Shown here: in pieces, positions 1-64,000 of the stretch | Numbering within the stretch: the first letter of the stretch is position 1 | Layout of the letters: every line of letters starts with the position of its first letter | Assembly: GCA_019638775.1 (NCBI GenBank) | Contig: JAHBTD010000001.1 | Span: forward strand, 1,116,001-1,180,000 | Source of the DNA: Fimbriimonadaceae bacterium | GTDB taxonomy: Bacteria > Armatimonadota > Fimbriimonadia > Fimbriimonadales > Fimbriimonadaceae | DNA: 64,000 nucleotides | Reading direction: 5' to 3' | Program-made: the position numbers and the translations under genes | The notes under the pieces: generated by a model | What the model saw: only the letters and a program-made list of their open reading frames with translations | Database searches by the model: none | What the model was told of the DNA's origin: nothing

Positions 1-950
1 CCGGGCGCGACCTGTTGCCGTATGCCAAAAACATCAAATGCGCCGTGCTGATGGCTCACGCCTTCAACGATTGGAACGTCATCCCCGAGCACAGTGTGCG
101 CATCAGCGAGGCGGTGCGCGGGCGGGTGCCTTTGGTGCAGTATTTCCATCAGGGTGGGCACGGCGGCGACCCCCCTTTGGAGCTGATGAACAAGTGGTTC
201 ACGCGGTTCCTTTATGGGGTTCAGAACGGCGTGGAGACAGGGCCGAAGGCGTACATCGTGCGGGAGCGTGAACCCGGCGCTCCGCGCGGACCCAACCCGC
301 CGCCGACCGAATATGCCGACTATCCCCACCCCGACGCCAAGCCGGTCACCTTCTTCCTATCGGCGGGCGGGTCGAAGATGGGCGGATTGGGTACGAAGAA
401 GTCGCCGGCAGCCGGGAAAGAGGATCTGACCGACGACGTGCAGTTCGACGCAGCGACGCTTGCCAAGGCTGCCGAATCGCCCAACCGTCTGATCTACGCT
501 ACGCCCGAGCTGACCGAGGCGGTTCACCTTTCTGGCACAGCACGGATCACGATTCGGCTGGCTTCCAGCGCTCCGGCGGCAAACCTGTCGGTCTATCTGG
601 TTCAGCTGCCCTGGACCGACGGGCCGATCGGGACGTCCAACCTGATCACGCGGGGCTGGGCCGACCCGCAGAACCACAAGTCGCTGACGAAGGGCGGCAA
701 CTTTGATTCGATGGAGCGGGGGACGCCCCTGAAGCCTGGGGAGTTTGTAACGCTGACGTTTGACCTGCAGCCGGACGATCAGATCATCCCGGCTGGAAAG
801 CGGATTGCGCTGATGATCCTTTCCAGCGACCGGGATTTTACGATCTGGCCCAAGGCGGGGACGAAGCTGACGGTGGACCTGGACGCAACGCGGATTGTGT
901 TGCCGGTGGTTGGCGGGGCAGGGGCGTTTGTTAAAGCCTCCGGTGGATAG
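1..950 (+). CDS. CocE/NonD-type hydrolase, C-terminal part
   Basis: The 5' end is cut by the window; the frame is open from base 3, so this is the C-terminal portion of a larger alpha/beta hydrolase of the X-Pro dipeptidyl-peptidase (CocE/NonD, S15) group. Visible are the end of the hydrolase core (a segment resembling the conserved 'HAFNDWNV' acid region, then a 'QGGHGG' segment that would carry the catalytic His) and the typical C-terminal jelly-roll domain with 'LSGTARITIRLASSAPAANL' and a closing beta-rich stretch. The catalytic Ser is not in the window. The family cleaves X-Pro peptides or acyl esters; the substrate here cannot be read from the sequence. A dispersed repeat follows the stop. 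Confidence 0.8.
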   Translation, partial: GRDLLPYAKNIKCAVLMAHAFNDWNVIPEHSVRISEAVRGRVPLVQYFHQGGHGGDPPLELMNKWFTRFLYGVQNGVETGPKAYIVREREPGAPRGPNPPPTEYADYPHPDAKPVTFFLSAGGSKMGGLGTKKSPAAGKEDLTDDVQFDAATLAKAAESPNRLIYATPELTEAVHLSGTARITIRLASSAPAANLSVYLVQLPWTDGPIGTSNLITRGWADPQNHKSLTKGGNFDSMERGTPLKPGEFVTLTFDLQPDDQIIPAGKRIALMILSSDRDFTIWPKAGTKLTVDLDATRIVLPVVGGAGAFVKASGG

Positions 951-990
951 CAACGAAGACCCCAATCTAAAAGCATCAAAGACGTGTCTT

Positions 991-1037
991 CCCCCTTGAT
1001 GGGGGAGGCTGTGAGCGTAGCGAACAGGGAGGGGGTG
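991..1037. repeat. G-rich intergenic repeat, family B copy 1
   Basis: A short C-run/G-run hairpin (CCCCCTTGATGGGGG) is followed by GTGAGCGTAGCGAACAGGGA and a G-run. A related copy lies at 22375-22436 with the same order and the core TGTGAGCAAAGCAAACAG. It sits between the truncated hydrolase and the convergent AlkD-like gene. Function unknown; a REP-like dispersed element is the simplest reading. Confidence 0.6.
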
Positions 1038-1102
1038 CCACTCACGCAAGTCTCCGTTGCATTCGCTGCTGTTGTGCACAGGGATATGAGAACGGCTTCC
1101 CC

Positions 1103-1786
1103 TCACCCCTGACGCTTGACCATCTCCCCGATCCAGATGGGGGCGAAGGGGGACGTGCAGCCTTTTGACACCGGATAATCCTTGAACGCTCCGATCTTTT
1201 CGGCGATGGCGATGGCGCGAGGCCGCAGCTCGGGGAAGTTGATCCCGATCTCGGCGAGGCAGTGGTTCATCGGCCACTGCGACATGGGCGGCACGCTTCC
1301 CATTTCGCGTTCGATCCTATCGAGCAGCCCGACAACGTCCAGCCCGTCGGGGGATTTGGCGATGCGCTCGGCGGTGAGACTCCATCCCGCCCGGACCAGC
1401 ATTCGATGATCAGAGGCCATCCACTTTTGGCGCAGCTCTTCCTTCTGCGGGTGTTGCTTCACGACATAGGAGACCAGCCAGTCGGCAAGCTGGGAGAAGA
1501 TCACCGTCTCGGAAAAGGGCACCGAGGCGACCATTGCCTCAAGCTCGTCCGCCGACAGCTCTTTGGGCTTCATCAGCTGCGTGGCGAGGAGCTGGGCTTC
1601 CCAGTGGCCCGTCTCCCACAGCTGCTTTGCCAGCTCGGGGTTGAGCTTGATCTCCTTCGCAATCTTGCGCAGATCGCCCATCTTGACGCCGAACTGGTTC
1701 TCGGTCGCCCCGTTACGGAGGTTGATCTTCTTCAGCTTCTCGTCGCCCATCGACTCCAGCCGGGCCATCACTTCTTTGACTGTCAT
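1103..1786 (-). CDS. DNA alkylation repair protein, AlkD-like
   Basis: A 227-residue all-helical protein matching the AlkD/DNA_alkylation family (HEAT-like repeats), which excises alkylated bases. Recognisable parts are 'GVKMGDLRKIAKEIK' near the N-terminus, 'HWEAQLLATQLMKP' and the central 'LADWLVSYVV' helix that replaces the usual tryptophan/aspartate catalytic segment. Because that helix is divergent, glycosylase activity is uncertain. I chose ATG at 1786 rather than the upstream in-frame start at 1837: a TACAAT box lies exactly 6 nt before it (1793-1798 on the minus strand), which fits a leaderless start, and the upstream extension has no family similarity. No partner genes adjoin it. Confidence 0.75.
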   Translation of the reverse strand: MTVKEVMARLESMGDEKLKKINLRNGATENQFGVKMGDLRKIAKEIKLNPELAKQLWETGHWEAQLLATQLMKPKELSADELEAMVASVPFSETVIFSQLADWLVSYVVKQHPQKEELRQKWMASDHRMLVRAGWSLTAERIAKSPDGLDVVGLLDRIEREMGSVPPMSQWPMNHCLAEIGINFPELRPRAIAIAEKIGAFKDYPVSKGCTSPFAPIWIGEMVKRQG

Positions 1787-1792
1787 GGGGGG

Positions 1793-1798
1793 ATTGTA
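1793..1798 (-). promoter_or_regulatory. -10 box abutting AlkD-like start
   Basis: TACAAT on the minus strand, 6 nt (CCCCCC) before ATG 1786. The start point expected about 7 nt downstream of a -10 box coincides with the start codon, so a leaderless mRNA is inferred. Confidence 0.55.
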
Positions 1799-1887
1799 CT
1801 CCGGTCCGGCCGGACGTATGACTCCTTGCAAGATCAACGACCGAAGGCATTCCGAGACCCTGCTCTTGGCGTTCTACTGCCCTCACC

Positions 1888-2607
1888 CTATTCTCCGACC
1901 AACTCAACCAAACGATCTGCCCAGAGCCACGGCGACTCAACATCTGTATGCCGGACGTAAACGTGCGCATCTTGCCCAACCGACTTCAGGCGTGCCGCCC
2001 AAGACTTTAGGTTGGCATCTGAATATTCGGTTTTCCTCAGCCGCACATAAAGGTGGTCGGCGGTTTCACGAATGACAGCGTCGGCATCGTCGGTGTCGTC
2101 GGCAACCCAAGCCACCGCATGCTTTTTCAGCAAGGTTTCCGTCTCTGGGGTTTGCCATGACGGATGCCGAAACTCAACCGCCCACCGCAGCGTCGGTCGA
2201 TGCGGAATGCCCGCCAAAAACGCCTCCAAAACATCCAGGTTGGCGGCAAAGTTGGGCGGCAATTGGATCAAAGTCGGCCCCATCATGCCTTTGGCTTCCA
2301 GCTCTGCCAAAGGCTTCAAAAACTCCTCAACGACGGGCAGGCTTTCAGGCTTCAACCTCTTGAAGTGGGTCACCGACTGGTTCATTTTTGGGGAAAGGTG
2401 GAAGCTCGGCGGGCACTCTTTGATGATCTTGGCGGCGGTGGATTCGGCTGGCATCGACCGGAACATCCCAACGCCTTCCACCGTCCCGTACCGGCTGGCA
2501 TAAAAGGTCAGATATTTGGACTTCGCCAGTCCAGGCGGATAGAAAAGCCCCTCACCCTGCCACTCTGGGTACGCATACCCTGACATCCCGACGCGAATCT
2601 CTGCCAT
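1888..2607 (-). CDS. DUF72 family protein
   Basis: A 239-residue protein of the DUF72 (YecE-like) TIM-barrel family, whose biochemical role is not established. The N-terminus has the family's glycine/tryptophan pattern 'VGMSGYAYPEWQGEGLFYP'. The interior has 'FHLSPKMNQSVTH' and 'WAVEFRHPSW', both typical family blocks. The start is ATG 2607; the longer open frame to 2817 runs through the tRNA-Ala gene and cannot be protein coding there. The gene is co-directional with the tRNA and the AlkD-like gene but separated from both. Confidence 0.85.
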   Translation of the reverse strand: MAEIRVGMSGYAYPEWQGEGLFYPPGLAKSKYLTFYASRYGTVEGVGMFRSMPAESTAAKIIKECPPSFHLSPKMNQSVTHFKRLKPESLPVVEEFLKPLAELEAKGMMGPTLIQLPPNFAANLDVLEAFLAGIPHRPTLRWAVEFRHPSWQTPETETLLKKHAVAWVADDTDDADAVIRETADHLYVRLRKTEYSDANLKSWAARLKSVGQDAHVYVRHTDVESPWLWADRLVELVGE

Positions 2608-2696
2608 GAGGGAAGTGTGGCATGGGAGAGGTGATTGGAGATCGGAAATCGGAAGGTGTAAATCCAAAATCCAAAATCGCAAATCCCGAAGGATTT

Positions 2697-2772
<76 letters not shown>

Positions 2773-2840
2773 ACACGAAGGAATCCTATTGTGGCCCATG
2801 CCGGAATCCGGCGTCAAGAAGGGCCCGGAAGCTGCTCAGA

Positions 2841-2893
2841 CTCCCCTCCTTCCATTTTTTTCGGAAATGGAGGGAGGGGCTGGGGGAGGGAGG
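2841..2893. repeat. Palindromic CCCCTCC/GGAGGGG repeat, family A
   Basis: Pyrimidine-rich left arm CTCCCCTCCTTCCATTT, purine-rich right arm AAATGGAGGGAGGGG, then a G-rich tail. It shares arm design and G-tail with elements at 5526-5563, 22328-22363, 25236-25289 and 34271-34320. It lies between the tRNA gene and the VIT/vWA gene. Confidence 0.6.
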
Positions 2894-3028
2894 TCCCCAG
2901 AATTCTCCTTGCTCCTTACGGCCCTTACTTCCTTCATTGAACAATACCCACCTTGTCCGACACTCAAAAGTTACAAAAACCGAAACGCGGCGCGGTCCGA
3001 AAGGTCTGACCTGCGGGAGAAGAAGACA

Positions 3029-5518
3029 ATGAGAGGGGCTTTACTTTTACCATTGCTAGCTACTTTTGCCATCGTGGCAACAGGACAACATCCAGGAGGC
3101 GCAGGGTATTTCCCGCCCGCCGATAGACAAACACCGGGCAGCATGGAAATCGTCGGCCCGGACGGAAAAATGCTCGGCATGTGCCCGTTGAAGAAGACGG
3201 ACGTCCAGGCCGATATTGCCGGTTACGGAGCGCGCGTCAACGTGCGCCAAACCTTTACCAACCCATCAATAACGCCCATCGAGGCAATCTACACCTTCCC
3301 GCTACCCCATGACGCCGCCGTGGATCGGATGAGCCTGCGGATGGGCGACCGCGTCATAAACGCCGTCATCAAAAAGCGCGAGGAGGCACGAAAGATTTAC
3401 GAAACCGCCAAGAATCAAGGACGCGTGGCGGGATTGCTCGACCAGGAACGACCAAACATCTTTACGCAGTCGGTGGCAAACATCATGCCTGGCGCGACGA
3501 TTGAGGTCGAGATCAGCTACGTGCAGATTTTGAAGTATGAGGACGACAAGTTCGAGTTTGTCTATCCGATGGTCGTGGGCCCGCGCTTCCTCGGCAACGC
3601 TCCCGATCCCGGCAAGATCAGCCCGCCGACCGCACCCCCGGGAGTGCGCGTCGGAACGGACATCACGCTCAAGGTGAACCTCGACGCGGGCACGGCCCTG
3701 GGCAAGATCGAGTCAGAGCTGCACCAGGTCACAACGCAAAAGAACGGACCGAACAAGGCGGCTATCACCCTCGCGAAGAAGGACGAGATTCCCAATCGCG
3801 ACTTCATTCTGCGTTACTCCGTGGCTGGAAACCAGATTCAAGATGCTTTCCTCACTCACGCCGATGCAGACAAGGGCGGTTTCTTTACGTTGATTCTGAA
3901 CCCGCCGAAGATTCCGGCTCCCGATCAAATCGCCCCAAAAGAGGTGATCTTCGTGATCGACCAGAGTGGGAGCCAAAGCGGATTCCCCATCGACAAATCC
4001 AAAGAGCTGACCAAGAAGCTGATTAGAACGCTGAACCCGAACGACACCTTTACCGTGCTCGGCTTTAGCAACGACGTAAAGTACCTCTGGAAGACGCCGC
4101 AGAAGGCTTCGGGCCAGTTGCTTGAGGTTGCCGACAAGTTCATAGGCGACCTCCAGGCCAATGGCGGTACGCAGCTCTACGCAGCGGTTCAGGCCGCTCT
4201 CAACGTGGTTGAGGATTCCAGTCGCTTGCGCCTTGTCGTCTTCAACACCGACGGCTATGTGGGCGATGAAAGCCGGATCATCGGCTCAATCGAAGCACGA
4301 AGCGGCAACACCCGAATGTTCACTTTCGGGATCGGCAACAGCGTCAACCGTTTCCTCATCGACGAGATGAGCCGAGCCGGGCGTGGCGATGCCGAAGTGG
4401 TCACACTGGCTGCCGATTCGGACAAAGCAGTCGAACGGTTTGTCCAGCGCACCCAGAACCCGATTCTTACCGACATCACGGTAAAGGTGGAGGGTGTTCC
4501 GATCTTCGATGTAACGCCCCGCGCCATTGAAGACGTTTTCAGCGCCAAGCCGGTGGTCATTACCGGACGCTACACCCAGGCCGGACGTGGAAGCATCACG
4601 GTCACCGGCAAGCTTGGTGGCGAGCCGTGGACACGCGTCATTCCCGTCACTTTTCCCGAGCGGGATCAAGACGGTTCCGCCATCTCGACGCTTTGGGCTC
4701 GACGTCACGTCGGCGACCTTCAGGGTCAGATGATGATGGCGCAGTGGCAAAACAGAGACTTCAAGCAGTTCGTCACCGAGATCACAAACATCGGGCTGCG
4801 CTATGGAATCATGACGGAGTACACGTCGTTCGTTGCCGTTGAGCAGCGAGTGGTGAACGTCGGCGGCAAGCAGATCACGGTCGATGTGCCCGTGAATATG
4901 GCCGATGGCGTGGATATGGGCAGCGGCGAAATGGATCGCCGTCTATCGCCTGGTCAAGGGCTTGTATCGACCGGAGCAACTCTTAAGGGTCTCGCGCGCG
5001 GCGGCGGTGGCACAGGCGGTAGCACAGGCGGGGGTGGCTTCGGTGGTGGAGGTTCTGGCCCACCCGCAACCAGTTCTGCCGACAAATCGGTAGGAGGCAA
5101 CGTAGCCTACATCGGCTATGACCCATCCGACAACTCGATCGTCGTCAGAGAGAACTACGATCTGGCAAAGGCTCTCAGGGAGAACCCCGACCAGGTTATC
5201 GAGATCGCCGGAATGGTCAAGCCCGAGTCGATGGCAAAGCTGGTCGCCAAGCTCACCCCTGCCGACCGCGAGAAGTTCTATTACATCACACGTGTTAGCA
5301 AAGAGCTCCGCGACATGAAGCCGGAGGATAAGGCGATGGTTTACATCACCTGCTCGGAGGAAGCCTCCAATCTCCTCGGCAAGAACCTGACAAGTTCGGC
5401 AACCATCGACCACCCTGCCGTCACCGGCAAGAAGCTGGTGATTGCTGAAGTCACAGTCGAACGCCTTAAGAGCATCGCGCAGCACAAAGGAATCGACTCG
5501 ATTGTGAAGCGGCAATAA
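3029..5518 (+). CDS. VIT and vWA domain protein, exported
   Basis: An 829-residue secreted protein. Residues 1-20 form a signal peptide (MRGALLLPLLATFAIVATGQ). A VIT domain follows (about 50-180, 'VNVRQTFTNPSITPIEAIY'). A von Willebrand A domain starts near residue 305 with MIDAS motif DQSGS preceded by the hydrophobic strand 'EVIFVI'. A glycine-rich linker lies at about 656-680 and a separate alpha/beta C-terminal domain covers the last 130 residues. VIT-vWA proteins resemble inter-alpha-trypsin inhibitor heavy chains and bind metal or protein ligands; the bacterial role is unknown. ATG 3029 is chosen because GGGAG lies 9 nt upstream and the signal peptide begins there; the longer open frame starts inside the tRNA. 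Confidence 0.85.
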   Translation: MRGALLLPLLATFAIVATGQHPGGAGYFPPADRQTPGSMEIVGPDGKMLGMCPLKKTDVQADIAGYGARVNVRQTFTNPSITPIEAIYTFPLPHDAAVDRMSLRMGDRVINAVIKKREEARKIYETAKNQGRVAGLLDQERPNIFTQSVANIMPGATIEVEISYVQILKYEDDKFEFVYPMVVGPRFLGNAPDPGKISPPTAPPGVRVGTDITLKVNLDAGTALGKIESELHQVTTQKNGPNKAAITLAKKDEIPNRDFILRYSVAGNQIQDAFLTHADADKGGFFTLILNPPKIPAPDQIAPKEVIFVIDQSGSQSGFPIDKSKELTKKLIRTLNPNDTFTVLGFSNDVKYLWKTPQKASGQLLEVADKFIGDLQANGGTQLYAAVQAALNVVEDSSRLRLVVFNTDGYVGDESRIIGSIEARSGNTRMFTFGIGNSVNRFLIDEMSRAGRGDAEVVTLAADSDKAVERFVQRTQNPILTDITVKVEGVPIFDVTPRAIEDVFSAKPVVITGRYTQAGRGSITVTGKLGGEPWTRVIPVTFPERDQDGSAISTLWARRHVGDLQGQMMMAQWQNRDFKQFVTEITNIGLRYGIMTEYTSFVAVEQRVVNVGGKQITVDVPVNMADGVDMGSGEMDRRLSPGQGLVSTGATLKGLARGGGGTGGSTGGGGFGGGGSGPPATSSADKSVGGNVAYIGYDPSDNSIVVRENYDLAKALRENPDQVIEIAGMVKPESMAKLVAKLTPADREKFYYITRVSKELRDMKPEDKAMVYITCSEEASNLLGKNLTSSATIDHPAVTGKKLVIAEVTVERLKSIAQHKGIDSIVKRQ

Positions 5519-5525
5519 GAAACGG

Positions 5526-5563
5526 CCCCTCCTTGTCTAAGTCGAAGACTTGATGAGGAGGGG
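5526..5563. repeat. Palindromic repeat, family A
   Basis: CCCCTCCTTGTCTAAG / TCGAAGACTTGATGAGGAGGGG folds into a long hairpin just after the VIT/vWA stop codon. The TCGAAGACTTGATGAGGAGG core is identical to the copy at 25236-25289. It could end transcription, but no U tract follows. Confidence 0.65.
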
Positions 5564-5594
5564 TTCCTCCTTCCCAATTCATCGCTGCCTTCCA

Positions 5595-5630
5595 TGCCTC
5601 AATCCTCCTTAGAATTGAGGCTACACATGG
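5595..5630. repeat. AATTGAGG hairpin repeat, family D copy 1
   Basis: GCCTCAATCC TCC TTAGAATTGAGGCTA folds on itself (CCTCAAT with ATTGAGG). A second copy at 62749-62785 shares the TAGAATTGAGGCTA core and the trailing ATGG. Confidence 0.5.
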
Positions 5631-5716
5631 ATGCTCGTACAGCCTAAACCGGAGGAACGGCTGAGGCACAAACACTGGACACTCGAAAACCCAAAATCTA
5701 AAATCCGAAATCCCGA

Positions 5717-7768
5717 TCACCCCAGCCCCAGCCATCCAACTGCATCCTCAAGATTCGCATACGTTCGCAGTCCGGGCGGCAGGTTGGCGAGGATACTTTC
5801 GCCATACGGTTTCGTTCGCAAACGGGGATCAAGCAGCACAATCAGCCCCCGATCATCGTCTTGCCGGATCAACCGCCCCACCCCTTGCCGCACGATCATC
5901 TTGGCCATCGGCAGCGAATAGCTAAAGAAAGGATCGCGGCCTTGACTGGCGAGCCATGCGTTGCGGGTGACTTGCGGAGGGTCGATGGGGACCTCAAAAG
6001 GCACCCGCACCAGCACCACGCAGGACAGCGTTTCTCCTGGCGCGTCGAACCCGGTCCAAAACGAACGCACCGCAAAGAGCGAAGAGTGTATGTTCTTCTT
6101 GAACCGCTCTCCGACCGATGCGGCCCCACTCATGCGCTGCATATAAACCGGGAAGTCGGCACGAACATCAAGCATGCTGTGCACCATCTCCATCTCGCGC
6201 CGACTGTGGAACAGCGCGAGAGTGCGTCCCTGCATCAGGTTGATGATGTGCGATAGCTCACGAGCGATCGCCATGTGATATTCAAGCTCTCGGGCTTCGC
6301 GTCGAGCAACGGTCGGGTCGGGAATGCTGTTCGCGGGGGGCAGGTACAGCGCGGCCTGGGTGTCAAAATCGAACGGCGAGGGGAGGATTTCTGAAAAATC
6401 TAGGCTTAGCCCAACAAGGTCTTGGTAGAACTCAAACGAGTCGTCGAGCGCAAGGGTTGCCGACATTGAAACGCTCGGCGTCTTGCTCCAAAGCAACTCC
6501 GTAAGCGGGCCCGCCAGACCGATGACGTCGTGCCGTAGCCTCGCCCCCGCCGGAGAGTCTCCCACGTAACTGACAGACACACCTTCCGGCGTAAAGATGC
6601 GATTGCAGCCGAACGCAAAGTCCTCGATGTAAAGCCGATAGTTGCGGATCGCCTCCGTTGCCTCATCGATCACGGTTTTGGGCAGCCGCTCCTCGTCTCG
6701 CCAGCGTTCGGTCATCCGCCCCGACTCTTTGAAGTAGTGCATCGCTAAATCGCCAGAAGCCGCTGCCAAATCTTGGGCAAGCTCCAAATGTTCGTGGGTC
6801 ATGCTGTCTTTGATGCGCTGGATCTGCTCAAGCTCGGACGGCGCAGCGGTGAGAATCCCCGGGCGGCCAAGCTGTTGCGAATACTTTTGAAGGTCGCCCT
6901 GGATCTTTGAAAACTCAACCCGAAATCCCTCACAAAGCGCCTGCCAAAATTTGCCCTCACCGGCTTGGATTGCGGTCTCCACCACCGCCGTCTCCATCCT
7001 CGTCGCCAGGCCCATCATCAGCCCGATGGAGCGCTCGCTCAGTTCAAATTCGAGCGCGCTGGCGGCGGCGTTTGGGAAGTCGTGGGCTTCGTCGATGATG
7101 AGGAAATCGTATTGCCCCAGCATCCCGACCTCGCCCTTGGAAACCCTTTTCAGGCGTGCATCCTGCACGACAACGCTGTGATTGGTGATCACGATGTGGG
7201 CTTTTTCTGCTGTGCGTCTGGCCTTGTAGTAGTAGCACGAGTTGTACAGTGGGCACAGCCTTGAAGGGCATACCGGGGGGACGGTGATCTCCTGCCAAAG
7301 CTTGAACTGGTCACGTGTGGGGAGCTTTACCAAAGCACGAAATTCGCTCTCGATCCCCAGCTTGGCCTCTCTTTGAAACTCGCGCAAGGCTGCCGCGTTC
7401 AAAGGGTTGATCTCGGCTTGGCAGGCATATCGCTGCCGCCCAATCAGGAATTGGGTCTTGATATCCGGCTCTTCAAAGAGGCTCATCGCAAGCGGCAAAT
7501 CCTTGCGCCAGTACTGCTCGGCAAGGACGTTGGTGTAGGTGGCGATGACGATGCGCTTGCCCGATTCGGCGGCGTGGGCAATGGCAGGAATCAGCGCGGA
7601 CAGAGACTTTCCAAGGCCGGTGGGAGCCTCAAATGCGCCGGTGGCTTTGCCTTCGATGCAGTCGGAGATGAGATAGGAGAGTTGGATTTGGTTTTCCCGC
7701 TCGACAAACCCCGGAAGCGCCTTGAGCCGCTCATAAGCTTCCTGAATAGTTTGGTGAGCGTTGCCCAT
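5717..7768 (-). CDS. DinG/XPD-type ATP-dependent DNA helicase
   Basis: A 683-residue superfamily 2 helicase of the DinG/XPD iron-sulphur class, unwinding DNA 5'-3' during repair. Walker A is APTGLGKS (48-55). Four cysteines at 116, 167, 172 and 178 are placed as in the Fe-S domain. The DEAH box is at 226-229, and the C-terminal helicase motif VI 'VRQGVGRLIRQ' lies near residue 640. Length matches DinG without the extra N-terminal exonuclease domain seen in Firmicute DinG. The ATG at 7768 follows AACTAT by 5 nt, a weak version of the start-abutting -10 box. It is divergent from purC. Confidence 0.88.
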   Translation of the reverse strand: MGNAHQTIQEAYERLKALPGFVERENQIQLSYLISDCIEGKATGAFEAPTGLGKSLSALIPAIAHAAESGKRIVIATYTNVLAEQYWRKDLPLAMSLFEEPDIKTQFLIGRQRYACQAEINPLNAAALREFQREAKLGIESEFRALVKLPTRDQFKLWQEITVPPVCPSRLCPLYNSCYYYKARRTAEKAHIVITNHSVVVQDARLKRVSKGEVGMLGQYDFLIIDEAHDFPNAAASALEFELSERSIGLMMGLATRMETAVVETAIQAGEGKFWQALCEGFRVEFSKIQGDLQKYSQQLGRPGILTAAPSELEQIQRIKDSMTHEHLELAQDLAAASGDLAMHYFKESGRMTERWRDEERLPKTVIDEATEAIRNYRLYIEDFAFGCNRIFTPEGVSVSYVGDSPAGARLRHDVIGLAGPLTELLWSKTPSVSMSATLALDDSFEFYQDLVGLSLDFSEILPSPFDFDTQAALYLPPANSIPDPTVARREARELEYHMAIARELSHIINLMQGRTLALFHSRREMEMVHSMLDVRADFPVYMQRMSGAASVGERFKKNIHSSLFAVRSFWTGFDAPGETLSCVVLVRVPFEVPIDPPQVTRNAWLASQGRDPFFSYSLPMAKMIVRQGVGRLIRQDDDRGLIVLLDPRLRTKPYGESILANLPPGLRTYANLEDAVGWLGLG

Positions 7769-7817
7769 GCGGGATAGTTTGGCACTGAATAGCTGTCGGC
7801 GATCAGCTAAGGAATGC

Positions 7818-7823
7818 CATAAT
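7818..7823 (+). promoter_or_regulatory. -10 box abutting purC start
   Basis: CATAAT, 7 nt before ATG 7831, with no Shine-Dalgarno sequence in between; a leaderless start is inferred. Confidence 0.55.
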
Positions 7824-7830
7824 TCTCCGC

Positions 7831-8730
7831 ATGTCCACCGCCCTGATGGCCACGTCTCTCCCGAACCTGCCTCCGCCCCGAAAAGGCAAGGTCCGCGAAG
7901 TGTACGATCTGGGCGATCAGCTCCTCTTCATCGCCTCCGACCGCATCTCCGCATTCGACGTTATCATGGCGAACGGCATCCCCGACAAGGGGCGCGTTCT
8001 TACCCAAATCAGTGCATTCTGGTTCGATAAGCTTCAACATATCGTTCCTCACCACATGATCAGCATCGACCCCGTGGAGATCGCCTCCAAGGTCGAAGGA
8101 TTTGGGCCGGATCTGTACGGACGAAGTATGTTGGTCAAAAAAGCCAAGACCGTACCGGTGGAATGCGTTGCTCGTGGCTACATCACCGGATCGCTCTTCA
8201 AAGAGTACAAAAGGCTTGGCCCCGACGTCCACGGACTCAAACTACCCACCCGGCTTGTCGACGGCTCCCAGCTCCCAGAACCGATCTTCAGCCCCGCCAG
8301 CAAGGCCGAAACCGGGCACGACGAGAACATGAGCTTTGCCGAGATGATCAACGTTTTAGGCCGAGAAACCGCCGAGCAGCTTCGGGACTGGACACTAAAG
8401 CTCTACACAGAAGCCTCCGAGTACACGGCCACGAAAGGGCTTATCCTCGCCGATACGAAGTTCGAATTTGGAGTGACGGATGATGGGATCATTCTCATTG
8501 ATGAGGTGCTGACCCCCGACTCGTCGCGCTTTTGGGAGGCATCTTCCTACGATCCGGGCGGACCCCAGGCCAGCTACGACAAGCAGTTTGTCCGCGACTA
8601 TCTGGAAAAGTTAGATTGGGATAAGACACCCCCTGGCCCAGAGCTGCCAGACGAGATCGTGATGAAAACGCGAGAAAAGTATCTGGAGGCGTTCCGGCGC
8701 ATCACTGGACGAGAGTTCTCAGCGCTTTAA
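7831..8730 (+). CDS. purC: Phosphoribosylaminoimidazole-succinocarboxamide synthase (SAICAR synthetase)
   Basis: A 299-residue cytoplasmic enzyme of purine synthesis that ligates aspartate to CAIR with ATP. Family landmarks are 'GKVREVYDLGDQLLFIASDR' near the N-terminus, 'VECVARGYITGSLFKEY', 'LADTKFEFG' and 'DEVLTPDSSRFW'. The length and extra C-terminal helix ('YLEKLDWDKTPPGPELPDEI') match the longer PurC type seen in many non-Firmicute bacteria. It stands alone; other pur genes are not in the window. Confidence 0.96.
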   Translation: MSTALMATSLPNLPPPRKGKVREVYDLGDQLLFIASDRISAFDVIMANGIPDKGRVLTQISAFWFDKLQHIVPHHMISIDPVEIASKVEGFGPDLYGRSMLVKKAKTVPVECVARGYITGSLFKEYKRLGPDVHGLKLPTRLVDGSQLPEPIFSPASKAETGHDENMSFAEMINVLGRETAEQLRDWTLKLYTEASEYTATKGLILADTKFEFGVTDDGIILIDEVLTPDSSRFWEASSYDPGGPQASYDKQFVRDYLEKLDWDKTPPGPELPDEIVMKTREKYLEAFRRITGREFSAL

Positions 8731-8853
8731 CCCCCGGCCCCTCTGCGAACTCTGCGCCTCTGTGTGAAACATGACCCAGCTTGCCGCCTATTTCGTTGTT
8801 TGGCAACGCACCGTTAGAACGCCAAGCTCCCTCTTTGCGCCAAACTAGAGCCC

Positions 8854-9927
8854 ATGCGAGCAGAATCCCTCGACTTTTTCAAAGAGATCGTCAACACGCC
8901 GTCTCCGTCCGGCTATGAAGAACACGCGGCGGAGGTTTACCGCCAATACTGCAAAGACTTCGCCGACAAGATTCACACCGACGTCCACGGAAATGTCTGG
9001 GCGATCGCTAACCCCGACGCCGAGATGAAGATTATGCTCGCCGGGCACATGGATGAGATCGGCTTCATCGTCCACTACATCGACGATCAGGGAATGCTCT
9101 ATTTCAGCACCATCGGCGGACACGACAGCGCGATCATCGTTGGTCAGCGAGTGTGGATTCACGGCAAAGAGCGAGTCCCCGGGGTGATTGGACGCAAAGC
9201 CATTCACTTGCTGGAAGACGACGAGCGCAAGAAGAAGCCCGAGGTGAAGGATTATTGGATCGACATCGGCGCATCCAACCGCGAAGAGGTCGAGAAGTTG
9301 ATCAGCCTTGGCGACGTGGCAACGTATCAGTGGGAGTATCAGGCTCTAATGGGCGACCGCGCCGTAGCCCGAGGGTTTGACAACAAGATGGGCTCCTTTA
9401 TCGTGGCCGAGGCACTGCGGTTGCTCAAAAAGAAGGGCGGGCTGGATAAGAACGTCGGTGTTTACGCCGTTGCCACGGTACAAGAAGAGATCGGCCTGCG
9501 CGGCGCGCGGACGGCAAGCTACGGAATCGGCGCACAAACTGGCCTCGCCGTAGACGTAAACCACGCCATCGACTATCCCGGCCTCAGCAAGTCCCGCTAC
9601 GGTCAGTTGGACGTTGGGAAGGGGCCGTCGGTCATGCGGGGAGCCAACACGAACCCGATCACTTTTAAGCTGCTTCTGGACGGCGCAAAGAAAGAGAAGA
9701 TCCCCTATCAGGTGGATGTTGCGGCGGGCGGGACGGGCACCGACGGCAACGCGATGCAGCTCAACATGGGCGGCATGGCGGTCGGGATTCTGGGCGTGGC
9801 GCTGCGGTATATGCACACGCCTTGCGAGCTGCTTTCGATCACCGACGTCGAGGACTGCGCCCGGCTGATGGCGGCATATTGTCGACAGGTGAAGCCGGAC
9901 ACGGACTTTACGCCGAGAATTATGTAG
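8854..9927 (+). CDS. M42 family metallopeptidase (FrvX/PepA-like)
   Basis: A 357-residue dinuclear-metal aminopeptidase of family M42, which forms large tetrahedral complexes in other organisms and trims peptides. Predicted metal ligands are in order: H65/D67 (GHMDEIG), D176 (ARGFDNKMG), the catalytic pair E211-E212 (VQEEIGLRG), D234 (DVNHAID) and a C-terminal His in 'YMHTPCE'. All are present, so it should be active. Members include glutamyl aminopeptidases and proteins once mislabelled endoglucanases. No Shine-Dalgarno sequence is visible. It is flanked downstream by the TTACAATCC inverted element. Confidence 0.9.
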   Translation: MRAESLDFFKEIVNTPSPSGYEEHAAEVYRQYCKDFADKIHTDVHGNVWAIANPDAEMKIMLAGHMDEIGFIVHYIDDQGMLYFSTIGGHDSAIIVGQRVWIHGKERVPGVIGRKAIHLLEDDERKKKPEVKDYWIDIGASNREEVEKLISLGDVATYQWEYQALMGDRAVARGFDNKMGSFIVAEALRLLKKKGGLDKNVGVYAVATVQEEIGLRGARTASYGIGAQTGLAVDVNHAIDYPGLSKSRYGQLDVGKGPSVMRGANTNPITFKLLLDGAKKEKIPYQVDVAAGGTGTDGNAMQLNMGGMAVGILGVALRYMHTPCELLSITDVEDCARLMAAYCRQVKPDTDFTPRIM

Positions 9928-9935
9928 AGAAGAAA

Positions 9936-10138
9936 GGGTTGTAAAGGGGTAAGGATTGTAAGGCGTGGGGTCGTAAGATGTCACCCTCCCGCTCGGCGCG
10001 GTGGGGGGTGGCAAAGATAACTGAAAGTCTCTTTCCCTCTTCAAGCAAAGCCGGATGGAGACCGTTGCGTGCCCGACGAGTCCTTTTAGAGAATCGCCCT
10101 GCCCTTACAACCCTTACCCCTTACAATCCTTACATTCC
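9936..10138. repeat. TTACAATCC inverted-arm element, copy 1
   Basis: Left arm 9936-9963 (GGGTTGTAAAGGGGTAAGG then ATTGTAAGG) and right arm 10102-10138 (CCCTTACAACCCTTACCCC then TTACAATCC) are inverted relative to each other, with a 138-nt centre that is not coding. The whole element fills the spacer between the M42 peptidase and the amidohydrolase. A second locus with the same arms is at 50682-50790. Confidence 0.6.
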
Positions 10139-10148
10139 CAGCAAGTTG

Positions 10149-10154
10149 TAGAAT
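10149..10154 (+). promoter_or_regulatory. -10 box abutting amidohydrolase start
   Basis: TAGAAT, 6 nt before ATG 10161; leaderless start inferred. Confidence 0.55.
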
Positions 10155-10160
10155 AATCCC

Positions 10161-11777
10161 ATGCTTGCCTTCGCTCTCATGCTTCTCACCCAGACCGCTG
10201 AAGCTGACCTTGCCGTCATCAACGCCAAAGTCTGGACCGACGGAAGCCTGCAAACCGCTGACTGCATTGGCTCTAAGAATGGGCGCATCATCTTCGTCGG
10301 CAAGCGATCAAACCTGATTCTCGCAGAAGGGGCCAAAACCGTCGACGCCAAAGGCGCCGTTGTGATCCCTGGCCTGATCGACTCCCATGCGCACCTCATG
10401 GAGGGCGGCATCAGACTGAGCGAGCAGTTGAACCTGCGCGGTGCAAAGAGCAAAGAAGATTTTATTCGTCTCGTCCGTGAGTTCAATGCCAAGCTCCCCG
10501 CAGGAAAATGGCTCCTCGGTTATGCGTGGTCGGCGGAGAGCTGGCCCGGGGCTCCGCAGCCCACGAAGGACTGGATCGACAGTTTCACAGGGGACCGTCC
10601 GGTGGTTCTTAGGCGGATGGACGGCCATAGCCTCGTCGCCAACTCCGCCGCGCTAAAGCTCGCCAAGATCGATAAGGATGGCCCGGCCGACCCTCCGGGT
10701 GGAGTGATCGACCGCGACCCCGTCACCAAAGAGCCGACCGGAATGCTGCGCGAGACCGCGATGGGCCTCATCAAGATGCCCAACACCACGCTCGAAGACC
10801 AATACCAGGGGTTTCTCGCGGCTGTCAAAGAGGCCAACCGCTACGGTGTGACGGCAGTGAGCGACATCTCAAGTCCGGGCAATGTCGGGCTGTACCAGCG
10901 CTACTACAAAACTGCTGAGCCCTCATTAAGGGTGGGATTCTATAGCCGCACCGACTGGGGACAGGCCTTTGCAACGCTCAAAAACACACCCCGAATTCCA
11001 GGCTGGTTCTTCCCGAACGGGGTGAAAGCGTATATGGACGGCTCGCTCGGATCCCGAACCGCTTTCATGCACAATCCTTTCACCAAGCCGCTCGAAAACC
11101 AGGCTCAAGACTGGCGCGGCGTGCCGATGCCAGGCGCGGTCGATGGCACTTACGCCAAGCGTTTTGTCGAAGCGGGCGAGCTGGGGCATCAGGTGATCGT
11201 CCACGCCATCGGCGACCAGGCCAATCACGACGTGCTCGACCTGTTTTCAAAGGTTCCAAAGCTCAACGGCAAGCGGTTCAGGATTGAGCACGCGCAGCAC
11301 TTGCTCCCTGCCGACATCCCCCGCTTCGGCCAGCTTGGCGTCATCGCCTCGATGCAGCCGTATCACAAGGCCGACGACGGCCGGTACTGCGACGACATCA
11401 TCGGCCACGAACGCAGCGAGTCGAGCTATGCCTACCGCAGCCTATTGAAGTCGGGAGCGAGGCTAGCTTTCGGGTCGGACTGGCCTGTGGTCACCATCGA
11501 CCCTTGGGCCGGGATCGATGCGGCGGTACGCTCCGTCATCCTCACGGGCAAGGTGTGGGTGCCCGAGCAGGCGATCACCATCGACGAAGCCCTGGATGCC
11601 TACACTCGCGGTGGAGCCTACGCGATGTATATGGAGAACGAGGTCGGGCGGCTGGCGATCGGCTACCACACCGATTTTGTGGTCCTGAACAAGTCGCCCT
11701 TTGAAAAGGGTGTGGACTTCCGAACCGTCAAGCCGAAAGCGGTCTATGTGGCTGGACGGTTGGTTTTTGGGGGGTAG
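10161..11777 (+). CDS. YtcJ-type metal-dependent amidohydrolase
   Basis: A 538-residue amidohydrolase-3 (YtcJ-like) protein. The metal-binding HAH motif is at 76-78 ('GLIDSHAHLMEGG'). Other landmarks are 'FPNGVKAYMDGSLGSRTA', 'VIVHAIGDQANHD', 'FRIEHAQHL' and 'ARLAFGSDWPV' with the final metal-ligand Asp. The first 14 residues are hydrophobic (MLAFALMLLTQTAEA) and may be a short signal peptide, so a periplasmic location is possible. Substrates of this subfamily are mostly unknown N-substituted amides; 'carboxypeptidase' style names would be unjustified. It is monocistronic and converges on htpX. Confidence 0.88.
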   Translation: MLAFALMLLTQTAEADLAVINAKVWTDGSLQTADCIGSKNGRIIFVGKRSNLILAEGAKTVDAKGAVVIPGLIDSHAHLMEGGIRLSEQLNLRGAKSKEDFIRLVREFNAKLPAGKWLLGYAWSAESWPGAPQPTKDWIDSFTGDRPVVLRRMDGHSLVANSAALKLAKIDKDGPADPPGGVIDRDPVTKEPTGMLRETAMGLIKMPNTTLEDQYQGFLAAVKEANRYGVTAVSDISSPGNVGLYQRYYKTAEPSLRVGFYSRTDWGQAFATLKNTPRIPGWFFPNGVKAYMDGSLGSRTAFMHNPFTKPLENQAQDWRGVPMPGAVDGTYAKRFVEAGELGHQVIVHAIGDQANHDVLDLFSKVPKLNGKRFRIEHAQHLLPADIPRFGQLGVIASMQPYHKADDGRYCDDIIGHERSESSYAYRSLLKSGARLAFGSDWPVVTIDPWAGIDAAVRSVILTGKVWVPEQAITIDEALDAYTRGGAYAMYMENEVGRLAIGYHTDFVVLNKSPFEKGVDFRTVKPKAVYVAGRLVFGG

Positions 11778-11810
11778 TCGCCTCTGCTGACAACGGCCTC
11801 AGCACGGCTG

Positions 11811-12803
11811 CTACCCGCCCTTCTGCTCAACCTGCGACTCCACCTCATCAAGCGGATCGTACCAATCTTTAGGAGCCTCGGCGCGATGCCCCATCGTCCC
11901 GCGCAAACGCTTCAACCGCTCCTGGATCGGCGGGTGGGTGCTAAAGAGGCTCGCCCCGCCGGAATTCAGCTTCATCGGGTTGACGATGTACATATGTTGG
12001 GTAGCGCGATTGGCCGACTCCAGATGCTCGTGATCCCCGCTGATCTTCTCCAGCGCCCGCGCAAGGCCCTCAGGGTAGCGGGTGAGTTCGGCAGCGGTGG
12101 CGTCGGCAAGAAACTCCCGCTGACGGCTTACCGCCAGCTCTAGCAGCTTGGCAAACAGCGGAGCAAGGATAGCCAGCAAGATCGCCAACACCATGAAGAT
12201 GATGGCGCTGTTGTCATTGCTGTTGCCGCTGCCGCGGCTCCGGCGTCCCCCACCGTACCAAAGTGAGCGCCGAAGACCATCGGCAAACAGGGGGATTAAG
12301 CCGGCAACCATCGCAATCGTGGTCATAAACCGAATGTCGTAGTTTCGGATATGGCCAATCTCGTGCGCCATCACCCCTTGAAGCTCTTCACGGTCGAGTT
12401 TGGCGATGATGCCGGTAGTAAACACAACGACAGCGCGGTTGGGATCGGGCCCGGTGGCAAAGGCGTTTGGCGCCGAATCGTCGATCACCATCACCTTGGG
12501 AACGGGAATTCCCGCCGCGATCGCCATCTCCTCGGCGACGTTGTTCAGCACTCGGTGCTCCTCACCGGTGGCCTCGCGAGCACCCGACATTGTTAGGATG
12601 ATCTTGGAGCCTGCATAGCGGGCAACCAACGCCACAATCAGCCCCAAAAGCGCGGCTCCGCCTGCGCCCAGAGGCCAATACTCCGGCTTGTAAAGGCCAG
12701 CCGTAGTCGCCCCAATGCCCGCCAGCAAAATGACAAGAAAGGTGGCGTAGATGAAGCTCGCGCGCTTATTCGCTGCGATCTGTTCGTGAAGGGATCGTCT
12801 CAT
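11811..12803 (-). CDS. htpX: M48 membrane metallopeptidase, HtpX-like
   Basis: A 330-residue zinc protease of the HtpX family, which degrades misfolded membrane proteins. Two N-terminal membrane segments (about 18-38 and 45-62) precede the catalytic HEIGH motif (147-151). Another hydrophobic pair follows (about 163-178 and 200-222), then 'RQREFLADA' with the third zinc ligand Glu. The C-terminal 'FSTHPPIQERLKRL' motif is typical. Start ATG 12803; no clear SD. Confidence 0.9.
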   Translation of the reverse strand: MRRSLHEQIAANKRASFIYATFLVILLAGIGATTAGLYKPEYWPLGAGGAALLGLIVALVARYAGSKIILTMSGAREATGEEHRVLNNVAEEMAIAAGIPVPKVMVIDDSAPNAFATGPDPNRAVVVFTTGIIAKLDREELQGVMAHEIGHIRNYDIRFMTTIAMVAGLIPLFADGLRRSLWYGGGRRSRGSGNSNDNSAIIFMVLAILLAILAPLFAKLLELAVSRQREFLADATAAELTRYPEGLARALEKISGDHEHLESANRATQHMYIVNPMKLNSGGASLFSTHPPIQERLKRLRGTMGHRAEAPKDWYDPLDEVESQVEQKGG

Positions 12804-12860
12804 ACCCGGCTTAGTCCTATACGGCTAAACGTAAAGCAGAGGTTCAGCGTTGCCCACGAA

Positions 12861-14096
12861 TCATAAGATTTCGGGTCGCTTATCGATCCATCCCGCAAGG
12901 TCGGCGATAGAATGTCCATCGCGGGACTTGCGTTTGCCCTCATAGAGCATCCGGTCGGCCCGAGAAACGATATCTGCCACACCCTCCGAGCTATGAGCCC
13001 AGCCAACAGACACATGAACTGGAATCTTGTTGCCATCCACCGGCAAATAGAACTGCAGACGGTCACGCAATCGCTTGGCGATCTGTTCCGTTCGCTCGGG
13101 GGTGGCGTCGGCAAGCAGCACGACGAACTCATCGCCACCGAGCCGAGCCACGATATCGGAGCTACGAACTAACTGTTCAAGCTTGTTTACGACTTCGACG
13201 AGCACGCGATCACCAGCCGGATGACCGTACGTGTCGTTCACCTGTTTGAAGAAGTCGAGGTCGATGGCCACCACGCCAAATGGAGCCTTTTCGGCTTCCT
13301 CCGTCAGGTTCTCCAAAACCGTGTCAAAAGTCAGTCGGTTCGCCGCACCCGTTAGGGCGTCGATGCTGGCGAGTTTCGCCATCTTTTGAACCTCGCTCAC
13401 AAGCCGTGAGTGAAGTGCATGTTCGGCGGTGATGTCCGTGATGATGTCGATCGTTCCAGCAACGTGCCCTTCCGAATTCAAGGTGGGGCAGGTAGAAACA
13501 AGTGCATTGCGACGGATACCGCTCTTGGTCAAGAACTCCGCTTCAAAATTCGCACAGGTCTCTCTCGCCGTCACCGACTTCAAGTCGGTTCCGACCATAA
13601 ACTGACTGGCGTGAGCCCCGATCACTTCCGACTCTTCGTACTCGAGCCATTGCGCCAGATACGGGTTGCATTCCACCACGATTCCTGTGTCGTCGAGCTG
13701 CCAAATCCCCTGCCGGATGTTGCGAATGATGAACTCGTATTCGTTGAGACGCGCCTGCACGTCGGTCTGCCTGAGCATCTCAGCGGGGGCATCTTCCGCT
13801 GTCACAAGGACCGCTTCAACTTTGCCGTCCTCACCCTCTAGCGGCTTCAGCTTTAGAAGCTCAGGTAAGTCGCTTCGGTTGATGTCGTGCAGGAATTCAA
13901 TCGCTTCGCCTGACAGCCCACGCCCAAGTTTGTTAAGGTACGGCTCGTCCAGCGTTTCGAGGAATGTGGAAAGGTTTTTGCCGAACTCGCCGCCAGACAG
14001 CAGAACGCGTCCGTCACGATGAACGATCGCGACGGCACGATAAAGGCTGCTCAGCACAGCCCAAGCTTCCGAATTGTAGAGGTTTTGTAGCCTCAT
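12861..14096 (-). CDS. PAS-GGDEF diguanylate cyclase
   Basis: A 411-residue cytoplasmic protein. An N-terminal region (1-105) of PAS/GAF-like character is followed by a PAS domain (about 115-225, 'EFIIRNIRQGIWQLDDTGIV'). The GGDEF domain has intact active-site GGDEF (320-324), and RSSD at 311-314 matches the RxxD inhibitory c-di-GMP site, so product feedback is expected. It should synthesise cyclic di-GMP in response to a ligand or redox signal; the signal is unknown. ATG 14096 has GGAAAG just upstream. A TTG at 14114 would add six residues. No transmembrane segments are visible. Confidence 0.9.
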   Translation of the reverse strand: MRLQNLYNSEAWAVLSSLYRAVAIVHRDGRVLLSGGEFGKNLSTFLETLDEPYLNKLGRGLSGEAIEFLHDINRSDLPELLKLKPLEGEDGKVEAVLVTAEDAPAEMLRQTDVQARLNEYEFIIRNIRQGIWQLDDTGIVVECNPYLAQWLEYEESEVIGAHASQFMVGTDLKSVTARETCANFEAEFLTKSGIRRNALVSTCPTLNSEGHVAGTIDIITDITAEHALHSRLVSEVQKMAKLASIDALTGAANRLTFDTVLENLTEEAEKAPFGVVAIDLDFFKQVNDTYGHPAGDRVLVEVVNKLEQLVRSSDIVARLGGDEFVVLLADATPERTEQIAKRLRDRLQFYLPVDGNKIPVHVSVGWAHSSEGVADIVSRADRMLYEGKRKSRDGHSIADLAGWIDKRPEIL

Positions 14097-14223
14097 CTTT
14101 CCAATAACGCTCAATACTGTTAGACGCCTAATGGTGCCCGACAGAGTAGAAAAGGCGGAATTTGGCCTAATTGGCGCAAGGAAAGATACCTACGTATTTG
14201 ACCAGGCCTGGGCCCCTCGCCCT

Positions 14224-15993
14224 CTATCGGCGCAGGCTCTCAAGCTCTTTGGCGAACTTCTCCGCCACGACTTTTCGCTTGACCTTGAGCGAAGGAGTAA
14301 GTTCGCCACTCTCGACGCTGAAGCTTGCGTCCACAAGGACCCACTTCTTCACGCGTTCAAAATCTGCCGAGTCCTTGTTGACCTTTTCCATCTCGTCCTT
14401 TATGAGCTTCTTCACCGCATCAAGTTCAGCCATCTGGTGCTCACTTGGGGCTTGCATCCCCTTCGACTCAATCTCAGCTTTGATCTTCTCGAAGTTCGGA
14501 ACGATCAGCGCGTAGCAACATTCGCTACCGTCACCGAAAACCACGGCTTCCGCAATGTACGCGCTCTCTTTGATCTTGTTCTCAATCGGCTGTGGAGCAA
14601 CGTTCTTTCCATTGGCAAGGACAAGAATGTCCTTTTTCCGGTCGGTGATCTTGAGGTGTTTGCCCTCCCAAGCGCCGATGTCCCCTGTGTGGAACCAGCC
14701 GTCGCTGTCGATGGCGGCGGCAGTCTCTTCTGGGAGGTTGTAGTAGCCGAGCATGACGCTACGGCCGCGCACCAAGATCTCCCCATCTTCGGCAAGCTTG
14801 ACTTGCACGTCCTTGATCGGCATGCCCACCGTCCAATATTTGTTGTCGTCCGGGTGGTTGACACAGGTCGCGGCAGTGGTCTCCGTCAGGCCATACCCCT
14901 GCAAAACGTTCAGCCCCATCGCCATATAAAACTCGGCGACGTGCTGTGGCAAAGCAGCCCCGCCTGAAACGAAAAAGCGAATCCGGCCTCCTGTCTTCTC
15001 GCGAATCTTGCTCCCGACAACCTTGTCGAGCACGCCAGCTACCGGGGCAAATCCACCCCGCGCCCGAGTGACGCCTTGGCTGAGTGCGAGATTGAATAGC
15101 TTTTGTTTGAGCCCCGACTGCTTCTTGACGCCATCCAAAATTTTCTCTCGCGTGGCCTCCAAGAATCGAGGGACACACAGCACGATGGTGGGCTTGACCT
15201 TGACCATGTCGCTCGCCAGGGAGGCGAGGTTCTTGGCGTATCCAATGCAAGCGCCCTTCGAAATCGGTAGGGCCTGCCCGGCAAAGCGCTCAAACACGTG
15301 CGACATCGGAAGGAAGCAGAGGAAAGTGTCGTTCTCGTCGATCGGCAAACACTCTTTGATCTCCGAGCAGAGCCACGTGATCGCCCGGTGAGGCAGCATC
15401 GCACCCTTAGGCTGCCCTGTTGTCCCGCTCGTGTAAATGAACGTGGCGACCTCCTCAGGGTCCACTGCATCAATATGGGCATTCCAGTCTTCAAGACTTA
15501 GCTCGATTCCTGGCCTTTTAGAGATCTCGTCCAACGAACCCTCAGCGCCGCGCAAGAGCGTTGTTTGAACTCCAGCCATGCCCTTTGTCTTAGCTGACTG
15601 GTCGGTATTGCCCGCAATCACGATCTTTGCCCCGCAATCGCGAACGATGTATTGAGCTTGATCCGCGGGCAACGTGGGATAGATCGGCACGAGGATTACA
15701 CCGAGCGACTGACATCCCCAGTCCGTCAAAGCCCACTCGTAGCAGTTATCGCTCTGGAGACAAATCCGGTCGCCCTTCGCCAATCCCAGACTCTTGAGCG
15801 CGCCTGCATACTGCCGCACGAGCTCGCCGAGTTGAGTGTAGGTTATCGAGCGGAAGTCGGAGCCCTCGGGAACGCGCATCGCCACGCGCTCCGGCCATCG
15901 TTGGATCGACTTACGAAGCATCGCTCCCATAGACAGGAGTTCGACGTTAGTGACAGGCTCTTGTACGGTGCTCATCATTGTCTCCATTGACAT
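14224..15993 (-). CDS. AMP-forming long-chain acyl-CoA ligase
   Basis: About 590 residues, of the long-chain fatty acid-CoA ligase (FadD15-like) branch of the ANL superfamily: adenylates a fatty acid and transfers it to CoA. Motifs are the P-loop 'YTSGTTGQPKGAMLPHR', 'GYGLTETTAATC', 'HTGDIGAWEGKHLKITDRKK' and 'ANGKNVAPQPIE'; the insert between them is typical of the bacterial long-chain group. The start is unclear: a GTG at 16032 and ATGs at 15993, 15987, 15978 and 15975 are in frame, and GGAG lies just ahead of the last two. Fatty-acid biosynthesis genes acpP-fabF are far away, so no operon link. Confidence 0.88.
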   Translation of the reverse strand: MSMETMMSTVQEPVTNVELLSMGAMLRKSIQRWPERVAMRVPEGSDFRSITYTQLGELVRQYAGALKSLGLAKGDRICLQSDNCYEWALTDWGCQSLGVILVPIYPTLPADQAQYIVRDCGAKIVIAGNTDQSAKTKGMAGVQTTLLRGAEGSLDEISKRPGIELSLEDWNAHIDAVDPEEVATFIYTSGTTGQPKGAMLPHRAITWLCSEIKECLPIDENDTFLCFLPMSHVFERFAGQALPISKGACIGYAKNLASLASDMVKVKPTIVLCVPRFLEATREKILDGVKKQSGLKQKLFNLALSQGVTRARGGFAPVAGVLDKVVGSKIREKTGGRIRFFVSGGAALPQHVAEFYMAMGLNVLQGYGLTETTAATCVNHPDDNKYWTVGMPIKDVQVKLAEDGEILVRGRSVMLGYYNLPEETAAAIDSDGWFHTGDIGAWEGKHLKITDRKKDILVLANGKNVAPQPIENKIKESAYIAEAVVFGDGSECCYALIVPNFEKIKAEIESKGMQAPSEHQMAELDAVKKLIKDEMEKVNKDSADFERVKKWVLVDASFSVESGELTPSLKVKRKVVAEKFAKELESLRR

Positions 15994-16135
15994 CTCAAAG
16001 AAACCAAACCGTTTCAACCTTAGCCGATCCACCCTGAAAATTGGTACCTGAATGGCGATCCGCTAACGGACATCAGCTATCTTTGCCCTTGGTTTCACAA
16101 TCGCTTACGGCTGCTCACTCTCAGCACCCAGCTAC

Positions 16136-17443
16136 CTAGAGCAGAGACCGTTCCTTCACCATAAAATAGTACGACACCAAAGCCGCCGCAAGCTCTTGCG
16201 GCTCGGCATCGATGCTGTGGACTCCGGCCGACTGCAACCGCGTTCCTGCACGCTGCCGGTCGCCGGTGAAGCTTAGAGCCGCGGCCTTGAAGTAAAGATC
16301 GTTCAGCTCAAAAACGCCCCTTTCCGCCGACTCCTTGAGCCTCGGGTCGCTCACCCGGGTCAGAAGGGTCAAGTGCCGTCTTGCCATCGGCCCGAGCGCC
16401 GTCACAAGATCCTTCGCCTGGTCCTCGTCCTCCGCATCGGTGAACGCCACCACCAACGACCGCCGCTTCCATCGTGTCGCAAGATAGCTAAAGGCCATGA
16501 TCTGATCACTCTCGACCGGTTCCGCCATGATGTTGTGAATCGCTTCGATGATGATCCCAACTTGGTTGCGGCCCTTCTTGGGGGGGATATACCGGCGAAC
16601 GGTATCTGCGTATACGAGGAGACCCACCTGATCACCTGCCACCTGAGCGGCATGAGCCAGCATCAAACACGCATCCAGAGCATGATCTAGCTTGGAAACG
16701 CCGTTGACCTCGCTGAGCATCTTGCGCCCGATGTCCAGTACGATGATCACCGATTGATTCCTCTCGGTTTCGTACTGCCGCACAACCAGTTTGCTGCGTC
16801 GAGCCGAGGCTTTCCAGTCGATTTTGCGGTAGTCGTCGCCCTCGGTATAGTCGCGCAGGCTCTCGAACTCCGACCCCAACCCCCGGATTGCCGTTTTACG
16901 AATACCCATCTGGTTGAGCTTTCCTCGCTGCTTGAGAAGGTCAAACTCACGCAGCGCCAAGACGTTGGGATACACACGTACGGGCTGGCCCGTGCCGAGC
17001 CGAACGATCCGGTCGACCAACCCAAACGGACAACGCAGCTTCAGATAAGAACCACGAAAGAAATCGCTCCCGCGCTCGGGTGGCGTGATGTGATAGTCCA
17101 AAGACATCGCTCGCCCCGGCTCCAAGTCCATTGGGAACTCTTTCTCAGTTGTCGTAAATGCCAAAGGTGGCTCATCCCGAAAGACCCCTCCGATTTTCTC
17201 TACACCCTCGTTCTCGATGAGAACCTCAACTCGGTTCGGCACTCGAACAGAGAGCACGGGGTCAAACTTCCGCCGAATGCGAAGGGTCTTGGTATCGGGG
17301 GCAAGCCGGAAACTGATCACTGCAGCAAGCAGAAGGCCGAAGTTGTAAGCCCAAATCGCCCACCCGTACCCGAACACGGCAAACAGGGCCGCCAAAGGCA
17401 CACCCAGGACAAACAGGAACCAAAGTCGCCGTGTCGGAACCAT
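16136..17443 (-). CDS. DUF58 family protein
   Basis: A 435-residue protein with two N-terminal transmembrane helices (about 7-42) and the DUF58 core 'LRDYTEGDDYRKIDWKASAR' followed by a vWA-like fold ('SVIIVLDIGRKM' with the D-x-G-x start of a degenerate MIDAS). DUF58 proteins usually sit beside MoxR ATPases and transglutaminase genes. Neither adjoins it here, so the partner must be elsewhere. Upstream CAAAAT lies 8 nt before the ATG. It is divergent from the RDD gene. Confidence 0.88.
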   Translation of the reverse strand: MVPTRRLWFLFVLGVPLAALFAVFGYGWAIWAYNFGLLLAAVISFRLAPDTKTLRIRRKFDPVLSVRVPNRVEVLIENEGVEKIGGVFRDEPPLAFTTTEKEFPMDLEPGRAMSLDYHITPPERGSDFFRGSYLKLRCPFGLVDRIVRLGTGQPVRVYPNVLALREFDLLKQRGKLNQMGIRKTAIRGLGSEFESLRDYTEGDDYRKIDWKASARRSKLVVRQYETERNQSVIIVLDIGRKMLSEVNGVSKLDHALDACLMLAHAAQVAGDQVGLLVYADTVRRYIPPKKGRNQVGIIIEAIHNIMAEPVESDQIMAFSYLATRWKRRSLVVAFTDAEDEDQAKDLVTALGPMARRHLTLLTRVSDPRLKESAERGVFELNDLYFKAAALSFTGDRQRAGTRLQSAGVHSIDAEPQELAAALVSYYFMVKERSLL

Positions 17444-17542
17444 TGCGGTTCATTTTGCCGGAAGTTGAACAGTGAATCCAATCGACAGTGAAAGAAAATA
17501 GGGGAGCCTTCTGCATTTATGGAGATCGCGACTGCAGCCGGG

Positions 17543-17548
17543 TAGCAT
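17543..17548 (+). promoter_or_regulatory. -10 box abutting RDD gene start
   Basis: TAGCAT, exactly 6 nt before ATG 17555; leaderless start inferred. Confidence 0.55.
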
Positions 17549-17554
17549 TTCTGT

Positions 17555-18310
17555 ATGGCCCAAGAGGTCGCGCTGTTAAGCCCGGAAAAAACGATTGTCA
17601 CGTACCGCCTAGCCGGGATCGGCTCGCGTGCGCTGGCGAACATCCTCGACGTGATCATTGTCTGGGTAACCCTTACCGTCCTGGTCTCGATCATCGCGCT
17701 GGCTGGCGGACTGATGGGTGTTTTTGCCTCCAGCATCTTTGAGGCGATCTTCATGATCCTTGCGTTTGCGGGTCCCCTCCTCTACTTCATTCTGTTTGAG
17801 GGGCTTTGGAACGGGCAAACGATTGGCAAAAAAGCTGCAGGGATTCGCGTTCGCATGGTGGACGGCACAGCCGTGCGCTTTGGGTCGGCTGTCGGACGTA
17901 ACCTGATGCGCGCTGCCGACTTCCTCCCGTTTGGATACTTCGCCGGAGTCATCGCGATGTTTACGAATCCGCGAAGCCAGCGTATCGGCGACCTCATATC
18001 GGGCACCATCGTCGTCTACGAACGGACAGCGCCCGTTCGATTCACGGTTGCACCCCATGCCGTCGCTACCCACCCTCTCGAAAACTCCGTCGGAGAATTG
18101 AAGGGGATGACCATGGAGGAGTATCTTGCTCTGCGTCGATTTTGTGACCGCTTCCCCGAACTCTCCACAAACATTCAAAACAAGATGATTGAAGAGGTCT
18201 GGAAGCCCATCGCCCGAACGCGCGGAATACCGGAGCTCGCAAACGTCCATCCGATCTATGTTGCAGAGGCCGCTGTCATGCGCTACGGAAGAACACACGG
18301 ATTGTTATGA
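17555..18310 (+). CDS. RDD family membrane protein with C-terminal extension
   Basis: A 251-residue inner-membrane protein. The RDD domain (about 12-150) starts with 'YRLAGIGSRALANILDVII', followed by three hydrophobic segments and 'NGQTIGKKAAGIRV', the usual family signature. Residues 165-251 form a soluble helical tail ('MEEYLALRRFCDRFPEL' to 'YVAEAAVMRYGRTHG') not part of the RDD domain. RDD proteins have been linked to Na+/H+ antiport or other transport, without a general function. It directly precedes the DnaA-box spacer and recF. Confidence 0.85.
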   Translation: MAQEVALLSPEKTIVTYRLAGIGSRALANILDVIIVWVTLTVLVSIIALAGGLMGVFASSIFEAIFMILAFAGPLLYFILFEGLWNGQTIGKKAAGIRVRMVDGTAVRFGSAVGRNLMRAADFLPFGYFAGVIAMFTNPRSQRIGDLISGTIVVYERTAPVRFTVAPHAVATHPLENSVGELKGMTMEEYLALRRFCDRFPELSTNIQNKMIEEVWKPIARTRGIPELANVHPIYVAEAAVMRYGRTHGLL

Positions 18311-18537
18311 CAACCTGTGGATTGTCGGTGGAAAGAGTGGATTCTTAAGAATGTGTCGAAAACTAGAGGTATCAAAGTTATACAGAACGTCGATATTCCA
18401 CACGTTTATCCACACACGCCAATAGGGGCAATACACTGGATTTAAGTTCAAATATGGGCCAAATCCTAGACACGGGACTCACGGTGAACCTGGTTTTCCA
18501 CATTTTAGGTTCCCGTTAACAGTAAATATAAATTCTC
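18311..18537. other. Candidate oriC: DnaA boxes and AT-rich segment upstream of recF
   Basis: A 227-nt non-coding spacer. It contains a perfect DnaA box TTATCCACA at 18406-18414. TTTTCCACA at 18494-18502 has one mismatch. Weaker matches are TGTGGATTG at 18316-18324 (minus orientation) and TATTCCACA at 18394-18402. An AT-rich run TAACAGTAAATATAAATTC (about 18517-18535) abuts recF. With recF and dciA alongside, this could be the chromosomal origin or a DnaA-regulated recF promoter. dnaA and dnaN are not in the window. The sequence alone cannot tell the two apart. Confidence 0.5.
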
Positions 18538-19683
18538 ATGCTAACAAGGAGTGATTATAAGAAGGATGGGGATATCCGACCGCCGCCACGCCTTGCGGGG
18601 CTGGAACGAATCTCCGTGTCAGGATTCCGAAACTACGCCCATCTTTCTGTCGAGCTATCGCCCGAGTTCAATATCGTTGTCGGACCCAATGCCCAAGGCA
18701 AGACGAACCTTCTTGAAGCCATCTATCTTGCCGCGACTGGACGGATTCTGCGGGGTTCCAAGGACGTTGAGGCCATCCGTGAAGGTGATGAGAAGTTTCA
18801 CGTCTCGGTCAAGCTCCTCGAGACGGGAACCGAGATTGCCGTTAGGCTGGAACGTGGTTCTCGAAAGCGAGCATCCCTGAACGGTGCCGACCTTCCCCGT
18901 GCCTCCGACATCCTTGGACGAATGCCGTGTGTTTGCATTAGTTCCGCGGACCTCCCGTTGGTTCACGGTGAACCTTCAGAAAGAAGGATGTTTCTGGACC
19001 TTGAACTGAGCCAGTTATTCCCCAGTTATCTTCGGCACCTGTCGTTGTACAAACGGGCTCTCGAACAGAGAAATGCGCTTCTCAAACTCGCCCAAGAGCG
19101 GCCTCAACCTCCCGATACCTTTGCCGTTTGGGAACAGCATCTAGCCGAACACGGGTCGAGCATTCGCCGTATCCGAAGCGATTATTTGACACAGCTTGAG
19201 CCTCATGCCTCCGCCACGCATGCCTTTCTTGGGCAGCAGGAGGTCCTCCAACTCGTTTACCGCCCCAAAGATGAAGCCCAGGACTCAGAAGCATTTGCAG
19301 TGGCTCTATCGGGCAACAGAGGGCATGAAATCGCTCGGGGCACCACAACCATCGGCCCCCACCGAGATGACTTCGAAATCCTTATCGGGGGTCGTGAGGG
19401 CAGGTTGTTTGGCAGCCAAGGGCAACAAAGGACAGCTGTCATCGCGCTCAAGCTTGGAACGCTGCTCCACACTCAAAGTGAGCTCGGATTCACACCGATT
19501 TTACTCCTCGACGACGTTCTGAGCGACCTTGATGCAGGGAGAAGATCACGCCTTGTCGAATGGGTACTGGAGCATGCTGGACAGACGGTGTTGACTTGCA
19601 CTGAAGCAGAAGCCGCAGGGGAGTCGATTCTGAGCCGAACGAGGATTTTTGATGTGGTCGACGGCACGGTAAACCCAAGATGA
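18538..19683 (+). CDS. recF: DNA replication/repair protein RecF
   Basis: A 381-residue SMC-like ATPase that loads RecA at gaps with RecO/RecR. Walker A GPNAQGKT is at 49-56 and Walker B 'ILLLDDVLSDLD' near 322-333; the family start 'SVSGFRNYAHLSVEL' is at about 27. The N-terminus is about 20 residues longer than usual; ATG 18538 follows TATAAA by 5 nt, which supports it. It overlaps the next gene by 4 bp (ATGA). The recF-dciA order is the one seen in many origin regions. Confidence 0.95.
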   Translation: MLTRSDYKKDGDIRPPPRLAGLERISVSGFRNYAHLSVELSPEFNIVVGPNAQGKTNLLEAIYLAATGRILRGSKDVEAIREGDEKFHVSVKLLETGTEIAVRLERGSRKRASLNGADLPRASDILGRMPCVCISSADLPLVHGEPSERRMFLDLELSQLFPSYLRHLSLYKRALEQRNALLKLAQERPQPPDTFAVWEQHLAEHGSSIRRIRSDYLTQLEPHASATHAFLGQQEVLQLVYRPKDEAQDSEAFAVALSGNRGHEIARGTTTIGPHRDDFEILIGGREGRLFGSQGQQRTAVIALKLGTLLHTQSELGFTPILLLDDVLSDLDAGRRSRLVEWVLEHAGQTVLTCTEAEAAGESILSRTRIFDVVDGTVNPR

Positions 19684-20114
19684 GAAGAATCAAGCACGTT
19701 TTGAACGAGAGCTTCATGCAAGAGGAGGTTGTGCGTACCGCCCGTGCCCAAACATGCCTCCGTAGGTGGGTGGAGGTTGTCGGTGAGGGGTTGGCGAAGC
19801 GCTCTTGGCCGGATCGCTATGATCGCGGAACCGTTTGGGTGGCTGTCGAAGGATCGAGTTGGGCGCAAGAATTGCGTATGTTGAAGAGCCAAATCCTGGA
19901 GAAATTGACGGCGATGTCCGGCGAGAGAGGTCTGTTCAAGGACGTGCGCTTTGGAGTTCGAAAACTGTATCAGCATGAGGCCCTCGCCCCCGAGGAAGCG
20001 CCCTCCCCACCCTCGGAGGACGACCGCGAAGGCCTGAGCATTCGAGAGATTTATGAACGCAGGGTCGCCCGTATGGAGGCAGCCCCGGAGAAGCCCCTTG
20101 AGGGACCAGATTGA
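19680..20114 (+). CDS. dciA: DUF721/DciA family protein, probable helicase loader
   Basis: A 144-residue protein of the DUF721 (DciA) family. The KH-like N-terminal domain carries 'WVEVVGEGLAKRSWPDRYDR' and 'GTVWVAVEGSSWAQELRML', the most conserved family blocks; the C-terminus is acidic and disordered. DciA is the ancestral loader of the DnaB replicative helicase in bacteria lacking DnaC/DnaI. Overlap of 4 bp with recF indicates translational coupling. The symbol is by family, not by experiment. Confidence 0.82.
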   Translation: MRRIKHVLNESFMQEEVVRTARAQTCLRRWVEVVGEGLAKRSWPDRYDRGTVWVAVEGSSWAQELRMLKSQILEKLTAMSGERGLFKDVRFGVRKLYQHEALAPEEAPSPPSEDDREGLSIREIYERRVARMEAAPEKPLEGPD

Positions 20115-21483
20115 GCATAGGCCCGCCTTCGTGGGGGCTATGGCGCTTGTCGTGGGATTGGCTACCGCTCACTGGCTGCCCGCTGCCGCCTTCCTTCTCG
20201 CAATCCTTGTCTTGTTAAAGACCCTGCAAAGACGTGCGATAGCCGTCACGTTCTTTGCTCTAGGCGTTTTCTTGTGGCCGGGATTGCCAAGCCCATCTTC
20301 TGAGGCCAAGAGGGAGGTTGACGAAATCTTTACGGTAACGTCTATGCCACGCGCCATAAAAGATGGACTTATTGCCGAAATCATTAATGATACGGGACAG
20401 TATCGTATCGTATTAAAACAAGGCAAAATCTCCCTTGGTGACAATATTCGTGTCAAGGGTGTGATGAAAGGCGTCTCTGAGGTCCAGGAGCCTTATTTCC
20501 GCGCAAAGGGCTTGCAGGGTTCTATAACAGTAAACGAAGCAAAAGATATACAAATCGTTCATGAAGGGCCGCTCATCTTTCGTCTTGGACTTGCATGGCG
20601 AGAGTCGTTCTTAAGATTTTCGGAACAGTCATTACCGGCAGGAGTGTCCGATATGGCTGATGCCCTTTGCTTCAATGTTGACGGTGAGCTGCCCGAGGAA
20701 TTCCGCGACAACCTCCAACGCACAGGCACGATCCACATCATCTCCGCATCAGGACTTCATGTCTTTCTTTTCTCGCTCGCTGTTCAGTTTCTGCTCGCCT
20801 TCTTGCCCATGCCGCGCTGGATGCAGTTCATCCTTCTCATCCTTGTGCTGCTTCTTTATTCCGCAGCCGCTGGATTTCGTCCTCCCGTCGTGCGTGCGGC
20901 GTTTATGGGAATTGCTTACATGGGCTCCGAGTTTTGCAAACGAGTCCCCGATGCCCTCTCCTCACTGAGTTTGGCCGCGATCATATATCTCCTTTGGAAA
21001 CCGCTGACGCTGCTCGACATCGGTTTTCAGCTCTCCTTTGTCGCCGTCTTCGCGCTTGCCTACTTCCGACTCCATGAGAAATCTACAATCGAGGGCTTAA
21101 CCGGCATCTTTAAGGTTCGAATCGGTCATTTGGCTTGGCAGAGCCTGGTGGCGACAGGTGCCACCGCGCCCCTTGTTGCCTATCATTTCGGGTTGGTTTC
21201 AGTGATCGCCGTGCTTGCCAACCTCCTCATCGCCGCCGCTATCTTGCCGATCATGGTGGGATCGGTGGTTGGGTGGTTGTTCTCTTTCCTGCTTCCAGCG
21301 GTCAGCGCCGGGATTCTTGCCATCTTTGTCACTCCTTTTGTCGGCTGGATCTCATGGGTGGTGAACGGATTAGGTTCGCTGAGTTTTGCCGCGATGGAGA
21401 TTCCTGCGTTCAATGCCCTGTGGCTTGTGCCGATTTACGCAGCGCTCATTGCGCTTTGGAGGCCGCGTGTTCGCCAAGCTTAG
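20053..21483 (+). CDS. ComEC N-terminal portion (OB and competence membrane domain)
   Basis: A 476-residue multi-pass membrane protein. After two N-terminal helices comes a DUF4131 OB-like region (about 85-165), then the ComEC/Rec2 competence domain with the hallmark 'ISASGLHV' and eight or so membrane helices. It forms the channel importing single-stranded DNA. The ComEC C-terminal beta-lactamase domain is missing here and encoded by the next gene. Start: ATG 20053 overlaps dciA by 62 nt. An ATT at 20110 with GAGGGA 4 nt upstream, overlapping the dciA stop as ATTGA, would give the family-like N-terminus 'EHRPAFVG'. ATG 20140 is a third option. Confidence 0.85.
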   Translation: MNAGSPVWRQPRRSPLRDQIEHRPAFVGAMALVVGLATAHWLPAAAFLLAILVLLKTLQRRAIAVTFFALGVFLWPGLPSPSSEAKREVDEIFTVTSMPRAIKDGLIAEIINDTGQYRIVLKQGKISLGDNIRVKGVMKGVSEVQEPYFRAKGLQGSITVNEAKDIQIVHEGPLIFRLGLAWRESFLRFSEQSLPAGVSDMADALCFNVDGELPEEFRDNLQRTGTIHIISASGLHVFLFSLAVQFLLAFLPMPRWMQFILLILVLLLYSAAAGFRPPVVRAAFMGIAYMGSEFCKRVPDALSSLSLAAIIYLLWKPLTLLDIGFQLSFVAVFALAYFRLHEKSTIEGLTGIFKVRIGHLAWQSLVATGATAPLVAYHFGLVSVIAVLANLLIAAAILPIMVGSVVGWLFSFLLPAVSAGILAIFVTPFVGWISWVVNGLGSLSFAAMEIPAFNALWLVPIYAALIALWRPRVRQA

Positions 21484-22315
21484 ATTCGCCGCGATCCTAC
21501 TGGTTGCGGTCATTGCCGGGTTTTGGCTTGGCTGGCGCCCCTCATCTCCGAAGCCCACTCGCCTGATCTTCTTCTCCGTGGGGCAAGGGGATTGCGCACT
21601 GTTTCAGCACGATGGATTGAATATTCTGATCGACGCTGGCCCTGCCAATGAGTATTCAGATGCTGGAAGGACGTTGCTGTATCCGCAGTTGCGGGACCTT
21701 GGAGTCAATCGAATTGACCTCGTTCTCCTTTCACACCCCGACAACGACCATATCGGCGGCCTTGTGAGCCTCTCAAAGCGGATTGAGGTTCGTGTCGTGG
21801 CAGTTCCCAGGCACTTTAAGGAGCACAAGACGCTGCAAGATGTGTTGTCTCGAAGTCGAATCTCCGACCGAAACATCTTATGGATAGCACGCTCAATGCA
21901 GATGCAATCGGGAGAGTGGCAACTTCGGTTTGTCTCGCCTTCGTTTGATCAAGGCGACAACGATAATCAAGGCTCAATGTTCGTCTGGCTTGGCAATGGA
22001 AAGTCGTCGGCAGTCTTCAGTGGTGACGCTGATATGTTCACGGAGGCGACGATGCTGAAGAGGGGAAATTGGAAAGCCCAGGTGATGAAAGGCGGCCATC
22101 ACGGAAGCAAGTTCTCAACCGGCCCAGAATGGCTCAAAGCAGTTCAGCCAAGGTATGTAATCTTCACATGCGGGCGGAACAATAGCTACGGTCACCCTTC
22201 GGCGGAGGCGGTTACTCGAGCAGAAAAGGCCGGGGCAAAGGTTTTGCGCACGGATCGGGATGGGACGATTACTTTTGAGGCCGGAGAAAGAGGGTTTGAG
22301 ATCGTGGGGCGGTGA
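21467..22315 (+). CDS. ComEC C-terminal metallo-beta-lactamase domain as separate protein
   Basis: A 282-residue protein. Residues 5-22 form one membrane helix (AAILLVAVIAGFWLGW); the rest is the ComEC-type MBL fold with 'SVGQGDCALFQH', the HxDxDH motif as 'LSHPDNDHIGG', 'FSGDAD' and 'VMKGGHHGSKFS'. In ComEC this domain is thought to degrade the non-transported DNA strand. GTG 21467 is chosen: GGAGG ends 4 nt before it, and it overlaps the upstream gene by 17 nt. Its own anchor helix argues against a frameshift artefact. Confidence 0.82.
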   Translation: MFAKLRFAAILLVAVIAGFWLGWRPSSPKPTRLIFFSVGQGDCALFQHDGLNILIDAGPANEYSDAGRTLLYPQLRDLGVNRIDLVLLSHPDNDHIGGLVSLSKRIEVRVVAVPRHFKEHKTLQDVLSRSRISDRNILWIARSMQMQSGEWQLRFVSPSFDQGDNDNQGSMFVWLGNGKSSAVFSGDADMFTEATMLKRGNWKAQVMKGGHHGSKFSTGPEWLKAVQPRYVIFTCGRNNSYGHPSAEAVTRAEKAGAKVLRTDRDGTITFEAGERGFEIVGR

Positions 22316-22327
22316 TTTGATAGGGTT

Positions 22328-22363
22328 CCCCTCCTCGTCAATGTCGAAGGATTGGTAAAGGTG
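22328..22363. repeat. Degenerate family A repeat
   Basis: CCCCTCCTCGTCAATGTCGAAGG matches the left arm and centre of the 25236-25289 copy; the right arm is eroded (ATTGGTAAAGGTGG). Confidence 0.5.
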
Positions 22364-22374
22364 GGCAGAAGATT

Positions 22375-22436
22375 CCCTTCCCCCTGCATTTAGGGGGAAG
22401 CGACCTGTGAGCAAAGCAAACAGAGGGATGGGGGTC
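22375..22436. repeat. Family B G-rich repeat, copy 2
   Basis: CCCTTCCCCCTGCATTTAG, GGGGAAG, then CTGTGAGCAAAGCAAACAG and GGGATGGGGGT. Same order as 991-1037. It directly follows the family A remnant. Further downstream TTCGCTACGCTCAG (near 22490) is a third fragment of the same core in reverse orientation. Confidence 0.5.
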
Positions 22437-22516
22437 GCGACTGTTCGATCGCTAATCAAGGTTGACGCAAGCCTTTCGCTCGCCCTATCTTCGCTACGCT
22501 CAGACAACGGAGGGTT

Positions 22517-25120
22517 TTATCCTCCAAACAGCTTTCGTCGTTCTCCGATCTTCTCCAACTTCCCCTTCAATTCTTCCGCCAGTGCCCGATCCCGCTCCAC
22601 AACCTCCGGCTTCGCGCGGCTCACAAAGTCCGCATTGTTCAGCCGTTGCAAGAGCTTCTCAAGGTCTCCGTTCACCTTCTCATGCTCCTTATCCAGCCGC
22701 TCAATCTCCTTCGCGGGGTCTACCAAGTCGTCAATCGGCAGGTGCAAGTCAACGCCCTCGACCGTTGTCGACATAAACTTCCCATCTGTCGGTTTGCCCT
22801 GGGTCAAGATCGCTACCCACGACTGCGTCTGAACGATGTAAGCCCCACTTCCCAGATCGCCCTCAAAATATGCCTCCTCGATTATCTTCATCGGAGTGAG
22901 GCCGACCTCCGCGCGCAACGCCCGGAAAGCCCGTGTGATCTCAAACGCACGTTCAATTTGCGCCTCTACAGCAGGCTGATGGAACTCGGCGGGCACTGTC
23001 GGCCAGGCTTCTTCCATCAGGAATCGCATCTTGCCTTCAACAGGCAGGTGCTGATAGAGCTCCTCGCTGATGTGGGGCATGAGCGGGTGCAGCAGCTTGA
23101 AGAACGTGCTCAAAGCCGTGATAAGAACCCACCGCGGCGCTGCATCCCCAGCCGCAAGGCGAGCCTTCGAGACTTCGATATACCAGTCGGCCAACTCTGA
23201 CCAGAAGAACTTATACAGCGCAGAGCAAGCTTCCTGAACGTTGTATGTCTCGTAAGCATCCTTGCAGATCTTCTCCGTAGCGTATAGCCGGCTGAGCAGC
23301 CACTGATCCGTAGCTTCAAACTTTTCCGGCTTGGTGGGCGTTTCTGGAACGTTCATCAGAACGAACCGCGTCGCATTCCAAATCTTATTGCAGAAGTTTC
23401 GTGCGTCTTCGGTCCGGCGTTCGCTGTAGCGAATCTCCTGGTTGTGCCCGGTCTGGCTGAAAAGAGTCCAGCGCAGCGCGTCAGCGCCGAGCTTCTCGAT
23501 GATGTCCATCGGGTCCACGCCCGTACCGAGTGACTTACTCATCCGCTTGCCGTCTTCAGTGAGGATCGTGGCGTAGATGAACACATCCTTGAACGGCTCC
23601 TTGCCCATGAAATCCTCGCCCATCATGATCATGCGGGCGACCCACAGATAGATAATGTCGCGGGCCGTGATCAGCACATCTCCAGGGTAAAACCGCTTCA
23701 AATCGGCGGTTTCTTCGGGCCAGCCGAGTGTGGCAAAGGGCCACAGGCCGGAGCTGAACCAGGTATCCAAAACGTCATCGTCCTGCTTGACGATCTTCTG
23801 TCCCGACTTCGTCTCGGCTTCTTCCCATGAATGCGCGGCAACGGCTTCCCCGCTCTCTGTGTAATACACAGGAATCCGGTGGCCCCACCAGAGCTGACGG
23901 CTGATGCACCAGTCGCGAATGTTCTCCATCCAGTCCAGATAAACTTTCTCGTAGCGGTTCGGTACGAACCGTGTTCGCCCGCTCTTTACAGCCTCGATTG
24001 CCGATTCGGCAAGCTTGGTTTGGCTGACAAACCACTGCTCAGAAAGGAGTGGCTCGATAATGTCCTTGCTGCGGTCGGAGATCTGGATCGCCATCTCGTG
24101 GTCTTCAATCTTGACCAGGAATCCCTGCTCTTCAAGCTCGGCAACGATGCGCTTACGAGCCTCCTGTCGATCCAGACCGGCATATTGCGCTCCGTTCTCG
24201 TTGACCTTGCCACGCTCGTCCAGTACCACAGGCATGTCCAAGTTATGCCGGACGCCCACTTCATAGTCATTGGGATCGTGGGCGGGGGTGATCTTTACCG
24301 CGCCAGTTCCGAACTCAGGATCGGGGTAAGTGTCGGCGATGAGCGGGATCTCGCGGTTGATAAGAGGCAGCCGCAGGGTCTTCCCGACCATGCCATGATA
24401 ACGCTTGTCGTCGGGATGCACAGCAACCGCGACGTCGGCGAGCATCGTTTCTGGGCGTGTGGTGGCGATCACCACTTCGCCCGAGCCGTCGGTGAACGGG
24501 TAGCGAATGTGATACAGCTTGCCTTTAATGATCTGGCGCTCAATCTCGATGTCGGAGACGCTGGTTTGCAGGCTCGGGTCCCAGTTCACAACCCTCTTGC
24601 CCTTGTAAATCAATCCGCGCTCGAACCAGTCAATGAATACTTTCAATACGGCTTCAACGTAGCGCTCGTCAAGGGTGAAGCGGGATCGAGGCCAATCGAA
24701 GGCGCAGCCGAGCCGCCGAAACTGCTTGATGATGGTGTGGCCGCTTTCTTGCCGCCATTCCCAAACACGCTCAATGAAAGCCTCGCGCCCGATCTTCGCC
24801 GCGCTGGCGCCCTCTTTGCGAAGCATCTTGTCGACCACCGACTGCGTGGCGATTCCAGCATGGTCCTGGCCAGGCAGAATCAGGACGCTCTTGCCGATCT
24901 GTCGATGATAGCGGCCTAAGAGGTCGTGCAGGGAGTAGCAAAGCGCGTGGCCCATATGAAGGGAGCCGGTGATGTTGGGAGGGGGGATGGTGATGCAGTA
25001 GACGGGTTTGTCGGGGTCTTCATCAGGCTGGAATAGCCCCGCCTTCTCCCACTCGGCGTACCACTTCTGTTCCACTGCGGACGCATCGTAACGCGTCGAA
25101 AGCTCGTTATCGTTTGCCAT
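22517..25120 (-). CDS. valS: Valyl-tRNA synthetase
   Basis: An 867-residue class I synthetase charging tRNA-Val. The HIGH motif appears as HMGH (55-58) in 'PPPNITGSLHMGHAL', and KMSKS as RMSKS near residue 526 ('GKRMSKSLGTG'). The editing domain includes 'TTRPETMLADVAVAVHP'. The C-terminal coiled coil ('DPAKEIERLDKEHEKVNGDL') is characteristic of ValS. SD-like GGAAAGGTG lies 5-8 nt before the ATG. No T-box is visible upstream. Confidence 0.97.
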   Translation of the reverse strand: MANDNELSTRYDASAVEQKWYAEWEKAGLFQPDEDPDKPVYCITIPPPNITGSLHMGHALCYSLHDLLGRYHRQIGKSVLILPGQDHAGIATQSVVDKMLRKEGASAAKIGREAFIERVWEWRQESGHTIIKQFRRLGCAFDWPRSRFTLDERYVEAVLKVFIDWFERGLIYKGKRVVNWDPSLQTSVSDIEIERQIIKGKLYHIRYPFTDGSGEVVIATTRPETMLADVAVAVHPDDKRYHGMVGKTLRLPLINREIPLIADTYPDPEFGTGAVKITPAHDPNDYEVGVRHNLDMPVVLDERGKVNENGAQYAGLDRQEARKRIVAELEEQGFLVKIEDHEMAIQISDRSKDIIEPLLSEQWFVSQTKLAESAIEAVKSGRTRFVPNRYEKVYLDWMENIRDWCISRQLWWGHRIPVYYTESGEAVAAHSWEEAETKSGQKIVKQDDDVLDTWFSSGLWPFATLGWPEETADLKRFYPGDVLITARDIIYLWVARMIMMGEDFMGKEPFKDVFIYATILTEDGKRMSKSLGTGVDPMDIIEKLGADALRWTLFSQTGHNQEIRYSERRTEDARNFCNKIWNATRFVLMNVPETPTKPEKFEATDQWLLSRLYATEKICKDAYETYNVQEACSALYKFFWSELADWYIEVSKARLAAGDAAPRWVLITALSTFFKLLHPLMPHISEELYQHLPVEGKMRFLMEEAWPTVPAEFHQPAVEAQIERAFEITRAFRALRAEVGLTPMKIIEEAYFEGDLGSGAYIVQTQSWVAILTQGKPTDGKFMSTTVEGVDLHLPIDDLVDPAKEIERLDKEHEKVNGDLEKLLQRLNNADFVSRAKPEVVERDRALAEELKGKLEKIGERRKLFGG

Positions 25121-25212
25121 ATTGTCACCTTTCCTGTCATGAAAGACTTAGGCTTCATTATAGCGGAAGAGGCTCAAATAGGCCGCGCTGGAGGGCCCTG
25201 GCAGGTTAATCG

Positions 25213-25228
25213 GGTTTCATGTGAAACA
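25213..25228. promoter_or_regulatory. parS-like palindrome 1
   Basis: GGTTTCATGTGAAACA differs at 2 of 16 positions from the ParB-binding consensus TGTTTCACGTGAAACA. It lies in the valS upstream spacer, about 7 kb from the DnaA-box cluster. Confidence 0.5.
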
Positions 25229-25235
25229 TTCCAGC

Positions 25236-25289
25236 TCCCCCTCCTCGTCAATGTCGAAGACTTGATGAGGAGGGGGTTAGGGGGTGGAG
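25236..25289. repeat. Palindromic repeat, family A, best copy
   Basis: CCCCCTCCTCGTCAA, centre TGTCGAAGAC, TTGATGAGGAGGGGG, then a TTAGGGGGTGGAG tail. The 14-bp arms are nearly perfect. It lies between the two parS-like sites. Confidence 0.65.
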
Positions 25290-25365
25290 ACAGCTCTTTT
25301 CTCCCGCCCCTTAATCCCCTCCCTCATGAGTCTTTCGGAGTTCACGCGGGAGGAAAAATCAACAA

Positions 25366-25381
25366 TGTTTCACAAGAAACA
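25366..25381. promoter_or_regulatory. parS-like palindrome 2
   Basis: TGTTTCACAAGAAACA, again 2 of 16 mismatches to the parS consensus and centred 153 bp from the first site. It ends just beyond the stop codon of the ABC ATPase gene. Confidence 0.5.
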
Positions 25382-25384
25382 TCT

Positions 25385-26362
25385 TCACCGCTTCTGACTA
25401 AACAGCTCCCGAATCACATCCTCAATATCCACTTCCTGAATCGCTATATCCGCAACCGGAAGTGTTTGCAAAGCTTGAGCCGTGACCGTGGCCATCTTAT
25501 CGGGCGGAATCTCAAGTAAAGCCGACGTTTCGTCCGACTCCACAACACACCCAAGCGCATTCAGAGCATCGGAAGATACGGCCGACCCGAACGTCAGTCG
25601 CAACTTTCGTGTGTTAGAAAACTGCTTGGTAAGTCCATCCAGCGTGCCCTCAAAGACCAGTTCACCATGGTCAATGACGATTACCCGCTTACAAAGCTCC
25701 TCCACATCCTGCATATAGTGGCTTGTAAGCAAGACCGTGCTGCCATCCTGCTTGTGCAACTCCTTAAGGAATTCCCGAATGCGCTTTTGACTGACGACAT
25801 CCAGTCCCAGAGTCGGTTCGTCAAGGAAAACGACCCTCGGTGCATGGAGAAGAGCGGCCACCAACTCACACTTCATCCGCTCGCCCAGACTCAGTTTTCG
25901 AACCTGTGTATTCACCTTGCCGGATATCTGCAGCTCCTCAATCAGCCGGTCTACTCGGCGTTTGAAGTCGGCATCGCTAACCTCATAGAGCTCCTTTAGC
26001 ACCACAAAGCTGTCCCAGGCGGGCAGGTCCCACCACAGCTGCTGCTTGTTGCCCATCACAATTGCAATCTGCTTGAGCATTTCGGGCTTGCGGTCAAAAG
26101 GAGTGAAGCCGAACACCTCCGCCTTGCCAGAAGTGGGATAGAGGATCCCGGAAAGCATCTTTAGCGTTGTTGTTTTGCCTGCCCCGTTCGGTCCGAGGAA
26201 CCCAACCATCTCGCCTTGCTCGATCTCAAAGGAGACGTCAACAACCGCCTTAACCTCAGTCTTTTCACGGGTAAAAAGGCTCTTGATCGCCCCGCCCACA
26301 CCGGGCAGCTTTTTGTGCGAGACGTAGGTCTTGCACAAGTCTTGAACGACGATCGCAGGCAT
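25385..26362 (-). CDS. ABC-2 type transporter ATP-binding protein
   Basis: A 325-residue ATPase of the DRA/NatA export class (often drug, sodium or polysaccharide export). Walker A GPNGAGKTTT lies near residue 57. The signature is LSLGE rather than LSGGQ, followed by 'VVFLDEPTLGLDVVSQK' (Walker B) and an H-loop 'TSHYM'. The C-terminal 80 residues form the regulatory domain usual in this class. No permease gene adjoins it: the neighbours are cdsA and valS, so the membrane partner must lie elsewhere. A TAAGCT box is 6 nt before the ATG. Confidence 0.88.
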   Translation of the reverse strand: MPAIVVQDLCKTYVSHKKLPGVGGAIKSLFTREKTEVKAVVDVSFEIEQGEMVGFLGPNGAGKTTTLKMLSGILYPTSGKAEVFGFTPFDRKPEMLKQIAIVMGNKQQLWWDLPAWDSFVVLKELYEVSDADFKRRVDRLIEELQISGKVNTQVRKLSLGERMKCELVAALLHAPRVVFLDEPTLGLDVVSQKRIREFLKELHKQDGSTVLLTSHYMQDVEELCKRVIVIDHGELVFEGTLDGLTKQFSNTRKLRLTFGSAVSSDALNALGCVVESDETSALLEIPPDKMATVTAQALQTLPVADIAIQEVDIEDVIRELFSQKR

Positions 26363-26368
26363 ACAGGG

Positions 26369-26374
26369 AGCTTA
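26369..26374 (-). promoter_or_regulatory. -10 box abutting ABC ATPase start
   Basis: TAAGCT on the minus strand, 6 nt (CCCTGT) before ATG 26362; leaderless start inferred. Confidence 0.45.
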
Positions 26375-26411
26375 CCAGAGCTAATTTGAACTGGTAGTGA
26401 GGTGAACCTCG

Positions 26412-27251
26412 TTACCGTACAATCGTGTTCCAATAGTAGATCGTGATTATCAGCGCCACAACCGGGGCCGTGAAGAGCAAGGAATCAATTCGGTCCAGAA
26501 TTCCGCCGTGGCCTGGGAGCAGAGAGCCGCTGTCCTTCTTATCAAACTTCCGCTTCCATGCACTCTGAAAGAGATCGCCTGCCTGTCCGAAGACTCCCGC
26601 CGCCGCTCCACACACCGCGCTCCACACCATTGGGATGCCAGCGATATACCCGCCCAGCATCGCCCCCAGAATGCAGAAGATGAAGTTGGCGACAGCGCCC
26701 TCAACCGTTTTCTTAGGAGAGATCTTGGGAGCCAAGAGATGCTTCCCAAGATACTTTCCGGCAAGGATAGCCGCCGAATCGCCCGCCCAAAGGGCAAAAA
26801 GCGGGATCAGAATCGTCGACTTACAGTTCCAGAGCGATCCTCCATAGGCTGAGGAGTGGAGGGCCAGCAGGGAGCATAAGGGTGCCGCCACCCATAGGGA
26901 ACTAAATTCAATAGCTAAGCGGCTGGATTTTTCCGGCTTTTGACTGGTCAGTGCGGCAGCTCCGATGATGGTCAAACCAAGGCAAGTGCCCACCCAGGCA
27001 ATTTCCATATTTAAAAGCTGCAAGTCTATCAAGTCAAACGCTTGTGCTGTCAGTCCCACAACGGCAGCCAAAACACAAAGTGGACCTAAGAGTGGTTTCT
27101 CCCCCTTCTCGCTCGCCACACTCCCTATCTCCGCCGAGGCAATCCAGGACACTGCAATCAGCAAAAGCCCAAGAGGCAAGGGATGCGCGACAAAGACCGC
27201 CGCCAAAACGACAGGAATAAGGGCAAGGGCGGTCAATACTCGAGTTTTCAA
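26412..27251 (-). CDS. cdsA: Phosphatidate cytidylyltransferase
   Basis: A 279-residue integral membrane enzyme making CDP-diacylglycerol from phosphatidate and CTP, the branch point of phospholipid synthesis. Seven to eight hydrophobic helices are visible. The C-terminal CDS signature is intact: S-x3-RK...KKD-SG...PGHGG-x2-DR-x-D ('LLPGHGGILDRIDSL'), and 'LWAGDSAAILAGKYLGK' precedes it. The start is TTG 27251 with GGAG 5 nt upstream. uppS/dxr, frequent partners, are not adjacent. Confidence 0.93.
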   Translation of the reverse strand: MKTRVLTALALIPVVLAAVFVAHPLPLGLLLIAVSWIASAEIGSVASEKGEKPLLGPLCVLAAVVGLTAQAFDLIDLQLLNMEIAWVGTCLGLTIIGAAALTSQKPEKSSRLAIEFSSLWVAAPLCSLLALHSSAYGGSLWNCKSTILIPLFALWAGDSAAILAGKYLGKHLLAPKISPKKTVEGAVANFIFCILGAMLGGYIAGIPMVWSAVCGAAAGVFGQAGDLFQSAWKRKFDKKDSGSLLPGHGGILDRIDSLLFTAPVVALIITIYYWNTIVR

Positions 27252-27357
27252 AGGTTCTCCACGCTGAGCTGGAAAGTCTCTATGAAGAGACTACTTGGAC
27301 TCATCACAAAGCGTCAAGGAATTCAAGCTTGAATCAAATCGTGGAGCCTGCGGCAGT

Positions 27358-27993
27358 TTAATCTTGCATCATCACGCCGATCTTTCGCTTTACTCGCTGC
27401 AAAGCATTGTCGATCGACTTGGTGTGACACTGCAACTCCGAGCTCATCTCTCGGTACGACATCCCTTCCAAGTAGCATCTCAGTACGCTTCTCTCAAGCT
27501 CACTAAGGATGTTTCGCACGGCTTCATGCAAGTTTCTCGGCAACTTCTCACACAGGACATCAACCGTGGGCGAATCGGCTTTCTGGTCGGGCAGAATGTC
27601 CAGCAAAGAGCCATCGGTAGGCTCGTCTCCCATTGCTCGATTTAGCGAGACATAACCGTTCAGGGGCACATGTTTCTGCCGTGTGGCGGTTTTCACTGCG
27701 GTAATGATCTGCCGGGTGACGCAAAGTTCGGCAAACGGTCGGAACTTGCTGAGGCGATCCTCGCGGAAGTCCCGAATGGCTTTAAACAGCCCAATCATTC
27801 CTTCCTGAATCACATCATCGTGGTCAGCCCCGATAACGAAGTAAGCGCGGGCTTTGTTTTCGACAAGCGGACGGTACCGAGTAATCAGAAACTCGGTCGC
27901 AATGGGATTGCCGCTCCGAGCAAGCGAAACGACCTCCTCATCCTGCATACAGCTAAAGCTGTTCTGGTCAAAAATCTCCGCTACGAAAGCCAC
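27358..27993 (-). CDS. SigH-type RNA polymerase sigma factor
   Basis: A 211-residue sigma-70 family protein closest in pattern to Bacillus SigH. Region 2 contains 'GADHDDVIQEGMIGLFKAIR' and 'FAELCVTRQIITAVKTATR' followed by 'QKHVPLNGYVSLN'. Region 4 contains 'LERSVLRCYLEGMSYREMS' and 'CHTKSIDNALQRVKRKIG'. Both blocks are near-identical in type to SigH, the stationary-phase/sporulation sigma. No sporulation gene is visible in the window, so its regulon here is unknown. The GTG 27993 start is uncertain; ATG 27948 would remove 15 residues. Confidence 0.88.
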   Translation of the reverse strand: MAFVAEIFDQNSFSCMQDEEVVSLARSGNPIATEFLITRYRPLVENKARAYFVIGADHDDVIQEGMIGLFKAIRDFREDRLSKFRPFAELCVTRQIITAVKTATRQKHVPLNGYVSLNRAMGDEPTDGSLLDILPDQKADSPTVDVLCEKLPRNLHEAVRNILSELERSVLRCYLEGMSYREMSSELQCHTKSIDNALQRVKRKIGVMMQD

Positions 27994-28188
27994 AATTTAC
28001 CAAGCGGCATGCGGTTTGCCATCTGATGCCCCGGCCCGCAAGATAGCATCCGGAACTTCCCCTTAATCATTCTATGTCAGGATTTCTCAGATGTCAATAA
28101 CTTTTTACAAATCGCCCCTATTTAATTTACATTAGCTAAGGATGAGTAGATAAGAGAGGGAGTAAACACATCACTCTGGCGTAATATA

Positions 28189-28223
28189 AAGGCGATCCCC
28201 ATCCCATGGATGAAGATCGCCTT
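28189..28223 (-). terminator. Hairpin after PKD gene
   Basis: AAGGCGATC (28189-28197) and GATCGCCTT (28215-28223) form a perfect 9-bp stem with a 17-nt loop, about 25 nt beyond the PKD stop codon. Read on the minus strand it is followed by TATATTA rather than a strict U tract, so it is only a probable terminator. Confidence 0.5.
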
Positions 28224-28247
28224 GGAGGAAGGTAACAGAAGTCTCGC

Positions 28248-29213
28248 TTACGGGTTGACTTTAACTTTAATCGTCGCCTTGTAAGGTGTCTTCAGCCCAT
28301 TCGCATCAGAGATAGTGAGCGTCACGGTATACGTGCCAGCTTTGCGGAACTTACGCTTAACTGCTTGTCCTTCCGCGTCAACTTGAATACCGTCTTTGGC
28401 ATCGAAGTCCCACGTGTACTTCAGAATGCTTGCACCACCAAAACCGCGTGCAGAGAATGTCACTTCGTCGCCCAATGCCAGGTTCATATCACCTTGACCG
28501 ATATCACCCGTGATCGGCGTTGTGTCGTTAACAACTCGAATCTCGCCAATATAGAAGGTAGTGACGGCATCGCCAGAGATCGCAATCTCTTTGATCTGCA
28601 TATTGGTCTTATCGAGCCCGGTGATGGTTTTCAGCGGGGAGGCTATGTTCAGCCAGCCACGATCCATCGTCATACTGGTGTTTACGGCAATGTAGGCTTC
28701 GCTCTTCTTACCGTCTGTCGTGGTAACGATGAGCCTCAAATTCTTGAGAGAAGTCACTGGCATTGAAACCGTGCTTCCCGAACTGCCCGCGCCTGAGCCG
28801 CGGTTGCCTTGTCCGCCGCCGCCATCGTCGCCAACTGCGTTACCGGCTCCGCCGCCACCGCTCGTACCCAAACCGCCGCCACGAGTGCCGCCACCGCCGA
28901 GCGTTGTGTTCAGGTCGGCCACACGGATCGTGAAGCGCAGCAGGTTATTCTTATCGGCATAGGCGCTCTTCATGTCGATGGGCTCATTCATCGTGATGAT
29001 TCCACCTTGGAAGAAGTTGCGCGTCGAAATGCGGATAGAGTAAACGCCCTGATAGGCGAGCTCATCCGTTTGAGCGATGCTGCCGCTGCCCCAGCCTCGC
29101 ACCGAGATCTTCTGATCCTCAATCGTGCGTGCCGGGTTATAAAGCGCAGGATTCTGTGCAAACACACCTACGGCGGCTGCACCAAAAGCTATTGTTGTCC
29201 AGATCTTTGTCAT
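28248..29213 (-). CDS. Exported PKD-domain protein
   Basis: A 321-residue secreted protein. A signal peptide (1-19, ending in GVFAQ) is followed by a beta-rich domain with 'YSIRISTRNFFQGGIIT' that looks like a carbohydrate-binding-type sandwich. A glycine-rich, low-complexity linker covers about 105-145, and a C-terminal PKD domain about 230-321 ('YTWDFDAKDG' and 'KAGTYTVTLTISDANG'). No catalytic site is seen; a surface or adhesion role is plausible but unproven. GAGGAAGG lies 6 nt before ATG 29213. It may be co-transcribed with ymdB (15-nt gap). Confidence 0.8.
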   Translation of the reverse strand: MTKIWTTIAFGAAAVGVFAQNPALYNPARTIEDQKISVRGWGSGSIAQTDELAYQGVYSIRISTRNFFQGGIITMNEPIDMKSAYADKNNLLRFTIRVADLNTTLGGGGTRGGGLGTSGGGGAGNAVGDDGGGGQGNRGSGAGSSGSTVSMPVTSLKNLRLIVTTTDGKKSEAYIAVNTSMTMDRGWLNIASPLKTITGLDKTNMQIKEIAISGDAVTTFYIGEIRVVNDTTPITGDIGQGDMNLALGDEVTFSARGFGGASILKYTWDFDAKDGIQVDAEGQAVKRKFRKAGTYTVTLTISDANGLKTPYKATIKVKVNP

Positions 29214-29228
29214 GGATACCTTCCTCGT

Positions 29229-30017
29229 TTACCTCTCAACGTCTTCTCGGCGCACCCGTTGGATCGCAACAGCGCGCCCTGTGACTCTTTCGACGTCGAC
29301 AATTACTCCACAGATTACACCACTTCCGCTTGCAACCTCAAATCGTTCGGGCAATCCGGTTAAGAACCGCCTCAGAATAATCCCTCGATCCATGCCAAGA
29401 ACACCGTTTGGTGGGCCTGTCATGCCTACATCCGTTATCACTGCGGTCCCGTTAGGGAGAATCCGCTCGTCGGCGGTGGTTACGTGAGTATGCGTTCCGA
29501 GAACCATACTTGCGCGTCCATCCAAGTGATATCCAAAAGCGATTTTCTCGCTGGTGGCTTCTGCGTGAAAGTCAACCAAAATGTGAGACGTCTCAAGGGT
29601 AGGCAGGATTTCGTCGATCGCAGCAAACGGATCGTCGTAGCCATCAAGGAAGACCCGACCGCAGATATTGATGACCGCAAGCTGGATATCTCCTTTTGTA
29701 ACAGTGCAGACTCCCCGCCCAGGACTGTTTCGATGCGCGTTATAGGGCCGCACAATCGGCTTGTTTGTGTTCAAATAGTCATGAACATCGCGCTTTTGGA
29801 AAGCGTGATTGCCGAGTGTGATCGCATCCACTCCCAGCTTTAAAAAGTCGTCTGCAATGTCGGAAGTGATGCCCACCCCTGCCGCAGCGTTCTCACCGTT
29901 GACAATCACAAAAAGGGGGTCGAGATCGTCGACAAGCCCCGGTAGGAACTCCTCTAACGCCCGACGTCCCGGCTTGCCAACAACATCCCCAATAAACAGA
30001 ACGCGATAAGTGCTCAT
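29229..30017 (-). CDS. ymdB: YmdB-family metallophosphoesterase (TIGR00282)
   Basis: A 262-residue cytoplasmic calcineurin-fold phosphodiesterase; the Bacillus homologue hydrolyses 2',3'-cyclic nucleotides and influences biofilm and RNA turnover. Metal-binding motifs are intact: 'VLFIGDVVGKPGR', 'NGENAAAG', 'LGNHAFQK', 'LVDFHAEATSEK' and 'GTHTHV'. ATG 30017 is preferred over an in-frame TTG at 30032 because it begins the conserved strand. It sits 48 nt after recX in the recA-recX-ymdB-PKD run. Confidence 0.92.
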   Translation of the reverse strand: MSTYRVLFIGDVVGKPGRRALEEFLPGLVDDLDPLFVIVNGENAAAGVGITSDIADDFLKLGVDAITLGNHAFQKRDVHDYLNTNKPIVRPYNAHRNSPGRGVCTVTKGDIQLAVINICGRVFLDGYDDPFAAIDEILPTLETSHILVDFHAEATSEKIAFGYHLDGRASMVLGTHTHVTTADERILPNGTAVITDVGMTGPPNGVLGMDRGIILRRFLTGLPERFEVASGSGVICGVIVDVERVTGRAVAIQRVRREDVER

Positions 30018-30065
30018 GCAACCCGAAGACAATACCCGGAGGGCGGTTCGTTCGACTTTGCGGGA

Positions 30066-30539
30066 TTAGCCCTCAAACCCGCCTCCAAAGTGAGCTTCAA
30101 CAGCCTCCCGAACAATATCCTCTGAAAAGCCCCTCGAGATCAAGAACCTTGCTGCTTTGGCAGGAGTATCTTTCTCTGGCTTCGATCGGAGCAGCGCCAA
30201 AGCCCGCTCTGCGTCATTCTCTTCGGTCACTGCAGCGAGGCAGGAGTCAACCAACGCCTCCTCAGCCCCCCTGGCAACAAGCTCGGCGCGGACGCGCTCC
30301 TTCCCCAACCCGCGCCGTTCGCTCATACGCTTGATTGCTTGCTCGACGGTCCGCAGATCGTCAATCAGATTGCCTTCCCGAAGGGTCTGCAGGGTGAGAG
30401 CTGTGGTTTCCGCGGAGAAACCCGCCCCCAACAGCCGCTTCTCAACCTCCGCCGACAGCTTGTCCGCAGCCTTGAGCATGCGCAGCGCCTTCAACAGCGC
30501 CTTCTCTGCATCTCCAGCTACATTCGGCAACGGTTTCAT
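30066..30539 (-). CDS. recX: RecA regulator RecX
   Basis: A 157-residue helical protein of the RecX family, which caps or destabilises RecA filaments. The three-helix repeats are visible: 'ALRMLKAADKLSAEVEKRLL', 'ERRGLGKERVRAELVARG' and 'KAARFLISRGFSEDIVREAV'. It follows recA by 72 nt on the same strand, with an intrinsic terminator between them, so RecX should be made at a fraction of RecA level. ATG 30539 lacks a clear SD. Confidence 0.9.
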   Translation of the reverse strand: MKPLPNVAGDAEKALLKALRMLKAADKLSAEVEKRLLGAGFSAETTALTLQTLREGNLIDDLRTVEQAIKRMSERRGLGKERVRAELVARGAEEALVDSCLAAVTEENDAERALALLRSKPEKDTPAKAARFLISRGFSEDIVREAVEAHFGGGFEG

Positions 30540-30559
30540 GAGGTTTCACAAAAACAAGA

Positions 30560-30592
30560 GCGGGCGGCTTGGATCAACTCCAAACCGCCCGC
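30560..30592 (-). terminator. Intrinsic terminator between recA and recX
   Basis: GCGGGCGG (30560-30567) pairs with CCGCCCGC (30585-30592), with inner TTGG/CCAA extending the stem. On the minus strand the stem is followed by CTCTTGTTTTTG, a U-rich tract. It would end recA transcripts, with partial read-through to recX. Confidence 0.8.
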
Positions 30593-30611
30593 AAATCTGC
30601 ACATGTCCGGC

Positions 30612-31685
30612 CTATTCCTCTTCTGTTGCTTCTGCTGAAACAACTGCCGATCCCTTGGCCATCAAACGCTCGCCTTTAACAATATCGCGGACCTTGGTGT
30701 TGATCTCGGCAAAGATCTCCGGATTCTCCTCCAGGAAGCTCCTCGCGTTGTCGCGACCCTGGCCAAGGCGAGTCTCGCCGTAGTTAAAGTACGTGCCTGA
30801 CTTCCCGACGACCCCACGCAATACCGCAGCATCGAGAAGATCGCCCGAACGGCTGATGCCCTGCCCAAAGATCATGTCAAATTCAGCAAGCTTAAACGGC
30901 GGAGCGACCTTATTTTTGACGACCTTGACCTTGGTGCGGGCACCAATCTGATCGGCTCCGACCTTGATCGCATCACCACGTCGAACCTCCAGTCGAATCG
31001 ATGACCAGAACTTGAGCGCGCGTCCGCCAGGGGTGGTCTCTGGATTACCGTACATCACACCGATCTTTTCACGTAGCTGGTTAATAAAGACCGCTGCCGT
31101 GTTCGACTTGCTGATGCTACCGCCCAATTTTCGCATCCCTTGGGACATCAGACGAGCCTGCAAACCGACAAACGCGTCGCCCATCTCGCCTTCAATCTCC
31201 GATTTCGGCACCAATGCCGCCACCGAGTCCACCACCACGATGTCGATCGCCCCAGACTTTATCATCCCATCCACGATCTCAAGAGCTTCCTCGCCGCTGG
31301 TGGGCTGAGAGATGTAAAGCTTGTCTACGTCAACGCCCAAAGCCCGCGCATATTCGATGTCCAGCGCGTGCTCCACGTCCACAAAAAGGGCCAATCCGCC
31401 AGCTTTCTGGGCCTCCGCGATCACATGCAGAGCGATAGTGGTCTTTCCGCTCGACTCCGCCCCATAAATCTCGGTGATGCGTCCGCGGGGGATGCCCCCA
31501 ACGCCGAGCGCCATGTCTAAACTCAGCGCGCCAGTGGAGATAGCCGGGACAGGTTCCTTTGTACCTTCGCCCATGCGCATAATCGCGCCCTTTCCAAAGG
31601 CCTTTTCAATCTGGCTCAGCGCAGAATCAAGCGCGCGTTCGCGGTCCGGAGAAATATCACGAGTCATAGTACGTTCGGTTGCCAT
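30612..31685 (-). CDS. recA: Recombinase RecA
   Basis: A 357-residue DNA strand-exchange protein and coprotease of the SOS response. Walker A is 'GAESSGKTT', Walker B '[20 protein letters not shown]', followed by 'LMSQGMRKL' and '[20 protein letters not shown]', all canonical. The C-terminus is short and only mildly acidic. ATG 31685 is chosen over 31697 because GAGGTG lies 9 nt upstream and the longer form adds an atypical N-terminus. A direct repeat of GTCTACA lies at 31708-31724 in its promoter. Confidence 0.98.
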
Positions 31686-31707
31686 TGATGAATACACCTC
31701 AATCTTT

Positions 31708-31724
31708 GTCTACATAAGTCTACA
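31708..31724. promoter_or_regulatory. Direct repeat in recA upstream region
   Basis: GTCTACA-TAA-GTCTACA gives a 10-bp periodic direct repeat (one helical turn), 22-39 nt upstream of the recA start codon. It could be an operator, but it does not match the known E. coli or Bacillus LexA boxes. Confidence 0.35.
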
Positions 31725-31819
31725 GGAAAGAAAACAAATATGCAACGGTCAAATGTATTTTTTGCTGATAACGATGACGAACAGATTCGAGCGAAAGTTG
31801 TGCAACTTCAAAAACCCCG

Positions 31820-31825
31820 CATAAT
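31820..31825 (+). promoter_or_regulatory. -10 box close to SBP-permease start
   Basis: CATAAT, 9 nt before ATG 31835; a leader of 0-3 nt is inferred. Confidence 0.4.
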
Positions 31826-31834
31826 GACCTCATC

Positions 31835-34258
31835 ATGCGCAAATGGCTGATCCCCATATTGCTTCTCCTGGCTTGCATTTCTGGGGCCCAGGAGTCGATC
31901 ACCATTCGCATGATGGCAAGCCCAGCAATGGGCATCCCACCCAAAGAAGCCACCGACCCCCGCTCCCAAGCCCGGCGTGCGGTCTTCGACGAATTTCATC
32001 GCCAAAACCCTGACATCCGCGTCGTCAACGCTGGAGGTCTTGAACTCACCGGCGACCGCGCTGAAAGTGGATTCCTTATGTCCATGGCGGGGGACACCGC
32101 CCCCGACGTCTTTTATGTCAACTTCCGGCAGTACTACAACTTTGTCGATCAAGGGTTTTGCCGCCCGCTAAACGATCTCATCGCCAAGGACCCCGAAAGT
32201 ATGGCGCGCGTGAACCCCCTCATCATGGAGGTTCTTGAAAGCTACGACGGCAAGATCTACGCGGTGCCGTGGTACCAGGTCGCGATGGCGCTCTACTACC
32301 GGCGCGACCACTTCCTCGAAGCGGGCCTCGACCCCACCAAACCGCCGAAAAACTGGGAGGAGTTCTACACCTACGCTCAGCGCCTTACCGAATCGAAAAC
32401 AGGTCGCTACGGATTCGTTTTTGGGCAAGGCTCGGGAAGCCGGGCCTATTGGTGGATCAACTTCGTTTGGCAGGCCGGAGGAGAGTACGTCGAGCCCGGA
32501 GAACGGGGGTACTGGAAGTCAGCCCTGGATTCTGACGAAGCCGCCGTCGCCCTCGACTTTTACCGCACCCTGGTCATGAACAAGTGGACCGGGAAAGACG
32601 GCAAGCAGTACGGACCGGTCGCCAACATCGTCGGCAATATCAACGACGAAATACGTAACGGTAACGTATCGATGTGGTTCGGCTACACAAACGACGTTCT
32701 GCTGAACATGCAGGACCTCAACGCCGCCCTGCTTGGGATTGCCGCCCTTCCCGCCGGGCCTGCAGGCCGCAAAAACGAGATCAACGCGGGAATGTGGGCG
32801 ATCAACGCGGCTGTGAAAGACCCTAAAAGGCTGGGGGCTTGCTGGCGATTCATCAAATACTTCTCTGGCGAAGAGGCCGCCCGCGTGAACACGGAGCAGT
32901 TTATTCAGCTAGGCATGGGCAACCTCGTCAGTCCCGTCTACCTCCGAAAATTCGGACACGACGATCTCCTTGGCCAGGTCGATCCCGCCTACGTTCGTGC
33001 CAACGAAGAGATTTTTCAAACGGGTCATCCCGAACCGTACGGGCGTAATGTTCAGCAAGTGTACGTCGTGGTCGACAACGCCCTCGATCGTGCAGTGCTC
33101 GAAAAAGACATACCAGCCAGGGAGATCCTGCGCGACGTCAGCGCCGAGATGAACGCAAAGCTGCTCGGCTACACTCCACCCGATGTCCTCGAAAAGCAGC
33201 GCAGCGTCGCCAGAATCGTCCTCGTCACTGTCTTCCTCATCGTCGCTGTTTGGATCGCTATCGCATGGCGAAGGGCAAGCAAGCGAACGGAGGTCTTCAT
33301 CGAGAGGCTGCCAGCGGGAATCAGCCGTTCGAGCATCCGCCGGTTCATGTTCTGGTGCATTCTTCCGGCTGGTGGCAGCATCATCGCGTGGGCGTATTAT
33401 CCGCTCTTGCGCGGGCTTGTCATCGCATTCCAGGATTACAGAATCGTAAAGGGCACGTCATGGGTCGGGCTCGACAATTTCATCGCCGTCTTCACCTACC
33501 CCATCTTTTGGCGCTCACTCCTCAATAGCTTTTTGTATGTTGCCCTCACGCTCATCATCGGCTTTTTCCTGCCGATTTTCCTCGCGCTCGCGCTCAACGA
33601 AATCCCGCGTTTCAAGGTCTTCTTCCGAACAGTTTTTTATCTGCCCGCGATGACCAGCGGCATCGTGATCGCCTTCCTATGGCGGCAGTTCTACGACAAG
33701 ACCGAAGCTGGACTATTGAACACGATCCTCGCTCCGTTCATTAACGGCATCAATTGGCTCTTCCATAAAAAGATGCACCTTTTGAGTTCGGACATTCCCA
33801 TCGCCAACGACTGGCTCGGCAATCCGACTTTGGCGCTGTTTGCCGTGGTGCTCCCCGGCATCTGGGCGGCGGCAGGGCCGGGCTCGATTCTCTACCTTGC
33901 CGCGCTTAAGAACGTCCCCGAAGAGCGCTACGAAGCCGCCGATCTCGATGGTGCGGGCTGGTTCAAGAAGATTCGGTACATCACATTCCCGGCGCTCACG
34001 CCGCTCATCCTCATCAATCTGCTCGGTGTTTTCATCGCAGGATTCAAAGCGATGGAGAACATCTTCATCCTCACGGGCGGTGGCCCGCTCTACGCCACGC
34101 ACACGATCGGGCTGGAGATTTGGACCAACGCGTTCATGTTCCTCAAGTTCGGCTACGCCACGGCTGCAGCGTGGGTGATGGGCAGCATCCTGATTGGGTT
34201 TACCACTATGCAGATCAAGCATTTGGTGAAGATGCGGTTTACGGCTGCGAAGATTTAG
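31835..34258 (+). CDS. Solute-binding protein fused to MalF-type permease
   Basis: An 807-residue protein joining two normally separate parts of a CUT1-type sugar ABC importer. Residues 1-19 are a signal peptide/anchor (MRKWLIPILLLLACISGAQ). Residues 20-440 form a family 1 extracellular solute-binding domain ('APDVFYVNFRQYYNFVDQG', 'WYQVAMALYYRRD', 'NAGMWAINAAVKDPKR'). A membrane helix follows at about 459-478. Residues 500-807 are a MalF-like permease with the EAA loop 'EERYEAADLDGAGWFKKIR' near 695. The linker helix keeps the binding domain outside. No MalG-type permease or ATPase gene is adjacent. A single uninterrupted frame makes sequencing error unlikely. The sugar is unknown. Confidence 0.9.
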   Translation: MRKWLIPILLLLACISGAQESITIRMMASPAMGIPPKEATDPRSQARRAVFDEFHRQNPDIRVVNAGGLELTGDRAESGFLMSMAGDTAPDVFYVNFRQYYNFVDQGFCRPLNDLIAKDPESMARVNPLIMEVLESYDGKIYAVPWYQVAMALYYRRDHFLEAGLDPTKPPKNWEEFYTYAQRLTESKTGRYGFVFGQGSGSRAYWWINFVWQAGGEYVEPGERGYWKSALDSDEAAVALDFYRTLVMNKWTGKDGKQYGPVANIVGNINDEIRNGNVSMWFGYTNDVLLNMQDLNAALLGIAALPAGPAGRKNEINAGMWAINAAVKDPKRLGACWRFIKYFSGEEAARVNTEQFIQLGMGNLVSPVYLRKFGHDDLLGQVDPAYVRANEEIFQTGHPEPYGRNVQQVYVVVDNALDRAVLEKDIPAREILRDVSAEMNAKLLGYTPPDVLEKQRSVARIVLVTVFLIVAVWIAIAWRRASKRTEVFIERLPAGISRSSIRRFMFWCILPAGGSIIAWAYYPLLRGLVIAFQDYRIVKGTSWVGLDNFIAVFTYPIFWRSLLNSFLYVALTLIIGFFLPIFLALALNEIPRFKVFFRTVFYLPAMTSGIVIAFLWRQFYDKTEAGLLNTILAPFINGINWLFHKKMHLLSSDIPIANDWLGNPTLALFAVVLPGIWAAAGPGSILYLAALKNVPEERYEAADLDGAGWFKKIRYITFPALTPLILINLLGVFIAGFKAMENIFILTGGGPLYATHTIGLEIWTNAFMFLKFGYATAAAWVMGSILIGFTTMQIKHLVKMRFTAAKI

Positions 34259-34270
34259 GCGCGTTCAAAT

Positions 34271-34320
34271 CCCCCTCCTTGTCAAGCCGAAGGATTGATG
34301 GGGAGGGGCTAGGGGTGGGG
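34271..34320. repeat. Palindromic repeat, family A
   Basis: CCCCCTCCTTGTCAAGCCGA, AGGATTGATGGGGAGGGG, then CTAGGGGTGGGG. It follows the SBP-permease gene by 12 nt. Confidence 0.6.
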
Positions 34321-34338
34321 TATATCCGGGCTCCAATT

Positions 34339-34399
34339 CCTCCATAACTGGGGTTCGAAAGGATCTAACAAGTACCCTCAATAACGGCAGTTATGGAGG
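34339..34399. repeat. 12-bp perfect inverted repeat
   Basis: CCTCCATAACTG (34339-34350) and CAGTTATGGAGG (34388-34399) are exact complements with a 37-nt loop that itself contains GGGT...ACCC. It lies in the spacer between the transporter fusion and the SLH gene. A terminator, an operator pair or a small structured RNA are all possible. Confidence 0.5.
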
Positions 34400-34484
34400 G
34401 ATCGGTGTTGCAAGTGAAAATCAATCCGCGAATAACCGTCTTCCCCAACAATTCCGTGTTACAGTAGTTTCACGAGGCACAGGC

Positions 34485-34979
34485 ATGCTATCCATCACCG
34501 TCGCCGCCCTAACCATTGCGCTTCAAAGCAGCCCCTTCCCCGACGTCCCCGCCAACCACTGGGCCTCGCCCGCTGTCCAGAACCTAAAGGACGCTGGCAT
34601 TCTGCGAGGCTATCCGAACGGCAACTTTAACGATCCTCATGATCGAACGCCAATCAAGGCAAGGATAAGCGGTTTTCTCAATCAGACAGCGGCGGAGGGG
34701 TTATGGTTCAGACCAACAACCCTCACGGGCCAAAGGAGCCCAGGGAGCCGATATGAGGCGGCGGTAGTTGTCCGCATGCTTCTTGACAACTGGAGCAAAC
34801 TTCTCGCCCAAGAGCCACCAGACGGTAGCCTGCGAAAACTCCTTGGACACACGGGCAATTTCAAGTTCTGGATTAAGGAGCTTCGCCAAGAATTCTTGGA
34901 CCTCGACGATAATCTTGAGGTTCTGCTTGTCAAGCTACAGGATCTCCACGACCGCACGAAAGCTCGGATTGGCAAGTAG
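34485..34979 (+). CDS. Small secreted SLH-domain protein
   Basis: A 164-residue protein. A hydrophobic N-terminus (MLSITVAALTIALQSS) acts as a signal peptide, followed by one S-layer homology motif 'FPDVPANHWASPAVQNLKDA' with 'GILRGYPNGNF'. A helical C-terminal part (about 85-164) is rich in charged residues and may form a short coiled coil ('FLDLDDNLEVLLVKLQDL'). SLH motifs anchor proteins to cell-wall polysaccharide or peptidoglycan; a single motif may act in an oligomer or belong to an outer-membrane porin-like family. GAGG lies about 9 nt upstream of the ATG. Confidence 0.75.
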   Translation: MLSITVAALTIALQSSPFPDVPANHWASPAVQNLKDAGILRGYPNGNFNDPHDRTPIKARISGFLNQTAAEGLWFRPTTLTGQRSPGSRYEAAVVVRMLLDNWSKLLAQEPPDGSLRKLLGHTGNFKFWIKELRQEFLDLDDNLEVLLVKLQDLHDRTKARIGK

Positions 34980-35066
34980 TTAGGTGTGGGCGGAGACAGA
35001 TTAGTTTCTTTTAGCTACGGCTAAATGCAAATCATTCTTGCATCATTTGTCTACATGTGATAAAAC

Positions 35067-35756
35067 ATGCTTATGGCAAAAATCGAACTCCCAGAGCGCT
35101 TCCGCAAGGAGTATCAGTCGTCCAGCGCGGACGATATCAACGACCTAGCCTCTGCAACGGCAGCATTGAAGGCAAAAGGCAAGTCTATGGCCGAGATTGC
35201 AGCCAAGATTGCACAAGCAGGCTGGAGTCCTGAGTTCGCAAATTGGTACGCAGACGTCCTGTTAAAGAATGATGAAGAGTTCGAACTCATCCTCCCAGCT
35301 CCGCAGTTCTTCCCGCTCACGCCGCCCGACCCTGCCCAGCAAAAAGAAGATGCGGCCCGAAGCATCGGAACCATCTTGGGAGCCGTGGCTACTATTTGGC
35401 TCATGGGATGGGCTTTCTCCGGGATCGAGGAACTAGGAATCCGCCTTGGAATTCTAATCGTGGGAATCGGGCTGCTATGGGAAGGGTTTGCTCGTCTCGC
35501 TGTGTCGAGGAGCTTAAGCAGGCTATACGGCGTTGTTTCGATGGTCGTCATCGCTGCCCTCCTCGGGCTCGGCATCTTCTGGGCAAGTCTAACCGAGGGT
35601 TTGCCGCGTGAGGAGATTGAGGGCTACGCTATCGGGTTTAAGTTCATGCAAGCAATGGTGCCGACAGGGATCAGTTGGCTTGTATTCTGGCTTGCAACGA
35701 ATTCAGCGATGCGTCGTAAGGCTGTGAAGGCTGGCGGGTCGAGTACAGAAGCCTGA
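35067..35756 (+). CDS. Uncharacterised membrane protein
   Basis: A 229-residue protein I do not recognise. Residues 1-95 are soluble and helical ('DINDLASATAALKAKGKSMA', 'IAQAGWSPEFANWYAD'), resembling a helix-turn-helix-like repeat. Four hydrophobic segments follow at about 103-120, 125-142, 152-172 and 190-210, and the C-terminus is basic then polar. A GATAAA box lies 2 nt before the first ATG; an ATG two codons on (35073) is equally possible. No operon context, since rlmN starts with its own promoter box. Confidence 0.7.
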   Translation: MLMAKIELPERFRKEYQSSSADDINDLASATAALKAKGKSMAEIAAKIAQAGWSPEFANWYADVLLKNDEEFELILPAPQFFPLTPPDPAQQKEDAARSIGTILGAVATIWLMGWAFSGIEELGIRLGILIVGIGLLWEGFARLAVSRSLSRLYGVVSMVVIAALLGLGIFWASLTEGLPREEIEGYAIGFKFMQAMVPTGISWLVFWLATNSAMRRKAVKAGGSSTEA

Positions 35757-35871
35757 TCCACGCGGGATGGTTTCGCGAGATGCGATCGCATCAACGCACG
35801 AAGATTTTCGCTCCTAAGCCCTCCTTGTGCGACTTACCGGGCTCTCCCAAGGCCAAAAACGCCTCCGCCGG

Positions 35872-35877
35872 TACAAT
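35872..35877 (+). promoter_or_regulatory. -10 box abutting rlmN start
   Basis: TACAAT, 7 nt before ATG 35885 and no SD between; leaderless start inferred. This box would drive the seven-gene run through the lpt genes. Confidence 0.55.
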
Positions 35878-35884
35878 TTCTCAG

Positions 35885-36979
35885 ATGGCTGACGCCAAGC
35901 CTGCCTTGATCGGCATGGACCGGAATGAGCTGACCGAGCTTGTCACAAACGACGACGCGCTGGGTGGGCACAAGGCTGCCAAAATGCGGGCGTCTCAGCT
36001 TGCAAAATGGATTTATGCGAAGGCCGTTGACGACTTCGACCAGATGACAGACTTGCCTGCTACCGTTCGTGAAAGACTGAAGGAGGCGTATCGGGTGAGT
36101 CCGCTGACGGTGGCGACGCACAGGACATCCACGGACAAGGTGCAGAAGCTTCTCGTTCACAACGGGGACGACCAGGTTTACGAGTGCGTTCTTCTGCCCT
36201 ACCAAGACCGCGTCAGCTGTTGTCTTTCAAGTCAAGTGGGTTGTCCGATGGGCTGCACCTTTTGCGCCACCGGCCTCGGCGGATTCGACCGCAATCTGAG
36301 CGCTGGAGAGATCGTCGGGCAGTATCTGCTGCTTCAAAAAATCTCCAAGGACCGCATCTCCCACGTCGTCTTTATGGGCATGGGCGAACCGCTGTTAAAC
36401 CTCGCTGGTGTACTCAAAACCCTGACGCTGATGCACGAAGAGATCGGTCTGAGCTATCGACACATCACTATCTCCACGGTCGGCATCGTTCCCAAGATTC
36501 GTGAGCTCGCCAAGGAAAAACTGCCGATTCACCTCGCCCTTAGTCTGCACTCCCCTATTGACGAGATACGCGACCGCCTCATGCCCGTCAATCATAAGTG
36601 GCGGGTGCAGGAAGTTGTGCAAGAGATGCGCGACTACCACCACTCCACAGGACGCAAAGTGACCTTCGAGTACCTGCTTCTATCCGAACTCACCGACACA
36701 CCCGAGCAGGCTAGGGAGTTAGCAAAGCTTGTTCAGGGCCTGCCGTGTGTGGTGAATGTGATCCCATTCAACTGGGTCGCGACCGAGGAAGATTTCAAAC
36801 GCCCTTCGCGCGAGCGCGTGCGAGCCTTCAAGCAGGAGCTTAAGAATCGGGGTGTGAATGTGACCGAGCGTATGGAGCGCGGGCACGACATCGCGGCAGC
36901 GTGCGGCCAGCTCGCTGGTCAGCACAAGGGCAAGTTCGCGAGGAGGGATCAACCATCCGCATTGCCGCTCTTGTCGTGA
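35885..36979 (+). CDS. rlmN: Dual-specificity 23S rRNA/tRNA adenine-C2 methyltransferase
   Basis: A 364-residue radical SAM enzyme methylating A2503 of 23S rRNA and A37 of some tRNAs. The CX3CX2C cluster motif is 'GCPMGCTFCATGLGG', followed by 'VFMGMGEPLLN' and 'HLALSLHSPIDEIRDRLMP'. The C-terminal methyl-carrying Cys lies in 'DIAAACGQLAGQ'. ATG 35885 is chosen over the open frame start at 35780, which lacks family similarity and the promoter box. It opens the operon containing lptC-lptA-lptB-lptF/G. Confidence 0.95.
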   Translation: MADAKPALIGMDRNELTELVTNDDALGGHKAAKMRASQLAKWIYAKAVDDFDQMTDLPATVRERLKEAYRVSPLTVATHRTSTDKVQKLLVHNGDDQVYECVLLPYQDRVSCCLSSQVGCPMGCTFCATGLGGFDRNLSAGEIVGQYLLLQKISKDRISHVVFMGMGEPLLNLAGVLKTLTLMHEEIGLSYRHITISTVGIVPKIRELAKEKLPIHLALSLHSPIDEIRDRLMPVNHKWRVQEVVQEMRDYHHSTGRKVTFEYLLLSELTDTPEQARELAKLVQGLPCVVNVIPFNWVATEEDFKRPSRERVRAFKQELKNRGVNVTERMERGHDIAAACGQLAGQHKGKFARRDQPSALPLLS

Positions 36980-37524
36980 CCGCTATGCTGGCTTTGGGCC
37001 TGATCGGGGGCTGTGGCAAGCCGTCAAAGGGCAAGGATGGCGGCAAGCAATCGGGCTCTAAGAAGGAGGAACCGCCGGAGTCTCGACGGATCAACAGCGG
37101 TCCGGGGAATATGACTCGGTCTTCCGAAACGAATCGCGGAACGAAGCTTTGGCATATCGAGTGGCAGTCGGTGCAGCTCGCGCTCTCGGACGATCAGGCG
37201 ATGGGCGGTTCGATGAAGACCGTCACCGGGATTATGTATAAAGATGGGGCCGATGCCAGCACCTTTGACGCAGAGGGCGCAGACGCGGACAAAGAGACTA
37301 ACACTCTGAAACTATGGGGCAAAGTAACCGTCCGCTCCAAGGAGCATCAAGCCACACTCACTTGCGAGAAGCTAACCTGGCATGCTGACCGAGGCGTCTT
37401 GGAGGCGTCTGGAGTCGTCACCGTAGTGTATAAGGATTACACGCTTGGTCCTTTCGAGCGCTTGCTTTGCTCGCCAGAATTGCAGTACGTTTCCACACCG
37501 GACCTTTTTAAGGAGCCCAAATGA
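36955..37524 (+). CDS. lptC: LptC-like lipoprotein of LPS export
   Basis: About 189 residues. The N-terminus after ATC 36955 (RIAALVVTAMLALGLIGGC) is a lipoprotein signal with lipobox LIGGC, followed by a charged linker. Then come beta strands of the LptC/OstA type ('NTLKLWGKVTVRSKEHQATL', 'ASGVVTVVYKDYTLGP'). It should link the inner-membrane Lpt complex to LptA. Start: AGGAGG at 36941-36946 stands 8 nt before ATC, while no ATG/GTG/TTG lies at a suitable distance; GTG 36901 and GTG 36976 are alternatives. It overlaps the rlmN end and overlaps lptA by 4 bp. Confidence 0.75.
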   Translation: MRIAALVVTAMLALGLIGGCGKPSKGKDGGKQSGSKKEEPPESRRINSGPGNMTRSSETNRGTKLWHIEWQSVQLALSDDQAMGGSMKTVTGIMYKDGADASTFDAEGADADKETNTLKLWGKVTVRSKEHQATLTCEKLTWHADRGVLEASGVVTVVYKDYTLGPFERLLCSPELQYVSTPDLFKEPK

Positions 37525-38420
37525 AAGCCCTCATCCCACTCGCGTCCATCGTTCTCATCGCGGCGGCTGTCGCTCAGACCAGCCAAAAGCCGATACTAAG
37601 CAGCCAGAACCTAAAAATCTATGCCAAGAACTGGTCGAGCGAAGCCATCGGAGAGAACAAGTTTCGATTTACGGCAGAGGGCAACCCGTTCAGCGCGGTA
37701 TCGGACCTTGACGGCAGAACGATTCAGGCCCAGAAGGCAGTCGGGGATGTGATTCGCTCGACGAATGGGGGGATCACCCTGGACGCCGCAACTTTAACGG
37801 GCGGCATCTATGTGAAGCAGGTGAAGCCGTCGGAGTCTGGGATCAAGGATGCAGTGAGCACGACGGAGCTTCGTTCGACGTCTGCGGAGTACACGCGGTC
37901 CGGAGAGCAGTGGGTTTTGCATGGGGGAATTGCCGTGGATCAGGAGGACCCCTCGATTTCACGCGTCGTCAATATCAAGGGCCGAGAAGCCACGGTTGGA
38001 CTCTTTGGCGACGATCGCCCCAAGCAGACGCGTTTTCCCGTGAAGACGGGGACAATCAGCGGCAACGTAACCTTCCTCATCAAGGGTCGCTATCGATCGA
38101 CGGATGAGAAGACGAAAGCGACAACTTGGGAGAAGTTCACGACACACGGCAACGCGGACAAGATGGTTTTTAACGAGGCCGCCGGAACACTGACGCTCAT
38201 CGGCAATGTTGTCGTTAAGGGCGATGCGCCGGTCTTTATCGGGGATATGACGGGATCGAAGATTACGATCACTTTCGACGCGAACGGCAAGCCTGTAAAG
38301 GTTGAAGGAGAGGCCGACGACAAGCCAGGGACGACGGTGATTAAGACTAAGCCACCGGCCGCGACTCTGCTCTACGGGCGGGACTCCCAAGCCACCATTG
38401 GAGGCCTGCTTGAAGATTAA
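37521..38420 (+). CDS. lptA: LptA-like periplasmic LPS transport protein
   Basis: A 299-residue protein with a signal peptide (1-19, MKALIPLASIVLIAAAVAQ) and repeated beta strands typical of the OstA/LptA fold ('SEAIGENKFRFTAEGNPFSA', 'MVFNEAAGTLTLIGNVVVKG'). It is nearly twice the length of E. coli LptA, so it may carry extra beta-jellyroll repeats spanning a wider periplasm. It is coupled by ATGA overlap to lptC, and lptB starts within its last 11 bases. Assignment rests on fold-like pattern and operon position rather than strong sequence motifs. Confidence 0.75.
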   Translation: MKALIPLASIVLIAAAVAQTSQKPILSSQNLKIYAKNWSSEAIGENKFRFTAEGNPFSAVSDLDGRTIQAQKAVGDVIRSTNGGITLDAATLTGGIYVKQVKPSESGIKDAVSTTELRSTSAEYTRSGEQWVLHGGIAVDQEDPSISRVVNIKGREATVGLFGDDRPKQTRFPVKTGTISGNVTFLIKGRYRSTDEKTKATTWEKFTTHGNADKMVFNEAAGTLTLIGNVVVKGDAPVFIGDMTGSKITITFDANGKPVKVEGEADDKPGTTVIKTKPPAATLLYGRDSQATIGGLLED

Positions 38421-39192
38421 AACCAATGACCTCGTGAAGCAGTATAAAGGCCGCCGGGTTGTGGATGGCGTAAGCGTCGAGATCACACAGGGTGAGATTG
38501 TGGGGCTGCTTGGGCCGAACGGCGCCGGGAAGACGACCACTTTCTATATGGTGACGGGCCTGATTCGCCCGAATGGGGGCAAGGTCTTCTTCGATGAAGA
38601 GGAGGTCTCCCGACTGCCGATGTATCGAAGGGCACGAGCCGGAGTAGCCTATCTGCCGCAGGAGCCGAGCGTTTTTCGCAAGCTGAGCGTTCGCGACAAT
38701 ATTCGGCTGGTGATGGAGCTTGCTGGGCACTCGAAGGCTCAGATACATGACAAGACCACAGAGCTTGCCGAAGAGCTGCACATCACGCGCATTCTGGATG
38801 CGCAAGCGGGTGTGCTTTCCGGTGGTGAGCGACGGCGCGTCGAGATTGCCCGGGCGATGTCCACCAGCCCCAAATTCATCCTTCTGGATGAGCCGTTTAC
38901 GGGGATTGACCCGGTGACCATTGAGGAGCTACAGGAGATCATCCACCGACTGCGCGATCAGGGGATCGGCATTTTGATCACGGACCACAACGTCGGGGCG
39001 ACTTTAAGGATCACCGACCGCAACTATATCTTGATCGACGGCAAGATCATCGCGTCAGGAACGTCAGCGGAGATCGCCTCCAACACGCACGTTCGGAAGC
39101 ACTACTTGGGTCAGCAGTTCGATGATGGGCGAGGGGTTCGCGCCATGTCGGAAACGGGCGATCCGAGCGGGGAGACAGAGGGCACAGTTTGA
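38410..39192 (+). CDS. lptB: LPS export ATPase LptB
   Basis: A 260-residue cytoplasmic ABC ATPase powering LPS extraction. Walker A GPNGAGKTTT, Q-loop 'AYLPQEPSVFRKLSVRDNI' (a hallmark of LptB), signature 'LSGGERRRVEIARA', Walker B 'FILLDEPFTGIDP' and H-loop 'TDHNV' are all intact. TTG 38410 is chosen because GGAGG at 38400-38404 stands 5 nt upstream. TTG 38398 lacks an SD. It overlaps lptA by 11 bp and the permease gene by 4 bp. Confidence 0.95.
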   Translation: MKIKTNDLVKQYKGRRVVDGVSVEITQGEIVGLLGPNGAGKTTTFYMVTGLIRPNGGKVFFDEEEVSRLPMYRRARAGVAYLPQEPSVFRKLSVRDNIRLVMELAGHSKAQIHDKTTELAEELHITRILDAQAGVLSGGERRRVEIARAMSTSPKFILLDEPFTGIDPVTIEELQEIIHRLRDQGIGILITDHNVGATLRITDRNYILIDGKIIASGTSAEIASNTHVRKHYLGQQFDDGRGVRAMSETGDPSGETEGTV

Positions 39193-40301
39193 AACGCATC
39201 GACGGGCTCATCATCCGGGAGTTAATCGGTCCTTGGGGCTTTGGTGTCGCCATCTTTACGTCGCTAGTTTTTGCGACGGCACTATTGAATCGGATTTCTG
39301 ACTGGGTAGTCAGTGGAGTCGATCCGGGCACGATCTTGCAGCTATCGCTGCTGTTGATGCCGGGCATCATGACGAAGACCTTTGCTATGGCCTTGTTGCT
39401 GGCCTCGTTGCTCGGGTTTGGGCGGTTGAGCAACGACAGCGAGATTGTGGCTATGCGGGCGGCAGGGGCAAGCTTATATAGGCTTGTTTTGCCGGTTTTG
39501 ATCTTTAGCACGGCGGTTGCGGGGCTGACCTTTGCTATCAACGAGTCGTTCGTGCCTTGGGCGGCGGGCAAGGCCAATGCGCTTCAAGAGGAGCTGCAAA
39601 AACAGATATCGGACAATCGGAAGACACGTTCGGTGAGCCAAAAGATCAAGGGTCCGAATGGCTCTTCGGCATGGGTACTTGCCGAGGACTTCAACCTGCT
39701 CGACAAGAGCTTGATCAACGTTGTGATCGTAGTGATGGGCCGGGATGGCGAGCCCACCTACTTGGTCACGGCAGAGAAGCTGGTGTATCGGGACGAGAAG
39801 GACTGGAAGATTGAGGGGAAAGCTTTGCTCCGAAGCGTCGACGGAGTGGACAGAATCGAACTGGAGCAGGGCGCATTACCGTCTGAAGTACCAAAGCCTG
39901 ATTTCGAGCCAAAGAATCTGCTTGCCGGTTTCTTGACCGATCTGGACGTATTGAGCATGCCTCAAATTCGTCAAGAGATCGAAAGGATGCGGCGACAAGA
40001 GAACCCGGACCTGAGGCAGATTGCGAACCTTGAGTTTGGCTATTACAACAAGATCGCGCTTCCCCTTGCTGCGGTCGTGTTCGGCCTTCTGGGCGCGCCG
40101 CTTGGGATACGAAACCACCGGACGGGTGTGGGGGCAGGGTTTGCGTTAAGTGTTTTGCTTAGTTTTGGGTATCTGACCCTGGCTAATTTTATGGCGGTAT
40201 ATTCGAGGAGCGGCCTAATCTCTCCAGCCGCTGCAAGCTTTATGCCGTGTGTGATCGGGCTCGTGGCTGCTGCGATTACGATTTGGAAGAAGAACGGCTG
40301 A
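39189..40301 (+). CDS. LptF/LptG family permease
   Basis: A 370-residue YjgP/YjgQ family membrane protein. Three helices at the N-terminus (about 12-35, 55-75, 95-118), a large periplasmic jellyroll (about 130-260) and three C-terminal helices fit LptF/LptG. 'MPGIMTKTFAMALLLASLL' and 'YYNKIALPLAAVVFGLLGAP' are the conserved coupling regions. It starts with TTG overlapping the lptB stop (TTGA). Only one such permease is here, whereas the complex needs two subunits. A second gene elsewhere or a homodimer is required. Confidence 0.9.
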   Translation: MKRIDGLIIRELIGPWGFGVAIFTSLVFATALLNRISDWVVSGVDPGTILQLSLLLMPGIMTKTFAMALLLASLLGFGRLSNDSEIVAMRAAGASLYRLVLPVLIFSTAVAGLTFAINESFVPWAAGKANALQEELQKQISDNRKTRSVSQKIKGPNGSSAWVLAEDFNLLDKSLINVVIVVMGRDGEPTYLVTAEKLVYRDEKDWKIEGKALLRSVDGVDRIELEQGALPSEVPKPDFEPKNLLAGFLTDLDVLSMPQIRQEIERMRRQENPDLRQIANLEFGYYNKIALPLAAVVFGLLGAPLGIRNHRTGVGAGFALSVLLSFGYLTLANFMAVYSRSGLISPAAASFMPCVIGLVAAAITIWKKNG

Positions 40302-40330
40302 GCGTCGGGATAGGCGCGTAGGAAAAGACA

Positions 40331-41839
40331 TTGGACGTCGGAAGTATCGGATTTTTGCTCTTGATGGCCCTGATGGGCGGTGGAATCGCAGTGTTTGCGG
40401 ACCGTCTTGGGCGCAAGCTGGGCAAGAGTCGCCACACGCTCTTTGGCATGCGCCCGCGCAAGACCGCTGAGGTCTTGACCTTCGCCGCCGGATTTCTCAT
40501 CCCCATCGTCACGCTCCTGGTTGTGATTGCCATCAGCTCATCGTATCGGCAATGGTTTGTGCGCGGTGCACAGGCTTATGAGGACGCGAAGCGTTATGAG
40601 AAGCAGGCAGCAGATTTGCAAGAGCAAGTCGACAACCTGATGAAGCTCAAAGAGCAAACGGCGAAGGACTTTGAGCAGAAGAACAAGGAGCTGTTGACGG
40701 TTCTGCAGCAACGCAAGGAAATCGAGGCAAAGAGACTGGCCTTGCAAGGGCAGGTCGCCACGCTGAACAGCGACATCGGCAAGCTGAACGCGGGTGTTCG
40801 CAAGCTTCAAGAGCAGACTGCCAAGATCAATGCGCAGTACCTTGCGTCGAAGAAAGACTACGACCGCGTGAAGATGAGCTTCGACATTCAGAACGATCGC
40901 TTTAAGGAGATCAGCATTCGGAATACCGAGATCGAGCGGGCGAATGCGCAACTTGAGCGAGATCAGGAAAAGCTGCGGACTGAGGTTGAGGGGCTGCAAG
41001 GAAAGATCACTGAACTTGAGAAGGAGCGCACCGACCTTGAGCAGCAGGTCGCGCAGGCAAAGGCGGACTATCAGAAGGAGTTGAACGGGCTGAACAACCA
41101 ATTGAACGCCGCCAAATTGAGCCTGACGGAGACTCAGCGTCAGCTTTCGGAAGCCCAGCGCGATTATGTGAAGCTCCAAAACACCTTTGGATATGCGCGG
41201 ACGCAGAGGATCACTTACTATCAAAACGAGGAGCTGGTACGCGTTTTCTTACCGCCGCGCTTAACCGAAGAGCAAGCTCGGGGGCTCCTGAACTCCCTGT
41301 TGAGGCAGTCGATCACGGCAGCCGAGGCTCGCGGGGCGGCAGCCAACGAAACGCCGTCGGCGGCGATGATTATGCCAGCGGGGCCGGAGGGCGCCGAGGT
41401 TTCTACTCGCGAGCAGATTGAGCTGATTATCCAGAGAATTCGGAACCTGCCGGACTACACGTTCATCGCCGCGACATCTCGATTGAACGCCTTCGTCAAC
41501 GAGCCGGTTGCTCTTGAGGTGCGGCTCTTCCACAACCCAGTGATTTATGAAGTCAACGAGCAGATCGCCGATGTGCGCATTGACGGGTCGAGGTCTGATG
41601 GCGAAATCTTTGACGAGTTGACCAAGTTCTTCTCTGAAATTGTTCGCCCAGAAGCGATCAAGAAAGGCATGATCCCGACCCTTGGTTCGGAGAGCGGTCT
41701 TGGCTCGCTTTCGACCTCAGACGTCCTTCAACTCATCCGTCGCATCCGAGACGTCAACGCGCCCGTTCGAGTTTCTGCACACGCTGTGAAGCAAACTCGC
41801 GCCGGAGATCGCCTTGAGTTCGTCTTTAGATTCCGGTAG
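40331..41839 (+). CDS. DUF3084 coiled-coil membrane protein
   Basis: A 502-residue protein of the DUF3084 family known from cyanobacteria and Deinococcus. Two N-terminal helices (about 5-22 and 50-72) are followed by a long coiled coil (about 85-290, 'YEKQAADLQEQVDNLMKLKE'). The C-terminal alpha/beta domain includes 'TFIAATSRLNAFVNEPV'. Function unknown. Its place 29 nt after the LPS permease and 2 nt before the nuclease-fold gene suggests co-transcription; a role in envelope-linked chromosome or cell-wall organisation is only a guess. Start is TTG 40331. Confidence 0.85.
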   Translation: MDVGSIGFLLLMALMGGGIAVFADRLGRKLGKSRHTLFGMRPRKTAEVLTFAAGFLIPIVTLLVVIAISSSYRQWFVRGAQAYEDAKRYEKQAADLQEQVDNLMKLKEQTAKDFEQKNKELLTVLQQRKEIEAKRLALQGQVATLNSDIGKLNAGVRKLQEQTAKINAQYLASKKDYDRVKMSFDIQNDRFKEISIRNTEIERANAQLERDQEKLRTEVEGLQGKITELEKERTDLEQQVAQAKADYQKELNGLNNQLNAAKLSLTETQRQLSEAQRDYVKLQNTFGYARTQRITYYQNEELVRVFLPPRLTEEQARGLLNSLLRQSITAAEARGAAANETPSAAMIMPAGPEGAEVSTREQIELIIQRIRNLPDYTFIAATSRLNAFVNEPVALEVRLFHNPVIYEVNEQIADVRIDGSRSDGEIFDELTKFFSEIVRPEAIKKGMIPTLGSESGLGSLSTSDVLQLIRRIRDVNAPVRVSAHAVKQTRAGDRLEFVFRFR

Positions 41840-41841
41840 CT

Positions 41842-42255
41842 ATGGATGTACGAACCATTGCGGCGGTCGATCCGGGAAGCGCAAAGTGCGGCGTTGCGCT
41901 TGTGCGGCGCGAAGCCGATGGCTCAATAACGCTCGTTGAACGCGCGATCGTACCTCCCGACCAGTTAGCCGACAAGCTTGCAGAGTTGCATGAATCGGAG
42001 CCTTTTTCGATGGTCGTTGTTGGTTCGGGTACGCGCTCAAGGCCGCTGGTGCACGAACTGCGTGAGCGAATGCCGAGCATGGGCATCCTGGTTGTTGACG
42101 AGAAGGATACGACTCTGCAGGCGCGGGAAAGATATTGGCAGCATCATAAACGCAAGGGGTGGCGACGATTGTTGCCATCGACACTCCAGAGTCCTCCGGA
42201 CCCGGTGGATGACTTCGTTGCTGTGATCCTCGCAGAACGGGTTCTGCTCGGGTAA
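41842..42255 (+). CDS. RNase H-fold nuclease, YqgF/RuvC-like
   Basis: A 137-residue protein with the YqgF/RuvC-type N-terminal strand 'IAAVDPGSAKCGVALV' carrying the first catalytic Asp. A central 'MVVVGSGTRSRPL' strand follows, and the C-terminal 'DPVDDFVAVILAERVLL' supplies the last acidic pair. The family includes pre-16S rRNA processing nuclease and Holliday-junction resolvases. A variable middle part ('YWQHHKRKGWRRLLP') sets it apart from canonical YqgF, so the substrate is open. It begins 2 nt after the DUF3084 gene. Confidence 0.8.
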   Translation: MDVRTIAAVDPGSAKCGVALVRREADGSITLVERAIVPPDQLADKLAELHESEPFSMVVVGSGTRSRPLVHELRERMPSMGILVVDEKDTTLQARERYWQHHKRKGWRRLLPSTLQSPPDPVDDFVAVILAERVLLG

Positions 42256-42483
42256 CGCTCAACCTGGAGCGAGGCGCCAAGAGATATGAGATTCGATTTC
42301 CGATCTCCGTCCCTTCCGCTCCTTTCGTCCCATTCGCAAACTTGATGATGCTTTTCAGAGAGTCCTGCCGTCCTATCCCATGCCAACGGATTGGCGGGCG
42401 CTTGGCTAGGATGGCCTCTATCTTCTTTGCCCGCTGACTTCCCACATTTCTTGCTATTCGCAGGTACCTTGGAGGGCAGCATT

Positions 42484-43380
42484 ATGTCCATCACTGGGAA
42501 ATGGTTTGGCTTTGGCTTGGATCCCCTCTACGACGAGGGTGTGCGCAAGCTGCGTGGAGGCGACTTTGACGGTGCAATCGCCGTTTTTGAGCAGTGTCTT
42601 GGGGCGACAGAAAACCCCAAGGTTCGAGAGATGGCCCAAAACGACCTCATGCAAGCTTGCGTGACGTTGGCATCGCGCGAGCCAGATCGGGCAATGGAGT
42701 GTTACGAGAAAGCGCTCGCAATCTTCCCGCATTACGCTGATCTTTATCTGCGTCGAGGCATGGCTCGGGCCGCTTCTGGAGACTTCCTAAATGCGGTGAA
42801 CGACGCTACTGCGGCTCTGACGATCAACCCATCGTTTGCGGAGGCTGCTTTCCGAAAAGGGCTTTGGCTTCATCAGATCGGGAAGTCGGACGATGGAGTG
42901 CAGTGGCTGCAAAAGGCTTCTTCGATGAGCCGAATTTTTGCGGGCGAAGGCTTTCTGAAGGGGATTGAGGACGCTGCCTCTGGCAAGTGGGAAGAGGCGG
43001 AAACTCGGTTTGCCGAACTAGCGAACAACCCCGCCGTGCAGGCGAATCGCTTGAAGGATGACGGCGACAGGTTTGCACGCGAGGGACGAATGCACGACGC
43101 GATGCTGGCCTTTGAAGAGGCCGCAAGAATTGCCCCGACTTTCCCTGATATCCGTTGTCGATTTGGGCAGACTCTGCTGGAGGCCGACCGGGTGGACGAG
43201 GCGCTGGTTGAGTTTATGCAAGCGCTTGAGGTGAACCCCAACTATGTGGAGGCTTGGGCGCAGCAGGGGATCGCCCTTCGGCGGCTGAGAAGGGATCAAG
43301 AGGCGAGAAACTCCTTCAAGAAGGCGTATGAACTTGATCCGAACCATCCCATCGCGGCGATGGAGTTTGGGTTTGGGTAG
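42484..43380 (+). CDS. Tetratricopeptide repeat protein
   Basis: A 298-residue cytoplasmic protein composed of about seven TPR units, for example 'EPDRAMECYEKALAIFPHYA', 'GDFLNAVNDATAALTINPSF' and 'DEALVEFMQALEVNPNYVEA'. No signal peptide or enzymatic domain. TPR arrays mediate protein-protein contacts; partners unknown. ATG 42484 is preferred over the open-frame start at 42391: GGAGG lies 8 nt upstream and the extra N-terminus is not repeat-like. Confidence 0.85.
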   Translation: MSITGKWFGFGLDPLYDEGVRKLRGGDFDGAIAVFEQCLGATENPKVREMAQNDLMQACVTLASREPDRAMECYEKALAIFPHYADLYLRRGMARAASGDFLNAVNDATAALTINPSFAEAAFRKGLWLHQIGKSDDGVQWLQKASSMSRIFAGEGFLKGIEDAASGKWEEAETRFAELANNPAVQANRLKDDGDRFAREGRMHDAMLAFEEAARIAPTFPDIRCRFGQTLLEADRVDEALVEFMQALEVNPNYVEAWAQQGIALRRLRRDQEARNSFKKAYELDPNHPIAAMEFGFG

Positions 43381-43581
43381 TTAAGGGAAGAGCTATTGGC
43401 GATCAGCTAAGAGCATGGAGATAGGAGTTGGAACCGTGAATAGGGGAATGCGGTTGTCCGTATTAATGTGGCTTTGACCAGGGCACCTCATTCATCAATC
43501 ACCCTTTCCCGGTCCCGACCTCACTAGTCAAATGCCTCAACCAGCGTTTTTGCCTGAACCTAACACGGGTAAAACTTCCCT

Positions 43582-44904
43582 ATGCTGGACCGCAATCTCA
43601 TCCGCACCGAGCCCGAGTTCGTTAAGCAGCGCGCAAGCGTGAAGAACATCTCGGCGCCCGTAGAGCAGTTTTTGAAGGTCGACGAGGAGTATCGCTCGCT
43701 CAAAGTCCAGCTTGATTCACAGCGGAACGAGCTCAATGTGGTGAGCAAGTCGATTGGCGGCTTGTTTGCGCAGGGGAAGAAGGAAGAGGCTGAGGTTGCT
43801 AAGGTGAGTGCGAAAGCTCTGAGCGAAGCGGTTGCCGAGGGTGAAGTCCGTGAGCGAGAGCTTGATGCGGCACTCTACGAGCTTGAGCTTCAATTCCCAA
43901 ATCTTCCCCACGAGAGCGTCCCAGTCGGTGATGGCGAGCAAGATAACGTGGTCATCAAGACTTGGGGCGAGAAGCCCGAGTTTACATTTCAGCCGAAACC
44001 GCATTGGGAGATCGCCGATACCTTAAAGCTCTTCGACACGGGCCGCGCCGCAAAAATCTCCGGCAGTGGGTTCATGGTCTATACGGGTCTCGGCGCTCGC
44101 TTACAACGATCGCTGTTTAATTTTATGGCGGATTGGCAGACCGAAGAGCGCGGCTATTATGAAGTCTATCCACCGTTCATCGTGAACAGGGATAGCTTGA
44201 TCGGAACAGGGCAACTTCCTAAATTCGAAGATGATTTGTATAAAGTTGACGACGATCTCTTCTTAATTCCAACCGCAGAAGTGCCGGTGACGAACCTCTA
44301 TCGCGACGAGATTTTGGACGTTTGGCAACTCCCGATGAAGTTTGCCGCCTACTCGGGGTGCTTCCGCCGAGAAGCCGGTGCAGCCGGCAAAGACACCCGT
44401 GGCATTCAACGAATGCACCAGTTCGACAAGGTCGAATTGGTGAAGTACTCGTTGCCTGAGACGAGCTATGACGAGCTTGAAGCGATGCTTGCCGATGCCG
44501 AATCTGTCTTACAGGCTTTAGGAATGCACTACCGAGTGACGCTGCTCTGCGGCCCCGAGATGAGCTTTAGCAACGCCAAGTGCTACGACATCGAAGTTTG
44601 GGCGCCGGGCGTGGACAAGTATCTGGAGATCTCCAGTGTGTCTAACTTCGAGGCTTTCCAAGCGCGTCGGGCAAATATCCGATTTAAGCGTGAGCAAGGC
44701 GCAAAACCGGAGTTTGTGCATATCTTGAATGGCTCAGGCCTGGCGACGCCGAGACTGTTTGCGTCGATCCTTGAAGTCTTCCAGCAAGAAGATGGCACGG
44801 TGGTTGTGCCTGAGCCGTTGCGGCGTTATATCGGGCGAGAAGTGCTGGAAGGGGTTGGGCGGTACGGGTTCTCCACGAACCAGCCTAATGCAACGCAACC
44901 CTAA
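43582..44904 (+). CDS. serS: Seryl-tRNA synthetase
   Basis: A 440-residue class II synthetase charging tRNA-Ser and tRNA-Sec. An N-terminal antiparallel coiled coil (about 28-105) grips the tRNA long arm. Motif 2 is '[21 protein letters not shown]' in part, motif 3 'GSGLATPRL', and the serine-binding loop reads 'TAEVPVTN'. TAAAAC 6 nt before the ATG is a degenerate form of the start-abutting -10 box. Confidence 0.97.
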
Positions 44905-45152
44905 GGCGGTGTGTCTCGTATGGAGCGCGAATGCGCGTTTCGGTCCGATAGGTGCCTGATGTTTCACACTCAGGACGTCGTGTCAAGACGTCGAAACGGC
45001 AACACACGAGAATGCTCCGAGGTCTGACGCCGAGCCTAGTAAACAGCCGATGCCCCGTCAAATCCCCGTAATTCTCTCAAGTGTTCCAGCCTCAATCAAG
45101 CCGATAACTCTACTGTGGGCGCTGCAAGGATGCAGCGTGAAGGTAGAGCTAA

Positions 45153-46541
45153 ATGGCATTTCGTCCTGGGAATTGGAACAGCCAAAATCAAGAGCTTCGG
45201 CAGGGGTTGCGCGTTGACCCTCAGTTGGTCTTGCGCAGCCATATCTTGCAGCTTTCTCAGGCCGACCTGGAGCAGGCCGTCGAAGCCGAACTTGCCGACA
45301 ACCCTGCGCTTGAGCGACTTGAAGATGATACTGAGCCGATTACCGAAGAGGGCGTGCTCAAGTCCGTGGCTCCCCAGGAGTTGAAGCCTTCTAGCGACGA
45401 TTATGAGTTTCAGCGCAGCACGATCCGCGACGACGAAGACGTCATGGACTGGCTGGATTTTGCCGCGTGTGAGACTCGACTTTCGGACCACTTGAAAGCC
45501 CAGCTTTTCCCGATTGTTGAGCCTGAGCATCATAAGCTCGCAGAGTTTGTGATCGGCTGTTTGGATGAGAAAGGCTATTTGATCATGCCCCTTGATGAAG
45601 TCGCTGCATCCACAAACATGACAGTTGAAGATGTTGAAGCCGTACTCCACAAGCTTCAGCAGTGTGACCCGGCAGGGATCGGGGCGCGCAACGTCCAAGA
45701 GTGTTTGTTATTGCAGCTTCAGGACCCGGATACGGTTGAGCAAAAGCTGGCAAGGGAGATTGCAAAGCACTATCTGGACGAGATGATCGCTCGCCGAACG
45801 GGCAAGATCGCCCGCAAGTTTAAGGCCCCCACTGAGATGGTGGAGGCCGCCTTCCAAGAGATTCTAGCGCTGAATCCCTATCCAGCCCAGGGGTTTGCAG
45901 CGAACTCGCACAGCGCTCGACAGAAGCCGATTGCGGTTCGACCAGACATTATCCTCACGCGCTCAGAGATTGGTTGGGTCGTCGAAGTCGAGGGTGTGGA
46001 CGCTTCATCGCTCGTTGTTGATCGTAGCTATCGACAGCGCTTGGCAAAGCTTGAAGCGAAGGCACAAGCCGACAAGGACGAGAAGAAGCACCTCGGCGAA
46101 TATGTTGGTCGAGCGGATAACTTTATTCAGTCGATCAAGGAGCGCAAGAAGACTCTGCGGCGGATCGGAGAGTACTTGATCGAGAAGCAAACCAGCTTTA
46201 TCTCGACCGGGCGCTACCAGTATTTGCAGCCGCTGACGAAGTCGATCATGGCGCGAGAATTGGGATTGCACGAATCAACCGTCAGCCGTGCGACCATGGG
46301 TAAATTTGTGCAGATTGAAGATGGCGAGATCGTGCCGTTCGAGGTCTTCTTTAAGCCTGCACTGCGCATCCAAAAGATGATTGAAGAGATTTTGGAGACG
46401 GAGAATCCGTCAACACCGCTTTCCGATGAGGCGATCGCTCGGCTGTTGGCCGACCGCGGAGTGGTCGTCGCCCGAAGGACGGTGAACAAGTATCGAGATC
46501 GGACACGTCTGCTCAGCAGCCGTGGGCGAAGAACGGCTTAG
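45153..46541 (+). CDS. rpoN: RNA polymerase sigma-54 factor
   Basis: A 462-residue sigma-54. Region I is Gln/Leu-rich ('RVDPQLVLRSHILQLSQADL'), region II acidic, the core-binding domain includes 'CLDEKGYLIMPLDE' and 'LQQCDPAGIGARNVQECLLL', and the RpoN box 'ARRTVNKYRDRTRLL' lies near residue 437-450. It recognises -24/-12 promoters and needs AAA+ activators, none of which is in the window. An AGGTAGAG sequence precedes the ATG. Confidence 0.96.
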   Translation: MAFRPGNWNSQNQELRQGLRVDPQLVLRSHILQLSQADLEQAVEAELADNPALERLEDDTEPITEEGVLKSVAPQELKPSSDDYEFQRSTIRDDEDVMDWLDFAACETRLSDHLKAQLFPIVEPEHHKLAEFVIGCLDEKGYLIMPLDEVAASTNMTVEDVEAVLHKLQQCDPAGIGARNVQECLLLQLQDPDTVEQKLAREIAKHYLDEMIARRTGKIARKFKAPTEMVEAAFQEILALNPYPAQGFAANSHSARQKPIAVRPDIILTRSEIGWVVEVEGVDASSLVVDRSYRQRLAKLEAKAQADKDEKKHLGEYVGRADNFIQSIKERKKTLRRIGEYLIEKQTSFISTGRYQYLQPLTKSIMARELGLHESTVSRATMGKFVQIEDGEIVPFEVFFKPALRIQKMIEEILETENPSTPLSDEAIARLLADRGVVVARRTVNKYRDRTRLLSSRGRRTA

Positions 46542-46597
46542 GCTTCGACCCCCATAAGACTTGTTTGACATAGAGGTCCTATAAGTCTTATAGCGGG

Positions 46598-47776
46598 CTA
46601 TCGCACGAGCTGCCCCAAGAGCCACAACGCGCACCCGAGCTTGCTCAGTCTTCCGCTTGACAGCATCTCGCCCTCCGGCCAGATAAGCGTCAATTCATTC
46701 TCGTCCGACTCAAACCCAATCCCCTCTTTAGAAACGTCGTTGTGGGCGATGGCGTGTAGGCCCTTCTTGGCAAGCTTTGCCCGGGCAACCGATAAGTCAC
46801 CGGTCGGCTCGGCCGCAAACCCGATCACCATCGACCCCGGCTTGCTCAGCTTCGAAAGCGCAGCGATGATATCTGGGTTAGGCGTCAGTTCCAGCGACCA
46901 GTTCTCCATGGTGCTGCGGCGCTTCCCAACGATCCGCTCGACGGGATGATAGTCAGCGACTGCGGCTGCCCCGATAATCAGATCGGCGTCAGAAGCAAAA
47001 CTGGAAGCCTCCGCTAGCATCTCTTGGGCAGTGTGAACGCGCCGTACTACTGCTCGCAAAGGCACCGCCTGGGCGGTCGGACCCGTGACAAGCGTCACCT
47101 CAGCGCCCATCAGCAAGGCAGCCTTCGCCAGTGCGATCCCCATTTTCCCACTGGATCGGTTGCTGAGGAACCGGACGTCGTCAATCGGCTCTTGGGTTGG
47201 ACCAGACGTGATCAAGACCCTCTTGCCCTTCAGCGCTTGCGTTCTATTTGCGACGGTTAGGACAGTCTCGGTAATGGTAGCCGTCGAAGCCAATTTCCCG
47301 AGTCCCGTTTCCCCGACGATAACATCACCCTCCGTCGGTTCGACAAAGAAAGCCCCCTTGGCCTCAAGTCGGCGGGCAGACTCCTGAGTGTTCTCGTTGG
47401 CATACATCGAGGGGTTCATCGCTGGAGCGATGACCATAGGCCCTTCGAACACCAAGGCCAATGTTGTGAGCATATCGTCGCCGATGCCGTGGGCGATCTT
47501 GTTGATCGTGTTCGCTGACGCGGGGGCGATCACGAGCACGGCGGCTTCGCGTGCCCAGTCGATGTGGGCCATGCGTCCGCGCTCGGGCTCTTCAAAGGTG
47601 TCAATCAGGCACGGCTGCCCGGTGAGGGTTTCAAAAAGTGCGGGGGTGACGAAGTTTTGCGCCGCATCGGTGAGGCAAACGCGGACGGTGAACCCCGCTC
47701 GCATCAACTCGCGAGCAAGATCGGCGGCACGGTAGGCCGCGACACTTCCAGAAACGCCAAGAACCAGGTTCGGCAC
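46598..47776 (-). CDS. coaBC: Bifunctional CoaBC (PPC decarboxylase / PPC synthetase)
   Basis: A 392-residue fusion for coenzyme A synthesis. The CoaC flavoprotein half (1-180) begins 'LVLGVSGSVAAYRAADLARE' and contains 'APAMNPSMYAN'. The CoaB half (about 185-392) begins 'GKRVLITSGPTQEPIDDVRF' with 'SNRSSGKMG' and ends with 'HNDVSKEGIGF'. Both active sites look intact. It lies 45 nt behind the ankyrin gene on the same strand. Confidence 0.95.
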   Translation of the reverse strand: MPNLVLGVSGSVAAYRAADLARELMRAGFTVRVCLTDAAQNFVTPALFETLTGQPCLIDTFEEPERGRMAHIDWAREAAVLVIAPASANTINKIAHGIGDDMLTTLALVFEGPMVIAPAMNPSMYANENTQESARRLEAKGAFFVEPTEGDVIVGETGLGKLASTATITETVLTVANRTQALKGKRVLITSGPTQEPIDDVRFLSNRSSGKMGIALAKAALLMGAEVTLVTGPTAQAVPLRAVVRRVHTAQEMLAEASSFASDADLIIGAAAVADYHPVERIVGKRRSTMENWSLELTPNPDIIAALSKLSKPGSMVIGFAAEPTGDLSVARAKLAKKGLHAIAHNDVSKEGIGFESDENELTLIWPEGEMLSSGRLSKLGCALWLLGQLVR

Positions 47777-47821
47777 GGGTGAGTTTTACCAGCTTCGCGC
47801 GTTTGGCCGGTGTGCCTGGGC

Positions 47822-48484
47822 TCAGTCGCTAAAGTCGCGGATAATGTCGCTGATGTGTCCGTGCCCGACCTGATCGCCATATTCGGCGGCACTTTGCCCA
47901 TCCCCTGTAAGGGCTCCAGTGTTTGCTCCCATCTTCAGCAGCCGCAGCGTCAAGTCAGCATCGCCGATATCGGCGGCATAGTGCAGAGGGGTCCAGCCGC
48001 CGCCCGCAGCAAGGTTCACGTTTGCCCCGTTATCGAGCAGCAAATTGACGATGTTGATGTGCCCTCCCGCCAGCGCAGAGTGGATCGGGGCCACGTGAAA
48101 ATCGTTGTTGGAAAGCGTGTTCGGGTCGGCGCCAGCCTCAACGAGAGCTTTGGCGGCTTCAAATTTTCCAAAGTAGCTGGCGAGTCCGAGCGCGGTAAAA
48201 CCATCAGCGCTGAACGCAGAGATAAGCGATGGATCCTCAGCAATCATGCTCGACACCATCAGCGAATCGCCGATCGCGGCGGCTTCGAAAACATTCCAGT
48301 TCATCTTTTGTACAGCGATGGCCTGGGCGGTGTCGAGGCGTCCATGATAGAGCGTGAACATCAAAACCGAGACACCCGCTGGCTTGGTCTCGTTCGCAAG
48401 CTCCCGATTCTCGGCGAGCAGTTCTTTCACCTTTTCGACATCGCCGGTGGTCGCGGCGGCCCAAAACTCTTCGCTGGTCGACAT
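47822..48484 (-). CDS. Ankyrin repeat protein
   Basis: A 220-residue cytoplasmic protein with five to six ankyrin units, e.g. 'DGFTALGLASYFGKFEAAKA', 'HVAPIHSALAGGHINIVNLL' and 'GGWTPLHYAADIGDADLTLR'. No other domain. The function, probably binding of a protein partner, is unknown. ATG 48484 is chosen because TATCCT lies 7 nt upstream and repeats begin immediately; the longer frame to 48556 adds low-complexity sequence. Probably co-transcribed with coaBC. Confidence 0.88.
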   Translation of the reverse strand: MSTSEEFWAAATTGDVEKVKELLAENRELANETKPAGVSVLMFTLYHGRLDTAQAIAVQKMNWNVFEAAAIGDSLMVSSMIAEDPSLISAFSADGFTALGLASYFGKFEAAKALVEAGADPNTLSNNDFHVAPIHSALAGGHINIVNLLLDNGANVNLAAGGGWTPLHYAADIGDADLTLRLLKMGANTGALTGDGQSAAEYGDQVGHGHISDIIRDFSD

Positions 48485-48491
48485 GGGGATA

Positions 48492-48497
48492 AGGATA
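48492..48497 (-). promoter_or_regulatory. -10 box abutting ankyrin gene start
   Basis: TATCCT on the minus strand, 7 nt before ATG 48484; leaderless start inferred. Confidence 0.45.
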
Positions 48498-48717
48498 CTT
48501 TGTTGTGATTCGTGATTCGTGATCGGCGATCTGTTAACCGTGATCCGATATCTCAAAGTCTTGGTGACGTGCTTCCCGGTAATTCCTGGTTTCAGCCGGA
48601 TTACGGATCACCCACCCTCTCACCCACCAAATTGCCCTCATTTGGACCGATTACTAAAGAAAATTAGGCACTTCGCCACAATCATGCATCATGGTAAGGC
48701 ATTGGCGCGTAGTTTGA

Positions 48718-48746
48718 TTGACAGATCAACACGCCGTTGGTATACT
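48718..48746 (+). promoter_or_regulatory. Consensus sigma-70 promoter for speD
   Basis: Perfect -35 TTGACA (48718-48723), 17-nt spacer, -10 TATACT (48741-48746). The start point is expected near 48753, which gives speD a leader of about 370 nt. This contrasts with the start-abutting promoters elsewhere in the window. Confidence 0.75.
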
Positions 48747-48752
48747 GCCGAA

Positions 48753-49123
48753 TTGCGTCACGGGTGACCGATGACGTGGCTATGCGAAGCTGGCAACTTC
48801 GCGTTAGGAGAGATCCTGACCGTCGAGACAAAGCGATGAACAGATTGCAATTTGCGTGGGGGTGCGGCAAACGCACGTCGTCAATGGAGACGAACGCATC
48901 AAGGCAAGTCGGTTCTGGCTCCGTTATGGGGGCGGTCATGTTCTTGGTTTCTCGCGCCAGAACCCCACTGGTGTCTGCGCACGGATCGCAAGTGAGGTAC
49001 ATGTGATTGTCAAATTTCAGCATCCTTTGTAGCTTTGCCGCTATGTTTGCGGCTATCGCCGTCGGGGGCGTCCGCCCCGTGTCTTGGCTTAAGAACCTTC
49101 TGAACAGACGTAAAGCCGAGCCC
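48753..49123 (+). promoter_or_regulatory. Long, hairpin-rich speD leader (candidate cis-regulatory RNA)
   Basis: About 370 nt between the promoter and ATG 49124 with no credible ORF. Local hairpins I can pair by eye are CGTCA...TGACG (about 48759-48782), GCGAAG-CTGGCAA-CTTCGC (about 48784-48802), GTGCG-GCAAA-CGCAC (about 48863-48877) and GGGGCG-TC-CGCCCC (about 49065-49078), the last just before the gene. I recognise no known riboswitch class. Control by polyamines or SAM is a guess from the gene served. Confidence 0.45.
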
Positions 49124-49609
49124 ATGAATTCGAGCGCCGTCCTCTCACGTGAGGCGGGGTGGCAGCTCATCAGTTGTGACGATGAACAGTCGTTCAACGA
49201 GTGGCTTGGAAAAGACGAAGAGGGCCTTCCTTATGGCAGCGGAGAAGAGCATTCGCTCGGATCCCATCTCCTGGTGGAGCTGTTTGGCTGCGACAAGGCT
49301 TCCCTGGAAGAGGAACGCAGCGTCGGCGTTGCGATGCGCGATGCCGCTGTTGCCAGCGAGGCCACAGTTGTCGCGCAGTCGTTCCATGAGTTCCAACCCT
49401 ACGGAGTTTCCGGGGCGATCGTGATTCAAGAATCGCATTACACGATCCACACTTGGCCCGAGCACGGCTATGCGGCAGTGGATTTGTTCTACTGCGGCGG
49501 AACCGTGAAGGTACACAAGGCTGTCCGCGTACTTCGCGAGCGCTTTAAGCCCGAGAGGATCAAATTCTTGGTCGTGCGGCGAGGATTGCAAGGCGAAGTC
49601 GACCGGTAA
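49124..49609 (+). CDS. speD: S-adenosylmethionine decarboxylase proenzyme
   Basis: A 161-residue pyruvoyl enzyme giving the aminopropyl donor for spermidine. The self-cleavage site is 'ESHYTIHTWPEHGYAAVDLF', where the Ser becomes the pyruvoyl group. The Cys in 'FYCGG' and the His in 'IHTWPE' are the usual catalytic residues. The N-terminal 'LGSHLLVELFGCD' is the family's first block. ATG 49124 is preferred; an in-frame TTG at 49007 would add a hydrophobic, non-family stretch translated through the GGGGCG hairpin. A strong terminator follows and speE comes next. Confidence 0.9.
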   Translation: MNSSAVLSREAGWQLISCDDEQSFNEWLGKDEEGLPYGSGEEHSLGSHLLVELFGCDKASLEEERSVGVAMRDAAVASEATVVAQSFHEFQPYGVSGAIVIQESHYTIHTWPEHGYAAVDLFYCGGTVKVHKAVRVLRERFKPERIKFLVVRRGLQGEVDR

Positions 49610-49626
49610 GCAGATTTCAAGCGATC

Positions 49627-49665
49627 AGCCTATTCATTACGTGACATATGCGTAATGAATAGGCT
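49627..49665 (+). terminator. Perfect 15-bp hairpin after speD
   Basis: AGCCTATTCATTACG (49627-49641) and CGTAATGAATAGGCT (49651-49665) pair without mismatch around a 9-nt loop. GTTTCGTTGTG follows. It likely ends speD transcripts, and speE has its own promoter. Confidence 0.75.
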
Positions 49666-49722
49666 GTTTCGTTGTGTGTTGGGTGAGGAGAGCCAGCCCA
49701 ACCGTCCGTAAGCCTGAATTGG

Positions 49723-49728
49723 TATAGT
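49723..49728 (+). promoter_or_regulatory. -10 box of speE
   Basis: TATAGT, 23 nt before ATG 49752. Start point near 49735, giving a leader of about 17 nt, so speE is not leaderless. Confidence 0.45.
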
Positions 49729-49751
49729 TTCTATCGTAAAGTGAGTTCAAA

Positions 49752-50675
49752 ATGAGTTCTGACGCCACTGGTATTTTTATCAACGAAACCCACACCGACG
49801 CAGCCATCTGGCAATACCGCGTCGCCAAGATGATCCTTGAGGGCAAAACGCAGTATCAGACTTATCAGATTGCGGAGATACCACGCTTTGGCAAGTCGCT
49901 CTTCTTGGATTACAACATCCAGACCTCAATTCTCGACGAGTACGTTTTTCACGAGTGCATGAGCCAGCCCGCCATGACCCTCCACCCAAACCCGAAGAAA
50001 GTCGTGGTTTGTGGCGGCGGCGAGGGGGCTACCCTGCGCGAAGCGCTCAAGCACAACACCGTCACCGAAGCCCACATGATCGACATCGACAAGGACCTCG
50101 TCGATATGGTCAAAGTCCACATGCCGGAGTGGCACCAGGGCGCGTTTGACGACCCTCGCACCAATCTGCTGCACATGGATGCTCGGCAATGGCTTGTGGA
50201 TCACAAAGGCGCAGGCTTTGACGTGATCCTCAGCGACCTCCCCAATCCCCACGAAGAGGGTCCGGGGCAGATGCTCTTTACCAAAGAGTATTTCCAGATC
50301 GCCGCCGATGCGCTTGCCGATGACGGCATCCTCGCCATGCAAGCCGGCAGCGCGAATGAGAACTATCCTGAGTGTATGGCTTGCTGTATCAAGACTCTGC
50401 AGTCGATGGACTGCTTTGCCCACGTCGCCGGCTACTATGGCATCGTGACGACATTCTTCCAGCCTTGGGGGTTTGTCCTCGCCAGCAAAAAGTACGATCC
50501 GATGAGCCTGAGCATGGATGAGATTGCAGCCCGGTTCGCCGCGCGGGGCGTGACAAATCGGTACTACACACCGAGGTTCCACAACGCCGTCTTCACCCTT
50601 CCGGAGTGGATGCTCGAAGCCACCAAGAACGCCCGCATCCTGACCGATGCCGAGCCGTTCGTTTGGACAGCCTAG
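49752..50675 (+). CDS. speE: Spermidine synthase
   Basis: A 307-residue aminopropyltransferase moving the aminopropyl group of decarboxylated SAM to putrescine. The nucleotide-binding loop is 'VVCGGGEGATLREALKH', the acidic loop 'MIDIDKDLVDMVK', and the catalytic segment 'DVILSDLPNPHEEG' has the Asp pair expected, though Leu-Pro replaces the common 'DP'. The N-terminal 'TQYQTYQIAEIPRFGKSLFL' is family-typical. Together with speD it completes spermidine synthesis from putrescine and SAM. Confidence 0.93.
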   Translation: MSSDATGIFINETHTDAAIWQYRVAKMILEGKTQYQTYQIAEIPRFGKSLFLDYNIQTSILDEYVFHECMSQPAMTLHPNPKKVVVCGGGEGATLREALKHNTVTEAHMIDIDKDLVDMVKVHMPEWHQGAFDDPRTNLLHMDARQWLVDHKGAGFDVILSDLPNPHEEGPGQMLFTKEYFQIAADALADDGILAMQAGSANENYPECMACCIKTLQSMDCFAHVAGYYGIVTTFFQPWGFVLASKKYDPMSLSMDEIAARFAARGVTNRYYTPRFHNAVFTLPEWMLEATKNARILTDAEPFVWTA

Positions 50676-50681
50676 GCTTCG

Positions 50682-50790
50682 CCGTAAGGTTCGTAAAGGG
50701 TGAGGATTGTAAGGGCGTGACCGGAAGAACCCCGGGTTCAAGCCTAGAACCTGCTTCCCGTCCTTACAATCCTTACAATCCTTACAATCC
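50682..50790. repeat. TTACAATCC inverted-arm element, copy 2
   Basis: Left arm GTAAGG...GTAAAGGG...GGATTGTAAGG (50682-50715) opposes a right arm with three exact tandem CCTTACAAT units (50762-50788). Its centre also has the near-palindrome AACCCCGGGTT. Same arms and placement (directly after a stop codon) as the element at 9936-10138. Confidence 0.6.
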
Positions 50791-50854
50791 CAAATATTCA
50801 AGCAGGAGCCCACATCCAAGGTGTCGAACTCCCCTCACACAGGCTCGGTGAAGG

Positions 50855-51232
50855 ATGTTGACGAACCTTATTCTGGACGTGAAAAATTTAGACCGCTCGC
50901 TTGAGTTCTATCACACGCTGTTGCTCCTTCCGATCAGAAATCAGGAAGAAGTGGATGGGCACCGTCTTGCCCGACTGAACACAGGACTGACCGAGTTAAC
51001 CTTGGTCGAGCAGCCTGTCGAAGAGCAAAATCCAATGCTCGACCGCACTGGCGGCATGGTGATCAACTTCCGGGTTCGCGACCTCCCCAAGGTGGCGACA
51101 AACCTTGAGAAGAACCATGTGAATGTGCTGCGGGGTCTTGAAATGGCTCTCTGGGGGGAAAGAACGTTCCTGATAACTGACCCCGACGGATACGCGATCC
51201 TATTAAGTGAGCCTGTTGAGACTCTGCACTAA
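50855..51232 (+). CDS. VOC-fold (glyoxalase/dioxygenase-like) protein
   Basis: A 125-residue single-unit vicinal oxygen chelate protein: 'LILDVKNLDRSLEFYHTLL' opens the first beta-alpha-beta-beta-beta unit and 'TFLITDPDGYAILLSEP' closes the second. The usual metal ligands (His at the first strand, Glu at the last) are partly missing: L/D at the start and 'LLSEP' at the end. So it may be a metal-free binding protein or an atypical enzyme. Its stop overlaps the stop of convergent acsA by 4 bp. Confidence 0.82.
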   Translation: MLTNLILDVKNLDRSLEFYHTLLLLPIRNQEEVDGHRLARLNTGLTELTLVEQPVEEQNPMLDRTGGMVINFRVRDLPKVATNLEKNHVNVLRGLEMALWGERTFLITDPDGYAILLSEPVETLH

Positions 51233-53256
51233 CCCTCCGACCCTTCATACTTCTCCTTCAGCGCGGCAACCACCGCCGGATCGGCGAGCGTCGTCGTATC
51301 TCCCAGCACCCGACCTTCGGCGACGTCGCGCAGAAGTCGGCGCATGATCTTGCCCGAGCGGGTTTTGGGCAGCTCTGCCGAGATGATGATGTCGTCCGGG
51401 CGGGCGATGGGGCCGATCTTGGCGGCGACGTGAGCCTTCAGCTCGTCAATGATGCCGTCGTGAGTTTTGTACTCGCTGCGGATGATGACAAACGCAGAGA
51501 TGGCTTGGCCCTTCACCTCGTGGGCTTTGCCGATCACCGCTGCCTCGGCGACGGCTTTGTGGTCGACCAGCGCTGACTCAACCTCCATCGTGCTGATGTT
51601 GTGTCCGGCGACGAGCATCACGTCGTCCACCCGACCGAGCAGCCAGAAGTATCCGTCTTCGTCCAGCTTCGCGCCGTCTCCCGTGAAGTAAACGCCGTCA
51701 AACCGCGACCAGTAGGTTGTGATGAAGCGCTCGGGGTCGCCGTAGATGCCCCGCGTCATCGAGGGCCAGGGCCGCGTGAGGACCAGGTAGCCGCCGATGG
51801 CGTGCTTGGCCTCTCCGGCTTTGACCTTCGCCATGTGCGCGTCGGTGAGGTCCTCGCCGGCTTCGTTGTAGATCGCCGCGCGGATGCCAGGAAATGGCCT
51901 TGTTGCAGAGCCCGGTTTGGTCGCGACGATTCCGGGAAGCGGCGTGATCATGATCGCCCCGGTTTCGGTCTGCCACCAGGTGTCCACAACTGGACACTTG
52001 CCCTTGCCGATGGTTTCGTGATACCAAATCCATGCCTCAGGGTTGATCGGTTCGCCCACCGAGCCGAGCAGCCTCAGCGAACTCATATCGCAGCGGTCCG
52101 GATATTGAGTGCCCCACTTCATAAAGGTGCGAATGGCGGTCGGCGCGGTGTAGAGGATGGTCACCTTGTGCTTCTCGACGATTCGCCAGAAGCGATCCTT
52201 ATCGGGTGTGTCTGGCGCGCCTTCGTACATCACGACGGTTGCGCAGTTTGCCATCGGCCCATAGACCACGTAGCTATGCCCGGTCACCCAGCCGCAGTCG
52301 GCGGTACACCAATAGATGTCCGAATCCTTCATATCGAACACCCATTTCGTCGTCGCATAAACGCCTGTCAGATAACCGCCGGTGGTGTGGACGATCCCCT
52401 TGGGCTTGCCGGTCGAGCCGGACGTGTAGAGGATATAGAGCAGGTCTTCGCTGTCCATCGGCTCGCACGGGCAGTCGTCGGACTGGCGCGGCACGATCTC
52501 GCTCCAGCTCACATCCTTAGCCGATGCCGTGCCCTGGCTATAGTCGGGTGTGGCGACGCCGTTGGTGACGGTTCCGGGCGAACCCGCGTGTTCCAGCACC
52601 AGTACCTTCTCCACCGTCGGACAGCCTAATTCCAGCGCATCGTCGACCGTCTTCTTGAGGGCGACAATCCCGCCTCGCCGCCATCCGCCGTCGGCGGTGA
52701 CGATGATCTTGGCCTGGGCGTCGTTGGTGCGCTCTTGCAGCGACTCGGCGCTGAATCCGCCGAACACGACCGAATGGGCGGCGCCGATGCGGGTGCAGGC
52801 GAGCATGGTGTAGGCGAGTTCCGGCACCATCGGCATGTAGATGCAAACCCGGTCGCCCTTCTTTACTCCCAGCTCTTTCAAGGCATTGGCGACGCGGCTG
52901 ACGTGGGATTTGAGTTCGGAATAGGTGATGCTGCAGGCGTCCCCGGGCTCCCCCTCGAAGATGATCGCCGTGCGGCTGCCCCGACCTGCTTCGACGTGGC
53001 GGTCGACGCAGTTGTAGCAGACGTTGATCTTGCCGCCGACGAACCACTTGGCAAACGGCTTGTTGGACCAGTCAAGGACTTCAGTCCAAGGCTCCGACCA
53101 GCTTAGCTCCTTGGCCCAACCCTCCCAGAACGCCAGGTAGTCCGCGTCGGCCTTGTCGTAGATCGCTGGCTCGTTCACATTCGCCTGAGCAGTGAACTCG
53201 GCGCTTGGGGCAAAGGAGCGTTGTTCGGATAGGAGCGTTTGGATGGTTTCTGACAT
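51229..53256 (-). CDS. acsA: Acetyl-CoA synthetase
   Basis: A 675-residue AMP-forming ligase making acetyl-CoA from acetate, ATP and CoA. Motifs are the P-loop 'YTSGSTGKPKGIVHT', 'DTWWQTETGAIMI' and 'YFTGDGAKLDEDGYFWLLGR'. The C-terminal catalytic Lys is in 'PKTRSGKIMRRLLR', where acetylation by Pat/GNAT enzymes would inhibit it. ATG 53256 is chosen; the open frame extends to 53430 but that part has no family similarity. It is monocistronic. Confidence 0.96.
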   Translation of the reverse strand: MSETIQTLLSEQRSFAPSAEFTAQANVNEPAIYDKADADYLAFWEGWAKELSWSEPWTEVLDWSNKPFAKWFVGGKINVCYNCVDRHVEAGRGSRTAIIFEGEPGDACSITYSELKSHVSRVANALKELGVKKGDRVCIYMPMVPELAYTMLACTRIGAAHSVVFGGFSAESLQERTNDAQAKIIVTADGGWRRGGIVALKKTVDDALELGCPTVEKVLVLEHAGSPGTVTNGVATPDYSQGTASAKDVSWSEIVPRQSDDCPCEPMDSEDLLYILYTSGSTGKPKGIVHTTGGYLTGVYATTKWVFDMKDSDIYWCTADCGWVTGHSYVVYGPMANCATVVMYEGAPDTPDKDRFWRIVEKHKVTILYTAPTAIRTFMKWGTQYPDRCDMSSLRLLGSVGEPINPEAWIWYHETIGKGKCPVVDTWWQTETGAIMITPLPGIVATKPGSATRPFPGIRAAIYNEAGEDLTDAHMAKVKAGEAKHAIGGYLVLTRPWPSMTRGIYGDPERFITTYWSRFDGVYFTGDGAKLDEDGYFWLLGRVDDVMLVAGHNISTMEVESALVDHKAVAEAAVIGKAHEVKGQAISAFVIIRSEYKTHDGIIDELKAHVAAKIGPIARPDDIIISAELPKTRSGKIMRRLLRDVAEGRVLGDTTTLADPAVVAALKEKYEGSEG

Positions 53257-53443
53257 GGCAGTCTCAAGGATCGGGGATTTAGTGGATTTTAGCCGCTTAG
53301 ACAGGATTTGCGCCTTTGCGAGAAACAAAATCCATCTCACGCGAGACGTCAACACAAGCGCAGCAGGCAAAGCAAATGTTTGAAAAGACCCTTCACCGCA
53401 AGCGGTATGAGGGATCAAAGTTTGTTGCACGCCAAGTCGCCAT

Positions 53444-53472
53444 GGGAGGGCAACGTTCCGTTGTTGCCGTTG
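53444..53472 (-). repeat. CGGCAACGACGGAGCGTTGCCC repeat, family H, minus copy
   Basis: On the minus strand CAACGGCAACAACGGAACG then TTGCCCTCCC. Related copies are at 62452-62480 and 62693-62720. The arms CGGCAACG/CGTTGCC fold into a short hairpin. Confidence 0.55.
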
Positions 53473-53504
53473 TATCGCGCAGATGACGTATCTGTAACTT
53501 CGCG

Positions 53505-54224
53505 CTATCGCGCGACGATAGCCATAGTCTGTGCTTGGGAGGGGCTCTTATCGACGACAATGCCCGAAGATGTCGGCTTGTGAATCAGGAACCCAAACAG
53601 AGCCGCCCAGCCCAGCAAGGTCAGTGCAATAAACATCGCGCCCGAAAGCTTCTGGACCGTGATCTGTGCCTTCTCGTTCACCGTGATGCCCCAACGGATG
53701 CAGAAGTTCCAGATGCCATAGCACAGGTGGTAGCTGCAAGCAAGCACGCCGATCATGTAGACGATCAGAAAGACGTACCCATAGGAGGTCAGCTTCTCTT
53801 GAAAAGCGGCATATTTGATCACATGCGCGCCACTCACATATTTTGCAACAGTCGTCGTGATGATGTGATAAAGCAGGAACAGAAATGCGACGATGCCACT
53901 TGCGCGCTGGAGCATGTACATCCGGTTTTGCGACCACTTGTACTTCTCGCTAAAATAGTTGCTTTTCGCTCGGCCTGCGATGAACATCCCGTACACGGCA
54001 TGAAACAGCAACGGGAGCCAAATCGCCGTGATCTCCAGCGTCAGCAGGATGTGTTTTGGGATGCTCTCAAAGAAGTCGATAACGCCGTTGAAACGCTCCG
54101 GCCCGGCAAGCGTGAAAGAGTTCAGCGTGAGGTGCTGCACCATGTAGAAGCCGACCGGAACGATGCCGGTGAGCGAGTGCAACTTATGCAAAAAGTAGTT
54201 CTCGCGGCTCAGGGGCATCGACAT
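53505..54224 (-). CDS. sdhC: Succinate dehydrogenase cytochrome b subunit
   Basis: A 239-residue membrane subunit of the b558 (TIGR02046-type) family. Five hydrophobic helices are visible with His residues spaced for two haems ('KLHSLTGIVPVGFYMVQHL', 'PLLFHAVYGM', 'FLFLLYHIITT', 'CSYHLCYGIWNF'). It anchors the SdhAB flavoprotein/iron-sulphur pair and passes electrons to quinone. sdhA and sdhB do not follow, which is unusual because the three genes nearly always cluster. A TAAACT box lies 6 nt before the ATG. Confidence 0.9.
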   Translation of the reverse strand: MSMPLSRENYFLHKLHSLTGIVPVGFYMVQHLTLNSFTLAGPERFNGVIDFFESIPKHILLTLEITAIWLPLLFHAVYGMFIAGRAKSNYFSEKYKWSQNRMYMLQRASGIVAFLFLLYHIITTTVAKYVSGAHVIKYAAFQEKLTSYGYVFLIVYMIGVLACSYHLCYGIWNFCIRWGITVNEKAQITVQKLSGAMFIALTLLGWAALFGFLIHKPTSSGIVVDKSPSQAQTMAIVAR

Positions 54225-54230
54225 GGGGTT

Positions 54231-54236
54231 AGTTTA
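54231..54236 (-). promoter_or_regulatory. -10 box abutting sdhC start
   Basis: TAAACT on the minus strand, 6 nt (AACCCC) before ATG 54224; leaderless start inferred. Confidence 0.5.
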
Positions 54237-54348
54237 CCTTTGGGGAAAGCATCGACAGGTCGTCGCCAAGTAGTCGTCAGGTGGTCGGCAAGTCGGTTCC
54301 AAAAACAACTTGCCGACCACTTGCAAACCACATGACAACGAATCGCTA

Positions 54349-55698
54349 CTACGCCCTTTCATGACTGCTCCGGACTTTGAGCCGGATCGGGGAGCCGAAC
54401 ATCGGGAATTCGCGCCGGATACGGTTTTCGATATAGCGCAGATAGGAGAAGTGGACGAGCTCGGGGTCGTTGACAAAGAGCACAAATGTCGGCGGGCGAG
54501 TGGTCACCTGCGTGCAGTAATAGATCTTCAGCGCTCTGCCCTTTCGAGACAGCGGCTTTTCAAAGATCGCGTCCTGCACAAGGCGGTTAAGTTGTCCGGT
54601 TTGGATGCGGAAGTTGTAGCTCTCAAGCGCGTCCAGCGCCGTATCCAGCACAGGCTCCATACCCGCGTTCTCTTTGGCGCTGGTGAAGCAGACGGGGGCA
54701 TAGTGGAGCTCAGGAACCTGGTCGCTGATGATCTTCATCATGTCCTTCTTGATCAGAGACATCGTTTTCGGGCGACCATCGGGCTCCTCTTTCAGGTCCC
54801 ATTTGTTGACGACCCAAACAACCGCCTTTCCAGAATCGTGGGCGATTTTGGCGACACGCTTGTCACCGTCGGTGAGCCCCTCCCCACCGTCGATCAATAC
54901 GAGGGCGCATTCGGCACGTTCCACGGCCCGGACCATTCGGTCGGCCATGTAGTACTCCACCGTGCCCTGAATCTTTCCACGCCGTCGCAAGCCCGCCGTA
55001 TCGACGAGGCGAAACTTCTCATTGCGATACTCCAGCAGGGTATCGACGGCGTCTCGTGTTGTGCCGGGGATGTTAGAAACGATAGCTCGCTGCTCTCCGG
55101 TGAAGGCATTCAGGAGCGATGACTTTCCGACGTTCGGACGCCCCACGATCGCAAGTGTGATCTCCTCCTGCTCCGCTTCATCCTTCTTTTTAGTTTTGGG
55201 GAGGTGTTCAACGATGATGTCGAGAAGATCGGCAACACCGCGTCCGTGCAGTGCAGAAAGAGCGAAGACCTCTCCTATCCCGAGGGAGTAAAACTCTCCG
55301 GCGGACTTTTCTCGCTGAGAGTTGTCCGCTTTGTTGACCACCACGTAGAGGGGCAGCTTGTTGCCGCGAAGGTGATTGGCGAGCGTTTGATCGTCGGGAT
55401 GCAGACCGTCAATCACATCGGTCAGGAAAAGGATAAGATCGGCCTCTTCGAGGGCGACTTGGGCTTGAACGCGAATCTGCTCGACCAGCGGGTCTTCATC
55501 GTTGAAGAGGATTCCACCGGTATCGACGAGGGTAAACCGCTTGCCTTGCCATTCGGTCTCTGCATACAAGCGGTCACGGGTGATGCCAGGTTGATCCTCG
55601 ACCACGGCGACCCTCTTTCGGATGAGCCGATTAAAGAAGGTGCTCTTGCCCACGTTCGGGCGGCCCACAATCACAACAACGGGAAGTTTTTCTGGCAT
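54349..55698 (-). CDS. der: Ribosome-assembly GTPase Der (EngA)
   Basis: A 449-residue protein with two tandem GTPase domains and a C-terminal KH-like domain, needed for 50S subunit maturation. Each domain has a G1 'GRPNVGKST' or 'GRPNVGKSS', a G3 'DTGGI' or 'DTAGLRRRG', and a G4 'NKAD' or 'NKWD'. The KH part holds 'LKIYYCTQVTTRPPTFVLFV'. TAGGAT lies 6 nt before ATG 55698 and doubles as an AGGA SD, so the initiation mode is ambiguous. Confidence 0.97.
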   Translation of the reverse strand: MPEKLPVVVIVGRPNVGKSTFFNRLIRKRVAVVEDQPGITRDRLYAETEWQGKRFTLVDTGGILFNDEDPLVEQIRVQAQVALEEADLILFLTDVIDGLHPDDQTLANHLRGNKLPLYVVVNKADNSQREKSAGEFYSLGIGEVFALSALHGRGVADLLDIIVEHLPKTKKKDEAEQEEITLAIVGRPNVGKSSLLNAFTGEQRAIVSNIPGTTRDAVDTLLEYRNEKFRLVDTAGLRRRGKIQGTVEYYMADRMVRAVERAECALVLIDGGEGLTDGDKRVAKIAHDSGKAVVWVVNKWDLKEEPDGRPKTMSLIKKDMMKIISDQVPELHYAPVCFTSAKENAGMEPVLDTALDALESYNFRIQTGQLNRLVQDAIFEKPLSRKGRALKIYYCTQVTTRPPTFVLFVNDPELVHFSYLRYIENRIRREFPMFGSPIRLKVRSSHERA

Positions 55699-55768
55699 GA
55701 ATTTATCCTAATTCTTCGGTCCTTCAGTCCCTTCCCGGACGTAGCGCCCGCGTATCATTTGGCGAGGG

Positions 55769-56389
55769 ATGGTTATGGGCGGTCGTCAGATATGGCTTAG
55801 TTTGGCTTTGCTTGCTGCTTGCGGGCTAAGCCCCGCTGACGAATTGCCTTCGCCTGCGCCGCTATCCAACCCAGCGCAAGGCTACCGAAACTCCTCTTCC
55901 AGGTTTATCCTTGTCGGCGGCCTGGGCCGGTCTCTGACGATTCTGGGATCGGAAGAGTTGCGGCGCGGCTACACTTTGGGGCTGCAATACGAGCTCCCGA
56001 ACACACGCGCACGTCTTTTTGGCCACAACGCCGATCTTGTCCTGGAAGGCTATTATGGCAACAACCGGCGGGGTGTCCTGGACCTAGAGCCCCCCAGCAC
56101 CCTCATTAGTGCCGGCGTCCTCGTCTTCTTTAGGTTCAAAAAGCACTTGCACGGTGATACTGCCTACTTGGTAGACCTGGGTTGGGGCTTGACCTATGGA
56201 AGCGACCGGACGCGCGATTTGGACAGTCGGCTGAACTCCTCTCCAGCCTTGTCATTCTGGATTTCTCACGGTCCTCGACACCGGGAGTTCATGTATGGAC
56301 TCCGCTATCTCCACCTCTCCAATGCTGGTTTTGTCGGCAACAACCAGGGGCAGAATCAGATTTTTCTCACGTTTGGCATTCGGCTCTGA
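55769..56389 (+). CDS. PagL-like outer-membrane lipid A deacylase family protein
   Basis: A 206-residue exported protein. The N-terminus is a signal peptide with a possible lipobox LAAC (15-18). The rest is beta-rich with aromatic-rich strands and a C-terminal 'RYLHLSNAGFVGNNQGQNQI' block matching the acyloxyacyl hydrolase/PagL family, ending in 'FLTFGIRL', a typical last barrel strand. His182 and Ser184 match the catalytic His-x-Ser. The position of the third residue (Glu in PagL, from memory) holds Asn196. It may trim acyl chains of lipid A or be a non-catalytic relative. It lies upstream of lpxC on the same strand. Confidence 0.72.
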   Translation: MVMGGRQIWLSLALLAACGLSPADELPSPAPLSNPAQGYRNSSSRFILVGGLGRSLTILGSEELRRGYTLGLQYELPNTRARLFGHNADLVLEGYYGNNRRGVLDLEPPSTLISAGVLVFFRFKKHLHGDTAYLVDLGWGLTYGSDRTRDLDSRLNSSPALSFWISHGPRHREFMYGLRYLHLSNAGFVGNNQGQNQIFLTFGIRL

Positions 56390-56434
56390 TTGCGCCTATC
56401 TCAGCTATTTAATCGGGGTAGTGTGAGAGCCTAT

Positions 56435-57256
56435 ATGACCGTAGAGTTCGTTCGAAGAACCGTTGCAGCCGAGGTGCGCTTTGAAGGCTTGGGGCTGCAT
56501 TCGGGCGTGCCGGTTCAATTGGTGGTCCATCCGAGCAAAGGTGGATTGTGGTTTCGGCTTGGGGAAGAAAGGGTCGAGGCCAAGGCTGCGAATGTCACGG
56601 AGACGACGCGCTGTACCCGCCTTGGTCCGATTTCGACCATTGAGCATCTTATGAGCGCCCTTGCCGGACTCGAGATCACGGATGCAGAGATTGAGATGTC
56701 GGCTGGGGAGTGTCCAGCGCTTGACGGAAGTTCTCTTGAGTTTGCCAATGGGCTCCTGAAAGCCGGGACGACGGAGATTGGGAGGTCCACGGTCGACGGT
56801 CTGTATACACGAGTCTTCGTGCAGGAACCCGATTGCAAAATGGGTATTGCCAAGGGTGAAGGGCACTGGCGATATTCGTTCTTGACCGGTGAACGGTGGC
56901 CAAGGGAACAGATATTTGAAGTGGAGAATGTATGCGCCAGCTACCTTGGCGAGATCGCCCCGGCGCGGACTTTCGGCTTTGAAGAGGAGATTCCGATGAT
57001 CCAGCAGGCCGGGCTGGCGAAGGGCTTGGACTTTGAGAAAGCTTTGGTCTTGGGGAAGGAAGGGTACGTCAATGAACCCCGCTTTGCCGATGAACCCGCG
57101 CGCCACAAAATGCTCGACGCTATAGGCGATCTCCTCCTTTCAGGATTACCGCCGAGTTTGCTGAGCGTGACGATGGAAAAGACGGGACACAAAGCCCACG
57201 TGAAGGCAGCGCTGAAGCTGTCGAAAGCCGTCAAGATTGAGTCGGTTTACTTGTGA
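56435..57256 (+). CDS. lpxC: UDP-3-O-acyl-GlcNAc deacetylase
   Basis: A 273-residue zinc enzyme for the first committed step of lipid A synthesis. Zinc-binding 'STIEHLMSALAGLEI' carries the first His near residue 70; 'LDAIGDLLLSGLP' has the second His replaced by the Asp/His cluster seen across the family, and the C-terminal 'KTGHKAHVKAALKL' gives the catalytic His. 'GECPALDGSSLEFANGL' is also diagnostic. ATG 56435 is preferred over 56390. It shows a single domain without the FabZ fusion of some phyla. It converges with secG, overlapping by 10 bp. Confidence 0.92.
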   Translation: MTVEFVRRTVAAEVRFEGLGLHSGVPVQLVVHPSKGGLWFRLGEERVEAKAANVTETTRCTRLGPISTIEHLMSALAGLEITDAEIEMSAGECPALDGSSLEFANGLLKAGTTEIGRSTVDGLYTRVFVQEPDCKMGIAKGEGHWRYSFLTGERWPREQIFEVENVCASYLGEIAPARTFGFEEEIPMIQQAGLAKGLDFEKALVLGKEGYVNEPRFADEPARHKMLDAIGDLLLSGLPPSLLSVTMEKTGHKAHVKAALKLSKAVKIESVYL

Positions 57257-57489
57257 AGAAATCGCGATGCGATAACGTCCAGCACGAGCATGAACACCAT
57301 AAACCCGACACCCAGGTAAAGGATCAAGCGAGAGATAAAGTCATCGAATCCCGCCTTGCCTTTGAAGCTCGTGCGAACCCCGGAGCCGCCGGACATCGCA
57401 TCGCCCTTGCCGGAGAAAAACACCAGCGCGGCGAATACCAGTGCGACTAATATCGACACTCCAAGGACAATGTTATAAACGGTCTGCAC
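57247..57489 (-). CDS. secG: Protein translocase subunit SecG
   Basis: An 80-residue membrane protein of the SecYEG channel. Two helices flank a glycine-rich loop: 'NIVLGVSILVALVFAALVFF', then 'SGKGDAMSGGSG' and 'ILYLGVGFMVFMLVLDVIA'. I chose GTG 57489 because CGGAG lies 6 nt upstream; ATG 57522 would add eleven polar residues and places a TATACT box inside the coding region, more likely a promoter. Confidence 0.85.
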   Translation of the reverse strand: MQTVYNIVLGVSILVALVFAALVFFSGKGDAMSGGSGVRTSFKGKAGFDDFISRLILYLGVGFMVFMLVLDVIASRFLHK

Positions 57490-57566
57490 GATTGACTCCG
57501 ATTGGGTGCAGGAGTATACCATCGGTTCTCCGGCAGTGCCTAAGTCTAATGTTCCGTGGCGGCTAC

Positions 57567-58676
57567 TCAGAATGGGAGATTGATCTTAAAGAGCCAAGAG
57601 ATGAGCTGGAGGAAGCCGTAGAAGAGCATGGAGCCCGTGATCACGTGCAGCATCCCGCTGTTGTAGATGCGCGTCGCGACGGTGGTTCTTCCTCGAGTCG
57701 TGCGAAACTTCTCTAGTAGTTCGGTTCCGGCTTGGATGCCCATTGCCACGTGTCGATCTTTCGGTGTTTTGGTGGTCACCAGAAGCTGCATGAGCCCGCC
57801 AAGAGGCCGCCAGAGGAACATCGCGGCCATAAGTCCGGCGAGGACTCTCACTTCGTAGTAAGGGATCCAGGGGGTCGTCGATATCCCCAAGAACAGGGTG
57901 AGTCCGACGGCTACATTCGTCCCGCACCTTGGATGAACGCGTGGCATCCGCTTGACGATGGAGGGTTGTAGCGGCTCTCCGCGTTCGATGGCATTGACGA
58001 CCATATGCTCCGCGGCGTGGATCGAGGATAGAGGGATCGCCTTGATAGCGACCAGAAAGAGAATGATGGGCAACCCCTGCTCGATATTTGCCACCCATCG
58101 GATGCTGAGTCCTTGGGACAGCAGCCAATCCGCCAAGAGGATAGAGGTCCATTGGGTGACAAAGAGCATGGAGAATAGGAGCATTCCCGTGGTGACGAGC
58201 GCGAACCCGCTTGCTCCGGCACGCAACGATCCGGTGGTGAGGTAGACACCGAAGGGTGTCGCCATTCCTCCGACCATCGGGGGAGTGATGTATCGGGGTC
58301 CTGAATCGGCAAGATCTCCGGCGCAAATCATGCCGATGAGAAATCCGTCCTTGTCGACAACGATGAGTTCAGGCACGCCCGTTTCCGCCATCATTCGAAG
58401 GGCTTCGGCGCCGGTGGCAAGTGGCGTGATCGTTGGAGCGTCGGTAACCATCGCGAGGCTTACAGGCTCTTCAAAAATCGCGCCTCCTGCCAGGGCAAGG
58501 GCCAGGCTTTGCTGGGTGACGACTCCGACAACGCGATCTTCCTCCACTACTGGGAGCCGGTCGAATACGGTTTCACGAAACAGCTTTGCGGCACGCGCAA
58601 GCGATTCCCACGGCTCCAGGGCAGTGGTCGTTCGCACAAGCGCGGAAATCGGTTGTCCGAGAGAATCGGGCTGCAT
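57567..58676 (-). CDS. CBS-pair fused to DUF1385 membrane protein
   Basis: A 369-residue protein. Residues 1-135 hold two CBS motifs ('VFDRLPVVEEDRVVGVVTQQ' and 'VPELIVVDKDGFLIGMICAG'), a module that usually senses adenine nucleotides. Residues 145-369 are DUF1385 (YqhQ-like): 'PMVGGMATPFGVY', 'IHAAEHMVVNAIERG' and 'PRVHPRCGTN', with five or so membrane helices. The usual YqhQ protein lacks CBS domains. Start ATG 58676; a longer frame to 58799 exists but is not conserved. It precedes secG by 77 nt on the same strand. Confidence 0.85.
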   Translation of the reverse strand: MQPDSLGQPISALVRTTTALEPWESLARAAKLFRETVFDRLPVVEEDRVVGVVTQQSLALALAGGAIFEEPVSLAMVTDAPTITPLATGAEALRMMAETGVPELIVVDKDGFLIGMICAGDLADSGPRYITPPMVGGMATPFGVYLTTGSLRAGASGFALVTTGMLLFSMLFVTQWTSILLADWLLSQGLSIRWVANIEQGLPIILFLVAIKAIPLSSIHAAEHMVVNAIERGEPLQPSIVKRMPRVHPRCGTNVAVGLTLFLGISTTPWIPYYEVRVLAGLMAAMFLWRPLGGLMQLLVTTKTPKDRHVAMGIQAGTELLEKFRTTRGRTTVATRIYNSGMLHVITGSMLFYGFLQLISWLFKINLPF

Positions 58677-58848
58677 TTCGATAGGATTCGATTGTACTGG
58701 GTTGTCAGTCACTAGGGGTGAGTCGTGAGTAGCTTGCGGCTTGGCTCCGTAAAGACCGCGCATAGCCGAGGCAGGCTCGATAACCTTTGCTCCTAACAAT
58801 CCTTAACATCGCAGAATTTTCATTCTTCGCCCATTCTACGGCTTCGAC

Positions 58849-58854
58849 TATAAT
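58849..58854 (+). promoter_or_regulatory. Consensus -10 box before pfkA
   Basis: TATAAT, 9 nt before the TTG start at 58864; leader of 0-3 nt inferred. Confidence 0.5.
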
Positions 58855-58863
58855 CTGGACGAC

Positions 58864-59826
58864 TTGAAAAGGATTGCGGTCATAACCAGCGGAGGCGATG
58901 CCCCCGGAATGAATGCGGCGATACGTGCGGTTGTGCGTACAGCGTTGGGCAGGGGCGTCGAGGTCACGGGCTTTTACCACGGCTACGACGGCATCTTAAA
59001 CAACGAGAGCTTCCCCATGACTTCAAAGTCGGTGGGTGGGATCATCGACCGTGGTGGGACGGTGCTAAGAACGGCGCGAAGCAAGGAGTTTCGCGAGCCC
59101 GCCGGTCGAGAGAAAGCCGTTGCAGTGTTGAAGGAGCTTGGCGTTGAGGGGCTGGTGGTGATCGGAGGTGACGGTTCGCTCACCGGTGCGCTTTCTCTCC
59201 AGACCGAGTTTAATTTTCCCGTGATGGGGTTGCCCGGCTCAATCGACAACGACATTTCGGGAACCGACTTTTCTATCGGATTTGATACGGCAGTGAATAC
59301 TGCGGTCGAAGCGATCGACCGCGTACGGGACACGGCTTATTCGCATGAGCGCGTTTTTGTGATCGAGGTGATGGGGCGCAAGAACGGCTTTATCGCGGTG
59401 GAGGCAGGCCTTGCCGCCGGAGCGGAAGCGATCTTGATCCCGGAGGTTCCGTATGCATTGCTCGACGTTTGTAACCTTCTCAAATCGTCTTCGGCAAAGG
59501 GCAAGAAAAGCAGCATTATCGTCGTCGCCGAGGGAGCGGCTCGTGCGGTTGATATCAAGGAGTTCATCGAGCGGAACACCGGATTTGAGTTGCGGTATCT
59601 AGTGCTCGGACACATGCAGCGGGGAGGAACGCCTACCGCTTTCGACCGCGTGCTCGCGCTTCGCCTTGGCGCTTTTGCGACCAATCGGCTGCTGAACGGA
59701 TTCTCGGGGGAGATGGCAGGGGTTGATGGAAGCAAGCTCGTTTCTCATCCATTGAGCTATGTCTTAAGCACCGAGCGCGCTATCGACCCCGACCGGTTGC
59801 TCCTCGCGGAGGCGATGGCGATTTGA
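58864..59826 (+). CDS. pfkA: 6-phosphofructokinase
   Basis: A 320-residue ATP-dependent phosphofructokinase, the committed step of glycolysis. 'SGGDAPGMNAAIRAVVR' starts the ATP site, 'VVIGGDGSLTGA' has the GGDGS nucleotide motif of ATP-users, 'PGSIDNDISGTD' holds the catalytic Asp, and 'LGHMQRGGTPTAFDR' completes the substrate site. The effector-site residues seem conserved, so allosteric control is likely. The start is TTG behind TATAAT. It overlaps the next kinase gene by 4 bp. Confidence 0.96.
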   Translation: MKRIAVITSGGDAPGMNAAIRAVVRTALGRGVEVTGFYHGYDGILNNESFPMTSKSVGGIIDRGGTVLRTARSKEFREPAGREKAVAVLKELGVEGLVVIGGDGSLTGALSLQTEFNFPVMGLPGSIDNDISGTDFSIGFDTAVNTAVEAIDRVRDTAYSHERVFVIEVMGRKNGFIAVEAGLAAGAEAILIPEVPYALLDVCNLLKSSSAKGKKSSIIVVAEGAARAVDIKEFIERNTGFELRYLVLGHMQRGGTPTAFDRVLALRLGAFATNRLLNGFSGEMAGVDGSKLVSHPLSYVLSTERAIDPDRLLLAEAMAI

Positions 59827-60755
59827 TCCTGACGGTGACCCTAAACCCAAGCATCGACCGAACTGTATTTGTCGATGCGCTTCAGGTTGGGGATACGAAC
59901 AGGGTGGGCCGGTCAGAGACCGACGCCGGCGGCAAAGGTCTCAACCTTTCACGCGTTGCCGCTGAGCTTGGCGGGCACACAGTTGCGCTTGGGTTTCTTG
60001 GGGGTGGGCCGGGTGCATACATTCGGTGCGTTCTGAACGATCAGGGCGTTGAGTATGACTTTGTGGAGATCGCTGGCGAGACTCGCATGAATGTGAGCAT
60101 CGAGGAGGGGAACGGCAGCCCACCTACCACTCTCAACGAGCGTGGCCCCGAGATCACATCACAGCATTGGGATGAGCTGCTTCAAAAATGCACGCTGTGG
60201 GCTCCTAAGGCAGCGTGGGCGTGTATGGGTGGGTCGATCCCTCCCGGGCTGGGAAAGGACGCCTATCGCACGCTTGGAGGCCTTCTCAAGGAGGCAGGCT
60301 GCAAACTCGCACTGGATGCGGACGGCGAAGCCATGAAGCTTGGTTTGGAGGCGGGGCCTCAGTTTATTAAGCCCAACGCACACGAAGCGGAACGGCTTTT
60401 GGGTCGCCCCATGGACAGCGTAGAAGCATGTGTCGATGGAGCGAAGGAGTTGCACGGGCGTGGCATCGACTTCGTTGTCATCAGCCGTGGAGCAGATGGC
60501 GCGGTTTTGGCTTGTTCGGAAGGTGTTTTCGTCGCCGAATCGCCGAAAGTTAAGGCCGTGAGCACGATCGGCAGCGGCGATTCTTTGGTGGCGGGATTTT
60601 TGTGGGGGCTTGAGAGCGGGAAGTCGGTAGAGGAGGCGTTTCGGTGGGGTGTGGCTTGCGGAGCCGCGACCGCAACGACCAGCGGAGCGGAGATCGCTCG
60701 GAAGCCGGTCATTTTGGAGCTTGAGCCAAGGGTGACGATCTCGCGCACGGAGTAA
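59823..60755 (+). CDS. PfkB-type hexose-phosphate kinase (1-phosphofructokinase family)
   Basis: A 310-residue ribokinase-fold enzyme. The N-terminus 'ILTVTLNPSIDRTVFVD' with 'SETDAGGKGLNLSR' and the C-terminal anion hole 'GSGDSLVAGFLWG' with catalytic Asp identify the FruK/LacC/PfkB branch, which phosphorylates fructose-1-P, tagatose-6-P or fructose-6-P. No fructose PTS gene accompanies it, so fructose-1-P from PTS uptake is not obviously its substrate. TTG 59823 overlaps the pfkA stop as TTGA, showing translational coupling with pfkA. Confidence 0.92.
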   Translation: MILTVTLNPSIDRTVFVDALQVGDTNRVGRSETDAGGKGLNLSRVAAELGGHTVALGFLGGGPGAYIRCVLNDQGVEYDFVEIAGETRMNVSIEEGNGSPPTTLNERGPEITSQHWDELLQKCTLWAPKAAWACMGGSIPPGLGKDAYRTLGGLLKEAGCKLALDADGEAMKLGLEAGPQFIKPNAHEAERLLGRPMDSVEACVDGAKELHGRGIDFVVISRGADGAVLACSEGVFVAESPKVKAVSTIGSGDSLVAGFLWGLESGKSVEEAFRWGVACGAATATTSGAEIARKPVILELEPRVTISRTE

Positions 60756-60939
60756 AAAATCAAATTCATTCTGCGAAGTTGTCGAATTGCAGAAGCGAAC
60801 CTTGCTGGGCCTGCGTCCCAGAATTGACCGGCGATAGGCTTGTTGGTGGACAAAGCGTTTGCCTTGGTCGGTCATAATGCATGAGGAATGCGTCCGGGTC
60901 GTGAGTCAATCGCAGCGGACGTGAGGTAAGGTCAAAACC

Positions 60940-61179
60940 ATGTCGGCAGACGTATTGGAAAGAGTCAAAAAAGTCACAGTCGAAGAGCTTGGCGTGAAAG
61001 AAGAAGAAGTCACGGGCACAGCCTCGTTTACCGAGGATTTGGGTGCGGATTCGCTCGACGTCGTGGAACTCGTCATGGCTTTAGAGGATGAATTTGGAAT
61101 CGAGATCCCTGACGACGAAGTTAGCAACATCAAGACTGTTGGCGACGCGGTCAAGTACATCGAATCCAAGAGTGAATAA
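60940..61179 (+). CDS. acpP: Acyl carrier protein
   Basis: A 79-residue acidic carrier protein. The phosphopantetheine attachment Ser is in '[20 protein letters not shown]', and the four-helix pattern and length are standard. It shuttles acyl chains in fatty acid (and so lipid A) synthesis. GAGGTAAGG lies 9-18 nt before ATG 60940. It overlaps fabF by one base (TAATG). Confidence 0.97.
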
Positions 61180-62432
61180 TGAGTGATTGGCCTCGCCCTT
61201 CAGGGCGGGTTGTCGTCACCGGTCTAGGCGCTGTCACCCCCCTGGGAACCGGCGTGGACGTTTTTTGGCCACGCTTGATCGCAGGGGAGAGCGGCATCGA
61301 CCGGATCAGTCTTATCGACCCGTCGGATTTCACCACACAGATTGGCGCTGAGGTGCTCGATTTCGAGCCCGAGCGTTTCCTGGATAAGAAGGAAGCCCGC
61401 CGTATCGACCGCTTCATTGCGTTTGCAGTGGGAGCGGCTACGATGGCGCTTGAGGATTCCGGCTTTCCGGTGACCGATGACAACCGCGAGCAGGTTGGCG
61501 TTTTGGTCGGCTCTGGCATCGGTGGACTGACCACGATGACCGAACAGACGAAGCGTCTGTATGAAGGCGGCCCAGGCAAGGTTTCGCCGTTCCTCGTGCC
61601 CTATATGATCCCGGACATGGCGTCGGGATACGTCTCTATCGTTCATCAGCTCAAAGGTCCTAACACGTGCGTGGTCACCGCCTGTTCGACGGGTGCAAAC
61701 TCGTTGGGCGATGCCTATCACATCATCAAACGCGGAGATGCGGTGGCGATGGTGGCGGGCGGCAGCGAGGCCCCGATCAACGAAATCGGCTTGGCTGGAT
61801 TCTGCTCGGCCCGGGCGATGTCGAACCGCAATGACGACCCCAAGCGCGCCTCTCGGCCCTTCGATTCCGAGCGCGACGGCTTTATCATGGGCGAAGGCGC
61901 AGCCGTGATGATGCTTGAGGACTACGATCATGCAGTCGCTCGCGGAGCAAAGATTTACGGCGAGATCGTGGGTTATGGGATGACGGGAGACGCCTATCAC
62001 ATCACGGCTCCCGACCCTGAGGGCGACGGGGCACGTCGGGCGATGAAGGCGGCTTTGCGGTCGGCTGGATTAAAACCGGAAGATATCGGCTACATCAATG
62101 CCCACGGGACGTCCACGCCCTATAACGACAAGTTTGAGACGATGGCGATCAAGAGCGCCTTTGGCGAACATGCTTACAAGGTGCCGGTGAGCTCGACAAA
62201 GTCGATGATCGGGCATACTCTGGGTGCGGCCGGTGCGATTGAGGCGATGATCTGTCTGTTGGCGATGAAGGAAGGGGTTCTTCCTCCCACGGTCAACTAC
62301 GAGAATCCCGATCCCGACTGTGATCTGGACTATGTGCCGAACGTTGCGCGAAAGGCTGACGTGGCGTATTCACTCTCGAACTCTTTCGGGTTCGGCGGGC
62401 ATAACGTGAGCTTGATCTTTAAGCGGGTTTGA
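61179..62432 (+). CDS. fabF: 3-oxoacyl-ACP synthase II
   Basis: A 417-residue condensing enzyme elongating fatty acids with malonyl-ACP. The active-site Cys lies in '[17 protein letters not shown]', the two catalytic His in '[14 protein letters not shown]' and '[18 protein letters not shown]', and 'FGFGGHN' closes the fold. Length is usual. It is coupled to acpP, an arrangement found in many bacteria. fabD, fabH and fabG are not in the window. Confidence 0.97.
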
Positions 62433-62804
62433 GCCAAATCTCAGCGGTCGTTGCGGCAACGACGGAGCGTTACCCTCCCCCATCCTCTTTGTGCCTTCGT
62501 GGTTCTTCGTGTCTTTGTGAGAGAGGCGTTTTTTTGTTTCACGCAAAGTTCACAAAGAACGCAGAGTTTGGGTTGAGGTCTTTGTGAGCTCTGCACCTCT
62601 GCGTGAACTTCCGTGTTGGTTCTCGCCAAGTTGCAAAGCCTGTTCAACCGATTGTGGTGCAGGCGTCCTTGCCTGCACATTCGCTGTGTTGTACGGCAAC
62701 GACAGAGCGTTGCCCTCCCGGGTCTCTCGTAAAAACGCAGGATTTCTATGCCTGAATCCTCCCCTAGAATTGAGGCTAAATATGGGGGTGGAGGCATTGG
62801 AGTA
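62433..62804. repeat. Intergenic mosaic of dispersed repeats
   Basis: No gene is seen in this 372-nt spacer. It holds family H copies at 62452-62480 (CGGCAACGACGGAGCG) and 62693-62720, and a 'GTGCCTTCGTGGTTCTTCG' to 'CTCTGCGTGAAC' stretch (about 62489-62612). A hairpin TGCAGGCGTCCTTGCCTGCA lies near 62659-62678, and a family D copy at 62749-62785. A fragment like the second element occurs at about 8740-8765 after purC. It looks like a landing zone for short palindromic repeats. Confidence 0.6.
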
Positions 62805-64000
62805 TCAGAAGAGACTATCGGTGTCTTCGTTCTTAGACTCGGAGGCTGCGGGCACTTGACCCGTTTGGAACACACGCCACTTGCTCAAACTCATCGACTT
62901 CCAACCGCGTTTGTTCCCGGCAAAGCGATCAAGCCAGTCTTTGCGCAAGTCCGGGGAAGCGGCCTGAAGAGCGGGCCAAGCGTCAGCCCCGGCGTTGATG
63001 ATCATATCGCGGTCGAGGTTTTGCTTATCGGCACGGTTGAGATTAACCGATGCAATGACGGAATCTGGACGGATGACGTTTAGGCTGACGCCGACGGCAA
63101 AAAAAGCCGCCATGCAAGCAAGGCCAAACCGGGAGAGTTGCCAACTCACGCCCAACCACATGTAGAGGCCGATCACGACAGCAAGCCAGACAATCCCCGC
63201 ACAAACATAAAAGCGCATGGGCGAGAGGCCGTAGGCCTGCACATAGAGCGACATCCTGAATCCCGCCGATGCAAGCAGGCAAAGAAGGAGGATGGACATT
63301 CCGACAGCTACGGCATTAAAAAGCCTGCGGTGGGCAGCCTCGACCGATTTCAGCACACTCTGCGCACCGAGGAGGATCGGCAAACTCAGCGCAGTGACAG
63401 TGACGATCTCGAAGAATCCCCGACGAGCGTATTGGGCGTAGGTGAGCTCGGCAGTTTTGAGCACGACGTCGTTGCCCCCAAAAAGGTAGCGAACTTGCAC
63501 CAGGATGAATATCAGGAACATCAGACCGATCAGGCCAAAGAAGGTGGCAAAAGCGCTGATGGCATGGGTGGCGTCAATGCCAGCCTTTTGGGTCTCGATA
63601 GGCGGTGCGGCCGGATTTGTGGTTGTGTAGCCGGGGGGCGGATCGCCCATGCCCGTAGTTTCAAACGCCTTCTTGCGAAGTCGCGAGGACATCATCATCC
63701 ATGCCCCAGCCGTGAAAGATCCAACGATTCCGAATAGGAGCCCCCGCTCGACCACAGTGTCGGGGTCAATACTCCACTCCAGGGAGAACAGACGTCCAAA
63801 TACAGGATCGGCCTGGGCGAGAATCACGCCCAAGATGAACATCACAGGAATTGCGGCGACAATCCCGAGCATGACGCCGGAGGTCCGCTTAGATTGAGGA
63901 GCAGGCCGCAGCCGCTTCCAGTCGGCGAGAAACGGAAGAAAGAGCGAGATGAGCGGAAAGAGAACTGGGTAAAGCGCGGAAACGACGAAGGTGTGGAGAA
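62805..64000 (-). CDS. Multi-pass membrane protein (DUF4153/DUF4173-like), 5' end outside window
   Basis: The frame stays open to base 64000, so at least 398 residues are present and the N-terminus is missing. Eight or more hydrophobic helices alternate with short loops ('IVAAIPVMFILGVILAQAD', 'FGLIGLMFLIFILVQVRYLF', 'FYVCAGIVWLAVVIGLYMWL'). A soluble C-terminal tail contains 'NLNRADKQNLDRDMIINAGA', a block reminiscent of DUF4153/DUF4173 proteins. Function unknown. It converges on fabF across the repeat-rich spacer. Confidence 0.75.
   Translation of the reverse strand, partial: LHTFVVSALYPVLFPLISLFLPFLADWKRLRPAPQSKRTSGVMLGIVAAIPVMFILGVILAQADPVFGRLFSLEWSIDPDTVVERGLLFGIVGSFTAGAWMMMSSRLRKKAFETTGMGDPPPGYTTTNPAAPPIETQKAGIDATHAISAFATFFGLIGLMFLIFILVQVRYLFGGNDVVLKTAELTYAQYARRGFFEIVTVTALSLPILLGAQSVLKSVEAAHRRLFNAVAVGMSILLLCLLASAGFRMSLYVQAYGLSPMRFYVCAGIVWLAVVIGLYMWLGVSWQLSRFGLACMAAFFAVGVSLNVIRPDSVIASVNLNRADKQNLDRDMIINAGADAWPALQAASPDLRKDWLDRFAGNKRGWKSMSLSKWRVFQTGQVPAASESKNEDTDSLF

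Follow-up and report, generated by a model that had tools for sequence, protein, structure and literature searches.

In textbook CUT1 importers, the receptor either diffuses or is lipid-anchored, and it often outnumbers the permease. In 2019, Licht et al. reportedly described a maltose/maltodextrin importer in which MalE and MalF are fused (Res Microbiol 170:1-12, doi 10.1016/j.resmic.2018.08.006). PMC9045158 lists this work, and PMC7756565 cites it for the statement that fused MalE-MalF is transport-competent. Receptors covalently joined to the translocator are also found in GlnPQ and OpuA (PMC8025302, PMC11065425). These are amino acid or osmolyte importers with two identical permease halves, so that each complex has two or four binding domains.

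Here we describe a gene for a MalE-MalF fusion protein in a 64-kb stretch of a Fimbriimonadaceae genome (the whole analyzed stretch, hereafter the window). The first-pass annotation considered such a fusion unusual for CUT1 systems, which holds, yet the type is not new given the MalE-MalF maltose importer attributed to Licht 2019 in the citing passages, and this precedent removes any claim to a new kind of protein. In the window's protein, too, a MalE domain and MalF form a single polypeptide; the earlier fusion and this one are alike in carrying one MalE-type domain on MalF, in belonging to CUT1 and, as far as the title of the earlier paper shows, in their domain order. They differ in that the Armatimonadota form is phylum-wide, is no longer linked to MalG within the window's order, and would work with a MalG that has a tandem-repeat insert.

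With E. coli MalEFGK2, the Armatimonadota system shares the type I fold, the division of labor between MalF, MalG, and MalK, the EAA loop, and a MalE-like receptor. In E. coli, however, MalE is free and a large periplasmic P2 loop is found in MalF, whereas the Armatimonadota receptor is part of the MalF polypeptide and it is MalG that has the large periplasmic insert. The covalently tethered receptor is a likeness to GlnPQ and OpuA, but the Armatimonadota fusion importer would have a heterodimeric permease and one binding domain: its permease half matches UgpA, GlcT, and MalF models and has a separate MalG partner, unlike a homodimeric permease of the GlnPQ/OpuA type. A literature search of open-licence papers found no report of MalE-MalF fusions in Armatimonadota, and what appears to be new is that fusions are used phylum-wide and come in two families, that the MalG partner is enlarged, and that the genes have separated.

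Domain architecture of the fusion protein

The fusion gene is a single open frame on the plus strand (31835-34258), running from ATG to TAG without an internal stop and encoding 807 amino acids with Pfam SBP_bac_1 and BPD_transp_1 domains. Its hydrophobic N-terminus (approximately residues 1-19, 31835-31891) is a predicted signal peptide with an approximate cleavage site; the AlphaFold model has a helix at residues 2-16, and the segment is variable in the alignment of homologs. The periplasmic sugar-binding domain follows (residues 22-444, 31898-33166) and is supported by Pfam, AlphaFold, and Foldseek. SBP_bac_1 matches residues 46-349 (E 4e-32, 112.8 bits, cut-off 26), pLDDT is mostly 80-95, and carbohydrate-binding proteins, GacH and T. 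maritima MalE3 among them, lead the structural matches (E values reaching 6e-18, TM to target approximately 0.8). By its Pfam score and these fold matches to sugar-binding proteins, this domain is a MalE-type receptor of the kind used by CUT1 importers.

The binding domain is connected to the membrane by a short linker (residues 445-457, 33167-33205), which is 13 residues long and free of indels in all 30 aligned homologs, with an LLGYTPPE motif in the consensus of the linker region. Hydropathy, alignment, and model all place an extra transmembrane tethering helix directly after it (residues 458-478, 33206-33268). The hydropathy of this helix is 2.78; it is hydrophobic in 30 of 30 homologs (minimum 2.06) despite varying letters, and the AlphaFold model has an unbroken helix from 449 to 487 that spans the tether. 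The next segment (residues 479-503, 33269-33343) is a positively charged loop predicted from its net charge in homologs to be cytoplasmic, with residues 477-503 averaging +4.7 (minimum +1) across the 30 homologs.

Pfam, NCBIfam, and PDB matches assign residues 504-807 (33344-34255) to a MalF-type permease domain. BPD_transp_1 matches residues 576-787 (E 5e-7, 30.1 bits, cut-off 26.4), the closest NCBIfam models are UgpA, GlcT, and MalF, with scores below cut-off, and the PDB matches are AlgM1, SugA, and MalF; AlphaFold confidence for this half is moderate (pLDDT approximately 45-80). This domain has an EAA, or coupling-helix, loop (VPEERYEAADLDGAGWFKKIRYITFPAL, residues 696-723, 33920-34003; EERYEAADLDGAGWFKKIRYITFPAL, approximately residues 697-722), in which Y699, D705, G706, and A707 are invariant across 30 homologs. 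This loop and the permease core are the best conserved parts of the fusion, the majority fraction being 0.76 for residues 501-807 versus 0.67 for the binding domain. Frame, Pfam, and hydropathy thus agree with the first-pass annotation, which had placed a MalE-type domain, a tethering helix, and a MalF-type permease with an EAA loop in one frame. Read from these features, the predicted order of receptor outside, helix leading in, and then the MalF half is the topology that should be required of a working fusion.

Distribution of the fusion in Armatimonadota

Full-length fused orthologs gave more than 100 matches across Armatimonadota, at identities of 58-70% within the window's family and order and approximately 38-53% for many families elsewhere in the phylum. 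The fused frame is also carried by 43 loci of a second collection, which overlaps in part with the first. A few homologs depart from the usual length. At L093:8001-10265 and G150:C1:2619471-2621720, the latter coordinates being those of a complete genome, the protein is approximately 50 residues shorter at its end (754-756 aa), possibly through truncation or sequencing error. Open frames of 1135 aa (L163:9760-13167) and 1002 aa (L165:6764-9772) contain extra N-terminal or inserted sequence. One contig titled Methanoregulaceae archaeon (L064, JADZEW010000011.1) carries both of the fusions described here plus a 578-type MalG (see below), all 54-72% identical to those of the window's genome, and its organism label is probably wrong.

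The likely MalG partner and the probable ATPase

No MalG or MalK-type ATPase is encoded within the 64-kb window, which is in line with the earlier remark that neither follows the fusion gene and leaves no MalG inside the window to pair with. The other CUT1 permeases lie elsewhere in the genome, which besides two fusions has four further MalE-type receptors and several ordinary MalF/MalG pairs. On another contig we found a lone gene for a 522-aa MalG (G000:C3:463486-465051, minus strand; L028:5487-7052). Other Armatimonadota families provide 18 loci (L147-L165 without L158) where a 592-709-aa MalG of this 522 type comes immediately after the fusion gene, the spacing between the two running from slight overlap to 69 nt. 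The two genes are likewise neighbors in L095, L096, L098, and L102, some of which may be the same contigs as among the 18 loci.

The two genes are also retained together. In families f1 and f2 (the window's own), 71 genomes contain both, 3 only the fusion, 4 only the MalG, and 15 neither (Fisher p 3e-11, a value for which kinship overstates the independence of the genomes); among genomes at least 90% complete the corresponding numbers are 61, 0, 2, and 12. Joint retention in f1 comes partly from shared ancestry; more weight falls on the linkage seen in other families, which is independent of kinship. This adjacency and co-retention point to a second, different permease subunit of the 522 type, and the fusion's MalG partner is almost certainly the gene at C3:463486-465051. 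The architecture of the fusion, its conservation, and its type-specific pairing with a large MalG can be read directly from the compared sequences. Pairing with the other enlarged MalG of the genome, the 578 type, was ruled out, as that type goes with the second fusion.

The sole OB_MalK protein of the genome is encoded at C1:331554-332681 (UgpC-model score 446, cut-off 432). It is an ATPase of the MalK/UgpC/MsmX type with a regulatory OB domain; its gene is unlinked, and it is by inference that we assign it to the fusion importer, of which it is probably the ATPase. Like MsmX elsewhere, the C1 protein is probably common to all CUT1 systems of this cell. The three importer genes are thus unlinked in the window's genome, and their pairing is drawn from relatives. 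The first-pass annotation had proposed that assembly must use distant genes and had suggested looking for an unlinked MalG and an MsmX-type ATPase. Candidates for both can now be named at these C3 and C1 positions. MalG directly follows the fusion in other Armatimonadota families, and the distance is, on the gene orders compared, the derived state.

The divergent neighbor of the fusion gene is recA (30612-31697, minus strand), an unexpected fixed neighbor for a sugar transporter gene. More than 20 related loci have a recA ortholog close to the fusion gene, and in almost all of them the two genes are on opposite strands. Because the fusion gene has this fixed place beside recA in the window's order, its separation from MalG looks like one old event.

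A predicted periplasmic insert in MalG

Hydropathy indicates that the 522-type MalG on C3 has an insert of approximately 260 aa between its first and second membrane helices, and because of this position the insert is predicted, by homology to MalG, to be periplasmic. The inserts of relatives consist of helical repeats arrayed in tandem, with local self-alignment scores of 131-132 against 32 ± 4 for shuffled sequences (L102, L154). The insert from the window's genome scores 41, with a shuffled maximum of 49; its repeats have diverged beyond self-recognition.

Pfam analysis of the relatives' inserts found up to three pieces of GH42 (PF02449) per protein, with E values of 1e-11 to 1e-15. The best pieces always cover one particular stretch of that profile, approximately positions 147-213 of 376, so that compared with a GH42 beta-galactosidase only this piece is present, and it is repeated. 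A complete GH42 catalytic domain was not matched by Pfam in the insert. Since only a fragment is matched, an active enzyme is unlikely, and we rejected the insert as an active glycosidase. Foldseek returned no significant match for the insert model (best E 1.8), pieces of 57-61 residues aligning with GH14, GH50, and related hydrolases; the membrane part of this model is unreliable (pLDDT <50). Our guess is that the insert contacts either the receptor or carbohydrate.

A second MalE-MalF fusion in the same genome

A second MalE-MalF fusion, also of 807 aa, is encoded at G000:C3:94402-96825 (L026:6403-8826) and is only distantly related to the window's fusion. Its relatives, found in 166 of 291 genomes, are no less widespread than those of the window's fusion, and in most Fimbriimonadaceae a 578-type MalG lies directly 3' of it, from which gene order this type is taken to be its partner type. 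In the window's genome this pair is separated as well: the lone 578-aa MalG gene is at approximately C1:581821-583557 (L027:3822-5558), next to an ftsY-like gene. This MalG has approximately 170 extra N-terminal residues with several membrane helices, plus an insert before the second core helix, and its orthologs in other families are shorter (approximately 370-440 aa).

In a tree of permease domains, each fusion family forms a clade (100/100), with stand-alone permeases in between. The stand-alone MalF of this cell and one from Sinorhizobium fall together with the second fusion (99/98), and a stand-alone permease from Streptomyces with the window's fusion (98/89). Forcing both fusions together gave an AU p of 0.019, which disfavors a single origin. 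Because the branches of the stand-alone permeases are long, two independent MalE-MalF fusions are likely rather than certain. PDB 6ffl, which we take to be the binding domain of the fusion described by Licht and colleagues in 2019, has a weak match to the second fusion (E 7e-6) and is not among the matches listed for the window's fusion at E 0.001. A more speculative model, which we consider rather unlikely, is a two-receptor importer in which a glycosidase-derived MalG array binds oligosaccharides and feeds the tethered receptor, with the combination of fusion and enlarged MalG having arisen at least twice in the phylum.

Proposed function and alternative explanations

We have good confidence that the gene encodes the MalE-MalF subunit of a CUT1-type importer that is paired with the C3 MalG and driven by the C1 ATPase. 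In such an importer the signal peptide would export the binding domain, and the 13-residue linker with the extra transmembrane helix would hold it on the periplasmic side of the inner membrane. After the tether helix, the chain would pass through the positively charged cytoplasmic loop into the MalF half, which would pair with the unlinked MalG homolog, and two copies of the MalK/UgpC-type ATPase would power the complex. Each transporter would have one captive receptor, which would close on sugar and open onto the MalF/MalG cavity when ATP binds. In MalG, the first periplasmic loop holds the repeat insert, which probably touches the tethered receptor or pre-binds carbohydrate. We infer that the complex forms, draws on a shared ATPase, and carries out transport, and likewise the class of substrate and the role of the insert; the neighbors of linked fusion copies vary between loci and reveal no substrate pattern. 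The short tether of fixed length would fit a loss of receptor diffusion in the periplasm, as the first-pass annotation had proposed.

Could the fusion be an assembly or frame artifact that merged two neighboring genes? Ordinary malE and malF share a reading frame and are separated by very few nucleotides (3 nt in L167, 12 nt in L169), and a lost stop could mimic a fusion; these two loci, the annotated best ones among plasmid records with more than 80% tblastn coverage, have adjacent separate genes. The same spacing of 3-12 nt in one frame also makes a true fusion a small step. The junction at 33150-33250, however, aligns without gaps to 29 homologs from other genomes, it includes an extra transmembrane helix, and the same frame recurs in dozens of independent assemblies. 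The first-pass annotation had considered that a stop or frameshift near this junction, or homologs always encoded as two genes, would undo the fusion. The junction is intact in those 29 homologs, homologs are fused throughout the phylum, and the architecture it proposed to search for elsewhere was found in dozens of Armatimonadota genomes. Gap-free fused homologs thus rule out a frameshift or assembly error, to which we assign a negligible probability.

A true fusion could still work with one of the ordinary MalG proteins (C1:716142, C1:961611, or C5:7023), leaving the lone large MalG to serve another system, since the genome has further CUT1 systems with a standard MalG and a shared ATPase makes sharing of subunits possible. 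Those ordinary genes sit beside their own MalF genes, however, and wherever the fusion is linked to a MalG in other families it adjoins the large-insert type and never an ordinary one; together with the joint retention and loss of fusion and large MalG, this makes such a pairing very improbable. It is also improbable, if slightly less so, that the protein is a tethered sugar sensor whose fused binding domain signals through the permease fold without net import. A lone gene beside recA, unlinked from sugar genes, and a partner MalG with an unusually large periplasmic domain would suit a sensor, but the EAA loop and permease core are the parts most conserved, the genome provides both a MalG partner and a MalK-type ATPase, and the known MalE-MalF fusion is transport-competent according to the passage in PMC7756565. 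The conserved MalE-MalF fusion is very probably functional in CUT1 import.

Implications for CUT1 importers in Armatimonadota

A poorly studied phylum thus keeps the receptor fixed to one permease half by a short constant linker in two transporter families, and it has a large periplasmic domain on MalG rather than on MalF. These importers form a natural series for asking whether the receptor of a type I sugar importer must dissociate, what sets the receptor-to-permease stoichiometry, and what role glycosidase-like repeats have beside a transporter. They also correct the annotation of the lone large MalG genes of Fimbriimonadales, which would be the missing halves of fusion importers.
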